Assembly: GCF_964355755.1 (NCBI RefSeq)
Contig: NC_092676.1
Location: forward strand, 16,598,288-16,662,287
DNA: 64,000 nt
Direction of reading: 5' to 3'
DNA from: Antedon mediterranea
Taxonomy: Eukaryota > Echinodermata > Crinoidea > Comatulida > Antedonidae
The first letter of the stretch is position 1. Each line of letters starts with the position of its first letter. Position numbers and translations under genes: made by a program. Below the pieces are notes generated by a model. It searched no databases. It had not been told where the DNA came from and saw only the letters and a program-made list of their open reading frames with translations. This document shows, piece after piece, positions 1 through 64,000 of this stretch.

Positions 1-3000
1 GAACGTCAGGGAAAGATGTTACTCCATACGGAATATTCCCTACTGTCACTACTACATAACCAGGAAGGAGTAGTTCATCATCACGGATTATTCCAGGTGG
101 GAATTCTGTTCTCTTTTTGTTTTTTTCTTTACAATATTCACATAGTAAATGTACTGTATAGTATTAGTACATACATTAAAATGTTTTTATTTTAGAAAAA
201 CATGACAGAAAAGTAAACACATGGAAACAAATTGTTTACAATTACTGCTGTTGTATACTGTAGTACTAATAACACAAAATTAATATTTAATTTTAAATGA
301 AATTTTTTAAATTAACATAACATTTGGAATAATTTCTTCAGCTTCATCCTCCAATACTAATGTCACGTTTTCCCACTTTGTAGCTAGCTTTCTATACACT
401 ATCAAACTTTATGTGACAAACAAATGTGATGTGCCCATATATGAACATGATGACGTCATACAGTATCACTACCATATTTGAGCACATCACACTTTTTTTT
501 GTCAAACTAGTTTGGTAGAGTAGACAGAGCTTAACTTGTCAAGTGCCGTCAATATCTTTCCCACAATTGCTCATCAGATTCTTGAAAATGATAAAATAGA
601 TTAATGTGATCTCTTTATTTTTACTACTGTATATTTTGATGAAGAAATATAAGAAAATAGACACAAACTATCAAATGATTAACATTGTAACTTTACTGCC
701 TTATTTGTTTATTTCTCAGGACAAAGCTTTTGTACCAAAGCATACAGATACAACTAAGAATAAGAAGCTAGTTGGTAGTTACAAGCAACGGTTGTGTCTC
801 GTTCTTGACTGTTTAGTGGCTCACGATTTTAGCACAACTACACCGCAATACATCAACCTTCAACACTATGTCATAAGAGAAAAGAAACTCTGTGAGAGAG
901 AAACAATTGTCATATTTTATGATATTGTGCGTATCGTTGAAAGTCTTCATAAGGTATGTTAGTTTGTATTGTTACAAATAATGAATATTTATATTGTTTG
1001 ATGGTACAAATAATTTCCAGAGGTGAAAGATGAAATGTTATATTTTCTATAGCCTACTGACTGCATATTTGATTTCTTTTTTTGCTGTTTTTTTTAGTCT
1101 GCATAATCATGTAACTGATCAACCTTTCCTTCTTCCCTCACCATCTCTGAATAAAACTGTATAACTGATCAACCTTCCCTTCTTCCCTCACCATCTCTGA
1201 ATAAAACTGTTTAACTGATCAACCTTCCCTTCTTCCCTCACCATCTCTGAATAAAACTGTTTAACTGATCAACCTTCCCTTCTTCCCTCACCATCTCTGA
1301 ATAAAACTGTTTAACTGATCAACCTTCCCTTCTTCCCTCACCATCTCTGAATAAAACTGTATAACTGATCAACCTTCCCTTCTTCCCTCACCATCTCTGA
1401 ATAAAACTGTTTAACTGATCAACCTTTCCTTCTTCCCTCACCATCTCTGAATAAAACTGTTTAACTGATAAACCTTCCCTTCTTTCCTCACCAGTGTTCT
1501 CCCCAGGCCTTTGAAGCGTCACGGTACCGTGACGCTTGGGTTCTCTACCGTGACGCTTTACGGTCGGCCGTGACGCTTAAAACCTTATCCGTGACGCTTA
1601 AAAATATCAACCACAACAATCTAAAAATAGATTAACAGGCAGGTACGGTACTTTTTCTAGAGCTGAGGCGCGGCATGCATAAAGAGCCTAATGCATACGA
1701 GACACGTGACATGACCACTAGACGAAAAACAAAAGACTGCGTAACAAAGTGTTAAACAGCTAAACTGAGACTCCCTTTCACCGGCCGCCGCCGAGAGATG
1801 TAAACACGTGTTTTGTTACTGCCATGTCTCTCTTTCGATCTCTAGTATTTGGCTGTTGTCTAAAGTGTAGTAACTTGTATATTGTAAATAAAGTAAATGA
1901 TTGATTGTATTGTTTTTCTTGTAAAAATGTTATGTGTATTAAAAATAAATATCGATGATATTATTATTTTCAATATCACACTGAATTAATCGACTCTATC
2001 GGTGGGATTTATCTTTCGTTGGTAACATACGCACGTCATCAAATGATTTCTAGGCGCAATTCAATGCTAGCTGCTTTGATCGTATAATACATTCAAGAAG
2101 GCTACGATCGTTTTCCTATTTGCTAGTGCGCTAAAGTCTTTATTTCACTTAACTTAAAGTACATTTGTACATCGGTGCTAGAATGTTTTAGGACCTACTT
2201 CGTGAGAAAGTCGAGTGACAAGGGATGTCACATGGTATTGTGATATCAGTACTGCGATACTGTATGTCACATGGTGCTTTCACCGGCCGCCGCCGAGAGA
2301 TGTAAGCACGTGTTTTGTTACTGCCATGTCTCTCTTTCGAATGTTTTCCTATTTCCTAGTGCGCTATGAAGTCTTATTTCCGGGCAACTAGAGGTGTCTT
2401 ACTAATGAGTAGGCCTAGTTTTATTTCATCGGGACTTGCCCCCGATGTTTGTATTTGAACGCAAAAAATGTTTTTTTTATCGCATATGTTTACCCGCCGG
2501 CGGAAAAAAAAAGTAGGCTACGATCGTTTTAATGTTTGCTAACGCGCTATGAGGTGTCGTTTCCGGCTAACTACAGTTGCCTACTGATGAGGCATATTTT
2601 TTTCTTCATATATCGCGTACAGTATGTTTACCTGCGGAAAAGTAGGCTCAATCGGGCTGTTTGCTAGCGCGCTTTGAAGTGTCCTTTCCGGCCAACTACA
2701 GAGTTGTCCTACTGATGAGTAGGCATTTTTTATTTCATCGGGGAATTCCCCTTGACGTTCGTAATGAACGCAAAAAATGTTTCTTATCGCGTATGTTTAC
2801 CGGCTGAAAAAGCAGGCTACGATCGTGCGGTTTGCTAGCGCGCTATGAAGTGTCTTTCCGACCAACTACAGAGTTGTTCTACTCATGAGTAGGCCTAGTT
2901 TTATTTCATCGGGGAATTCCCCTTGACGTTCGTATTGAACGCAAAAACATTTTTTTATCGCGTATGTTTACTGGCGGAAAAAGTATGCTACGATGGTTTT

Positions 3001-6000
3001 ACTGTTTGCTAGTGCGCTATAAAGTTTCGTTTCCGGCCAACTAGAGTTGTCCTACTGATGAGTAGGCTAATAGATTAGGCCTATTTTTTTCATTGGGGCT
3101 TCCCCCTGACGTTCGTAATGAACGCAAAAAATGTTTCTTCGCGTATGTTTACCGGCGGAAAAAGTTGGCTACGATCGTTTTGTTGTTTGCTAGCGCGCTA
3201 TAAGTGTTATTTCCGGCCAAACCAGAGGTGTCATTCAACATAAATGTTATGTGCGAGAGTACCATTTCCGGCCATCTAGGGTGTAAATTACCAAAAATCG
3301 CTTCGCCACAGCCCCAACCATGGTGGGGCTGTGACTCAAGTACTTAGTGTCGGAATGCCCCCCCCCCCCTCGTGGGGGGGGGGGGGGAGCGTGACGCTTG
3401 ATGTGAATCCTGGGGAGAACACTGCTCACCATCTCTGAATAAAACTGTTTAACTGATCAACCTTCCCTTCTTCCCTCACCATCTCTGAATAAAACTGTAT
3501 AACTGATCAACCTTCCCTTCTTCCCTCACCATCTCTGAATAAAACTGTTTAACTGATCAACCTTCCCTTCTTCCCTCACCATCTCTGAATAAAACTGTTT
3601 AACTGATCAACCTTCCCTTCTTCCCTCACCATCTCTGAATAAAACTGTTTAACTAATCAACCTTCCCTTCTTCCCTCACCATCTCTGAATAAAACTGTAT
3701 AACTGATCAACATTCCCTTCTTCCCTCACCATCTCTGAATAAAACTGTATAACTGATCAACCTTCCCTTCTTCCCTCACCATCTCTGAATAAAACTGTAT
3801 AACTGATCAACCTTTCCTTCTTCCCTCACCATCTCTGAATAAAACTGTATAACTGATCAACATTCCCTTCTTCCCTCACCATCTCTGAATAAAACTGTAT
3901 AACTGATCAACATTCCCTTCTTCCCTCACCATCTCTGAATAAAACTGTATAACTGATCAACCTTCCCTTCTTCCCTCACCATCTCTGAATAAAACTGTAT
4001 AACTGATCAACCTTTCCTTCTTCCCTCACCATCTCTGAATAAAACTGTATAACTGATCAACCTTCCCTTCTTCCCTCACCATCTCTGAATAAAACTGTTT
4101 AACTGATCAACCTTCCCTTCTTCCCTCACCATCTCTGAATAAAACTGTTTAACTGATCAACCTTCCCTTCTTCCCTCACCATCTCTGAATAAAACTGTTT
4201 AACTAATCAACCTTCCCTTCTTCCCTCACCATCTCTGAATAAAACTGTATAACTGATCAACATTCCCTTCTTCCCTCACCATCTCTGAATAAAACTGTAT
4301 AACTGATCAACCTTCCCTTCTTCCCTCACCATCTCTGAATAAAACTGTATAACTGATCAACCTTTCCTTCTTCCCTCACCATCTCTGAATAAAACTGTAT
4401 AACTGATCAACATTCCCTTCTTCCCTCACCATCTCTGAATAAAACTGTATAACTGATCAACATTCCCTTCTTCCCTCACCATCTCTGAATAAAACTGTAT
4501 AACTGATCAACCTTCCCTTCTTCCCTCACCATCTCTGAATAAAACTGTATAACTGATCAACCTTTCCTTCTTCCCTCACCATCTCTGAATAAAACTGTAT
4601 AACTGATCAACCTTCCCTTCTTCCCTCACCATCTCTGAATAAAACTGTATAACTGATCAACCTTCCCTTCTTCCCTCACCATCTCTGAATAAAACTGTAT
4701 AACTGATCAACCTTCCCTTCTTCCCTCACCATCTCTGAATAAAACTGTATAACTGATCAACCTTCCCTTCTTCCCTCACCATCTCTGAATAAAACTGTAT
4801 AACTGATCAACCTTCCCTTCTTCCCTCACCATCTCTGAATAAAACTGTTTAACTGATCAACATTTCCTTCTTCCCTCACCATCTCTGAATAAAACTGTTT
4901 AACTGATCAACCTTCCCTTCTTCCCTCACCATCTCTGAATAAAACTGTATAACTGATCAACCTTTCCTTCTTCCCTCACCACTTGCATTTTTCATGATTA
5001 CTCAAAAGACCATAGATTGTATAATCCCAATTGGAAATTTTAGTACCTGAAAAGTGAAAAGTAACAATTATTAAAAAAAAAAAACCCTTTGTAGAATTAT
5101 CGGACATTAACAATAATAACAAACCTAATAAGGTACTTTATTTTAACTTGTGTAGTTGTTTTCATGAAATTATTTTTTTCTTTTGTGATAATTGGGGTTT
5201 TTAATATAACTGTTTGAAACATGCATTCTGAAGCTCTGTTTTATTAAGTACTATCAAACTTTATTTGACAAAATATGTGATGTGCCCATATATGTATTAA
5301 TGAGTGATCACTACCATATTTTGGCACATCACACTTTTTTGTCAAACTAGTTTCATAGTGTAGACAGAACTTATAACAGTTTTTTCGTAAATGTACAGTT
5401 ATTTACCTATTTGATTCAATATGTAAACATTGTTTCATTGTCGATATTTTGAATTTAACTATGAAACGACAAAAAGAAACTCTTTGTCTACAAGCAGGAA
5501 CTTATTTTTTTTATCGCGTACACTACAAACTGAGAAAGTTATTACATAACCGCAATGACTAATCACCATGTGGCAGGATTTCACTTTGCTTTCTGTTTCA
5601 ATGTGTAATCATCGTAGCGCACCTTGCGACACGTGCATTAATGGCTTTGTCTATCCATGTCAATTTTATGTATTTAGAATATAGAATTCACGTATCTCTG
5701 AAATTCGTTTAGTTTCCAGGAAACCTAGTAAACACTGTAAATTACATCAAACTAGCTACCTCGTCATATTTCCTTATTTGCAATTTACCAAGTTATCTTC
5801 AGATAATATTAGATAGCAGAAACAAAATTAGTAACAAGCGTTCATTAATATTTATTTTAAAATGCATTAGAAAGTGACCATGTCATTCATTTTTATGAGA
5901 ACATTGACTAACAATTACAAAAATAGCCTTATGAAGTTGAACTCTACTGTTGGTGTTTCAAATGAAAGATGTTGTTTTAGTTTCTTTATAAAAATAAATT

Positions 6001-9000
6001 ATATATCAACAATACAAATATTACAATGTTGATATTACTATTTTTATTTAAGTTCTATTACAATTGATTATTTGTACAATTAGAACACTATTTATTTATA
6101 ACAGCAGCCCAGTGAATATTTGGTCCTAAACTACAGTAGTCTGTTTGGAAACCAACTGTACAGTATCGAGCAAATGTATAGATTATTCATTAATTCAATG
6201 TTGTGCCAAGTTCCTACTGTAATGTAGAAGTGATATTGACAGTATGATACAGTAGGAATAGTTTCAAGCTTTTAAGTTCAGAGGGTCCTAATTGTAATAG
6301 CATGCGAACAAGATATTTTACCCTGTAAGCGAGAGGTCGCAGGTTCGAATCCCGCCAAAGACATTTTTTCATACAACTAAAAAATACGGAACTTTCGCAG
6401 ATGAGCTACTGTATGCTTGACGCGATTTTGAGATCATGTTCCGAATATGAGCCCTGTTTCTATAATTTGACAGTATGATTTATATTTTTCCATTAGATGC
6501 AATGTTATACTAAATGTTATTATTAAGCAAACTACAGGTACAAATATAAAAGAAAAAAAAATATTTCAATAAAATATTTGTTGTTTAATCTAAGCAATAT
6601 GAGGGTAGATGAATCATATCTTGTTGTATGCGATAAGTCTGTAGTTTTCCTTGCTTTTAAATTGAATTTGTTTATGGTCCATTAAAACCTATATTGAACT
6701 TGATATGATATTTGTTTTTTGTTAAACATCAATCAAAAAGCTTTTCCTAATTCCATGTAGATTTGTATGTTACATAAATAAAATTGAAACTGTTTGATTT
6801 GGGAATTGACTGTTTCCTTTATAGGTAACATAGTCATGTATTACTTTAGAGTATTATAGATTATTATGTGTACAGTACAGTACAGTATGTAATTCCTTAC
6901 TTTAATTCTGTGTTGAGTTTTATATATTTTTTTTAATTGCAGAAGAACATTGTGCATCGTGACCTAAAACTAGGAAATATGGTTCTAAACAAGAAGACTC
7001 ACCGAATCACTTTAACAAATTTTTGTCTAGGTAAACATCTTGTGTCCGAGAAAGATCTTTTAAAAGATCAAAGGGGAAGCCCTGCTTATATCAGTCCTGA
7101 TGTTCTTAGTGGTAAGTCATGAGGCAACAGTATTTTATGCAATATTTAATATATACGGTATTTTTTAGTTTATATTTTAAAAGTGGAGTCTTAGCTTGGT
7201 GTTAAACATGCTTGCCTTCCAATCGCAAAGTCCAGTGTTCAATCCTGATCTAGTTCCAGGGTTGAACTCGCAGCTCTTTAAACTCCACTCCTTAAGCCAC
7301 AAAGGAGACTTACGCCCGTATTCTTAAACCGGACTTTAGTGGTAGTTCAAGCTAAAACTAAAAAAATGACGTCATTTTAATTCAAAAACCGAACTTCAAC
7401 TAAATCACCGACTAAATCAGGCCAACCTCGACTAAATCGAGACGGATTTTGATCGATTTTTTTAGTCCTGGAGGGGGCAGACTAAATGGTCGACTAAATG
7501 TTTTTTAAACGATGTTTATAAAAAACGTAACAGTCATTGAGTTGTTATATTGGCCAGATATTGAAGAATGAAATATCTATATTTATATTAGCTTAAAGCC
7601 CCATTCCCTACGTTTTTTAGATCTAATTTAAGATCACAAACTATATTTAATGTAAAAATAATACTATATGGTCCTATTGCGATAACTTTTTTCGTCTTTA
7701 AACGGTTAAAAATGTGAAAAATAAATCGATTTTAATAATTATAGCGGCCCGCTATAAATCCCAAAATGCATTGCGCGCGGATTGATATTGTTGTTTTTCA
7801 CCTGTAATTCGCCCACTTTTCGATCGATCGTGAAGCCAAAACAAATGGAAGACTCCTAACTTTTCAGCGAAAATACCGGGTTTTCCCCAATTTGTATCAA
7901 CGGAGTCTGGCAAAAATAGAAAGACAATTAATGCAGCAACTATACAACGTCAGGCTAGGTATATAGCTAGCGTACGATGTTCGTACGTTACCGATGTTTA
8001 CCAGCTAGGCCTACAAAACTAAGCCTAGCTAGGCTAGGCCTGAGACCGTCCACGAGAGGTCGATCGCCGCGAGCTACTTAGGTAGTGCATTGTTTCTCAC
8101 TTTTTATCATAATTTACCATAAAACGTACATTTAAGACAAGGAATGACATGGTTTAATGTTTTTAAAGTGATATATATGTATTATTTTCCAAAAAACGTC
8201 CAAAATTGCAGGGAAGGGGTCTTTAATTAAATATACATTGGTATAAATTATAATAATGAAAATCATCTTTATTTACAACTGTATACAAATTACATTATTT
8301 TCTTCGCGCAAGTCCGACTTGAGCTACGTCACGCCATAGCGACAATGGGAGATGCGGCAATTCACCACGCGATGGAATGTTTAGGGGGCCTAGCGCTTTC
8401 TTGTCACGCTATGAAGTGCGTGGTTCGTGGCGATCATACTTTGTTGGAGGCCTAGAAAATATAAAAGTTACCGTACCGCCATGGTTCCTAAATATATTTT
8501 GAAGATTTTATTTGTTGTTAATCAAATATACTTCACTGTTAAATTAATACTGATATTGTTCTAATAATTAACGATTAAAATTATTTTTCATGTATATAGT
8601 CCTGATGCGTAAAAAGTGTTGTAAGAAATGGAAAGTGATATCAATGCGCAAAATTTCGTCTGCTCCTCAAATACTCTCTTGTCATTGGCCAATGTATAGC
8701 CTTTGTTACCCAGACGTGTGCAACTCGACTAAAAGCTCGACTTCATTAAGTCGAACTGCAAACTTCGACTACTTCGTTTTTGAATCGAATTTGAAGTAAT
8801 AGCTCGAACTACGACTTTTCCAAGTCGAACTTCGAACTACGACTAAAGTCCGGTTTAAGAATACGGGCGTTAGTTTACAAGCACGATAAACTATAAAATA
8901 GTTTATCCATCCTGTAATTGGCGAGTTACTGTTGGATGCATCCTGTATAAAATAAAAAAAAAAATATGTCTGAATTTTAGAAGTAGTGATGAAACATGAC

Positions 9001-12000
9001 CAAGAGATAAACTTTCTCAGAAGAAAATATCTGATCCAAAAAATTCCACTTTGAGGTAACCATAAAGTCCCTCATTACTGCAAGAATATCCTTAATAAAT
9101 GTGCCACTGCCATAACAATAACCTACAGTACTATACTGTACATTGGGTGTAAACAGAAACTTGTTGATATTTGATTGGGTGGCTTGATTTTGGTTTTGCA
9201 ATCAACCTTCCTCGAAATCCTTGGCCATATGTTTGGCTTTCTGGAAAGTCTTAAATTATATTTGAAGTTGTACATGTATATATTATTGCAAAATATGGAG
9301 TCGGGTTGGTGAACATCAGTCCAAAATACGCAGAATTTTTTCCAAAATACGTCAAGTTGAGGGCGCTATACTAATCCAAAATACGCGAGTCTTTCCAAAA
9401 TACGTCAACTTGAGGGCGCTATTCATTTTCCAAAATACGCAAATTGTCCAAAATACGTCAAATTGAGGGCGCTATTCATTTCCAAAATACGCGATTTGTC
9501 CAAAATACGTCAATTTGCAATTTGGGACCGCTAGTAATTTTCCAAAATACGTCAACTTGAGGGCGGCAAACTTTTTTCCAAAATACGAGAGCCTTTCCAA
9601 ATGTATCATATTGAAAGTGTAAGGTAGAATTACAGTTTAATGTATTAAAAAAAAGTTTCTTAGAGTAAAACAAACAAGTACATTTTAGTTATAAATGAAA
9701 GTATTGGAAGGCAGAATTTTTTGTAAATAAAATGTCATAGAGTAGCCAATTATTATTTTTCAATGTAATCATTTATTACTGAATAAAAACAAATATGTGC
9801 CAACATCAGTCAATAGACAGTGCCTATAATATACATTAATAATGTCTGAACAATGTACGATTGCATTGCCAGACGTAGCTAGTTTAAATGAGGCATAAAC
9901 CGGCTACAAAAGCAGCATGTACGTATAGTATTTAAGCATAGTCATGGGCATGTGTTATATACAGTCAACTCTCCCAATACCGGACACCTTTGGGCCGGCC
10001 AAATAAGTCTGGTTTTCCGGAAAGTCTGGTATTCGGAATGTGTTTTTAATGGTAAATATAAATTTGGGACCTTTTGGTCCTCAAAAAAAGTCTGGTATTG
10101 GGAGAGTTTCTGGTTTTCAGAGAGTCCGGTATTGGGAGAGTTGACTGTATTTGGTGATCTGAAAAATCGATATTTTTCCCGAGCTCGACAGACCAACATC
10201 GCTTTCAATTTAATGTACAGTACTTATGGTCAAATAAGTTACCTAATCTGAAATCTAACATAATAGTTATTTCATATAATATATAATAATAATAAAAAGC
10301 ATATGGTATTGTAATTAAAATAATATCAATAATTGGTTAGAAGAAGTAAAGTAATTATTTAAATCGCGTATTTTGGAAAATGAATAGCGCTCTCAAGTTG
10401 ACGTATTTTGGAAAATTACAAGCGGTTCCAAATTGACGTATTTTGGACAAATCGCGTATTTTGGAAAATGACTAGCGCCCTCAACTTTACGTATTTTGGA
10501 CAATTCGCGTATTTTGGAAAATGAATAGCGCCCTCAAGTCGATGTATTTTGGAAAGACTCGCGTATTTTGGATTAGTATAGCGCCCTCAACTTTACATAT
10601 TTTGGAAAAAATTCTGCGTATTTTGGACTGAATTTCACCAACCCTATTGAAAATATGTGAAGGGTAAAGAAGAAATTGTTCCTTTTTTAGCCTTTAACCA
10701 AAGTCTGCTTTTCAAAGAGTTTGTTATTGGGAGAGTTCACTGACTTAATTACAAAAGGGAGATATTCTAAACACTCTGGTAGTTTGATAAATACAGACAG
10801 TAACGTATACTGATACACTACAGCATTGTTTTAATTTAGCCTTGTAAGGCCCTGTTTCTGCTGCCAAGAAAATACCGTATTTTATACGGTATTTCTTGAA
10901 TACCGTATATATACCGTATTTTTTTGGCAGCAGAAACTGCGCTCATAAAAAAAATACTGTATTTTGTATACCGTATTTTCCCCACAAAATTTATTTACTT
11001 ACTTATTTATTTACAAATTTATACCATATTTTTTGTACCCTTTTCTGCTGCCAATAAAAAATACCGTATTTTTTTTTACCTGTGACATGAGGTCAACATG
11101 TTTTTATTTTCTGTGGCTGTCAGCGGTTTTACACACGTGTATAGATATATTCGGCGAAAATGTGGAGCGAAGACGTCACAGTATTTACTATATAAATCTG
11201 TGTGGGGAAGAAGGGGGTGGGGAAGCTAAGATGTCCGGCCAACTAAAAGGTAATAAAAGGGACAACCACATTTATAAAGACATTTCTAAAAAAATAAAGC
11301 AGCAGGAGTACGGAATACACTTGTCTCCAAGCAAGTAAATTCAAAGCTGAAGAGCCTGCGAAGCAGTACAACATTGCAAAAGACAATAACTCGGGGAGGG
11401 AACGAATTACTTGTCCCCATTACGATGTTTTCTGTGCTCTCACAACATCTCTATCACTGGGGCTAGGCTGTTGAAAGTGAGACATAAAACTTCCTTTATT
11501 GCGACTTTTAATTATCGACCAAATAAATGAATGGCAATCGTATAGAAAATACCGTATATTTATACTGTATTTTGAGCAGTTGCAGCAGAAACAGGCCCTA
11601 TTATGCTCTGAACCCCTGGTTTACCAGGTTTTACCTTCCATTCCAGAGTTTCCATGAATTAATTAAACATGTCCACAGAGTTGACTATACTAAACTAATA
11701 ATATGTGTAGATAGAATAATGAATAATAATAATGAAATGAATAATTTTAATTGAAAAGTTTATTTTTCATGGAAAAACTCACAATTGATGTGAAACTGTT
11801 GTCATTCATACACCCTTATTGTTTTAATAGCATCAATGCCAACTAATTAATCACAATCAATTACTCATTTATGGGTTTTGTTTTGATGGTATTAACAGCT
11901 AGTCTGTCAGTTTCTATAGTATTATGTCTCCATGCAATAAATCAGTAATAGCCTGGGTGCAGAACAATAATATACACATTTGCGGGAAAAAAGTATAGGA

Positions 12001-15000
12001 AAATTTTTGTTGATTTTTCTGATAGAGTATACCATATAGAATGTCAGAAAAAAAATCCCCATCCCAGGGTCTTGGGGAAAATTTTTTATGGCACTTTTAA
12101 AATTTATATCTATATAACACACACAAATTCCTATTAACACACACAAATACCTATATATAGGGGATAGGGAAAATCAATTAGCGGTTTTTGTTACTCGCAG
12201 TTGTGTTTTAATGATTAAAATTAGTAGAGGCTTACTTTAATAACTACACTTCTCATAGTAGTTGAATAGTAGTTGATGAATAGTAGTTGAATAGTAGTTG
12301 ATGAATCAACTCGATGACATCATCATGCCATTTTTTTTTGGCGGGAAAAACAGGGTATTGCTAAACCCCCGCAAACCTCCAAAAAAACATATCAAACCCC
12401 ACCGAACCAACATAAAAGTGATTGAATCATGGAGTGTATGACCCACTGGGTATGTCCATTTAAAAAAAATATTAAATTTCTACTGTTAACTATTTATTTT
12501 GGGGATAAAACATCATTTTTTGGTTAAAAATTATCAATCAATCATTTTTTACCAAAAAATGATGTTTTACCCCAAATATAAGTAGTTAACAGTATAAATT
12601 AATTTTTTTTAACATGGATACACCCAGTGGGTTGTATACTACATGATTCAATCACTTTTATGTTGGTTTGGTGGGGTTTGCTATGTTTTTTAGGAGGTTT
12701 GCGGGGGTTTAGCAATACCCTGTTTTTTCCACCAAATTGGACGCCATATTGGATTCTGGCATGATGATGTAATTGTTATCGACTCGATTTATCAACTACT
12801 ATGAGAAGTAGTTATTAAAGTAAGCTTCAGCTAATTTTAATCATCATAACACAACTCCAAGTAAAAAAAAACGTGAATTGGTTTTCCCTATCCCCTATAT
12901 AGGTATTTGTGTGTGTTAATAGGCATTTGTGTGTGTTATATAGGGCAAAATTTAAAAGTGCCGTAAAAAATTTGGGGATTTTTTTTTTCTGACATTCTAC
13001 TGTATATGGTATACTCTATCAGAAAAAAAAAGAAAAATTTTTCCTATACTTTTTTCCCGCAAAATTTGTACTGCACCCAGGCTATAATCAGAGATGCCAG
13101 ATTTTTAACTGACTAAATTTTATGGAGTTTACAAAAAGTAATTCTGATATTTTTTTTTGTACAATTTGAACTGAAATAAATTGTGTTCACAATTTGCAAA
13201 TGGTAAATTTATCGCCACAAAAATATTGTACAGAGAGATGATCATACATCTGTATGCCTACCATTGCCCGATATAGAGTTTAGCCATTTACAGTACTTCA
13301 GTTGCCACTATTTTTCTCAGAAACATTTTTCGTATTAAGAATATTTACAGGAAAAAGGCTTTTAATTTCACATTGCAATCTACAATTCAATGCATTACTT
13401 GCTTGCTTGTTTGCATAGCTATCCTCATTATTGGGGACATTTCGCCGTCATTGACATTATGTTGGCATAGCACAACAATGAGAGACGTTAATTTTGATGA
13501 GAAGGTCATGGAACACTAATTAATTTTAAAAACAACTAAAAACCTGGGACCTGTAACCCTTGGTAGGGACCCTGACGGGTACTCTCCCTCCGGGTCAAAG
13601 GGATCCCGAAACTCATCGGTGGGCAGGGGCGCTCATCTCCCTGTTCAGGACTATTCCTGATGATTACCCAAGCATGTCATTTCTTAACATTGGAAATAGA
13701 GAATTTATTGTGAATTACAGTATGATAGAATTTGTGTTTTTTAAATTAAAAATTCAATTCAATGCATGTCATTTTGTGTGAAAGATACAAATTGCACAAC
13801 AGTTTTACCTGCTTAATTTTGAAATTGGCATAACATTGTTAAGTAAAGTAATTCTAGTCATGTATATTATGTAAAACCATTGGTTTTTTTTTTCAGGTAA
13901 ACCATACCTTGGAAAGCCAAGTGATATGTGGGCTTTGGGGGTCGTTCTGTTCACAATGTTGTTTGGTCAGTTTCCATTCTACGATATCGTTCCAGATGAA
14001 TTATTCCGTAAAATAAAGGCTGCAGAATTTTCAATTCCAAAGTAAGATAATTCAATTCTTTAGTGTGTTTGAAAAATAACTAAATATAACTAATGAAATA
14101 ATATGATTTTCTACAAACTTTACACCTCCTTTCAATAATTTCTGTCGGTAGTTTAAACGGAAAAACCATTCATAGAAAAGGCCTCCCTTTCACCTTTTAA
14201 ACATAGGAACTGCAGCTGACTAGACCCCTTCTCTAAATTTACCTACCTATTGTTGCTCTTCTTTAGCAAGATAAATCATATATGAGCCTACATGGTATGT
14301 ATTATTAATGCCATTGAACGTAAAAGTCTAGAAACTTGTCAAGTACAGTACTTTAAGGAAATAGACTGTACTTGTACCTTAAATTTCAAGTCATTTTCTT
14401 TTTCTTTCACATTTTTGATCAATTTAATTTGTGTCTTCCTATGAAATGCTTGCAAATTTCTTAAGCCTTACAAATTTGTAATTTATTATTTTTCATTAAA
14501 TAAGGCTGCAAGTAGTCTCAAGGAGGATATATAGGATAAAAAATAATAGCAAAGCATTAATATTCAACTATTTTTGTAATTTACTGACCTCGTTGTTGAT
14601 ATTAGGTTAATTTAGGCAAGTCTCGGATATTAAGTGCAGTTAATAATAGAATTATCCCTAGGCTTCTTACAGTTCAATTTGGTTTTAAAATTGGTCATTA
14701 ATAATTTAATGTATCTTAACATTGGAAGTAGAGAATTAATTGTAAATTATGATAAAAGTTATGTCAAGTTTGTGTTTTTTAAATTAAAAAATAACTGATT
14801 TCTTTTAGTATTTTTGTTGATTGATTGTCCTCTATCGGTCATGAATATAATATGTACCGTAGTTAATAAGGAACATCCAACTGTGTTTATATAGATAAGT
14901 AGTGTTGATGGAATTTTAAAGTTGAAGGAACTGGCATGCCACTTTGTTGCCGCTACTATTTCGTACTTATCGTATACGCCACTGAATATAATTCAGATGT

Positions 15001-18000
15001 TTACCAACTAAAAACTTGTACATGTCAAATTGTCAAGTATACATAGGGTTAGGGTTTATCCTATGTAAAATACAGACGTTCTACTGTAATCCCCTCAAGT
15101 TAACAATTTTCGGAAGTTTTAATGTCATTTAATAGCACGTTTTAATAGATTTCACACATTTTAAATTCATCACAAAATACTTAAGGCAATGGGTATTTCA
15201 GTGTTTACCAGAGGTAATGTACGTTGTGCATTCTAGCTAATTGAACGTAAATACAGTGGGATTGTATTAAACACAGAAATAACCTTTTAAAAGAACAGTA
15301 AATGTGGGGGTTTGAAAAATGTTTTTATCTTATAACCTTAGCAAAGAATATTAATAGGTAAAGAATCAACAGTACACACTGTTATATATAGAAGGATAGG
15401 AAACGCGGACGTGCTTTCATGGACGCGTAAGAATCCAGCAGCCGAACGACGGCGGGCTCTAGATATGGTTCCCGTCTAATTCAACGTTTGGATGGATCGT
15501 GATGATCTGATGTGTTCTCGCGTCTGTGCTCTACTAATTTTGATATTATTAATATTTTGATAATCATTTTGATAAATAATCATCGTTTGCATTTTTATAG
15601 ATAGTTTTACCTTACCCATGCCTGAAGGTGGCGCACTTCTTCTAGCGAAAAAGAAGTGCGCCACCTTCAGGCGTAGGCAAATAGTAACCCGGATGTGGTT
15701 TACGCCGCCAACGGAACTGTTGTATCTTCTCCTTTTATTTTTGGTATTAGGTAATAAAACTGACGTGCAAAGAAGAAATAAAGAAACTAAAACACAAAAT
15801 GATGTACCAGTAACTTATAATTAACATAAATTATTTATGGCTTTCTTTTCGACATTCAGTTTATCTTGACAACACACAACGATTCTTAGGTTATTTTCAG
15901 AAGAATGTTTACTGATAATAAAGTCAGAAATAATTTATTCATATTTTACTGTCAAGTAACATTCAGAGAGTATTCATTCAAGATAAATTAGTGACTTTGA
16001 ATTTTAATGAAACACTAAAAATCTCTAAATATATTAATGATTTTTTTTAGAAAAGAAATGAATAATAATATTATATTAGTAAATTTTACCATACTATTAA
16101 AATGGCAAACTTATATTTTTATAATCTACTGTGTCGTTCTGTTTCAGTAAAATAGGAAGATTCTAGAGTTATTATTATTATGGACAATTTTTTCATGTAT
16201 TTTTTTTATGATAATGCTGTTAGTGTCATACTTTCACTTTAGTGTGATGATTAATGCACTGTAGTTCTAAGTAGTGTATGTTAGTTTCCAAATTAATTTA
16301 ATTCCTATTAAGTCTGAAAATAGACTTCACTACAAAAAGTTTCAAAAGTTAAAAACATTATACAAACACAGTTGTTTGTATACACTCTGTATAAATTAAG
16401 CCAATCTAGTGCTCTGTGGAATTTTGTGTAATAATAAGTCTAAAATTGCGATATATTGATTATTTATTGGTAAACACACGATCATCCATTGCGTCTGTAT
16501 GCGATTCCTACAACCTGTCACAATGCGATGAATGTTTGAATAGGCACCATTAAATTTGGTGTATTTGCAGTTTGGTGTATTTGCAGTAGTGCGTTATAGC
16601 TTCATTATACTTTTTTATACAAATTGTTTCGAACTGAATGTTGAGTAGATTTGAATGTGAATCCAGGAAGTCAGTACAGCATGACTGCAATAATCTCATT
16701 TGGTTCAATTACATTACTGTATGTATAATTTAAAAAGGCAAATTCATTCATGTTAGCAATCAATTAATTAAAGTAATTAAAACATTTACATCATCCAGGA
16801 ATTGAATGAAGCAAGTCTTTGTCAAAAACGGATAAAGAAGTGGTAGTGACTCAGTTACCACTTTACTATATGAATGCTTTTGTTACTCCATCCTTTGTCA
16901 TTGCCCCACCTGTTGAAGAGTAAATCTTCCTTGCATGTAATTGATCACTCAATAAATTAATTATTTACATAATTAAGAAAGACAGGTTGGCTATAATTAG
17001 ATTTGTAGTATGAGTGAAAGGTGTCTATGCTATGTAGAGCATGAACTGCTGTAACATGCTGTTTGACCTCTTTAATAATAATAATTATGCATTGACTGTT
17101 TCTTTGTAATGTGTGATGTATGTTTTTAAAACTTTTCCTAACACATTAAAAAACATAACTTAAGACTAAAGAGGTATTTGATGAGCTAAACTAAATTTTT
17201 GGAATACTTGCTTACATGGTGTGAAATATGGGAATCTGCATACACTAGTTTTTCCATGGTTCTTTTTAGTGTTCTATTATTTAAGCTCCTTTTGCTGAGT
17301 ATTTTATACTATAATAATAATAATATTTTATTATTTCACAGTGATGGACGTGTATCAGAGAGTAATTGTGCATTGATACGTGGTCTGTTGGTGTTGGATC
17401 CAACAAGAAGGCTTACTGCTTCACAAGTACTCGATGCTCTATCTAATACTCTATCTATATGGTAGGTTTAATACATTTGTTAAGTGCTTCCATGAAGAAG
17501 CACCCTGTCTCAATAGTATGGTACTTTTACTAAAGCACTAAATTAAATACATTTAGGCCATGGGAAATGAACAATAGGAAGCTTTTGATTTGCAATCAAC
17601 CGATGACCAAACTATGTCATGTTAGTTCATTGTGCACATGTGTAGATATTGGGACGTGTATTCTTGATCGATCTGAACATACCCTAACTAGTCTTCTGCT
17701 TACTTATTTGGCTTTTGGACCTTTGGAAAATGAAATATAGAGAGGTTTATGAAACCATAGAGGGCGCTATAATAATACATCACCCCATAGAAGGCGCTAT
17801 TAAAAAAGCCAAAAATATTGGCATCTATAATGCTTGCCGAATACGAAAAATGTGGAGCCAACTCATTATTTCACTTATTAACCAACGCATGCTATAAACA
17901 TCCTACGGACCGATATTGGTATGTTTTCTATTCTCTTATTAATGTCTAGAGTAGTTGAAATGATGAATTTAACATATCGGGAGACTCCTGCTATTATCAG

Positions 18001-19250
18001 GAGACTCTTGCCAATATCGGGAGACTCCTGCTAATAGGGAGTTTTCGCAACCTTACGAATACGATAACAAAAACGGATACGTCGCACATTTGTGAAACTT
18101 TTGAGCTGATCCCCATTTCATATTCGTAAAGCGTATTCGTGTTGACGAATATCACCATTCATATTCGTAACTACAAAACGAGTATAGTTTTTGATCTATT
18201 TTGCACATTTTGAATCAGGAATGATTCATGATTATAATATAATTATACTTTTATTGAAAATAATTTACTAAAATGCCAGGTAAATTTTGATAAATAGCAG
18301 TTTTTAAAGTCCTCACTCGCTTTGATGTTACGCTAGGCCTAGGGAGCCAAGCACCAAGCAACACGTACCTGCGCTTCGCTCAAATTTACTGCAGTCATAT
18401 TTTGGACGGCAGCCTCAATATTTTGTTGCCATGCGAAACAGATTTTTCCTGGCTTACGAAAAACGAATACGTGTGTGTGACGTATCCGTTTTCGTTATCG
18501 TATTTGTAAGATTGCGAAAACTCCCTATTATCAGGAGACTCTTGCCATTATCGGGAGACTCCTGCTATTATCAGGAGATTCTTGCCATTATCGGGAGACT
18601 CCTGCCATTATCGGGAGACTCCTGCCATTATCGGGAGACTCTTGCCATTATCGGGAGACTCCTGCCATTATCAGGAGACTCTTGCCATTATCGGGAGACT
18701 CCTGCTATTATCAGGAGACTCTTGCCATTATCGGGAGACTCCTGCTATTATCAGGAGACTCTTGCCATTATCGGGAGACTCCTGCCATTATTAGAAGACT
18801 CCTGCCATTATCAGGAGACTCCTGCCATTATTAGAAGACTCCTGCCATTATCGGGAGAGCTGATAGGTCTTCTGATGAGAACCTTAATGCTTTTTCCTTA
18901 GCCTTACCAGGAATTCAACCCCCTGGTTTTACTATAAAGCAGCTATAAAAGTTGTTTTCTATGCTTCTAGGAACAGTATGCGGTCACATAAGGATACACT
19001 GCAAGTTGTTCCAGACATCGATGATGTAGTCGAAGACGAGGAGAAGGAAGAACAGCAAGTAGAACCAACAGAACTAGAGACGAAACTAAAAAAGGCTGAG
19101 CTTTCAATGAAAGCAGAACACAAGCCATTAGCATCAATTAGGAAAATTACTTCACACATAGGTATGCCACAAATCAGACGAGTTGAAGATGATGCTCGAC
19201 CTCTGACCCAAGCAGAAATGATTACGCACCGTCACATTATATCTCAATAA
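1..19250 (+). CDS. STK40: STK40 serine/threonine pseudokinase (Tribbles-related), 5' partial
   Basis: Six exons join in frame to 347 codons plus TAA: 1-96, 720-953, 6943-7111, 13897-14041, 17342-17461 and 18971-19250. All internal junctions are GT-AG with matching phases; the first exon enters from outside the window. The order of conserved blocks follows vertebrate STK40: a GKMLLHTEYSLLSLLH stretch, QRLCLVLDCL, INLQHYVI, catalytic-loop HRDLKLGNMVLNK, GSPAYISPDVLSG, then KPSDMWALGVVLF and LLVLDPTRRLTASQVLDAL. The DFG triplet is replaced by NFC (LTNFCLGKH), as in the family, so it is expected to be a pseudokinase. The terminal exon keeps LQVVPDIDD, a VP motif of the sort STK40 uses to bind the E3 ligase COP1 (recalled knowledge), followed by an acidic/charged tail. 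Introns are large and packed with repeats. Confidence 0.95.
386..531. mobile_element. MITE family A, copy 1 (STK40 intron)
   Basis: About 146 bp with inverted ends resembling AGCTCTGTCTACACTATCAA and an imperfect palindromic interior (GTGATGTGCCCATATATG facing CATATTTGAGCACATCACAC). The same layout recurs at 5232-5371, 28306-28446, 49336-49475 and 60639-60885. There is no coding capacity. It is a short non-autonomous inverted-repeat element; the superfamily is not decided because the target duplication is not clear. Confidence 0.75.
1111..4980. repeat. 50-bp minisatellite, split by a DNA transposon
   Basis: Exact 50-bp period built from ACTGATCAACCTTCCCTTCT and CCATCTCTGAATAAAACTGT. About 7.5 units lie at 1111-1491 and about 31 at 3425-4980, separated by the insertion at 1492-3424. 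Units differ at a few diagnostic positions (GTATAAC or GTTTAAC; CCTTCCC, CATTCCC or CCTTTCC). Each unit contains AATAAA on the + strand, inside an STK40 intron. No promoter or coding role is seen. Confidence 0.97.
1492..3424. mobile_element. hAT-like non-autonomous DNA transposon with 5-bp TSD
   Basis: The ends are a perfect 16-bp inverted repeat, CAGTGTTCTCCCCAGG. The flanking minisatellite is duplicated as CTCAC at 1487-1491 and 3425-3429, giving a 5-bp target duplication. The left end carries four subterminal CCGTGACGCTT-type motifs and the right end has one. The interior has about six diverged tandem units of 170-185 bp (anchor GCGCGCTATGAAGTGTC, about 2360-3230) and a 65-bp direct duplication (about 1775-1842 and 2275-2340). 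A C-run/G-run pair that can fold on itself lies at 3359-3387. No transposase ORF is present. The hAT assignment rests on the CAG-type termini and short TSD; other superfamilies are not excluded. Confidence 0.85.
4981..6289. other. STK40 intron, AT-rich, no gene seen
   Basis: Apart from MITE family A copy 2 (5232-5371), no ORF, RNA gene or repeat with clear structure is visible. The sequence is intronic, between STK40 exons 2 and 3. Confidence 0.7.
5232..5371. mobile_element. MITE family A, copy 2 (STK40 intron)
   Basis: About 140 bp with the family core GTGATGTGCCCATATATG, CATATTTTGGCACATCACAC and GTCAAACTAGTTTCATAGTG. The left end is altered: TTTATTAAG replaces part of GTCTACACT. Confidence 0.7.
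6290..6364 (+). pseudogene. tRNA-Thr-like pseudogene or SINE head
   Basis: The 3' half looks like a tRNA: a CCTGTAAG segment resembling an anticodon loop with TGT, then GAGGTCGCAGGTTCGAATCC, a strong B-box/T-arm. The 5' half has only a weak A-box (TAATAGCATGCGA) and the acceptor stem does not pair, so a functional tRNA is unlikely. Confidence 0.4.
7313..8869. mobile_element. PIF/Harbinger-like inverted-repeat element, TTA TSD
   Basis: Long perfect terminal inverted repeats begin CGCCCGTATTCTTAAACCGG and continue GACTTTA; the mirrored copy ends at 8869. Flanking TTA at 7310-7312 and 8870-8872 fits the TWA target preference of PIF/Harbinger elements. Both arms contain repeated GACTAAAT/TCGAC words. 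No transposase ORF is seen. A second element sits inside at 7597-8222. Confidence 0.75.
7597..8222. mobile_element. TTAA-flanked MITE nested in the Harbinger-like element
   Basis: Ends are AGCCCCATTCCCT and the complement of AGGGAAGGGGTCT, flanked by TTAA at 7593-7596 and 8223-8226, as expected for piggyBac or Kolobok-type insertion. The right half (TAGGTAGTGCATTGTTTCTC and onward) is repeated at 41636-41832 inside a FANCE intron, showing it moves independently of the host element. Confidence 0.65.
9303..10644. mobile_element. Foldback element with repeated CCAAAATACG motifs
   Basis: The ends GGGTTGGTGAA...CAGTCCAAAATACGCAGAA are mirrored at 10610-10644. Each arm (about 340 bp and 285 bp) holds alternating TCCAAAATACG motifs separated by TTGAGGGCGCTA. 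A pogo-like MITE sits between the arms. No ORF or clear target duplication was found. Confidence 0.75.
9962..10147. mobile_element. pogo/Tigger-like MITE, TA TSD
   Basis: Terminal inverted repeats start CAGTCAACTCTCCCAATACC and are mirrored by GGTATTGGGAGAGTTGACTG at the right end. TA dinucleotides flank both sides (9960-9961, 10148-10149). It is 186 bp with no coding capacity. A similar fragment (TTATTGGGAGAGTTCACTG) lies at about 10724-10742. Confidence 0.8.
10848..11598 (+). mobile_element. PIF/Harbinger-like relic with decayed Myb-like ORF
   Basis: Inverted ends GGCCCTGTTTCTGCTGCC and GCAGCAGAAACAGGCCC are bordered by TAA/TAT. Many TACCGTATTTT words lie in both arms. Between about 11230 and 11460 the + strand encodes pieces such as YKDISKKIKQQEYGIHLSPS and, after a stop, YNIAKDNNSGRERITCPHYD. 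These resemble the Myb/SANT-like (trihelix) DNA-binding protein carried by Harbinger elements. The ORF is broken by the stop and by lost segments. Confidence 0.6.
11951..13082. mobile_element. Near-complete palindromic foldback element, TA-flanked
   Basis: Two arms of about 560 bp meet at roughly 12520. GCCTGGGTGCAG at the left is mirrored by CTGCACCCAGGC at the right, and internal blocks (GCGGGGGTTTAGCAATACCC; GATGATGT; the TACTTTTTTCCCGC region) are mirrored in order. TA flanks both ends. No ORF is present. Confidence 0.8.
13083..13880. other. STK40 intron, no recognised feature
   Basis: AT-rich intron sequence upstream of exon 4. A GC-rich piece at about 13550-13650 (ACCCTGACGGGTACTCTCCC) stands out in composition and may be a short repeat fragment, but no structure was recognised. 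Confidence 0.5.
14042..17341. other. STK40 intron, mostly featureless apart from one hairpin
   Basis: 3.3 kb between exons 4 and 5. Except for the perfect hairpin at 15620-15672, only AT-rich sequence without coding potential or clear terminal repeats is visible. Confidence 0.6.
15620..15672. repeat. Perfect 22-23 bp inverted repeat (hairpin)
   Basis: GCCTGAAGGTGGCGCACTTC continues to CTT, then a 7-nt spacer, then the exact complement ending CACCTTCAGGC. Surrounding sequence is intronic. It may be a solo MITE foldback; perfect pairing without bulges argues against a typical microRNA precursor. Confidence 0.8.
17973..18858. repeat. 20-bp minisatellite split by a MITE
   Basis: Unit CATTATCGGGAGACTCCTGC with C/T and G/A variants. 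Three units lie before 18035 and about 17 after 18527. It lies in the last STK40 intron. Frames on the + strand stay open because 20 bp rotates through all frames without stops, so ORFs here are artefacts. Confidence 0.95.
18036..18526. mobile_element. MITE inserted in the 20-bp minisatellite
   Basis: Long inverted ends start AGGGAGTTTTCGCAA, continue with TTACGAATACGATAAC and AAACGGATACGTC, and are mirrored at 18478-18526. The sequence on either side is the same minisatellite, so the insertion boundary is clear. Target duplication is short (2-3 bp) and ambiguous. Confidence 0.8.
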
Positions 19251-19265
19251 TATTGGTTTATTTTC

Positions 19266-19690
19266 CAATATACAAATAATGTAATTACAAAACTGTATAT
19301 TAAACAATTGTTTTCCAATATACAAATAATGTGACAGCAACATGGTATATATTAAACATTTTTTTATTACAATTAATGTGACAGCAACATGGTATATATT
19401 AAACAATTTTTTTATTACAAATAATGTGACTGCAAACATGGTATATTAAATCATTTTTTTATTACAAATACAGTAATGTGACCACAATATTGTATAATAA
19501 ATAATTTTTTTATTACAAATAATGTGGCCACAACATTGTGTATTAAATACATGTTTTTATTACAAATAATGTGACCACAACATTGTGTATTAAATACATT
19601 TTTTTACAAATAATGTAACCATTGTATTGAATCACTTTTTTTAAATTTCAAAAATAATTTAATCATTATTTTATTACAAATAATGTAATT
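19266..19690 (+). repeat. ~48-bp tandem repeats in the STK40 3' UTR
   Basis: About eight diverged units with TTTTTATTACAAATAATGTG, (A/C)CAACAT and TATATTAAA. The array starts 16 bp after the STK40 stop. Several units carry ATTAAA, a variant poly(A) signal; an AATAAA lies near 20117. Confidence 0.8.
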
Positions 19691-20489
19691 AATTAATTAA
19701 ATGAAAGTTTTTTTCTTTCTTCCATATTATGCTATGAAGTACATAGCGTCATGATTAAAGAAAACATTGGAAAAGAACAAAGAAAACATGAAAGTAAATA
19801 ATAATAATAAAAATAATAATAATTTTTTTCTTGTAGCTAGTAGAATGAATTGTGGGAAATGAATAGCCACCCAGATCTTTGTTACATTAGTATTATGTAC
19901 TTGAATTCAAATGTGTGATTTTTATTTCAGTATTTACTAAAAGCAACACACACAGTACTGTAATACATTGTTTTTATAAGACTATATTATTTGTACACAA
20001 TTATTATTATTAATAATTTAATTATTTACTGTAATGATAAATTAATTAATTGAATTATTGTGCTTAATTTATGTACAAAATATTTTTAGCTTTGCAAACC
20101 ATGCATCATTAACTTAAATAAAAAATAAATACCCGTTTTTGGGTAAATAGCTGTTAGACTGTACATAAGTTCTTACACCAATGATGTACAGTGTTGTGAA
20201 AACTCTAGCTTTAATACATAAATTATATATACACTCTTCTACATTACTTGTTATTACTTATACTGTAATTTTACATATTATATACAAATTATATTTGTTT
20301 CCATATATATCTGAAATATATTTAATATTATAGAATACTATCTCTGGGTATGGCCATAAGTATTTGTATGTGCATATGGCTTTAACATGTTTTCACATTT
20401 TTTGGGGGCTGGTAATCCAAATTATCATGTACTGGTATAAAAAGCTATCAGTGATGCCCTTAAGTTGTCAGTTATGTCAGTGCCTTTTA

Positions 20490-20760
20490 AATGTGTGCAC
20501 CAACTATTTTGTATGTATATTTTTGGTAGTTTGGGCCCACAATTGTATATGTGTAGACACACACACTCATGTTTGTGATACACACCTTTGTTGTTGTGTG
20601 CACACAATTCTGTATGTGTACACATGATATTTTGTGTTGTGTACACATGATTTTGTATGTATTTTACGCAACATGCAGTTGTGTGACACATATTTGTGTA
20701 TGTGTACACACAATTATAGGAAGCGCACACAAATCTGTATGAGTCAGTGTAGTACACATA
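20490..20760. repeat. Degenerate TGTGTACACA-rich tract
   Basis: Imperfect alternating purine-pyrimidine words (TGTGTACACATGA, ACACACAATT) over about 270 bp. Apparent ORFs on both strands are composition artefacts. Confidence 0.6.
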
Positions 20761-21080
20761 CTATTATTGGAGGTGTGTGCTTTTGCATGTATACTATTTG
20801 AGGTATTTGCAGATAATTCTGTGTACATTTTTTGTTGCACTTAAAATTAGTCAATATTGCACACATTTTTGTTTGTTTCAAAACTGGTCTTGGTTTCAGA
20901 CTGGTGAATACAAATTAATGACACTGAACTTTATAAAGTAAGAGTTGCACTTGGGTTGTTGGGTTTATTGTAGGAAATAAAATCTTGTCAGCCGTAGGCT
21001 ATGTTTAAACTTATCAAGCGCTTGCAGCATCCTTTAGAGGGCTTCTGTGTGGTGAACTTCCTAAAGATAACATGTATTGT

Positions 21081-21241
21081 TAATGCGTAGTTGATGTCTA
21101 CTAGTCTGGACATCACTGTAGTGCGTAGTTGATGTCCACTAGTCTGGACATCACTGTAGTGCGTAGTTGATGTCCACTAGTCTGGACATCACTTTAGTGC
21201 GTAGTTGATGTCCACTAGTCTGGACATCACTGTAGTGCTTA
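21081..21241. repeat. 38-bp tandem repeat, each unit hairpin-forming
   Basis: Four units of 38 bp; the central part is GATGTCCACTAGTCTGGACA followed by TC, an 8-bp-arm inverted repeat. Variation is limited to one or two bases per unit. Confidence 0.9.
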
Positions 21242-24230
21242 GATGGCCACTTACTATTATCTGCTATTTTTCTTAACTAAATGTCTCTCTTCCTTCAAAC
21301 TGCATGTTTTGTCGTACCCAATTCATCCAAGTCTTTCCTTATCAAAGGATGACAAAATCATTGTCGTATATCTTGATATGAAAGCTATTCAATTTACCCT
21401 TCTGTTTGTATAGATACTGTACCATCTTAGCCCTACACATTTGAATATTTATTTACTTTACTTCACCCAGTAGTATGGTATGTCAGTTGGTCATTTTACA
21501 GAATAATCACCTAAATATGATGTTTTAAATATAAATAAATATATGTTTTATTTGTTTATTGTGTTTAAATACTAAATAATTAAATACTGTAATAAGTTGT
21601 TACAAAGGATGATTGAAGATACACACAGTGTATGCCTATTTGTTGGTTTACAATTTAAAAAATAATGATTTAAAAAAATCAGCGATGAATATTATTTATA
21701 ACAAAATAGATTGATTTGTAACAATTTCGTAAACAATGAACTATTGATTGAATTAATTTATTGGACATAATGATTGGTTTTTTGATTATTGAAAAAAAAT
21801 AGTTGATTGATATAGCACAAGTTCCTTTTACCGCCATGTTGGTTGAAATAGTTTAAAGCACATTGTTACTATTCATGGTTTGTGAATTTAAACAAATTAT
21901 AAATCATAAAGGAGTGAATATATTCCTACACAATTTTGGATCGTGAGTAGAGTAATATAATAAATTAAAAAAATTATATAATAGTTTTAGGTACATTTTA
22001 TTAGTGAATGGTATATCATAAAACATGGATAAACGATCGAAGCATAAACTAATTCAGTATAGAACCCATAGAGACAACCTTATTCCCGCGAAATGAACGA
22101 GGAAAACATTACATAATATTTTAATTGCCCTCCTGAAAAAAATAATTGTTACATTTAGGCCTACTTTTGACCAAAAATTGGATCGAAAAAAAAAACAACC
22201 CAAAAGTAGTCAAATTATTTGTTTTTCTGTGGAAGTGAATAACTTCATTAAAACTACAAAATGGGCGGATTTTATAAATTTTTATTTTTCATGATTTTGA
22301 GGGACATACATCTTTATTTATACGGCCAAATCCTAGTAGATACTAGGTCCTGAATGTGTCCTTATATTAGAGGTTCAATTGTAATTGTGAAAGTTTGAAG
22401 ACGAATCCATTAATTTCGTCTGAAACGCATAACAGGCTTTTATTATGTCATATAATTAATTTTATAATTAAAGAAAAAACACACAATTTCGTCTAGCTAA
22501 CCAACTAGTAAGTTTATTGTTGTACATCTTTATGAAGAATACATACTCTATTAAAACCTGATTAAATTATGATTGATGTTCGGCTAAAACTGTTATTTGG
22601 GCCTAAATAAAATGTATTTCTGAAGACGTAATTTAGTTCAATGTTAAATTTATTATTTGGATGAGTTAGCCTATGCTGTAATTAGACCGCATTTATATAT
22701 TAAAATTCATGATGCTGTGTATATCATTAAAAATGGAAAATACTGACGGTTAATATTTATGATTGATGCTGTACCATGTTAAAATACAATGCTAAGTTTA
22801 CACAATGCATACAATTAGAGCTTAAATAATTAATACCGTAAACTATTTTAAATTGTGATTTGAGTGCTATAGGTTTAATTGATACACTTATTGTTACTTA
22901 GTTTTAAAAGTCTTACAATATTCTTCAGTAGTAGTGGACGATTTTTTATTTAATTGACCATTCAACATTTTACATTAATACATCTGAATGTATGTGATAG
23001 AGTATGAATCTGCAAAAAAACCTTTGTTAATAATTTTTTCACAGAAAAATCAAGATATTCCCTAACTAGAAGGTCTATAACGTTGTATGTTTTAACCAGG
23101 GCTCACTGGTGTTAATGAAGTAGTATTGATTACAGACCGTTATTGTTAAAATTAAAATACTACTGAAATCGGAAGTGAAAATACAATTAAGAAAAAACTG
23201 CTAATTATATGCCTTGTTAAAACTATAAATTGTACTTAATTAGTTCATTACTGTATTCTGAAAAATATGATTGTATATTAAAAAACATTCATTTACATAG
23301 AAGTTGTGAGTTTTCTGAAAATATTGTGAAAAAGAGTCTGATTAAAAATCTTACAATTTACGCCAGAAAGAACGTGCTCACGTATTTTGATCAATTCAAC
23401 CGGTGTTTTGAAGTAATTTTAAAATTCAGTAGACATTGTCCAGAAAAAACAATCCATTAATTTTTATTTATGGTGTTTCAGTCATAATAGGGTGAAAACG
23501 TAAATTTCAAGGGTAGCCCCGTTCATATTTTCCCAACTTCAGACATGCGTAATTAATAGAAAAAAAGAAAAGAATTATCTAAGCTTTCCTTTGACAAATA
23601 GGTCTATATATTAACGTTACCTCCCTGCTCAATGTGTGTTCATTCTGTCTTTTTTTGTCTTATGTAGGTGTGTTGTATTCTTTCTTAATGAAAGAAATTC
23701 AATCTAAAAGATTGAAATTTCAACAGAGATTTTATTGTTGTATTTTGTGAAGTCATCAAATGTGGTATAACTTTGTATTGTTTGCAAGAAAATTCCAATG
23801 ATCACCCATCCAAAAACTTCACAATCTGTTGTGTACGTTTACCACGGTTTTATGAACTTGACACGAGTTGTCCCAGGTTAATGATAATACAAATGAACAA
23901 TGTAAATATATAGGCCAGACAATGTCAATTGATATAACACACTGATGTGTCAAAATCATTCCTAATTGGTTGGTGCTATATACACGCAATCGATCAATTT
24001 CTATGCGTACAAGTCAAACGTTATCTTTCAACACATACCTGTACTGTAAACTATCGGTAGCTCAGACAACTATTTGTATTTGTATTGACTATCAGTGATT
24101 GGAAGTAGAAGCAGTTAGCAGCCTATCTTATGAGTCATCTCTTGTTCGCTTAATCCGCGAGGGTTCGTGGAATTCAGATCACAAATAACATTCATTAAAT
24201 ATCTACAGCCGGATTTAAACTATTTTTGAT
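21242..24230. other. Intergenic AT-rich sequence, no gene recognised
   Basis: About 3 kb between STK40 and the stefin gene. Open frames here are short and lack recognisable motifs or plausible splice contexts. No tandem array or long inverted repeat was noticed. Confidence 0.6.
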
Positions 24231-24423
24231 TAACTTAAGTTACTGTTATTAGTTACAGGAGTTGTATTGCGGGAATCGGCAAACGGCTGTGTTCATTTAG
24301 TAACTTGTGTTTATGTTGGTGGTTCGCTGCATGATTAATCGATGCAAAGCACGTAAAATATATTGACTCAAGGTTTTGAAAAAGTAAGCTGTAGGACCCT
24401 CTTGAGGCCATTGGTATTTTACC

Positions 24424-27008
24424 ATGGCGGCCGATATACAGACAGCAGAGGCTTCGATGATGATGTGTACGTTGACAAATACACAAGAATCAAACAATGA
24501 AATACAATCTATGATGAATGAGGTAAGTTTAACACCTTATTAATTGCGATTTAGTTGAACAGATCTAACATTGTGCACAATTAATAATAGACCTTATAAA
24601 ATGTTTTTACTGTATTGTTTACGGTTATTACTAATTTATTAGCCCAGGTGTATGTGGTTTCGGGGGTGGGGGGGGGGGGGGGTGTTATGTATCTTTTTAC
24701 ACGTATCATGTCATGCACTTAATACCAAAACAAAACGGTTTAGGTGCTCGTTTGTACCTAATGCTATACACTTATATAACTCCAGAGTACAAAGGTAAAA
24801 TGTAACCGATAATTTTTATCTAATTTTAACAATTTTTAGCCTCTTAACTTTTTGTGTTTTTTTGTAAATTGTATTTTATATTTTTGTTTTTGCCAGTTTT
24901 CAAATCACATTTCTGTTTTTTTAAATGGACAATAAAGTATATATGACTATGACTATGACTATGACTATGTCATACAGAGAGGCAGACCTGGCCCAATATA
25001 GGACACCCACGACCCCCACCCCCCACCAACGTTAGATTTTTCGATTTTTTAATTTTATATATTTATTATATATATTTTTTGTGCAATAAAATACGATATG
25101 GAAATATCGAAACTCTCCTACATTTCAGTCAACTTCCCCATCCTATCTACGGTAAAATACCGTAGCCTTTAGGCCTATAAATAATTGACACTTTAGGCCC
25201 TCCTCTCTGTTAAAGTTGAGGGTAAAAGCTACAGTGTGTTTAATATCAGGTATAATACAATTAAAGAAGAACAAATTTTAACGCGTAATGTATTTTAAAA
25301 GGTTTATTTTAGAATAATTGATTATAGTTTTTTTTGGCTGTTTTTAAAACTTAAAATGGACATAGCCCTAATTGGCCTGTTGTATAGGCCTACAAAACAT
25401 GTTATAAAACCATGGCCCTATTCTAAAAATAAACCAGTGTAAACTATTTATTTATAGGTTCGTTGTAAGGCCGAACAAGCAGTCGGAAGGAGTTTTACAC
25501 ACTATGAAGCTACTCAATTTGCTACTCAACTTGTTAATGGTGTCAACTATTTTGTAAAGGTGATTTGTTTTAAATACACATGTATTATTACATGACGTAC
25601 GTGATTGGATATTTTAAACAATTATAGACATATAATCGTAATGACAACCATGGGAGAATATTGTTTAGGTTGAGTAGGCCTAAAGCCGATTTTCCACTAG
25701 GCGAATTTGTTCGCGCGAACAAATTCGCCTAGTGGAAAATCGGCTTAAAGATGAGAAGAACATTCTCTGTGACTACATGTAGGTAGGGAGTTGTACCAAA
25801 TGGAGTGGCCTTGTTTGGATATAATTTGTCCTTCTAAAAGATTTGAACAATATGGATAATGTGTTACCTTCTGTGACCATAATGTTCCCACTGTTACCCA
25901 TCTGGTGCTAAGTCCCAACGAAGATAACAGTTTGATTTATCAGCCATCAGTCAGTGATGTACTGTCATAATATCACTGGTATATCTTCACAATCTTTCTT
26001 TCTTTCTTGGAGATCCAAGAAACATTTATTATATATGGCCTTTGGCCCAAATAATATACAATGTAATACAATATTAAATAAATATCAGTTGAGTGCGTAT
26101 AAAAATTCTGTTCTACGTTTAAATGAAAAAAATAAATATTTTCCAAGTTTAACAATAAGATCAGTATTTGTGGCAGACATAAGATAAATATATTTGAATT
26201 TAGTTTGGTTGTTTGTATAAAAGGAAAACATATATTTAGTTCTAATATCTGAATAAAATGGACAAACTAAAGTGAAATGATATTCATCTTCAATTGATTG
26301 TAAAGCACATAATTTGCATAATCTTTCATTTCTATTTATACAATTCCATCTTCCTTTTTCAATTTCTAATTCTAAAATTCCTAGTCGTATCTTAGTCATA
26401 ATTTGTCTATGTTTGTAATTTGTTACTTTTGTTAGATATTCTTCAATTCCAAACAATCGAAACACAATATATTTCTTATTACTACTAATAAAATAGATTC
26501 ATAAAATGTATTGCCATTAACAAACGCGTCTTCCAAGCTAAATTAACACAAACAGTAATTGTGAAAAACACATTACAAAAATAAGAACTTTCACACGGCT
26601 TAATTCAACAGAATTTTTTAGTGTTGTACAGTATCGCATAGGCCTCTACATGCGTTTATTTTACTCATACATAATTTTTAGAGTGGCTTTAGGCGTATTA
26701 AAATATGTATTAAACATATTTTATTAGGTCTATAGGCTATAATAGGCTATGGGTTTTTGCAGAAGTGACATGTTTTTCGGTACCGTTCGTAGGCCGATTC
26801 TACGTTTTTGTGTTTTATGTAAAGTAGTGCTAATTATACTGTAAAATATCCTAACAATTTATTATCTAAAACTTGTTTTATTTTTCAGGTTCGAACTGAA
26901 GAAAACAACTACATTCATATGAAAATTCACAAGGTATTTGGCGGTGACGTCACATTTACCTGTCTCGTGGACAACAAAGCAAAGAGTGATGAAATCCTTT
27001 ATTTCTGA
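24424..27008 (+). CDS. Stefin (cystatin B-like) cysteine protease inhibitor
   Basis: Three exons, 24424-24522, 25458-25559 and 26889-27008, all joined in phase 0 with GT-AG introns, give 106 aa. This matches the compact stefin gene layout. There is no signal peptide, as expected for a cytosolic type-1 cystatin inhibiting papain-like proteases. The first hairpin motif QxVxG is QLVNG (ATQLVNGVNYFVKV), and the protein ends NKAKSDEILYF, very like the stefin end NKAKHDELTYF. The start at 24424 has the context ACCATGG; three later in-frame ATGs at 24457-24465 would give a protein about 95 aa long, nearer the usual stefin size. Odd point: the N-terminal glycine that usually enters the protease cleft is not seen (MMMCTLTNT where stefins have MMCGAP or similar). 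The family is clear; orthology to cystatin A or B is not decided. Confidence 0.9.
24830..24972 (+). mobile_element. LINE 3' end with (GACTAT)n tail
   Basis: In stefin intron 1. The segment TTTTTAAATGGACAATAAAG is followed by TATATATGACTATGACTATG repeats, the form of a non-LTR retrotransposon 3' UTR ending in a short simple repeat. No coding part is attached. Confidence 0.45.
25684..25745. mobile_element. MITE reduced to an almost pure palindrome, TAA TSD
   Basis: A perfect palindrome (25683-25746) from AAGCCGATTTTCCACTAGGC to its exact mirror, centred on TTCGCGCGAA with no spacer. TAA flanks at 25681-25683 and 25746-25748. Its arms match the ends of the 200-bp element at 30231-30430, so this is a copy that lost its interior. 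It lies in stefin intron 2. Confidence 0.85.
25985..26470 (-). pseudogene. Non-LTR retrotransposon 3' coding fragment
   Basis: On the minus strand, 26465-26085 encodes the C-terminal region of a LINE ORF2. Seen are KIRLGILELEIEKGRW, ERLCKLCALQSIEDEYHF and LVCPFYSDIRTKY, a Cys-His zinc-binding module (CxxC...H...C) that follows reverse transcriptase in many LINEs. The 3' UTR ends near 25985 in an AAGAAAGAAAG tract. It is 5'-truncated and lies in a stefin intron. Confidence 0.75.
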
Positions 27009-27344
27009 AGAAAAAAAAAGCCGGAAATACTGCATTTTTGTTATTATAAATTAAAAAGGCCAGGTGAAGCTTGTAACTGATGACTGCCTAATTTTAAGCC
27101 GATTGAATAACATGCCTAGCCAGTTATATTTAGTATTCTTATGAAATACAGGCCATGAGAAACCTAGGCTTCTCACTGAACTAATCGAACGATGGATAAA
27201 GTAATATGGCCTACACTTGATCGTTGGCTACTATTACAGTACTAAAAATAATGTCTCAAACAGTTTTTTTATTATTATTTTTTTATTTGTATTCTGTTAA
27301 TATCTTTGGACATGTAACATTTAATAACTAATTATTTGCGTCAG

Positions 27345-27425
27345 GGAGCTAGTCAGATGTTTGACTTCATGGGCTCTAGGCCTACTCCTAGCGACCCAGA
27401 AGTAGTGGGTTCGAGTGCCACCAGC
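27345..27425 (+). pseudogene. tRNA-like sequence (weak)
   Basis: Contains GTGGGTTCGAGTGCC, a B-box-like stretch, and an upstream AGCTAGTCAGATG that only loosely resembles an A-box. No cloverleaf can be drawn with confidence. Probably a decayed SINE head. Confidence 0.25.
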
Positions 27426-27429
27426 ATAA

Positions 27430-28300
27430 TGTACTTAGTATAAAGTAGGGTATAGGTCTAATCTGATCAATTAAGCTTGGAGACATAACACATTCATGTT
27501 TTGAATAAGTTAAGAGATCATTTTAAATTAGGAAAAATTGGATTTGTAAAAATTATTTATTAAGAACAACATTGAACAATGGTAATATAAAATTGAATCG
27601 ATTTTTGTTATGTTTTTATTATTAAACATGACGTGATTATACAAAGTTTACAATGTAAGGTCTACTTAAACAATATTCTTATATGGACAAAACAATCATA
27701 AACAATAACATAAAATGACTATTTTATACCGCCAGGATTGTTTGTTCAATGTGTATAGAGTTATTGTTGTTGCCTAATGTATAGAGTTAGGCCTATTGTG
27801 GTTGCTGCTTTGAAATGCGAGTGGAAAATAAAATAGAACATGTATTTTCACAGATACTTTACAAATAATTTCCACCCATATGTTGGTAAAATGACCTTGG
27901 GGTTGACAGATTTTATTCAATAATATTGTTTACAGACAAATTTCAATGAACAATAATCCAGCGTAAAAACACACAATACGTCGTACACTTTATGTCTGTC
28001 AAGGGCTTTGTTATTTCAGTTCACACCTTTTTCTTTTATTTATTTAGAAAGATCACATCGTTATGTTGGGCTTTCTTTTCAAGTTCCTGTACTTCTTATT
28101 CGATACGAGCTATTTTATTCCAATATGAATATATTTGTTAACATACATTTGTTAATTATACATTATAGTATACTATATGCTTTTGTTATTATCCGAACTT
28201 TGATCCTAAAATATTAATAATGATAAAAAAAGTTCACACAATATTACGGTATCTATAAAGTTCCCACAACGCAAACGAATGGACATGTGCATTTTTTATC
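27430..28300. other. Intergenic AT-rich sequence, nothing recognised
   Basis: Downstream of the stefin gene. No coding, RNA or repeat signature is visible until the MITE at 28306. Confidence 0.55.
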
Positions 28301-28305
28301 TATTA

Positions 28306-28446
28306 AGCTCTGTCTACACTACCAAACTTGATGGGACTAAAAAATGTGAACATGATGTCATATCACCACCATATTTGGACATATAACTATATTTGGGCAC
28401 ATCACACCTTTTTTTGTCAAACTAGTTTGAAAGTGTAGATAGAGAA
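28306..28446. mobile_element. MITE family A, copy 3
   Basis: The left end AGCTCTGTCTACACTACCAA is well preserved; the interior holds ATTTGGGCACATCACACC and the right end is GTCAAACTAGTTTGAAAGTG. One arm carries a small internal duplication of CATATTTGG. Confidence 0.75.
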
Positions 28447-28562
28447 CTAGAATACTTTGACATTGACATAGAATTGATAGAATACCGTACACATTCTGGC
28501 ATTTACATTATAATACAAATTAACAACGTGTTAGAACCATTGTGATTGATTGGTTATTACCT

Positions 28563-28790
28563 ATGGATGGCCACATGATCTACCATTCGGACTATTTAGT
28601 CATTAAAAATCGCCCCATGAAGTCACCACGACCAACACCACCCCATCTACAGATGCGGGCATGGTTAGCTAACTACGCGAGATTTAAAGATATCTGGACA
28701 TATTGGGGAGCCGGGAAAAAAAGATCAACTAAATCGAAAACTGAAGTCTATTCCGGATTCTATGATACTAGAAGAAGTTGTACGTGCCGT
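28563..28790 (+). CDS. Possible coding exon, unrecognised protein
   Basis: From ATG at 28563 (context CCTATGG) an open frame reads MDGHMIYHSDYLVIKNRPMK, then a proline-rich stretch and RAWLANYARFKDIWTYWG, ending in a basic Ser/Thr/Arg region. The residue mix and lower AT content look more like protein than nearby sequence. A good donor, GTAAGTAG, follows CGTGCC at 28790. A further open stretch, YLECRRDITLPKLRRVMRAH, continues about 28821-28932 in another frame to a stop. This could be the remains of one gene with a frameshift or a short intron. I do not recognise the family. Confidence 0.35.
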
Positions 28791-29037
28791 AAGTAGTACC
28801 AGAGTCGGCCTTACGCAGGTACCTGGAATGCCGCCGTGACATCACCTTACCAAAGTTGCGTCGCGTGATGCGGGCGCACCACATCGCATCGAAAAGGACG
28901 CAACCACCCTTTACCACCAACTGCCCGAAATAAGCAAAACTACAAAAATCAGCCTGAAGCCTTTTGGTTCAAACGTTGAACCTGCGGCAAAATATGATAT
29001 TCAAGGTGGCGCAAAGTTCCGGTAATCAATGCCATTC

Positions 29038-30089
29038 CAGGGCCGTAGCCAGGATCTGTCAAGGGGGGGGGGGGGGGGGGGTTCGCACACTAAGTATTTG
29101 GGTCACCCCCCCCCCCCCCCCGCCCCCCTGGGGTGGGGCCTGAGGCGAAGCAAATTTTGTTGAATGACACCCCTAGATGGCCGGAAAAGACACTCTCATG
29201 CAGCATTCTACCAATGAGCAAAACGATCGTACTTGGACTCGTGGACTATTTAAACGATAACATTTGTTGCCGTATGTTAGATGCGCGTGCTCTGTGCGGA
29301 ATCCGCCGATTGTTTGATCATTTACTCGATATTTTGTTTTGCGTTCAAGTTCAATGCGAACGTACGTCTAGGAGAAGCCACGAAAAAGCACACTGGGTGA
29401 AGGCAAATGCAATTCTTATTATAGCTCTATCTATAATATTTATTTACAGCAATTTGTTGAGGAAATTAAATATGCCAATGTAAATAGGTGATATTGATAC
29501 ATTTGAGTACGTATCGGCTGGTGGTCTAGAAAAAAATAATCGAATGCCATAATGTGAACTACAGTACATGATACCATAGATATTATAGTGTAAAATATTA
29601 ATATTCACTACATACATACATTATACTTCATAGCCACACATAAATACTGATGTATGTCGGAAGGCTATATACTTTATGCATGCTGCCTGACTGCCAGTGA
29701 TCTAAACAATTGGTACGCAGTTGTCTGGCGGTGTCCTTTGTACGAATCGTTCGTCCCCTAGCTCGCTGTGAGACGCGTCAATATCATGTTGAATGCAGGG
29801 ACCAAACATTTATTTTTCAGGTTAAAATCGGCAATTCATTTGCAACTCTTAGAAATTTACAGACTATATCGCTCGAAGTACGCTCATACAGGGAAGAAGG
29901 TACTGTATGAGTTATTCCGAACGAGTTTACGAATTACGGGCACGTATTTGGACGATTTTCGGAGATGAGGGTGAGGTATTGGGCATGTCGGGGATGGGGG
30001 TTCGCAGTCGGTTAAGGGGGGTTCGCTGTAAAGGGGGGGGGGGGGGGGTTCGCCCGAACCATAAAACCCCCTCCCTGGCTACGGGCCTG
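29038..30089. mobile_element. hAT-like non-autonomous element with poly-G ends, 5-bp TSD
   Basis: Imperfect terminal inverted repeats CAGGGCCGTAGCCAGG and CCTGGCTACGGGCCTG. CATTC is duplicated at 29033-29037 and 30090-30094. Long G or C runs sit just inside both ends (29059-29080, 29107-29121, about 30037-30048). Sequence near 29145-29185 (GCGAAGC...TAGATGGCCGGAAA) is the reverse complement of the right part of the element at 1492-3424, so the two families share internal DNA despite different ends. No transposase. Confidence 0.8.
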
Positions 30090-30230
30090 CATTCAGTCAA
30101 ATTTATATAAGAGGGGGCCCTGTTTTTATAATTTTGTGTTTATTACTTGTATGATGTATCATGATTTTCATTACATCTAGCCTATTTCAAATCTTTTTTT
30201 ATGGTGGTTATGTGTGAATTTCCACCCTCA

Positions 30231-30430
30231 AGCTGATTTTTCACTAGGCGAATTTGTTAGCGCGAATCGAAAGCGTTAGTTTATACGCATGCGTAGATAG
30301 GGATTTGGAAGATGGAAACATGAATACGCATGCGTAGATAGGGATTTGGAAGATGGAAACATGAATACGCATGCGTATAACCTGACGCATTCGATTCGCT
30401 CGAACAAATTCGCCTAGTGGAAAATCGGCT
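30231..30430. mobile_element. 200-bp MITE, TCA TSD (parent form of 25684 palindrome)
   Basis: Ends AGCTGATTTTTCACTAGGCG and the mirrored GCCTAGTGGAAAATCGGCT, flanked by TCA at 30228-30230 and 30431-30433. The interior has two copies of a 41-bp unit (TACGCATGCGTAGATAGGGA and onward) plus a third partial one. Confidence 0.8.
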
Positions 30431-30435
30431 TCAGA

Positions 30436-31361
30436 TAAAACATTCAACGCATCGCAGGTGTTGCAGACGTTAAGCGACAGTTTTAGTGAAATTGATGACT
30501 CGGACACTGATAAGGACTACGAAGACACTGGTGAATCTGACTACATCACCAGCTCTGAAGAAGAGACGACTGTGGTTACACAATAAACCCGACAACGAAC
30601 TAGAAAACAACGGGGGAGGAAGCAATTGTCAGCCATCCATTCCAGAAGGACAGCCACATATTGAAGAAAGCAGACAGTCAGTTGTGAAAGAGTTGCAGCC
30701 ACCAGTCACTGCAGGTGATGGGCAGCCACCAGTCATTGATGTTGGACAACCTCTATCCGTAGAAGAAGATCAGCCGACAACGAACTATAAAACAACAGGG
30801 AGGAAGCAATTGTCAGCCATCTATTGCAGAAGAAGGGCAGCCACATATTGATGAAAGCAGACAGCCAGTTGTATAAGATTTGCAGCCACCAGTCATTACA
30901 AGTGATGGGCAGCCACCAATCATTGAAGTTAGACAGCCGCCAACCATTGAAGAGGCGCAGCCACTTGTCTTAGCTGGAGTTAAACAACCACCAGTCATTG
31001 AAGAGGGGGAGCAACCAATCAATGCAAAAGTGGGACACCCACCTATTCAAAACAGGTTCACAATAAAAAAAATGTCCCAAACTGCATCTTGGAAAAAAAA
31101 AAAGGAAGCAAGCATGTGTAACTGATCAAGCGCATACTGACTCAAGAGACATAAAAAAGCAGCAGCCTTCCCAGCCATCCAACTGTGAAAATGGTAGGTT
31201 CAGGTGCTCTGATAAATTTTCAGAAAAAGACAGGGAAGCTATTTGTAATGAATACTGGAGAATGGGAGACAATGCCCGTCAGAAAGAAAACAAAAGTTAT
31301 GTTAATTCGAGGGAAAAACGTTCTAGCCCAGATGGTGATATTAATACTGTATTTTCTTAAA
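30436..31361 (+). pseudogene. Decayed transposon-associated gene with QPPVI repeats
   Basis: The + strand has an acidic segment (SEIDDSDTDKDYEDTGESDY), then diverged 27-33-bp repeats encoding words such as DGQPPVIDVGQP in shifting frames. At about 31200-31300 comes a charged segment, DKFSEKDREAICNEYWRMGD. Stops and frameshifts break it throughout. The last motif resembles proteins linked to transposons in invertebrate genomes; that is a loose inference. Confidence 0.45.
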
Positions 31362-31369
31362 TGGTAAAA

Positions 31370-32310
31370 AGCTTGACAATTCTAAGCACACTCGATATCT
31401 AGGTGTAGAAATTGACGAACATTTAACGTGGAACTATCATGTTAGGGATCTGTGTAAGTCACTTGGACCCACATTTTACAATTTTTAACAAAGTAAGTAG
31501 ATTTCTAAACAAAAGCCTTCTAGAATGACTATACAGCCATGTAGCGACTATGCCATTTCTGTATGGGGAAATACATCTGAAACAAATATAATTAAAATAT
31601 TTAGGTTTAAAAAACGAGCGGCAAGAATAACTACAAAGAACCACGACTTCATAAACAGTAGGGGTGAAAACATAGTTAAACAATTATCTTCTGAGACATT
31701 AAATGTTGTTCCCCCGATACAAAACACGAATAAAATGAAAGAACAATCACTGAGGGTAGCAGGGGCAAACATATGGAATAACATACATTTTGACATTCAA
31801 AATTCAATCTTTATTAATGCGTTCAAATCGAGTTATAAAAACACATTTTTTTTATCTAGGGAAATACTTTAAACACGTTTTAAATCTGTTTAATGTATTT
31901 TTTATGTGGTGTATTCTTTTTATGAACATCTTTGTTAACTTGGATTTTTAATCATAATTTTGTATTTTTAATGTATGGTTCTTAAAGTTTAGTATTATTT
32001 TAGACTGTTTAATTTTAACATTTTTACTATTTTAAAGAAACTATGTATTATATAATTTTATGAACATCTTTGTTAACTTAGATTTTTAATCATAATTTTG
32101 TATTTTTAATGTATGGTTTTCACATTTTAGTATTATTTTAGACTGTTTAATTTTAACATGTTTTACTATTTTTAAGAAACGATGTATTATATAATCATGT
32201 ATGTTATGTTTTATGCTGGACCTTTTGAAAAACAACAATGTCCCCTTTGTGAGACAACGTTGATATTGTCATCCAGTAGAAATATGTTTATAAATAGATA
32301 AAATAAAAAG
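31370..32310 (+). pseudogene. LINE 3' fragment inside decayed transposon genes
   Basis: Starts with TRYLGVEIDEHLTWNYHV, the segment after reverse transcriptase in RTE/CR1-like ORFs. A deletion follows, then AISVWGNTSETNIIKIFRFK and KKRAARIT to a stop at 31872. The 3' UTR contains a tandem duplication of about 142 bp (units starting TTTATGAACATCTTTGTTAA at about 31919 and 32061). It ends near an AATAAAA tract at 32300. Confidence 0.7.
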
Positions 32311-32559
32311 ATTGTTTGTTGACAAATGTCAAGGTGTATGCCATCCCGTCCCAAAGAGAACGTCAGCGTGAGAAGAATTCAACCTACACCTCCTCTTCCT
32401 AGGTAACAAATAATGTGGGGCCCTTATGGGGAAATTCGGGGCCATATTATGGGCTAGCCCTTACTATACCTAACCCTTCTATCATACCGCAATGTATGCA
32501 CATCGGGTAGCCCACTTGTCTGTTATTTTCTAATTTGTTTGTTTATTGTTTTTGGTTCA

Positions 32560-33150
32560 ACCGATATTTTTATTAGAGTACCCAGATGATCAGCAGTCAG
32601 AAGAAGATTTTTCGGAAGATGAGGACTTTACGAGCCCGAGTCTACCACCATCACCAATGCCAGACACCCCACATCGAAGTAGTAGGCCTAAACCTCCTCA
32701 GAGTCAAAGCTCAATAGCTTCAATCCGGGTTCTACAAGTTCCGTAATGAAAACCGCGAGAAAGTGACTTTTTTCTTGTTTGCTCTGATACTTCTTGCGAC
32801 GTTTTACTTTTCTATGAATGTAAAAAGATATAAAATATAATAAAAATAAATAAAATATTGTATACTGATTTAACAGTTAAACATATCTGTGATATTCCGT
32901 TCTTTCCACTTTCTTTTGATAACTTGCAGGATTTCAACCCACAGTTTTTAAAGTTTTGGTAATGTGCAAAAGCAACTGGAACGCAACACCTCCCTTTTGC
33001 TAGACTTCAAACAGAAAAGGTCAATGTTAATGTTGTTGAAATTGATGAACACAAGACATTCGGACTTCCATTGACAACTGTTGATGAATTAGAAGAATTC
33101 GAGAAGAAACTTGAAGATACAGAATTTTCGAAGAAAATAGTAAGGAAAAT
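32560..33150 (+). pseudogene. Fragments resembling a DUF4806-type transposon-linked protein
   Basis: A possible exon at 32577-32745 encodes an acidic Ser/Pro-rich stretch (DDQQSEEDFSEDEDFTSPSL). At 32990-33140 an open frame encodes VEIDEHKTFGLPLTTVDELE and EFEKKLEDTEFSKKI followed by a GTAAGG donor. The FPL-x-T-x-x-E-L-x-x-x-E pattern is like the DUF4806 domain of uncharacterised metazoan proteins. Whether the pieces form one functional gene is doubtful. Confidence 0.4.
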
Positions 33151-33539
33151 TACATACATACGTATAGTATACAGATTACAGTATATTGTTTTAATTTGAA
33201 GTCAACAGCGAGGAGCTTGCCACCTTACATAATATAATACATGTAGGAATACAGACAAAACAAAGCACACTTAAACCTACTTCTTAAACATTTCTTAATT
33301 TTGGATTGCAAAATCATTTGTATATTTGTTGCAATTGTTATTGAGTGTTTGAAAGTGAATTAGGCATTCAGTACAAACCTAAACAGGAAAACATTGCCAT
33401 TATATTTACTATAAAAGTAAGAGTATTTCAGATCAGTTGCGGAAATTGCATTAATATGTTTACCGATAAATGAAACAATAGCTTTTTTTCCTTTTTTTTT
33501 TGCAGATTTCTAACTTAAGTTTAATTTGGTGGCAGAAAT

Positions 33540-34980
33540 TGGAAAGTTGATTTTCGCATATTTAATAACGGACAATTTGGCATCCACACATTTCCATTCG
33601 GCAAGCAAAAGGATTATCAAGGGGCCGTGCAGTGGCTATGAATCGTGTTGTGGTAGGAAACTATATATATTATATATATATTAGAAGGTATTCTGAACAG
33701 TGAACACCTGCGCAACTCACCCAGCAAAATCTACAATATGGATGAGTCTGGCTGTCAATTGGTAAACAAACCAGGAAAGGTGCTTGCTGTGAAGGGGAAG
33801 CGCTCTGTAGTTTCCATAAAAAATGCCGAGAGGGGAGAAAATGTTGGTTGGTGTAATGCTGCTGGCGGTTATGTACCACCATACATATATCATGAAAGGC
33901 AAGAGAAGGAAGGATGAATGGCTAACTCCTGGATCTAAACTGGCCATGTCGGACACCAGCTACATTAATAAAGAGATTTTTTGGATTGGTTAAAACATTT
34001 CAGACAGCACGCATCAGTAGGAAAAGTCATCCTGATAATGGACTGGCATGGTTCTTATGTACAGTCTATTGATGCCATTAAATTTGCAATGGCTAATGAC
34101 ATTATAATGGTTTGCTTACCATCACACACCACCAAATACTTGCAGCCACTTGACAGGACCCTTTTCAAGTCAATGAAGTCGTATTATAAAAGCAGCTACC
34201 AACAACTGGATGAGAAACCATCCAGGAAAAGGTATTACAAAATACAAATTCCCAGCCCTTTTCTACAACACATGGGGAAAGACTGCCAACAGTCAACAAT
34301 GCAGTGTCTGGATTCAAGGCATGTGGGATATTTCCATTTAAGCCCCAAGCAATTCCAGATGAAGCCTATGACCGTTAACATTTTCAGAGAGACCAAATCC
34401 AGACAACCAACAACCCAGCAGATGACCCAGCAATCCTGGAAGAACCAGAAGACATACCTGGACCGTCTGCTCCATGTGTCCTAACAATGGCTGACTTTTA
34501 AACATTTGATAAAATAATACAGCTACCAACTGTGGAAAGAATTGTCGGCAAGGCCAAACGAAGGGCCGGATTGATCACATCACTAGCTTATGTGGATAGT
34601 TTAAAGGATCCAGGTATTCTTTTAATACATTGTATATTTTAACTTTTTATGTATGAATATCGAATAAAATCAATCAATCAATCAATCAAGCAGAAAGTGC
34701 TGCTGGACAGAAAAAAAAAAGGAAAAACAACTGGAAAAGGAAAGAAGGGAGGAAATAATAAAGGAAAAGAAAAGGCTCAAGCAAAACAGAACAATACAAT
34801 TCCCGAAGGAGCAGATGATGACATTAAGAATTATTGTGGGGTGTGCAATGGTTTTTTCTATGACGATGAATTCGAAGAAGAGTGGATAGCATGCCAAGTG
34901 TGCAGTACTTTAGTTTCATGAGTCTTGTGCAATTAAGGCTGAATTTATCTGTACTGTATGCACATAAACTTAATGCTGAA
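33540..34980 (+). pseudogene. pogo/Tigger-like DDE transposase pseudogene
   Basis: Frames at 33580-34480 carry GIHTFPFGKQKDYQGAVQWL, IYNMDESGCQLVNKPGKV (first catalytic Asp context), NAERGENV, DWLKHFRQH and ILIMDWHGSYVQSIDAIKFA (second Asp). Then come VCLPSHTTKYLQPLD, the typical pogo block, and KSMKSYYKSSY. The 3' part (34690-34976) encodes a Lys-rich linker and a PHD-like zinc module, YCGVCNGFFYDDEFEEEWIA, then CQVC; the second half of the module is in another frame. Stops and frameshifts (for example near 33917, 33960 and 34905) make it non-functional. An (ATCA)n tract lies at 34668-34690. Confidence 0.8.
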
Positions 34981-35062
34981 CTGTATTAGCGAAAGATTCT
35001 GTACTGAAAAATTCTGTACTGTTAAGAGAATGATTTTCTTATTATTTTATTATTAATATCTC

Positions 35063-35424
35063 TGTCACGAACTCCTCTCACGTATGTTTCCGAGCGGTTG
35101 AAAATACTTTAGGAACTCCCTTGTGACATAAAAGTATACACACAAAATCCACAAAGTTGTAAAATACAATACAATATCCAACCTCTAATCCAACAACCTT
35201 ACAATAGTTTACATCCCTTTATATACAAGATGCTCCTATCCTTCGAGATCATTCTTTATACTTCTCATTATTACATGATTACAGTTTCTATTAATAGCAC
35301 TTCTGGAATGTTCTTGATTGTTCTTATTAATTATACATGATTTCTTAAATCAAAACATCTTATTCTAGAATGTTCATGTAAATACTATATTACTCTATAT
35401 GTTAGGGAATGGTAATTTATTACA
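35063..35424 (-). repeat. 3' LTR (362 bp, with an 85-bp deletion)
   Basis: Nearly identical to the LTR at 37051-37497, but lacks the block present there at about 37153-37237 (AACTCAAAACAAAGC onward). Retains both terminal TG/CA dinucleotides. Confidence 0.92.
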
Positions 35425-35508
35425 CTCCCCCCTCTTTCTGAGCTCAAAACTCTTTCTTGGAGTTTTGAGGGGCAAGTATACACGGACGTGGCAAAATTTA
35501 ACCCACTC

Positions 35509-36300
35509 CTAGTTTATAAAACTTAAATACGCCATAATAACATATAGAACATAATTATTAATGAAAACTAATAATGAACCAACAATATTCATGTAAATTT
35601 GTCGGAATGGTTCACTAATTACTGACATAGGAATCATCGGTGCCTTCAATTTAGTTTTATACTTTGAAGTTTTCTGACAATTCTCACAAGTGTTGCAATA
35701 TTCAGTCACATCCTTTCTAATACCAGGCCAAAAGAATCTTTGCTTTATCCTATCTAATGTCTTTTTCCTACCTAAATGACCTGCCAAAGGAATATAATGT
35801 GATACTTTCAATACACTATTACGGCAAGGGTATGGAACTACTAATTGCTCTATTGGTTCTGTCTGGTGTTTAGTGAAAACTTGCCTAAATAACATTCCAT
35901 CCTTACAGACTATCTTTATAGTGTCATCATCTTTCTGTACTAACATCTGTTCTCGAAGTGGAATTAGAGTTCTATCCATAACCTGAAAATCCTTAATTTT
36001 ATCTCTGCCAATATCTAAAATGTCTAATTCACTATCTTGGCTAGATTGAGCTTCCTTTGTTTTTGCAAACTCTTTCCTAACTTTTCGTTTCTCACTTCTG
36101 GTTTTATGAACTTTTTCCTTTGGAGGGTTGTCACTGAGTAGTTGGCCATCTAAATGTCCAAATTCTTCTTGAAAATTAACCACATCATCTAACTGACGTG
36201 AAATAACCCCAGAAGCTTTTTCCGAATTTAATTCGTTTTCCTCTCTTAGTTTTTCTTTTCTAGCATGATCTCTAGTGTCAACTTCAGGAGTGCCTTTCAC
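35509..36300 (-). pseudogene. Integrase N-terminal (H2C2) region of the gypsy-like element
   Basis: Open for 263 codons on the minus strand. The first 120 residues are charged and unrecognised. Then come HYIPLAGHLGRKKTLDRIKQ and FFWPGIRKDVTEYCNTCENC, the H-H-C-C zinc-binding module of retroelement integrases. The frame ends about 50 residues later, before any D,D-35-E catalytic core. It is a deletion remnant and not an active integrase. Confidence 0.85.
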
Positions 36301-36351
36301 TGTTTTCTCCTGGTTGTTTCGATTTTTGTGTTTCCTATTTTGAAACTTTTT

Positions 36352-36639
36352 CTAAAAAAAATGTTCTATCATCTGCCGCATCATAAGATTCTGTTGCTGC
36401 ATTTGCTGTTGCATTTGCTGCTGCATCATAAGATTCAACTGTTGCATTTGGTGCTGCATCAACAACCAAACATTTTTTGAAGATGAGTCAGCCCCTGTAG
36501 GGTTATGTCCACTGGTTGGTCCAGACTCTTCTGCCTGTTGTTCAGGTTGTATTGACTGAACCGATTCTACATCAGAATCAGATTCATCGCCGCCGCTGTA
36601 TTCTCTACTGGATCTTGTTGTTGATTGTTTATCAGCCAT
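36352..36639 (-). CDS. Gag-like Gln/Met-rich N-terminal ORF of the LTR element
   Basis: A 95-aa ORF beginning MADKQSTTRSSREYSGGDES, with an acidic Ser-rich head and a MQQQMQQQ tail. It is the first ORF after the primer-binding region, where gag starts. No capsid or zinc-knuckle motif remains. Confidence 0.5.
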   Translation of the reverse strand: MADKQSTTRSSREYSGGDESDSDVESVQSIQPEQQAEESGPTSGHNPTGADSSSKNVWLLMQHQMQQLNLMMQQQMQQQMQQQNLMMRQMIEHFF

Positions 36640-36954
36640 ATTTTAAATCTGGATGAGGGTCTTCTTACTAGTTAATCGTAGTTACCGAGACGTTCACAAG
36701 TCTACTGTTCCAAATAGATAATGTACTGTTCTTAAAACAATGTGTGTGTACTTACGATTAGACAAAACGTAGCACCACGGCTTCCGTAAAATATCACAGT
36801 ATCGTAAGTACCGCTTCCTCAAAATATCAATAAAAGTATAGTTGATCCTACAACAGCCACCACTCTATGGCAAAATACAGTAGATCAAACTGCTACCACA
36901 AAATATCACAACAGTAGAAAAATACACAGTTAAGTCGAACAGTAGATCGAAATA

Positions 36955-37050
36955 ACCGCTACCACCAAATTAGGCTGAACACCGCTGCCACCAAATTAGG
37001 CTGAACACCACTGCCACCAAATTTTGTCGAACACCGCTGCCACCAAATTA
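36955..37050 (-). repeat. 26-bp leader repeats beside the 5' LTR, including the likely primer-binding site
   Basis: Four units of about 26 bp containing (complement) AATTTGGTGGCAGCGGTGTT. The unit directly abutting the LTR starts TAATTTGGTGGCAGCGG, where a tRNA primer-binding site belongs. Which tRNA it matches was not determined. Confidence 0.7.
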
Positions 37051-37497
37051 TGTCACGAACTCCTCTCACGTATGTTTCCGAGCGGTTGAAAATACTTTAG
37101 GAACTCCCTTGTGACATAAAAGTATACACACAAAATCCACAAAGTTGTAAAATAACTCAAAACAAAGCTTTAATTTCAATCAACTTCAACTTTTAACAAT
37201 CCAGTAAGCACTTTAAACAACAGCTTTACAATGACTTTACAATACAATATCCAACCTCTAATCCAACAACCTTACAATAGTTTACATCCCTTTATATACA
37301 AGATGCTCCTATCCTTCTAGATCATTCTTTATACTTCTCATTATTACATGATTACAGTTTCTATTAATAGCACTTCTGGAATGTTCTTGATTGTTCTTAT
37401 TAATTATACATGATTTCTTAAATCAAAACATCTTATTCTAGAATGTTCATGTAAATACTATGTTACTCTATATGTTAGGGAATGGTAATTTATTACA
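37051..37497 (-). repeat. 5' LTR (447 bp)
   Basis: Full-length copy of the LTR of the element at 35063-37497. Starts (minus strand) TGTAATAAATTACC and ends CGTGACA, followed immediately by the leader repeats. Confidence 0.92.
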
Positions 37498-37502
37498 ATC
37501 TC

Positions 37503-39365
37503 ATACATTACAAATAATATCATAAATTTAATATTATTCAATTGTTGAAATGATAGTAAACCTCATGTTAGTACTGTATGAGAAATAAATTTAAGCAAAA
37601 GAGTTTAAAAGTCTCTTTTGGCCATGATTTGTATTGTGTTTTTTACAGGGGCCATTTCACCTGAACCGGTGAGGTGAAATGAACCCTTAGCCTCTGACCC
37701 CGAATCATTTGCTTTTGCTCCGTGTTGGCTCAAATGTTTACCCGCCAACTTATCAGGAAAGATACATAGGCCTATAGCAGCAACTGACCTGACCGACAAG
37801 CATATTTTGCGTCGATAGGTAAGAGGAGAAAAACATGCCACCTCTACAACGGCGATGCACAAGTCCAGCCAAATATAAAGGTACGATACTGTATGGTCTT
37901 AGGTCTTAAAGAAAGAAGAAGAAATGGACTCAGTTACTGGAAAACTCTAACAGAGTTATCCCTACAGATTTGACAATATAGGTAATTTTACGAAACCATA
38001 TCACAGTTATGGACACAGATACTCTTCGTACATAACAAAACTTTCAGGACAGATAACTTGATGACTTTGAAGTAAAAGGTATCACAAAAAATATATGAAC
38101 CGACTGAATGAGTAAGTTCGATAACATAATTAATTAAACTTAGATGGATCAGAGAGAATTTTCCTAATTACCCAAATCAAATCAAGAGAAGTCACCAGAC
38201 GACATCAACATTAGACGAGCTTACTCACAAATTCAAAATGCTTCTCCAAACTCGTCGCCGGCTTAACAATGCTTTCCCAGAGAGAACACTGAACTGAATA
38301 AAAGGCCGAAATCTTTTCAAAACAACTTGTAATATAAGATTAAACGACCAGAAATAAATTATTTGACATAGTCTAAAGAAGACGAGACGAGAGAAGACGA
38401 AAAAAAAAGACATAATCCAACAATTCACCCGGAATCGTCTAGGAGCTGCAAACATTTCTTGGCAACTACACTGGCCTCTTAATTGAGTGGACAAAAGTAT
38501 GACAGTCCAGAGTTTATATAATTGAACCAAAGCATCAAATCCAAGGCTACAAAACACTGAAAAATGTTATACAACAAAAAAATTTATTTTATCAAGGAAT
38601 AGAAAAAATAGGATTAAAAGCCGATAGAGGACAGGTATCAATTGGATTGGTACCCCACTTAACAGAACAGGAGGCAACCATACTGTAGTATAAGCTGAGT
38701 TTACTGTTTTAAAGCTACACACGAAAACATTGGGCAACAAATCGAAGACTGGATACATGCAGTGCAGATAGATTAGTGACGCGCATGGAGAAGTGGTAAG
38801 ACACACAAGTAAGAGCAAGTATCTTGTTTTGCACTTGGGGGCACGAAAGAAAGTAAAGCTAGCATTCAAAGAATAAATGTATGGATATGGAGAAGCAAAT
38901 CCTGCCGTATCCCTAATGGCAAACTTAGAGGTGAAACTGATGGCTTTGTTGCGAAAAGTACTGCTACAGTTTATGTTTATACTGTCGGATTCCCGAGTTC
39001 ATGTCGGATTCCTGAGTTCATGAGCGATTAGTTCATATACATATCTTTTACACTCAAAACAATCACGGAGACAAATCAGGCAGAAAACCATCAGCTTTTA
39101 TGGTTGCTAGTATTTCCTTACCTTTAAACTTGTATTTTACCATTGCTGTACAGACCATTCTGTTATTTTTTGTATACAATAACAAACGGTAAATAAAACC
39201 AAATACAGCGCAAATAATATTGATGCATTTGTGGAAGGTTACCAGGATAGATGCTGCAGATATTGTGATAGCTCACATGGAAGGCGCTGCTAGGAAAGAG
39301 ATAAGCTACAATTCTCTAATTCCATATTGGAATTGTGAGAGTCAATAGAAAACATCAAATTCTAC
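37503..39365. other. Intergenic sequence of unknown origin
   Basis: 1.9 kb, less AT-rich than its surroundings in places. A small inverted repeat (CATTTCACCTGAACCGGTGA at 37653-37680) and a short direct duplication (TCGGATTCCCGAGTTCATG type, 38984-39021) are present. Stretches of 38.7-38.9 kb give protein-like but interrupted translations on the + strand that I could not assign. A decayed mobile element is possible. Confidence 0.4.
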
Positions 39366-40590
39366 TTTCAACATTGAGATGGACAATAGCAGACTTCACT
39401 GCTTTCTTCTTTCCATATTGAGATGGTCAAAAGCAGACACCACTGCTTCTTTCATTCCACAATGAGATGGTCAATAACAGACATGACTGCTTTCTCCTTT
39501 CCACATTAAGATGGTCAATAGCAGACATCACTGCTTTCTTCGTTCCACATTGAGATGGTCAATAACAGAAATCAATTTATTCTTCATTCCATATTGAGAT
39601 GGTCAATAGCAGACTTTACTGCTTTCTTCTTTCCATATTGAGATGGTCAATAGCAGACACCATTGCTTCTTTCATTCCACAATGTGATGGTCAATAACAG
39701 ACATGACTGCTTTCTCCTTTGCACATTAAGATGGTCAATAGCAGACATCACTGCTTCTTTCATTCCACATTGAGATGGTCAATAGCAGATATCACTGCTT
39801 TCTTCCTTCCACATTCAGATGGTCAATAGCAGACACCACTGCTTTCTTCATTCTACATTGAGATGGTCAATAACAGACATCACTGCTTTCTTCCTTCCAC
39901 ATTCAGATGGTCAATAGCAAACACCACTGCTTCTTTCATTCCACATTGAGATGGTCAATAGCAGATATCACTGCTTCTTTCATTCCACATTGAGATGGTC
40001 AATAGCAGACATCACTGCTTTCTTCCTTCCACATTCAGATGGTCAATAGCAGACACCACTGCTTTCTTCATTCCACATTGAGATGGTCAATAACAGAAAT
40101 CAATTTATTCTTCATTCCATATTGAGATGGTCAATAGTAGACTTTACTGCTTTCTTCTTTCCATATTGAGATGGTCAATAGCAGACACCATTGCTTCTTT
40201 CATTCCACAATGTGATGGTCAATAACAGACATGACTGCTTTCTCCTTTGCACATTAAGATGGTCAATAGCAGACATCACTGCTTTCTTCATTCCACATCG
40301 AGATGGTCAATAGCAGAAATCACTTCATTCTTCATTGTACATTGAGATGGTCAATAGCAGACACCACTGCTTCTTTCATTCCACATTGAGATGGTCAATA
40401 GCAGACATCACTGCTTTCTTCCTTCCACATTCAGATGGTCAATAGCAGAAACCACTACTTTCTTCATTCTACATTGAGATGCTCAATAGCAGACATCACT
40501 GCTTTCTTCATTCCACATTGAGATGGTTAATGGCAGACATCAGTGCTTTCTTTAATCCACATTGAGACGGTCAATAGCAGACATCACTGC
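39366..40590. repeat. 44-bp minisatellite derived from the FANCE 3' end
   Basis: About 27 units of 44 bp, typically CATTCCACATTGAGATGGTC and AATAGCAGACATCACTGCTT. The array runs without a break into the last FANCE exon. On the FANCE strand the unit reads KAVMSAIDHLNVE-stop, matching the gene's own terminal KAVMSAIDRLNVD-stop, so the array is an amplification of the last codons, stop and adjacent UTR. Two variant units contain AATAAA on the FANCE strand (39576-39581, 40104-40109). Confidence 0.95.
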
Positions 40591-43500
40591 CTTTTTGAGG
40601 AATGTTTCATTGCCTTCAAGCAATGTCCTTAAGCTTCTCATATGATCTGAAGTCAACTGAAATTAGAAAAAATAGTGAGAAATTAAAATAAGAAATATAA
40701 TACAGTAATAATAGTATGAAATGAAATATTTAGAACATTTGCTGAAATAAATCACTAGCATAAAATCATACTACTTCTCTTGACAAGCTTCTGCTCTTTG
40801 TACAGTGGTCATAAGAAAGTGATGACTCACTCTTTGTGTGGAGAATTGAAATAAATAAATAAAACATAGAATATGTACCTGGCTTCCATATTTCTTTACA
40901 AATGTGTGTAGTAGCTTGGCAAATTTTGCACATGAACGCATATTAGATGCATGATTCTGTAACCCTGATACAATCATGGTAATGTCACTGTCTTCGAATT
41001 GAAGCTAGAAGAGAAAAAAGAATGATCTTTACTTCAAGGATCAAAATAAACTTTCGAGTTATGGCAGGCCTGTACATTAAATGGACAAAAATCCAAATTT
41101 AGTGTGAACTTTTTTTTGTTTCATTATACTTTTTTGATATGGAAATTATTTTAAGTTGATCATTCTTCATTCCTAATAATAAGAAAACTAGACACCTGGT
41201 TTCTATATAGTTTTGTAATCTGTCAATATTGGCCACTGGAAACCGATTTTCATGATTGGATTCATGATTTTTAAACCACTCCCAAAAACTGTTTTTAGGT
41301 TTTACATCAAAATACAGACTATTCTTCTATCTACTTACTTTTGAATCTATCAACAATTGTACACAAGTAGTCACATGAACATTCCACAACATATTTTCCT
41401 TAAAGATGTCTCTAAAGAAATAAAGAACAAAGAACTAATTATTAACAATAAACCAAACTTCGAGCAGCAATGTTGAAGACCAATCTCCAGAAAAATAAGT
41501 AAAAGAGGTAAAAAAGAGTAAAATCCTCAATCCATATTACTTTGATTACTTCTTAAGATTGTAGTGTATCTTCATATAAATACAAAAATTCATTAAAAAA
41601 TACCCCTAATTTGTATTACGAATTCTGAACAGAAAAACAATTAATGCAGCAACTAGACGACGTCAGGGATAGCTAATTAGGTAGTGCATTGTTTCTCTCT
41701 TTTTATCATAAATTACCATACAACGTACATCTAAGACAAGGAATGACCTGATTTAATGTTTTTAAAGTAATATATAATAATATGCATTATTTTTATAAAA
41801 CATCAACAATTGTAGGGAATTGGTCTTTATTTAATACGGTACAATCTATATTTAAAATCGATTCCCGCCTCAATGTATTTTTTATTCAATTCTTTTAAAA
41901 TGAAATCTAGTCTTTGAAAAGTACTTACCTAAAGAAAAGATGTTTGTTATCAACATCGAGGGCATCTTTAACAATATTTGTAACTAAACTGCATTGACAA
42001 GCCGCGAACTTATCACTCTGAATAACTGGTATCAGAATATTCTGTACTGCAGGTCCCTGGAAAACTTTACTGAACGTCAGAGATGCATTGACGAGTTGTC
42101 TTGAAGGAGGGTTTGTTAAATCTAGAATCTGAACAAATTTATATTTTATTTCCACAAATGTACTGATAAGTAAACTGAATACATCTTGTTAGTTTGTAGT
42201 CAGTTATCATTTCTAAAAAAAAAAATTAAAGATAAGATGTCTAAATAAAATTAGGTTAAGATAAAAAAACAATATGCAAGGGTGCTTTAGTCTGTTTCGA
42301 CATATTTTGATGGCTACCTTTTTCATGAATAGAAGTTGTGCAATCATAGTAAGACTAGTGATTGGTAAATAGTCTGATACAGCAGCAAAATCTTGGCTAA
42401 CAGTCACTAAATGTTTGGTGTAAAGTTCTTCAAGTTTCAGGATTCTACAAGCAACACTCATCTATAATACAAACACAATAACATACACTAATATACAAAT
42501 AATGAATGTGAAAGATGAAATTCTTTTTTCACGAGGCAAAGCCTGAAAATATAATTTAATATTTCCCCAAATAAAATTATTTGTACGATCGCACAAATAT
42601 ATGAACATTAATTATTTGTTTTATATAATATTCAAGTAGATTTTTGTCAATGCCATTGTCCTGATCTTGTTGTTTTGAAGGAGAGATCACGTCATGCGAG
42701 TTGCTACCTTAGCAGAACAACAGCTATTTGATTTCAGACAGATTTTTCCCCCATACTATTGCATGCCATGTGTATAAGTATACATATTTATAATTTAGTA
42801 TACACTTTATTATTATTATCTATGACAGAGGCTGATGTAACCATTGCCCATTTCAAGGATGGAATGGGTTGAGTGCACATGATGTTCTTAGTATACCACC
42901 AATGGTGAGTCAGATGTGATACTAGACTAATATCGTTTCATGTGTGCTCTGCTACTACTGTATACGTATACATTTAAAAAAAATGTAGAGTACATGATTA
43001 ACATACTGATATCAGCTTGAATTGTATACACACATGACAAGTCACTCAAAGAAATACAAATAAGGAAGAGTATTCATATCAAGTATGAAAATCTGATCAG
43101 TGAGTACAGTGAAATACCTTATCTTTTACATTCAAATACCTTATCTATAACTTCCATTTTGTTTGAATAAAGTTAAATACTGTACCTGAGCACTGTTAAG
43201 GGTACCAAGAAATCCCAAATCATAACATGACTTTTGCGAACTCAGCCAAGAGCGAGAAATTTTCTCCAATTTTATCTAGGAAAAATGAGCAGAAAACAAT
43301 TCAATTATACAATGTATAATTAGTTTTTGTTAAATAAAACAGTAGTTTTCACGGACATATTTGACAGTACAAGAACAATTTTGATATATCTAATTTGTAA
43401 TATAAACTATCTTTATTATTATCAATGGTAGTCAATACATTATGAGATGCTGTGATTTCTCCCCTACTTTTAGGATGGCAACAAAAGAAGAAAGATTTTG

Positions 43501-46500
43501 GGCCATCAAGTTTGGTTCTCACTCTGGCGCAACACAAGTAAGTTGACAAATCACAAGCAATGAATCTTCTGAACTGTCGCTTGTGATTGGTCAACCGAGA
43601 GAGTTGACATAATAACAAACCTGCAGATCAGTATCCAAGTGTTCATTCGGTTCTTGAACACAGACTGCATCATTTCCAGAAGCCGCAGCGATTTGTTCTT
43701 TTACCAATGATTCTTCTGAAATCACTCCCCTCTGTTTCTTCTCTACTGTCTCAGATAAATCACTTATAAATGCTACTGTATCATATCCAATATTTCTCTT
43801 TAAATAAATTTGAGATGGAGTTTTGTTATCTTGATTACAAACAGTCAACAGACCATCTGATAAATGCTGTTTTCCATCAGCATGATGACTAGTTATTTCA
43901 CTTGCTGATTTCATAGTGTTATTGTGACTTAGGCCTAATGTCTCTGGGCTTATGTGCGGTAAGTTCGTAGTACTGGTGGTTTGCATAAAAGTGCCTGGAG
44001 GGAAACTTGAAATTCCGGTGTTATTTACACTGTCTGATGTGCAAGTAGCAGACACATTCTTTAGATTATCACTGCTATTTATGGATGAAATATTACTTTT
44101 TTTTAACTTCTGACAAATCATAAAAACCCTATTTTTAGTTGTAGTGTTAACAATATCTATGGCTTTATATTCAATATCTTTTTTCATCCGCGTGCATATT
44201 TTGTTTTGAAGCTGTTTGAGATGAAATGCACACCACTTATCAATTAGTTTGTTGTTAGGATTCCCATAGCAATCTCTTAGCAACACTAAGCTTTCTGTTG
44301 ATATTTCAACTGCATGATGGACAATGAAAGCCACAAGGTTCCTTTGTAACAAAAGAGGAAGAAGCACAATCTTTGGTAAACTGAAACACAAACAAATATT
44401 TCCATTACATTAAAATATGAAGTTTCTTCATTTAAACAATATATTCTAAAAATGTAGTTTAAAAAATCTATGACACAATGTATTAATATACATGTATTAT
44501 TTACAGGCCTCGCAGTAATCAAGATTTGTTGTTGTCCAGATGGCAACCAGTGTCTGGCAACTGAAATGATCAAACATCTGATTGTGAATGGATTCCAAAA
44601 TTATTGTAATCTTTTTTTTTCAATTTTACTTGGTGACCATTGTGACAATTTCAATTTTTAGTTAACCCTCCTGTTCCCAGCGGCTAAGAGAGAGCCATTT
44701 CCCCTCAACCGTATTCGTTTCAGAACAGTTTTTTTTTACTATCCCAGGGAGTTGAAATTTTTCAAACAGTAATTTCATCATTTTATCATAAATGTATGAA
44801 AATATGTTTCTAAAAACAAATATTCCTTATTTCATTTCCTGTTAAAATGATGTATAATGTATATTTCTAATTTTTATTTATGAAATCTATGAATTAAAAA
44901 AGTTATAATTTTCAAAATAAAATTTAAAAGAAATTGCTTAAAAAAAAATTGTAACAAAAAACGATAATAAAATGATATTTAGAAAACCATAAAAAACCAA
45001 TATTTATAATAAATACCTATACATTTACATGAACAAAAGTAATAATAGGAGAGTTAGTTAGATCCGAGTTATTTCATTCAAATCAACCGCCATCGTGTAA
45101 TCTTAGCCTAGGCCCAATCAAACCATCCTATCACCATCGTTAGTCTGAGCATGCCCACTATAAGCAAGTTGCTCAGGCGAGTAAATTCAGACAATGTGCT
45201 GCATGGGCCTACAAAAAATCCTTCTCGCGTTTCCCCTTTTTTTAAACAAAGGAGTCAGTATTTCTGGTTGTGTGATTAGATACGGTTAACGTGTAATCCA
45301 CAAACAACAGGATTTTGATAAATTAATCAGTTTTTAATTGATATTTCCAAAAGATTTTGCAATAGCGAATATTTTTTAATTGCTGTTTTCCGAAAGAAAA
45401 TGTTATGCTTGATCGAATGGAAGCTATCCCAGAATCCTCAGACAAGCAGAAGTTAGAGGGTATGTTTGGTTACTAACGCCGCCTCGGGGTTTTCAATGCA
45501 TATTTAATTAGGTGTCTAACGCCGCCCGTGGTACTAAGAGGGTTTTAACTTGCATAAATTGTTGGTTTCCGCAGGACCAAGGGCAACTGATTTTGCAAGC
45601 TCAGTTTAAATGTTGTTGTATAAATAATTAATACAGTATAACAAACGTACAACTTTAAAGAGTTACTAATACAGCAGGGCTCTTTCTGATAAAGTGCTTT
45701 CAAAAGGTCTGGCCATAGTGGTTCCATTTTCCATGACTTGAGATGCCATTGACTTTCTGCCAACCATAATTCTGCATGCTGAAGAGCATCAGTGGAAGAT
45801 GATAGATATTCTAATAAACCTTGAAGAGAAAATAATAATAATAATTTCGAACTATTATCAAAGAATAAATCAAAACAATTATATTTTCTGGAAGTAACTA
45901 ACCTAAACCATGCTGCAGTTGTTACTGTAAAGTGCAACTATGTTAAAAAAGCCAAGCGTGGTGGGCTTGTGATAAGGCTATGGCCTAGGGGTTGCGCCAA
46001 GCGTGGTGGGCTTGTGATAAGGCTATGGCCTAGGTCGGTTTTCTGCTTGTTTTTTTTTATTTAAGAGAAATTATTTAGAGGGTTAGGATTTTAATGTTTA
46101 GGACAAGTTTTAATATTTAGGACAAGATTTATATTTAGGAACAAGTTTTATATTTAGGAATGCAATTTTATCGTACCTTTAGCAAACGGAAGTTAGGACA
46201 AGCTCTGGCGTTAATTAAAAAACAGGCTTAATTGAGACGCTGATATTGCCAGCTAAATTTTATTTTATGATTGAGGCCTTTTTCCTTCCTCAGCCTAATC
46301 AATATTGGATAATTGTTATTATAATAATTGTATTGAATTGATATATTGATTGATTAACCATAAATAATTAATAAATTAAATTGTTTTTAACATTATGGGG
46401 AAACGAAGATGTTAAAAAAGACCAAAATGGATTAAAAACAGGCAGAGATACATTGTACACAAAAAGCCTAACAATTACAACAATGTGACTTGTGCGATGC

Positions 46501-47768
46501 AATTTATGTTGGATATACATGCCGACACCTCTACCAACGCATTGTTGAACATAGTAGATGCTTAATAGGACAGCATTTAAAGGATCATAAAGTGATTGTT
46601 AATCCAAGTAAAATTAATTCATGTTTTAGTATACTTAGGAAATGCAAAAACAAATTCGACTGTCTTATCTATGAAATGTTGTACAGTATATCAGACAATT
46701 AAAACCTAGTCTGAATAAACAAAGTGACTCTGTAAAAGCTAAGCTTTTCATTTGACAGGATGTTAGACAATAGGTCTTTTGTTATTTAAACTTTGACCCT
46801 TGGCTTGTGCTATTTAATTAGTTGTTGTTTTATATTTTATTCATTGGACTTGATAATGACCCCATGATGGAGTCGAAACGTCGTTCTTTTTTAAGCGTTA
46901 TTTTTATATTAAATATTTATTTATTACTACTGATAGTGATAATAAAAAAACAGGCTTAATTTATAATATTAAAATAACAAATAAAACCCCGTAGTTTTCA
47001 AAATAATGACTAATCATGGCCTTTTTTTAATGAAAGATACATTATGACTCATTTTGCGCACCATATATATCCTACTGCTCGGACTGATTTTATCCAAGCC
47101 GGACCGGACAGGTTTTGGCAGCATTACATGGTCCCCCGGACTGATTTTTGCAGCCAAAACTGGTCCGCCGAATCAATTTTTTTTGGCCTGGACTGATTTT
47201 GGTGTAACAGAGTGGAGAGGGTAGGCACTACTAGTATCTAGGCCTGCCTAGCTAGTATTAGTAAGTAGGCCTATCCTACTACTATCTAGCTAGCTACAAA
47301 TTATTGATTACATATAGGCTAGCCTAGTCTGGGCTCCAGACGGAGTTTTGTCTTAATATTAGTAAAAATATAAATATTTTTGCACATATGGCGTTTCATA
47401 CATGTATTACTTGAGTTTGGATTTTCAGACAAAAATCGCGGTCGAAATAAAAACAAATAAATAAAAAAAAAAGACAATAAATACAGACTTGGGGCAAGTC
47501 TAAGGCTAGCCTAGCTAGGGTGCAGCCTGGCGGACTAGCCTAGCTAGCCATGGCATAGCCTACTAACTAACTAGGCTAGTTACTAGTTAGTTAGGCTATC
47601 TATTCTAGGGCCTAGCTAGGCTAAAGTAAAAGAGGTTTAATATTATTAAACTATAAATAAAAAGCATACTTATCGCCGGCATAGCATATTAGTAGACTTA
47701 CCTCTCCACTCTTTTGGAAAATAGCTTAAATTACAGTCGTTATTGTTTGTATCTAATTGAAGTTCCAT
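40552..47768 (-). CDS. FANCE: Fanconi anemia group E protein
   Basis: Nine minus-strand exons join in frame to 577 aa plus TAA: 47768-47702, 45819-45651, 44380-43621, 43275-43186, 42461-42318, 42128-41929, 41411-41339, 41004-40879 and 40656-40552. The length is close to the human protein (536 aa). Matches to human FANCE, by eye: an N-terminal helix pair (EPLWPDLLKALYQKEP; LPKIVLLPLLLQRNLVAFI), a long low-complexity middle encoded by the 760-nt exon 3, and C-terminal helical repeats (NPPSRQLVNASLTFSK, AVQNILIPVIQSDKF). The end is CAKFAKLLHTFVKKYGSQ then NETFLKKAVMSAIDRLN, corresponding to human YAKLMLTVMTKYQ and NTTFLRKSLKAALKHL. FANCE is a nuclear Fanconi core-complex subunit that binds FANCC and FANCD2 in interstrand-crosslink repair. 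The exon 2 donor (GTACGT) was chosen over GTTGTA because it fits the consensus. Introns hold several mobile elements. Confidence 0.93.
41636..41832. mobile_element. Truncated copy of the TTAA MITE (FANCE intron 6)
   Basis: Matches about 7925-8226: GCAGCAACTAGACGACGTCA, TAGGTAGTGCATTGTTTCTC and CATCTAAGACAAGGAATGAC in the same order, ending TGTAGGGAATTGGTCTTTA. The left half is missing. Confidence 0.7.
44666..45544. mobile_element. Possible piggyBac-like MITE (FANCE intron 2)
   Basis: TTAA at 44662-44665 is followed by CCCTCCTGTTCCCAGCGGC. The right end is GCCGCCCGTGGTACTAAGAG then GGTT and TTAA at 45545-45548. The inverted similarity is short but the TTAA flanks fit. The interior has two TAACGCCGCC words and no ORF. 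Confidence 0.45.
45951..46038. repeat. 45-bp tandem duplication (FANCE intron 1)
   Basis: GCCAAGCGTGGTGGGCTTGT followed by GATAAGGCTATGGCCTAGG occurs at 45951 and again at 45996. The word pattern hints at a decayed SINE head but no B-box is seen. Confidence 0.7.
46448..46905 (+). pseudogene. Penelope-like element 3' fragment (GIY-YIG endonuclease)
   Basis: The frame at 46490-46702 reads CDAIYVGYTCRHLYQRIVEH, then IGQHLKD, then FSILRKCKNKFDCLIYEML. This is the GIY-YIG-type endonuclease end of Penelope-like elements, with IYVGYT standing for the Y-x-G core. After a frameshift, LKPSLNKQSDSVKAKLF ends the ORF near 46757. The 3' region has GATGGAGTCGAAACGTCG, a sequence typical of Penelope ends. 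It is 5'-truncated and lies in FANCE intron 1. Confidence 0.75.
46960..47690. other. Low-complexity intron sequence rich in taggctagcc words
   Basis: Repeated CCGGACTGATTTT words at about 47080-47200, then tracts of TAGGCCTA/CTAGCTAGG to about 47620. No coding or RNA signal. Lies in FANCE intron 1, next to exon 1. Confidence 0.6.
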
Positions 47769-47769
47769 T

Positions 47770-47999
47770 CCTTTTCAACGTTGACGTGTGGCACTGCTGG
47801 CACATGTTGTTAAAAGAAATAAACAAACCTATGTGTGACGAGCGTGTGATGTAATTGGCTTATTATTATTCTCTCTAAAAAAAGAAGGGCGGATCGGATA
47901 GGTTTATATGTTGGGCTGCGCGCGCACCATCATCTGGGTTTGGTCGTCGACGTCGTTGGTGGTGTTTTTCGCGCGGGGATTTTTGAATTGATGAAGAAG
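47770..47999. promoter_or_regulatory. Candidate bidirectional FANCE/NCAPH2 promoter
   Basis: This is the segment just upstream of the FANCE start. It contains ATTGG at 47854-47858 (CCAAT on the FANCE strand), GGGCGG at 47887-47892, a CpG-rich GCTGCGCGCGCACC at about 47916-47929 and TTTTTCGCGCGGGG at 47965-47978, an E2F-type site. A donor-like GAAG|GTAGGC at 47999/48000 on the + strand could end a noncoding first exon of NCAPH2, but this is not proven. Both genes act in S/G2-M genome maintenance, consistent with E2F control (inference). Confidence 0.45.
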
Positions 48000-48603
48000 G
48001 TAGGCCTAGCCTAGAGTAATAATGATTTTATTTTATTTACAATAGGATATTTAATATACTGAAGTCTGCCTAGGCAAGGTGTAAAATAATAATCTGCAAT
48101 GGTTGGAATATCAATCATAGCAGGCTAGCTAGGCCTAGGCTAGTACTAGCGGCCCTAGTACAGTAGGCCTAGTAGGCGGTGTGTGACCGAAACGGCCGCC
48201 GACTGAAACGGCTGCCAACATTTTCTATGGGACGCCAATACCGCTGAAGCTTCAACAAGCCAATGCAGTATTATAAACGTACAGTAAAGCCTATGAAACC
48301 ACGATGGAGGGACAAATAAATGAAACCAACCATCCAATATATGTTTAAGAATAAAATCAAAGAATAAACTGTTAAACATATTTTTTAGTTAAGTTTTTAT
48401 TAAAATAATGTTTTTTAATTTATAATAATTCACCATTCTAAATTTATTTAACGTATTCAAACAAATAGGCCTACTCTTAATATCAATTATTGAAGTTGAA
48501 ATAGGCAAAACAGTCGGCGGCCGTTTTTAATAATAATTAATAATAATATATTTAATGTAATGTAAAATAAAAATAATGATAATTAAAAACATCTAGGCCT
48601 ATT

Positions 48604-51574
48604 AGTCCAGTCCCTAAGGGGAGAAAAAGGGGTGGGATGTTACCAGACTGGATACAAATTTTTCAGTATAGCAGTTTGGTAGAGTATAGTGTGGAGATGC
48701 CAAAACAAAGTTACTGGAAATCTGATTTGACCTCTGTGACCTCTGACCTCAATTTTTATATTTTTCTATTATATAACTAAAAATCGCCATATCTTGACAA
48801 CGCATGGACATTTTACATTTATTTTTTTTTTCAAAATGCTTGGAAGATATATATTTATATTCGCTATAATGAAAAAAATTGTACAAAAATGGCCGCAAAG
48901 GCTTTATTTTTCAGTTTGACCTTTGACCTTGATTGCCTAATATCTCAATAACACGCAATCTCAGAGATTTGAGAATGGGCTCAAAATGTTAAGAAAATAA
49001 ATCTAATATTTAGTCTAATAGAAACTTTTTTCAAAAAATTACCATAAATTAAGCTTTTTTGACCCTTGACCTCTAATGTTTGAATATGTCAATATCTCGG
49101 TAACTATTTGTCCTAAAAAGTTCAGTTTGGTGTCAAATTGTTTAGAATATACACATTTATATTTGCTCTAACAAAATATTTTGTCAGAATTCAATTGGAA
49201 ATGTCATTTTGAGCTATGACCCATCGTTTTGCATATATTTAGCAATTAATAATCTATAAAAAGAGATCGAGAGAGGGGAGGGGGTTGGGGTGGATGGAGA
49301 GACACATATTTTTGTTACATGTTACACAAATGTTAAACTCTGTCTACACTATAACATTTTTATGCGACAAAAAAATGTGATGTGCCCATATATGGACACG
49401 ATGAATGACATATCACTACCATATTTGGGCACATCACACCTTTTTTGTTAAACTAGTTTATAGTGTAGACAAACATGTAAAAAATATGTGTCTCTCCATC
49501 ACCCCAACCACCTCCCCCTCTCTCGCTTTTCCAATGCTACTGCATGCATCTATACACATCAAAATGGCCGGAATTGTACTGGAAAGTTTTTAGCTACATT
49601 TGAAAATAAGTCCCAGAAGATGGGTGTATTGTAATGTTATCAGAATTATGGCAATTGTTTGTAATGGGAAAGTTTTAAAACTACATTTGAAATATTTGCT
49701 AATAATATCACATGCTATTAAAGATATACTTATTTTCCCCCTGACAAAAGTAATTTTGACAAATATTTTTGTTGAATATGCAATTTTAATGTCACACATA
49801 ATAGTTTCACCAAAAATTGGATTGAAAAAACATGATATAGTGCATACCCAAAAAAACTGTAATTCAAAGCAAAAAATAGGCTGGAAGTCAATGTGATTTT
49901 GGTTAAATTAACTGTTTATTTTGTCTTTAAAGTGATATTTACTCTATTTTTTAGATTAGCTCTTTGATTAAACACCTCTTCCAATGCAGTGAAGATCTTA
50001 AGTGTTGCCTTGTCTTACTAATCTTTCTTAACTTCTCTTTGAACGATCGTAATCAATATTTGTTGAGGTATAATATTTCCCTCTAATATATGGTAATGCC
50101 TGTTTTATTGAGTCAAATGCTTTCTGATAATCTCTAAATCAAAGATTTGGTGATATTCATTTCCTTTTTATTTTAGTTGATTGACAAACTGTATAAGATG
50201 GTCCTACTGTATAAAGCCTTATATATTGGTTTATTTACTTCTAGTCGGTCTCTGATTTTGGTTTTTGATTACTTTTGTAAATTATTTGTGTACATGTTAT
50301 AATGTTCGTTTGGTTGGTAATGGTTGATGTCAGTTTTGTCATGTTTTTGTGGATTAAAGTATAATTATTATTGCTTCTCTTAATTTCTTCTGGTTTCAAA
50401 GATTTTGTTGTATAGTGTTATGAGCTGGATGTGTTATTGCCTCATCAAGCCAAGATGGTAATTTTGACTGCTCACTGGTTTGTTTTCCTTTTATATTCCA
50501 CTACAGTATGTTCTTGAAAAGAAATCAGCTTTGTAATTAATTTGTCTTTGATCCTTTTCAGATTTCTAATATTTTAAACATATGTTTTTCTTTTCTTCGC
50601 TTTTTCCTCACTGTTTCAAACATTTTATTTTTTCAGCATACTTCAAGCAATTAATTGATAATTAGGTCATATGTTTTATGAGTATCAAATCGTATTGGTT
50701 AATTCTTCTTTTCTTTCTTTAAGATCCTGATTTTCTTTCTTTTTTTAAAATGTTATTTAACTTTTAAGTTTATCTAATTTTTTGTTGATATTAAGTGTTG
50801 CTCTTACGGTGTAGGCCTACCATGCGATGGAATTATATATTGAAATTAAATTAAACATTAAGTTTTAAGAAAATTGTAAAAGGCTAAATAGGATATTGAA
50901 TGTAGTTCTGGTCCATTAAATCTATATTTTAGGTATATTATTATAAGTATGACACACGCACGCTTAACAGTATATCCTGGTCATACCTCAAACTGGCATT
51001 TCCAGTAAAAATATGATAACGTCTTCTATTAGAGCTAATATAAATGTTTACATTTTGAACATTTTGACACCAAGTTGAACTTTTTATGACATTTGGTTAC
51101 AGAGATACAGACATATTTAAACATTAAAGGTCAAAGGTCAGTAAATTACATTTCCTGTGGATTTGGAAGAACATGTTTAATTAGAGTATATATAAATATG
51201 TATGCTCTTAACAATTTGAAACAAATTTCAAGAAATTTTGATCAGTAGTTATTGAGATATAGTAAGCCGAGGTCAAAGGTCAAAACATTAAGAAATTACA
51301 TTTCCGGTCGTTTTTTTGGAAAAAGTTCTATTAGAGCGAATATAAATATGTACCCTCTGATCTATTTGACACCAATATCATTTCAATTGTCAAACCCGTT
51401 GCAGAGATATGGCTGTTTAAGATAGAAATATAAAAATTGAGGTCAGAGGTCACAGAGGTCAAATCAGATTTCCAGTAACTTTGTTTTGGTATCTCCATAT
51501 CATGTTCTATCAACATTCCAAAGGGCACACTTGTATCCACTATGGTAACATCATTTCCCCTTAGGGACTGGACT
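48604..51574. mobile_element. Inner foldback element, TA-flanked, rich in AGGTCA repeats
   Basis: The ends GTCCAGTCCCTAAGGGG and CCCCTTAGGGACTGGAC lie between TA dinucleotides. Arms of about 600 bp are mirrored (CAAAACAAAGTTACTGGAAA at 48702; TTTCCAGTAACTTTGTTTTG at 51468). The arms contain many TGACCTTTGACC/AGGTCAAAGGTCA motifs. A secondary palindrome (about 49262-49530) surrounds MITE family A copy 4. The centre (about 49900-50930) is T-rich with no ORF. Confidence 0.7.
49336..49475. mobile_element. MITE family A, copy 4 (nested)
   Basis: Family ends AACTCTGTCTACACTATAAC and AACTAGTTTATAGTGTAGAC, with the core GTGATGTGCCCATATATGGA. It lies at the centre of a palindrome made from GGTTGGGGTGGATGGAGAGA and its mirror. 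Confidence 0.75.
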
Positions 51575-51806
51575 ATATCTGTTAATATTTATTAAGTCAC
51601 ATACGTCTAAAGTCATTTCAATCGGAAAAAAAAGTAAAACAATTGTATTAAACCCCACGTCGTTTTGATTAACACGTTGTATGACAAACGGCACACGCAG
51701 AGTTTCATACATTCAATTGTGTTTTAATTGGCGGCCGTTTCAGTCGGCGGCCGTTTCGGCTGTAAACCCCTAGTAGGCTAGGGCTCCTAGCTAGAGTCTA
51801 GGAGCC

Positions 51807-53210
51807 GGGTGTCACGAAACCTAAGACCACGAAAGCTAAGACCCCCTAAGACCTAAGATCACGAAAGCTAAGACCCAAGACCTAAGATTACAAATATTTA
51901 TCTTTCGCACCTGCCTTGTATTTTAACTCCCAACATTTATTCTGAATACCACACCTTAGAATTGGCACTTTCATGAAAAAGAATCACATAAAAAGTAACA
52001 AATACATTTTTAAATTGATGATTTTACAGACGTTTTTCTCGCACACAAAATGACTAGCCTACTACAGCACACTAGAAGTAGGCCTACCCCATGTTCAATG
52101 TTTTTGTTTCTATGGAACGTCAACAGAGCAAAAATTATATAGAGGGCTGAAAACTCTGTGGAGTCCATCTACAGTGTGGATGGAACAATGTAAAATTAAA
52201 ATTGTAATGATAATAGTATAATCATGCAAGTACGAAGAAATAAATACTGGCAAATAAATTTTAACTTAAAAATTAAAAAAGTAAAAAAATAAAAGTTTTT
52301 TTTGTTTCGTTTTCTTTCTGTTTTTATACTTGTACTATTATTGTTGCTCTTTTGGCGCTCCATAGAAACAAAAACATTGAGCATGGGGAGCTCGAGGAGT
52401 TACATTACAGTATACAAAGAAACACGTCTGTAAAATCAGGATGGGAAAGGATTTATTTATTTGTTATTATGTGTTTCTCCTTCTGAAAGTACTTATAAGT
52501 CCTAATTTAAAGTGTGGTATTCAGGATAAAGTTATAATCAAGCAAGTACGAAGAAATAAATACTGGCAAATAAATTTTAACTTAAAAATTAAAAAAGTAA
52601 AAAAATAAAAGTTTTTTTTGTTTCGTTTTCTTTCTGTTTTTATCACTTGTACTATTATTGTTGCTCTTTTGGCGCTCCATAGAAACAAAAACATTGAGCA
52701 TCATATGGGGAGCTCGAGGAGTTACATTACAGTATACAAAGAAACACGTCTGTAAAATCAGGATGGGAAAGGATTTATTTATTTGTTATTATGTGTTTCT
52801 CCTTCTGAAAGTACTTATAAGTCCTAATTTTAAAGTGTGGTATTCAGGATAAAGTTAGTCAACAAATTTGGAGTCAAAATACAAGAAAGGCAGGTGCGTA
52901 AGAAAAACATCCTCTGAACCAACACATTGGAGTAAATATATACCAACAAACAACCCGTCAAGTTTGTTTGTTGTAAAGAAAAAATATACATTTACTCAAC
53001 GGGCGAAAATAATGTGAGTTTATCTATGTTTTGCGGTAGTATTAAATTATATTTATGGTAATAAATGAAACCTACTGTGTTTAAAATTATGTATGGATAA
53101 ACAAGTATTGTTTTTAAGCTGTAGTATATCTTAGAATTTGTAATCTTAGGTCTTGGGTCTTAGCTTTCGTGATCTTAGGTCTTAGGGGGTCTTAGGTTTC
53201 GTGACACCTG
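51807..53210. mobile_element. Second Mutator-like element, 10-bp TSD
   Basis: Inverted ends GGTGTCACGAAACCTAAGAC and GTCTTAGGTTTCGTGACACC continue with CTAAGATCACGAAAGCTAAG. TCTAGGAGCC is duplicated exactly at 51797-51806 and 53211-53220. The interior holds a tandem duplication of about 317 bp (starts near 52221 and 52536, ends about 52857). No transposase ORF. Confidence 0.8.
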
Positions 53211-53220
53211 TCTAGGAGCC

Positions 53221-54551
53221 CTAGCCTACTAGGCTAGTACTAGACTAGGCCTCTAAACTAAGGCCTACTAGGCCCTAGGCTAGCCTAGGCGCTAATGCAG
53301 TCTCGTACCCACCCCTTAAAATTACTCAAAATCTTCATCCAACCTAGCCTAGCCTACTCACGAGTTGTCTACAACATCCTGCAATCATAAAATTGTAAAA
53401 ATTCGATATTTTTTAAAATGTTTAATCAATTAATACTGAGCACCCTTCAGAAATACATCGCCAGCTTTAGCTTCGCGAAAATCATCGCTATAAATATTTC
53501 GAAAAAAAGTGGGTCATTTTGAAGTATCATAATAGTTATTAACTTTCACCAAAAATTAGTCGAAAAAAAAATCATTTAACTGAAATACAGACGTTTTTTT
53601 GTTCTAAAAATAATGACTTCCAGTCAAAGTTTTCGATTAAAACATATCTCATAATGCAACGGGCTTGTTTGACTACTCTGTATACATAATCATAAAACTT
53701 CCTCGCGATCTGTGTGAAAACACCTTCTCAACCGTAACGAGTTGTAAACGTCCTAATTAGCATCATGCATAAGCATACTCATGGTTAGAAATCTTTGTTT
53801 ACCTTCGCTCGCGACGATTTTCCAGAAGAAATGTAATCAAATTAATTCTGTTAATTAGGTAAACTTGATGTTTTTGGCTTGAATTTCTGACTTAAAGTGA
53901 ATAACTTTAATATTACTTCAATGATAATATCCAATTTAAATATAGAATATTTTGACCTTCATTTTTTGTGTTTCAAGGGACAATACATCTTTAAGTTTTT
54001 AGTAAATTTGATCATTATATGCGGATGGTTGTCCGTTAAAGAGTTCCGAATTTTGAAGTAAATCTAAGTTATTTCTGTTGGTTACGCTTCGTGGCACGGC
54101 ATTATTTGTTTATATTTCGTGAAACAGGCGTGTATTATCCGTATGGCCTAGATAGGTTAGTTTGACAGTATTTTTTATTTAATGATGATATGAAGAACCT
54201 GACATGATCAAACCAACAGTATTAATGTAATGTAGGGAGTTTGAAATTTGCGACGACCTACTGTAGCTAGGAAAAAGCAATAAGTTCAGGTCAATCAATG
54301 TGTTATCTGTCGTCACCCTCTGAAACCAACAAAACTGTGTCGAGGTTATAAGCAAAGAAGCACATCCCAACTTCCCTGCATGTGCACAAAGATTTGACAT
54401 GACCTTAGAGATCATCATCATCGATCATACAGTATTCGAATCAAAAGCTCCCTAAACAGGATTGTGTTGTGTATTACTGTACAATTCAATAAACTTATTT
54501 ATTAATTGATTTTATTGTAAAATATTTAGGAATCTCTAGTTCAGTTTTAAA
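53221..54551. other. Upstream region of NCAPH2, no feature recognised
   Basis: Starts with TAGGCCTA-type low complexity and then becomes AT-rich. An acceptor-like ATATTTAG at 54523-54530 or CTCTAG at 54534-54539 precedes the NCAPH2 start and suggests a spliced 5' UTR. No TATA-like core promoter was identified with confidence. Confidence 0.5.
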
Positions 54552-57500
54552 ATGTCACAAGGAGAACTTGAAAAACGATTTTCACATTTCCTGCAACCAA
54601 TCAGAGACTTGACAAAGAACTGGGAAGTGGATGTCGCTGCGGAGCTTAGAGAATATCTTCAAGAGGTATGAACCCTGTTTTGAATTAATACCACTAAAGC
54701 TTGGTTCCCATTTGGACGCAATGTAACATTGTAACACATTGAGTTGACCAATCATAATGGACAGTTCGAATAATCAATTGTGTCATTATTGGTCAGATTA
54801 TTTATTCGGAATAGTCTTGCATTGTTTCCAAGTGGAAGCAAGTATATTGTAACTACAGTATAAGAATCTCAAGAACAAAATAATTCCTTTGCATGGTAAT
54901 ATTCTGTGCCAAGGTACAGTAATGTTTGGTTCCTTGATCCATGCTAAAGTAAAAGAACTATTCAGTCATGAGAGAATTTTAGTCAAAAAGATGTAGCTCT
55001 CTGTTGTAGAACTTTCTAATTGGTCAAACCTTTCTACAGTATGTTTATGTCTACAAACTGATCATTTTAAAGACAATTTTCAGACTCTTAACACTGGCAG
55101 TGCAAACTTCAGAAAGAATGGAATATGACAGTGGCTTGCTCTTTCGATAATTGGTGATTTTATTTTATTGTTACAATAGTATATTGCTGAATATATTGGG
55201 TTTGCTTAATTTTTCATTCAGATTGAAACAATCAAAATATCTTTTGATGGAGGAGCAACTACAATGAACTTTGCTGAAGCAGCTTTGTTGATTCAAGGCT
55301 CTGCATGTGTATACAGTAAGAAAGTAGAATACCTCTACAGTCTTGTTTACCAGACTTTAGACTTGTTGGCCAATAGACGGTAAGTGAAACAAATAATAAA
55401 TGCATACAGAAGGCAAGAGGCTGAATTCATGTTAGGCATAGAATTCCAATTCTAATCAGTTTCACGGTTATTAAAAGAAAGTTTCATGCTCTACGAATGG
55501 AAAACCATCTTGGACATAACTTTAGATGTTACGTTAAGCTTTAAATTAAGATATCATTATATTTTGTACAACCCCGTCAATTTGACAACAGGACACTGAG
55601 CTTGTCTTTCTAAGATAGGAAATTGTTATAGTCATTAGATCTTATGTCTGGCTGCAACAAATACCAACAATACTGTACTATGTACATATTCTCTGCATCA
55701 CAGGGTGTCTGTTAAGGGGCGGGGAACTGATCGTGTCGCAACCACAGATATACCCTTTGATCTCCGGAGATCAACATGCTATTGTTAGATTCCCTTGGTA
55801 CAACTAGAAAAAGTTTGATAAATGCTAGTGGATAATGTTGTGTCCAGAATCTTTTGTGCTTATTGTACATTATATATTCTGTATGTTTTTTACAATAGTT
55901 TCAAATAAAACAAGTTTATGATATTATATTGATGTTTATTTTATAGAAAGCAACAATTACCAAGTTCAATAGACAAAGAAGGCAATGATAAAGATGTTTC
56001 AGTTGCAGGTAGAAATGCTGATCAAGAGGTACAGTACACAACACCTTTTATTTTCAACCTTGAGTTTACCTTGGTGGTATTTGTGTAAAAGAGGTATTAG
56101 ACGGAGTGTTTATTAGCTTCTGATTGCAAAAATAGCTGATTATCCAATTGCTATTATAACCAATTTTAGGCAAATTGCCAAGGATAACCACAAGTGAACT
56201 CAATCAACGTCCTTCTCTCAAAGTTGACTCTCCTGTTCACACTACAAACATATATACAAGATGCTCTACATAAACAAAGACTAATTACAAATCTTTGGGA
56301 GTGGAGTTGCAAATCGTCATGAGAAAAAACCCTGACATATGACAGGACTTAACCCCGGGACCCTTAGATTGGTAGCCAAGCATCATAGCCACCAAGCCAC
56401 AACTTCACTCAACATACATTGCGTGGCACAAAGTGGTATTTGTCGCAGCAAAACATAAGATCAAAGGAATGTTACAAGTTCCTATCTGGAAAGGCGAGCT
56501 CAGTGCCATGTTGTTAGATTGCCTTGCTATAACTGCCTTTTTATGCTACAGTATACCAATCTTTAACCAATCCTGCGTCTTACTATGGATTACAATGGAC
56601 TAACTATAGTATTAATCATCCTATTTGACATGAACTCAACATTTAAATTTATAACACACATGAGTAGATTTGATTAGGTCACATGATATTCAGTACCTCT
56701 TCATGAAAAACTTGCATCATCAATTGTACAATTTTGGTATATGCCCTGTTTTTGAGAATGAGAAACCATGTGCGAAACAAGACTACTGTAGGCTGCTGAT
56801 CGATTGTGTGAAAATCAACATGTAGTGTGCGCCATCTAAATTGTTCTAATCCACATCCAAAATTGGAGAGCTGTCTTCTAAAATGGTTTAGACCTTCGTC
56901 TAGCTTCTCGTTGAAAGTTGGGTGTGCTAAAAAAGCTCATGAAAGTTTTACATTGTGTAGTGTAGTCGAACAAATAATTTCATTTTGTGAAAGATAAAAT
57001 GTTCCATACAATTATTTGTACCATAATGTGTTATATATTCGTGTAATCGAATAAATAATTTAATTTTGTGGAAGATGAAATTGAATGTACCACACAATTA
57101 CTTTGTAGCCTACCATAATGTTTTATATCCGTGTAATCGAACAAATAATTCCATTTTGTGAAAGATGAAATGTTCCATACAATTATTTGTACCATTGCAT
57201 TCATAAACTTCATTATTTGCATATTGCTTGCAATTGACATTAGGAAGTATTTTAGTATAGTTTAATCTATTGACATGTTCTTTTATTTCAAGTTTCTTCT
57301 ATTGGATGATATTCAAGATTCTAACAATGTCAATATGAAAACAACTGATCAAAACGACAACGTAAGTGTTTGGAGTATTTATTAAGAAACAATGTATTTG
57401 ATTTGATTGTGTTTTACATTTCAAATGACACACAGTACATATAAATGTAATTAGACCTCCAGTTTTATTTACCACAAGTCCTGAATTACATTCAATATTT

Positions 57501-60500
57501 ATCATGGTTGACGTTTTCAGTTTGTATTTTCAGTGTTTTTATTTAGCAGTTTTAGTAATAAGATATTGTTTTTTTTATGTATTTTTAGATGATTCAATTA
57601 ATGGTACAGACACCAACGTCACTACAGAAATTAGATGATATTGGTAAAGACATACCTCTCCTCAGGTAAGTAGAAAGGCAACCTGGCCAATTTTGCTCTA
57701 CTTATGGTGATCTGACGAGAACCGGTGTTTCAATGCAGTATGGCGGTCTTAAGGAATGGGAAATATTATATATTTAAGTTATCTGATTTATGTCTAATTC
57801 CAGCCGTAAAGGAGAAATGTTAGGAAACCATGGTGACTTTCGTTTTAACACCGGCAGCATTCTACCATCCGGACTACTGTTGATGGATGTTGCGCAGTTG
57901 TCCAACTTAGAAGATGCACTTACAAATGTACCGCAATCTACACCTTTGTTTCTTGCGAACACAAATCTAAATGGTAAGTTAAAAGATTTTGATTTAGTAA
58001 TTCGATGAGGCCTACAAGTTGCCCATATCATATCATCACAGAATAGTTTTTGTACTGATTTTTTGTGTATGACATAAATATTAATTCTTGCTAAAAACTA
58101 TTCAATTTAAAATTCCTGTCACAAGTCAATAACCTTTCTAACCGCTCTAACACCAGTCAGCCTGATGTTGCATCCAGGATTGTATTTGAAACATTGCCAC
58201 TAACAATCCTGCTGTCCAGTTGATTTGAATATCTTTTAGTATTTACTTGGATGAATGACAACTTATATTAAAAACGTAAATTCAAGCTTGAATTTATATT
58301 ATTTATTTTTAATTACTGATTAATTATCAACATTTATTTTACACTTTTTTTTAAATATTCAGAGTTTGCAGGTGAACCAGTGGAGGATAATGGGCTGAAT
58401 ATTCCAGAAGCGGGACATTTACCGGAGTCACATGATATAAGTTGTATGTCCCAAACTCGCAACTCGCAAACTACATTCTCGCAATATAAAACATTCAAAA
58501 TAATTTTATTATGAACTACAATTATTAATATGACTAATTTAATTATTAATAGTGAGATGAATATTTCAATATGATATTTCAGTGTTCAGTACTTAAATAT
58601 TAGTAAAGTTAATACTATTCATTAAGTTGTAACAGACCTGAGTGTCCTTGCCATTTGATTGGTTGATTATGCATCACATGCCATTCAGTATAATGTATTA
58701 GTTCTACCTAACTGAAAAATAATATCTAAATGGTTATAATTAACTGTTCAGTTTTCTCTAAATTTTCCTGAATATTATCATTATTTTAGGCCTTATGTTA
58801 ATTTGAAATTGTTGAATCTTACAATTTTCCTTGTTTTGTAATTGCAGTGGATGATGTAGAAATGGGAGATCCAATGGAAAATTCATTTCATGAACAGGAA
58901 GATTTGGTAAATGATAATATGTATCTTTGCATCATTCTGCATAATAGTTCTCTTTGCTTATTCTTAGTCTTTTGTTCCGTATTACAGTAATACTTTTTGA
59001 CAATCATATCTGGTACCACACGGCTCAAAATGTACATGTTCATCATTTCTTCTTATTTTAACATTATATTATTTATTTTTATATTTTAACGTACATAACA
59101 TTCTTGCAATTTGATGTATTTTTCTTTGTAGTTTTATCTTCTTAATTATGCCAAGCAAAATGAGAGAAATAAGTAAAGTAATACAATTTCTTGAATCTTA
59201 GCAATTTGTTACTCTGAACTGAGATTGTATCTCTGTTATATCAAAGACACAGTCTCAATGAGATGAGCAACAAGTACAGTAAATAAAAATATAAGAAAAG
59301 AACAAATTACTTTATATTTATATATATGTATGCTTTGTCATGATAATTGTGGTCAAGTTTTATGTGAAATAAAACAGAACAAATTAAAAATGCTAAAAAA
59401 TAAAGCTGAAGATTAAAACTGAGATAAAGTACAGACATTATTTTGAGTTTGTAAAGGTAAAGTAAACCTAAGCTAATGCTAACGGCCGTGGTGCCCATCT
59501 CTATTTCTTTAGCGGTTGGGCCAGACTCCACTAAGTGTGTATGTTTGTGAGGGGTATGCCACTCCTCCCCCACAAACTGGTCTGATTTACCTTCCCAGTA
59601 CTTTTTACATTCCGGTACCCATTTCTATCACCTGGGTGGGGAGGAACAGTGTAGATAAAGAATCTTAATCAAGGACTCAACACTGCAGTGACCGGGCCCA
59701 AGCTTGAACCGGCAACATTTTGATTGCAAAGTCCAATGCTCTGACCACTGCGCCACATTGTAGAAAGGTGTAATTCTTTGAGTTCTAAATGGTAAATTAT
59801 AGATCCATCACCGATGTCTTTAACTTGTTTGTTTCAGGTTGTTTGAAGGAAAAAAAAATGTATTATTATATTAAATTACCCATGATACAACAGCTCATAA
59901 ACTTACATACTGTAATTCATTTAAATCTTCAATTAGAATTGTTTCACTAAAATAGTTGAATTAATAGAATTCTTGTATTTGAAAATAAATTTGTTGTGGC
60001 TAGACTCAATTAAGGTGTTATGTCATAATTGTAAGGGATAATAGACTTGTGTGAGTGGCATGAGTTTGAGTTCTGTTTCATTGCTTTTGATAGGATAATA
60101 TAGATCTAGCTACAAGAGTAGGAATTCATCACAACTGATCTTGGTCCCCCAGTACTGGGCCCAATGTGACAACAATCTTTCAGTATAAGAAATTAATTTT
60201 AAAAATATATCTTTTTTTATTCCCAGCTATTTATAATTTTATATAGAAAAGTGAAAAATTAAAATCTAATTTTATTTGCAATAATGTACTGTACACTATG
60301 GCTAATTATGTAAAAAAAAGAAAATGTTTTTCTACTGTACTACTAATGATTTTTCTTTCTATTTTCCTATTTTAATGCTACTAATACTATTGGTTTTCCC
60401 TACTCTATTCCTTACTGTTATATTTTTAAAAGATTGTTAATCGTATGCAGCTGAGGACAAGGGAACACCAACCTATCAAAATTGTCCCTACAAAGTTTGT

Positions 60501-61345
60501 TGACCCTTGGCAACTGCAAGATCCACATGATGGAGATGCTGTATTACAGAAATCATTTAGAAAAGGTTGGTTGTATTACCATTTATTTATTAGTGGCCAC
60601 ACAAAAGATATCTAAGTCATGTGTTATGTAAAGCCTAAAGCTCTGTCTACACTATCAAACTTGTTTGATTTGCCCAAATGTGGTGTTATGCCCAAATATG
60701 GGCACACCACAAAGGATATTTCATAAAGTCCAAATCCATTAGTAGTGACTAAATCTCTGTTTACACTATCAGACTAGTTTGACAAAAAAAAGTGTGCCAT
60801 GCCCAAATATGGTAGTAATATGATGTCATCGTGTCCATTATCACATTTTTTTTTTCACATAAAGTTTGGTAGTGTAGACAGAGCATTAGTTTCTATACTT
60901 TTGGAAGTTAAGATGCATTTTTGTTTGTGAAAATATGTTATGCATGTAAATTTCCTTTTGATCAAAATGTTAATATTGTATTCAAATTTTGTTATCAACC
61001 TGGTGGTGTGAATCCCAAATGAATAATAAATAAATATTAATGTGTGACCTATTTATTGTTACTAGAATTAACTCTGTTTCTATTATTTTTCTATTTATAA
61101 TGCCCTTTAGCCAACCCATACAAAGTACCAGCAAAACTGGAGACAGGGAAAAAAAGAAAACGTAAAAATACACAAGAAAAATGTCTTCTGCCATTGACTG
61201 AGTATATAAGTCAATCATGTAAGTAATGATTATTAATAGGTGTAATATTATATAACGCCTAAATAAATTCCTGTCATTGGATTAGACGAATGTGGGTCAC
61301 ATGGCGTGCAATAGTATGCACTATTAAACGATTGTATAAAAAAAA

Positions 61346-61376
<31 letters not shown>

Positions 61377-64000
61377 CTTTTCATATTTTTTTTTATACTA
61401 TTGCTTTTGAAATACAACATCGCCACCTATTTTGTATTTTTCGCTGCGATTTGAATGTTATAGTTTTTAGTGATTTCTGGAGAGATATATGTACTAATTT
61501 AGATCAAAAAAGCATTTAAATTTAGCTTTAGATCGTAGTATTTGTAGGATTTTGATTAATTTATGGGAACATCTCTACAAGACGTTTAGCCTTGCTAGGC
61601 CTAGGATTATTTGGTTGTTTGTTGACATAATAAGTAGGTGTGTTTATAAAATCCATATAAATATAACATTTAATATAATATCAAAAACCATAATGTTACT
61701 GTTTTAATCAATGTGAATCAAATGTAAGCCTTGGCTAGGGCTACCTTTTATTTGATTCAAATGACAGGAATCTATTTATAATAATAATAATAAATAAATA
61801 AATAATGAATGTTTTATATTTGTGTAATGGTACACTCATAAACATTTATTATTTGTATATATAAATATTAAAGAAGTATCTTGAATTAATTCAACTGCGA
61901 TGCTCTTCTTTATGATCCAATTATAAATGTAATACTACATTACAAAGTCACTTGATCAATTGATTGATAAAGTGCAGCAGCTGTTACAGTACTAAAAGTG
62001 TGTATTTGCACTTTGTGTATCAACAAAAAAGAACATAAAATTGCATGAAAGGGTAATTTATTATAATTATACCTGCCGCGCCCACTGCATTATGCAGGAT
62101 CATGCATTCATAAAAAATTATTCCGAAAAACATTATTTTGTTTTTTTTAATGTGTTAAAAGATATTTGTGGTTGCTGGATTAAAAAAAGACACTAAATTG
62201 TCATTTATTTTTTTTACATTGATTTAAAAAATTTTTGGGAATGATAATAGATAATGCATATAGCAACAAACTACCATGTAGCATCTTAAAGCGACCTACA
62301 TTCAGGGAACTGGAGTATTTATACTGGCAAGAATTCAGAAGACAACAGCAGTTTCTTAAAGACGAAAAGAAAACATTGGTAATTGATTTGATTATATGGA
62401 GCTTTGATTTGGTTGACCTAGGACCTAGGATGTGAATAGGGGGAGGGGGTTAGAAGGATGTGTCTTGCAACCTAACTGAGCTGTATTGCTCACAGGTGTG
62501 AATTACCCACCACCAGAACCAATATTTGTGCTGCACAGCTGCCACTAAGCTTCCACAACAGGGGCTGAGATGGACCAGTACACTGGGTGACCTACTACTC
62601 TTCCAAAAGAGCCATGTATGTATACTGGACCCCCAGTTTGAAGTCCTTAAGACTTTTACTACTACCAGAACCAGCGTCTATTGTATGGAAATGAATTGCG
62701 GCGTCCATGACTTAAATGCTCAGATTGTAATTTAAATGTCGCAAAATTGAAGTTACCTTTACTAAATGCCATGGCTCGTAGTGTACCATGTTAATTTAGT
62801 TTTAGTTTCTATACAATTTAAAAGGTAAATTTATACTTTTGTAGGCAAGACAAGGTCGATACCAGGAATTGGAAGAAAGAGAGAAAGAAGATGAACAAGA
62901 AAGACAAGCTGAAGAAGAAAGAAATGAAAATCCTTTACCCATTTTTGATGACAAAGGTCCTGATGAATTTGGCTTTGAAAATGATGATGAGGAGGATGAT
63001 GATGGCCCTCCTCAATTTTCTGGGGATAATCAAGTTCCCCCTATTGGTAATGGTCAAATAATAATTATTTTTATCTCGTACATTCTCTTTTTGAGAGGGT
63101 GTTTGCTGAATTGCCGCATTTATTTCCGTATTTAATCAGTTGCAGAGCCTCTCATCAACAGCGAGTTGGATGAGTATATAAAAATAAAAAAAAATAAAAT
63201 AAAATATATAAAATAAAATAAAATAAATAAAATAAAATAAATATAGGAGTATTCTTTCTGTAATTTCTTTAATAATTCTTTAAATAGCCCATTTGTTCAA
63301 TTCCTTTCAGCTTTGGATGAGGAGCCAGTTATTTCTAGTTATGAAGATTTAGTTCGACATCATGTAGTAAGTTAGAAAGCTTTCAATTTATTACTTATAC
63401 TAAAGCAACAATGAAAATTAAACTCCTTATTTAGTACGAATAATTTTAAATAATAATAAAAATAATAACTATAGCACCCCTGGTAACCTGAAAATATTGA
63501 GAGTTCTGTATACAGAACCAGCTCTTGTATATCAATCGTTCAATTTGTGCCGTATAATCTTATGCACTAAGGGTTACATAATGTCAGTGCGATTTCAAGA
63601 GCTCTCTCATCTGTCCAAGGCAGTGACTGTGTGTGAACTATACGTCATGGTAAACCCCTACTTGTCTCAAAAGATGTACTAGATTTTTGAAAGTACACAC
63701 AATGGATCTATGGTTTTTAGTGGTCCTCTGCAAGCTCTTAAAATATTCAAAGGACTGTACAGTTACAGTAACAGCTCTAAATGGCACTCTATAAAAATGG
63801 TCTAAATACAGCTCTTATAAATATCCCTAGCAAGCTCTGAATATGTTGAAAGACCTATTGCAGTAGCAGCTCTTGTAAATGCCTCATACAGTATCTCAAC
63901 ATTTTGCAGGTGCTGTAACAGTACCAGCTCATTTCCAAAAATGTTTTAGATGCTGTCACAGTTACTCTCAACTTTGTTTTTTAGGAAACATACCTTGTTG
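54552..64000 (+). CDS. NCAPH2: Condensin-2 complex subunit H2 (kleisin), 3' partial
   Basis: Fourteen coding exons keep one frame for about 484 codons: 54552-54665, 55222-55379, 55947-56028, 57293-57361, 57589-57665, 57804-57973, 58363-58443, 58848-58906, 60433-60565, 61111-61218, 62251-62378, 62845-63046, 63311-63366 and 63985-64000, running off the window. The N-terminus is strongly conserved with human NCAPH2: [20 protein letters not shown] and [20 protein letters not shown], then [15 protein letters not shown]. Later blocks match in order: [17 protein letters not shown]...[35 protein letters not shown] and [15 protein letters not shown]. An acidic, Glu/Asp-rich exon (62845-63046) covers about residues 394-460. 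NCAPH2 bridges the SMC2/SMC4 heads in condensin II, which acts in mitotic chromosome assembly. The acceptor at 60433 is weak; 60451 is an in-frame alternative (six residues fewer). Confidence 0.95.
56190..56415 (-). mobile_element. tRNA-derived SINE (NCAPH2 intron 3)
   Basis: On the minus strand, TGTGGCTTGGTGGCTATGAT resembles an A-box region and CCGGGGTTAAGTCCTGTC a B-box, followed by about 150 bp of body ending near 56190. tRNA folding is imperfect. Confidence 0.5.
59470..59763 (-). mobile_element. tRNA-derived SINE (NCAPH2 intron 8)
   Basis: The minus-strand head GTGGCGCAGTGGTCAGAGCA followed by TTGGACTTTGCAATC and GCCGGTTCAAGC shows clear A- and B-boxes. The body includes GTGATAGAAATGGGTACCGG. 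Ends near an AGGTTTACTTTACC tract. Confidence 0.65.
60639..60885. mobile_element. MITE family A, two units in tandem (NCAPH2 intron 9)
   Basis: The first unit starts AGCTCTGTCTACACTATCAA and is truncated near 60735. A second starts at about 60762 with ATCTCTGTTTACACTATCAG and ends GGTAGTGTAGACAGAGCA. Both hold CCCAAATATGG-type cores. Confidence 0.7.
61346..61392. repeat. Poly-T tract
   Basis: About 30 consecutive T with flanking T-rich sequence in NCAPH2 intron 10. It could be the reverse-strand A tail of a retroposed fragment, but nothing identifiable is attached. Confidence 0.8.
63175..63245. repeat. (AAAAT/AAATAAAAT)n microsatellite
   Basis: Simple A/T repeat (AAAATAAAATAAATAAAATA) in NCAPH2 intron 12, about 65 bp upstream of exon 13. 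Confidence 0.85.

Follow-up and report, generated by a model that had tools for sequence, protein, structure and literature searches.

The 64-kb window, by which the whole stretch of DNA analysed is meant, contains directly behind the coding end of a FANCE gene a minisatellite of 44-bp units that was very probably (at roughly 85%, in our estimate) born by tandem duplication of the end of this gene and grown by exchange or slippage, with units 2–28 drifting neutrally. The seed would have been a 44-bp piece consisting of the last 12 FANCE codons with their stop and a further 5 bp, which would have been duplicated in tandem and extended by unequal exchange or slippage to 28 or 29 units, one block having been copied 12 units further on. 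Unit 1 would have stayed the coding C-terminus of the protein. The units after it, which lie downstream, in what is probably the 3' UTR or else the sequence immediately behind the gene, would have drifted neutrally, and the array may be transcribed.

The gene lies on the minus strand, and its exons were put together manually, with GT and AG as the splice sites, the splicing being predicted. The following parts were used:

42318..42443, minus strand: the stretch used of a FANCE exon for the C-terminal domain (ILKLEELY...LLFMKK), followed by the donor GTAGCC; included in the joined exons with the FA_FANCE match
41928..42128, minus strand: FANCE exon (ILDLTNPP...NKHLFFR), its last R codon probably split by the splice junction; matched FA_FANCE, below its cut-off, and two PDB entries when taken alone
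41339..41410, minus strand: small FANCE exon (DIFKENMLWNVHVTTCVQLLIDSK) with the donor GTAAGT; supported by the joined exons and the human FANCE match
40879..41004, minus strand: penultimate FANCE exon (LQFEDSD...VKKYGSQ) with the acceptor CTAG and the donor GTACAT; supported by the joined exons
40552..40656, minus strand: terminal coding exon of FANCE (LTSDHMRSLRTLLEGNETFLKKAVMSAIDRLNVD), with TAA at 40554-40552; supported by the joined exons and the human alignment

The joined C-terminal exons matched the Pfam family FA_FANCE (PF11510) with 59.8 bits (E 3.8e-16; curated cut-off 22.2), the alignment covering positions 60 to 261 of the 262 in the profile, whereas Bystin and Sdh5 were also matched but both under their cut-offs. 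Human FANCE (2ilr) was matched with E 7.7e-15 in an alignment that stops two residues short of the human end and reads NETFLKKAVMSAIDRL versus NTTFLRKSLKAALKHL. Taken alone, exon 41928..42128 reached 17.5 bits for FA_FANCE, which is under the cut-off, and had just two PDB matches, both of them human FANCE entries (E 0.076 and 0.54). Four upstream stretches tested singly against Pfam gave one FA_FANCE match below the cut-off and three results without a match; the 51-residue upstream exon piece alone matched no Pfam family, and the 34-residue terminal exon alone matched neither a PDB chain nor a Pfam family. A second FANCE copy was not found in the assembly by protein search, four of the five matches being FANCE exons and the fifth having E 7.24, and the Pfam FANCE model gave no match against the whole genome in a search that carries no weight, as its 14 controls gave none either.

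The conserved Phe near the C-terminus is present as well, its codon at 40602-40600 aligning with human Phe-522. The F of NETFLKK corresponds to position 541 of chain 7kzp_E, which we infer to be human Phe-522 from an offset of 19 residues (555 versus 536 aa). Human Phe-522 is described as critical for FANCD2/I mono-ubiquitination (PMC4657327). Only three codons lie between the equivalent codon and unit 1, and for this reason the array copies only the residues behind the Phe together with the stop.

The array itself was called by TRF at 39360-40590 (period 44, 28.0 copies, 83% matches, 0% indels, score 1713) and has a G+C content of 39%, compared with 34% for the window. Its parts are:

40590 to 39359, minus strand: units 1-28, 44 bp each, decomposed without indels
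40547..40590, minus strand: unit 1, the last 12 FANCE codons plus stop plus the next 5 bp, from the unit decomposition
39359..40546, minus strand: units 2-28, that is, 27 more 44-bp units 3' of the stop, from TRF and decomposition
39311..39358, minus strand: probable decayed 29th unit, with indels, from local scoring
40063..40282, minus strand: units 8-12, first copy of a block repeated 12 units further, from lag identities
39535..39754, minus strand: units 20-24, second copy of the block of units 8-12, from lag identities

An earlier note, made from the letters of this stretch, had equated the 44-bp array with the end of the FANCE coding region including the stop, and unit 1 is indeed the C-terminus of the FA_FANCE-matching gene. 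The note's count of about 27 further units after the first agrees with the 27 found (40546 to 39359, without indels), and the units, being exactly 44 bp long, do fall in rotating frames as it had said. The peptide that it quoted for the first unit, KAVMSAIDRLNVD, is the C-terminal end, but its K sits just outside the 44-bp unit. Unit 1 codes AVMSAIDRLNVD-TAA and the 28-unit consensus AVMSAIDHLNVE-TGA; the two differ at 3 of the 44 positions, and at each of these the base of unit 1 occurs in no other unit. The stop said to be shared by the units is thus present in the consensus, but as TGA and not as TAA, and a stop at the position of the FANCE stop codon is retained in only 16 of the 28 units (unit 1 counted).

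Neighbouring units have a mean identity of 0.835, whereas pairs at lag 12 reach 0.918 (n = 16) and no other lag between 1 and 19 exceeds 0.882. This excess at lag 12 is largely caused by the recurrence of units 8-12 as units 20-24. The 44-bp tandem units and the recurring block therefore identify the array as a minisatellite with an internal block duplication: its 28 head-to-tail units lie within the usual length range of about 10-100 bp, and variant units and copied blocks, the traces of unequal exchange, are both seen. Unit 28 is probably followed by a degenerate 29th unit that extends to about 39311, with a best local score of 28 that was reached by none of 3000 random window stretches, albeit with a thin margin to their maximum of 27.

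Which of the two came first, the coding end or the array, was judged by comparison with the FANCE profile and the human protein end, and both lend support to the earlier suggestion that coding sequence plus stop seeded the array. With the tail provided by unit 1, the FA_FANCE profile scored 46.1 bits, compared with 40.5 bits without it and 49.1 bits with the array-consensus tail, which aligns in frame to profile position 261. Two out-of-frame control tails gave 43.0 and 41.5 bits and no alignment past position 253; since they also raise the score above 40.5 bits, part of the gain from unit 1, which is only 5.6 bits, is an end effect, and this lowers the weight of the bit gain. The match to 2ilr improved from E 1.8e-8 for the 155 residues without the unit to 2.5e-10 with unit 1. 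Scored against the nonapeptide at the human end, unit 1 obtained 11 and the array consensus 19. Among the stop-free nonapeptides of the window (n = 68,808), 0.51% reach 11 and 0.015% reach 19, and among those with a stop two to three codons later (n = 7,201) the corresponding values are 0.35% and 0. The gap between 11 and 19 is due to a single codon, which is His in 27/27 noncoding units, as in human FANCE, and Arg in unit 1 alone. Thus 25 of the 27 noncoding units outscore unit 1, with units 9 and 21 scoring lower; as the 27 units are not independent, however, the His pattern counts as one event and not as 27.

An origin in the opposite direction, in which the array existed first, the terminal exon ran into it and the first unit replaced the original end of FANCE, would agree with the fact that the residues without the unit already identify the protein, and also with the presence of just 2 of 9 residues of unit 1 that are identical to the human end, the putative homology within the unit being short. 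Such an origin is nevertheless improbable, as the FANCE profile aligns in frame across the unit to its penultimate position, the protein terminates at about the same place as human FANCE, the 2ilr match is improved by unit 1, the array consensus fits profile and human end better still, and another source of the array was not found in the assembly. Coding-to-array is the supported direction. In the simplest account, seeding took place when His was still present in the coding copy, which changed afterwards. The noncoding copies apparently preserve an earlier form of the protein end that was lost from the coding copy. A-rich sequence is located just ahead of GCAGTG both before unit 1 and at the unit ends. 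These edges would fit a start by microhomology, but the flanking microhomology is weak, and clear flanking direct repeats were not found around the unit, the far edge being decayed.

The unit is confined to this locus as far as the searches extend. All 25 matches to the unit core with up to 3 mismatches in the 354-Mb assembly lie inside the FANCE array, so that none was found outside it at this threshold, and the reversed control pattern had no match; because the pattern search reports 25 of the array's 28 units, it would overlook copies at other loci that differ by more than 3 mismatches. A DNA search of the assembly placed 12 of 12 matches in the array, with one candidate region scored. That a dispersed or transposon-borne repeat landed beside FANCE might be suspected from integrase and DDE remains not more than 6 kb away and from the plentiful other minisatellites, but the confinement of the unit core, at up to 3 mismatches, and the contiguity of unit 1 with the FANCE terminal exon make this extremely improbable. 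As for the remains themselves, an integrase zinc-binding domain (PF17921, E 1.8e-21) is encoded at 35509-36351 of the window on the minus strand and a DDE_1 endonuclease domain (PF03184, E 2.9e-12) at 33972-34484 on the plus strand, each less than 6 kb from the FANCE array.

In units 2-28, no codon-level constraint was seen: they contain 29 distinct coding-frame variants, 7 of which (24%) are synonymous, and the simple neutral expectation is likewise 24%. Each of the six frames of the array has 16 to 26 stops. Hidden coding potential was considered and rejected, the longest stop-free run in six frames being 43 codons and the substitutions lacking a synonymous bias. The earlier note had also expected that loss of the first stop would add residues from the array; some are added, but these are just RKH, after which translation ends at the next stop. 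Motif searches on the FANCE strand gave the following:

40551..40556, minus strand: ATTAAA that spans the last codon, the stop codon and one further base
40104..40109, minus strand: AATAAA at the junction of units 11/12, 443 nt past the stop
39576..39581, minus strand: AATAAA at the junction of units 23/24, block copy of the one at 40109

The two AATAAA motifs that the note had seen in variant units are thus present, at 40109 and 39581, but the further proposal that they set the poly(A) site is weak. Two motifs in the 1.23-kb array are about what chance provides, with approximately 2.8 expected from the window's 2.28 per kb per strand (somewhat fewer given the array's higher G+C content), and the second motif was copied from the first along with its block. 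In the range searched (38500-40760), the pair comprises the first two AATAAA on the FANCE strand after the stop, with the next one at 38588, almost 2 kb downstream, and its use as a poly(A) signal may for this reason be possible.

This position is what speaks for the array as a functional 3' UTR element, acting through poly(A) siting by AATAAA, RNA structure or protein-binding repeats. We consider such a role quite unlikely, since the density of AATAAA is about that of the background, the folds are no better than those of shuffles, codon-level constraint is absent and the window has no Rfam match at the gathering score. An unusual RNA fold was rejected for the 550 nt of terminal exon plus array (z -0.20, with shuffles as control); three 132-nt pieces gave z -1.00, -0.36 and 0.44, and an antisense piece -0.38. 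Neither structure nor poly(A) signals thus rise above background, and judged by folds, AATAAA density and codon variants the array gives no apparent sign of function. We infer that it has no role.

A different kind of significance would arise if the array were a reservoir of spare FANCE C-termini, with later units feeding back into unit 1, which we regard as very unlikely but worth describing. When the FANCE exon is joined to any of the 28 units, an open tail of 12 to 35 residues results (12 residues in 16 units, 15 in 1, 16 in 8 and 35 in 3), and the reading frame through the last helix would therefore be kept if unit 1 underwent gene conversion by a later unit or an in-register deletion fused the two. 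A damaged stop or last helix could then be repaired from noncoding copies, and natural C-terminal variants could appear as fast as minisatellites mutate, directly after the Phe that FANCD2 ubiquitination requires. With only three codons between this Phe and unit 1, any recombination among the units would take place right at the functional C-terminus. The three private bases of unit 1 speak against recent conversion. For the origin by tandem duplication, the value of the locus lies in showing plainly where a minisatellite came from, namely part of a coding exon including the stop codon; seed and apparent older protein state can be read from the array, while the mechanism itself is ordinary.

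The earlier description of this coding-to-UTR amplification as unusual is doubtful, as the genome is dense in minisatellites. In 14 sampled stretches of 10 kb at round coordinates (period 10-100, score at least 100), 22 arrays were counted in 140 kb, which corresponds to 157 per Mb and, extrapolated to 354 Mb, to about 56,000 arrays; 7 of the 22 have 10 or more copies, and the window alone contains 14. As a rough expectation, and with 20,000 genes assumed, randomly placed seeds of 44 bp would include a stop codon in about 140 cases, selection being left aside. With minisatellites this dense, an array seeded at a stop codon is not surprising and can be explained without appeal to the role of FANCE in DNA repair. 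No precedent for a minisatellite unit containing a stop was found among the matches listed in the open-licence literature on minisatellite origins, VNTRs and FANCE. The array is neat, but probably an ordinary example of coding DNA giving rise to a repeat.

Several other arrays were recorded. One sampled stretch (L014, 65-7561) carries a 7.5-kb array with period 88 and about 86 copies. In the window, the arrays at 1112-1493 and 3425-4981, about 2 kb apart, apparently share a 50-bp unit, present in 7.6 and 31.1 copies with 97% matches; the unit contains CTGAATAAAACTG, so that AATAAA is repeated along with it. Two arrays with a 53-bp period at 9320-9517 and 10402-10627, approximately 0.9 kb apart, have consensus units that look like mutual reverse complements. 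Arrays of the same period, approximately 0.7 kb apart, are found at 8896-9146 and 9833-9992 of sampled stretch L011 (same contig, C7) and possibly belong to the same family. A near-identical tandem pair with a 322-bp unit (97% matches) is located at 52209-52857 of the window.

Birth by slippage between short direct repeats is a general model for minisatellites. Slipped-strand mispairing is described as a cause of duplications (PMC3449122). The FANCE array resembles this model in having one seed, one locus and A-rich sequence at both unit edges, but differs from it in the lack of clear flanking direct repeats and in its decayed far edge. Among genic minisatellites, human SLC6A3 has a 40-bp VNTR in its 3' UTR. 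Both cases have tens of units close to 40 bp in length that lie in a 3' UTR or near one, whereas the FANCE unit is the coding end with its stop, and the first unit is therefore translated. Human CEL carries a 33-bp coding VNTR in its last exon, with a unit whose length is divisible by 3 and which extends the protein. Both CEL and FANCE thus have a tandem repeat at the C-terminus, in the terminal exon; in contrast to CEL, however, the 44-bp unit of FANCE is no multiple of 3 and unit 1 carries the stop of the gene, and the copy number of the array leaves the protein unchanged.
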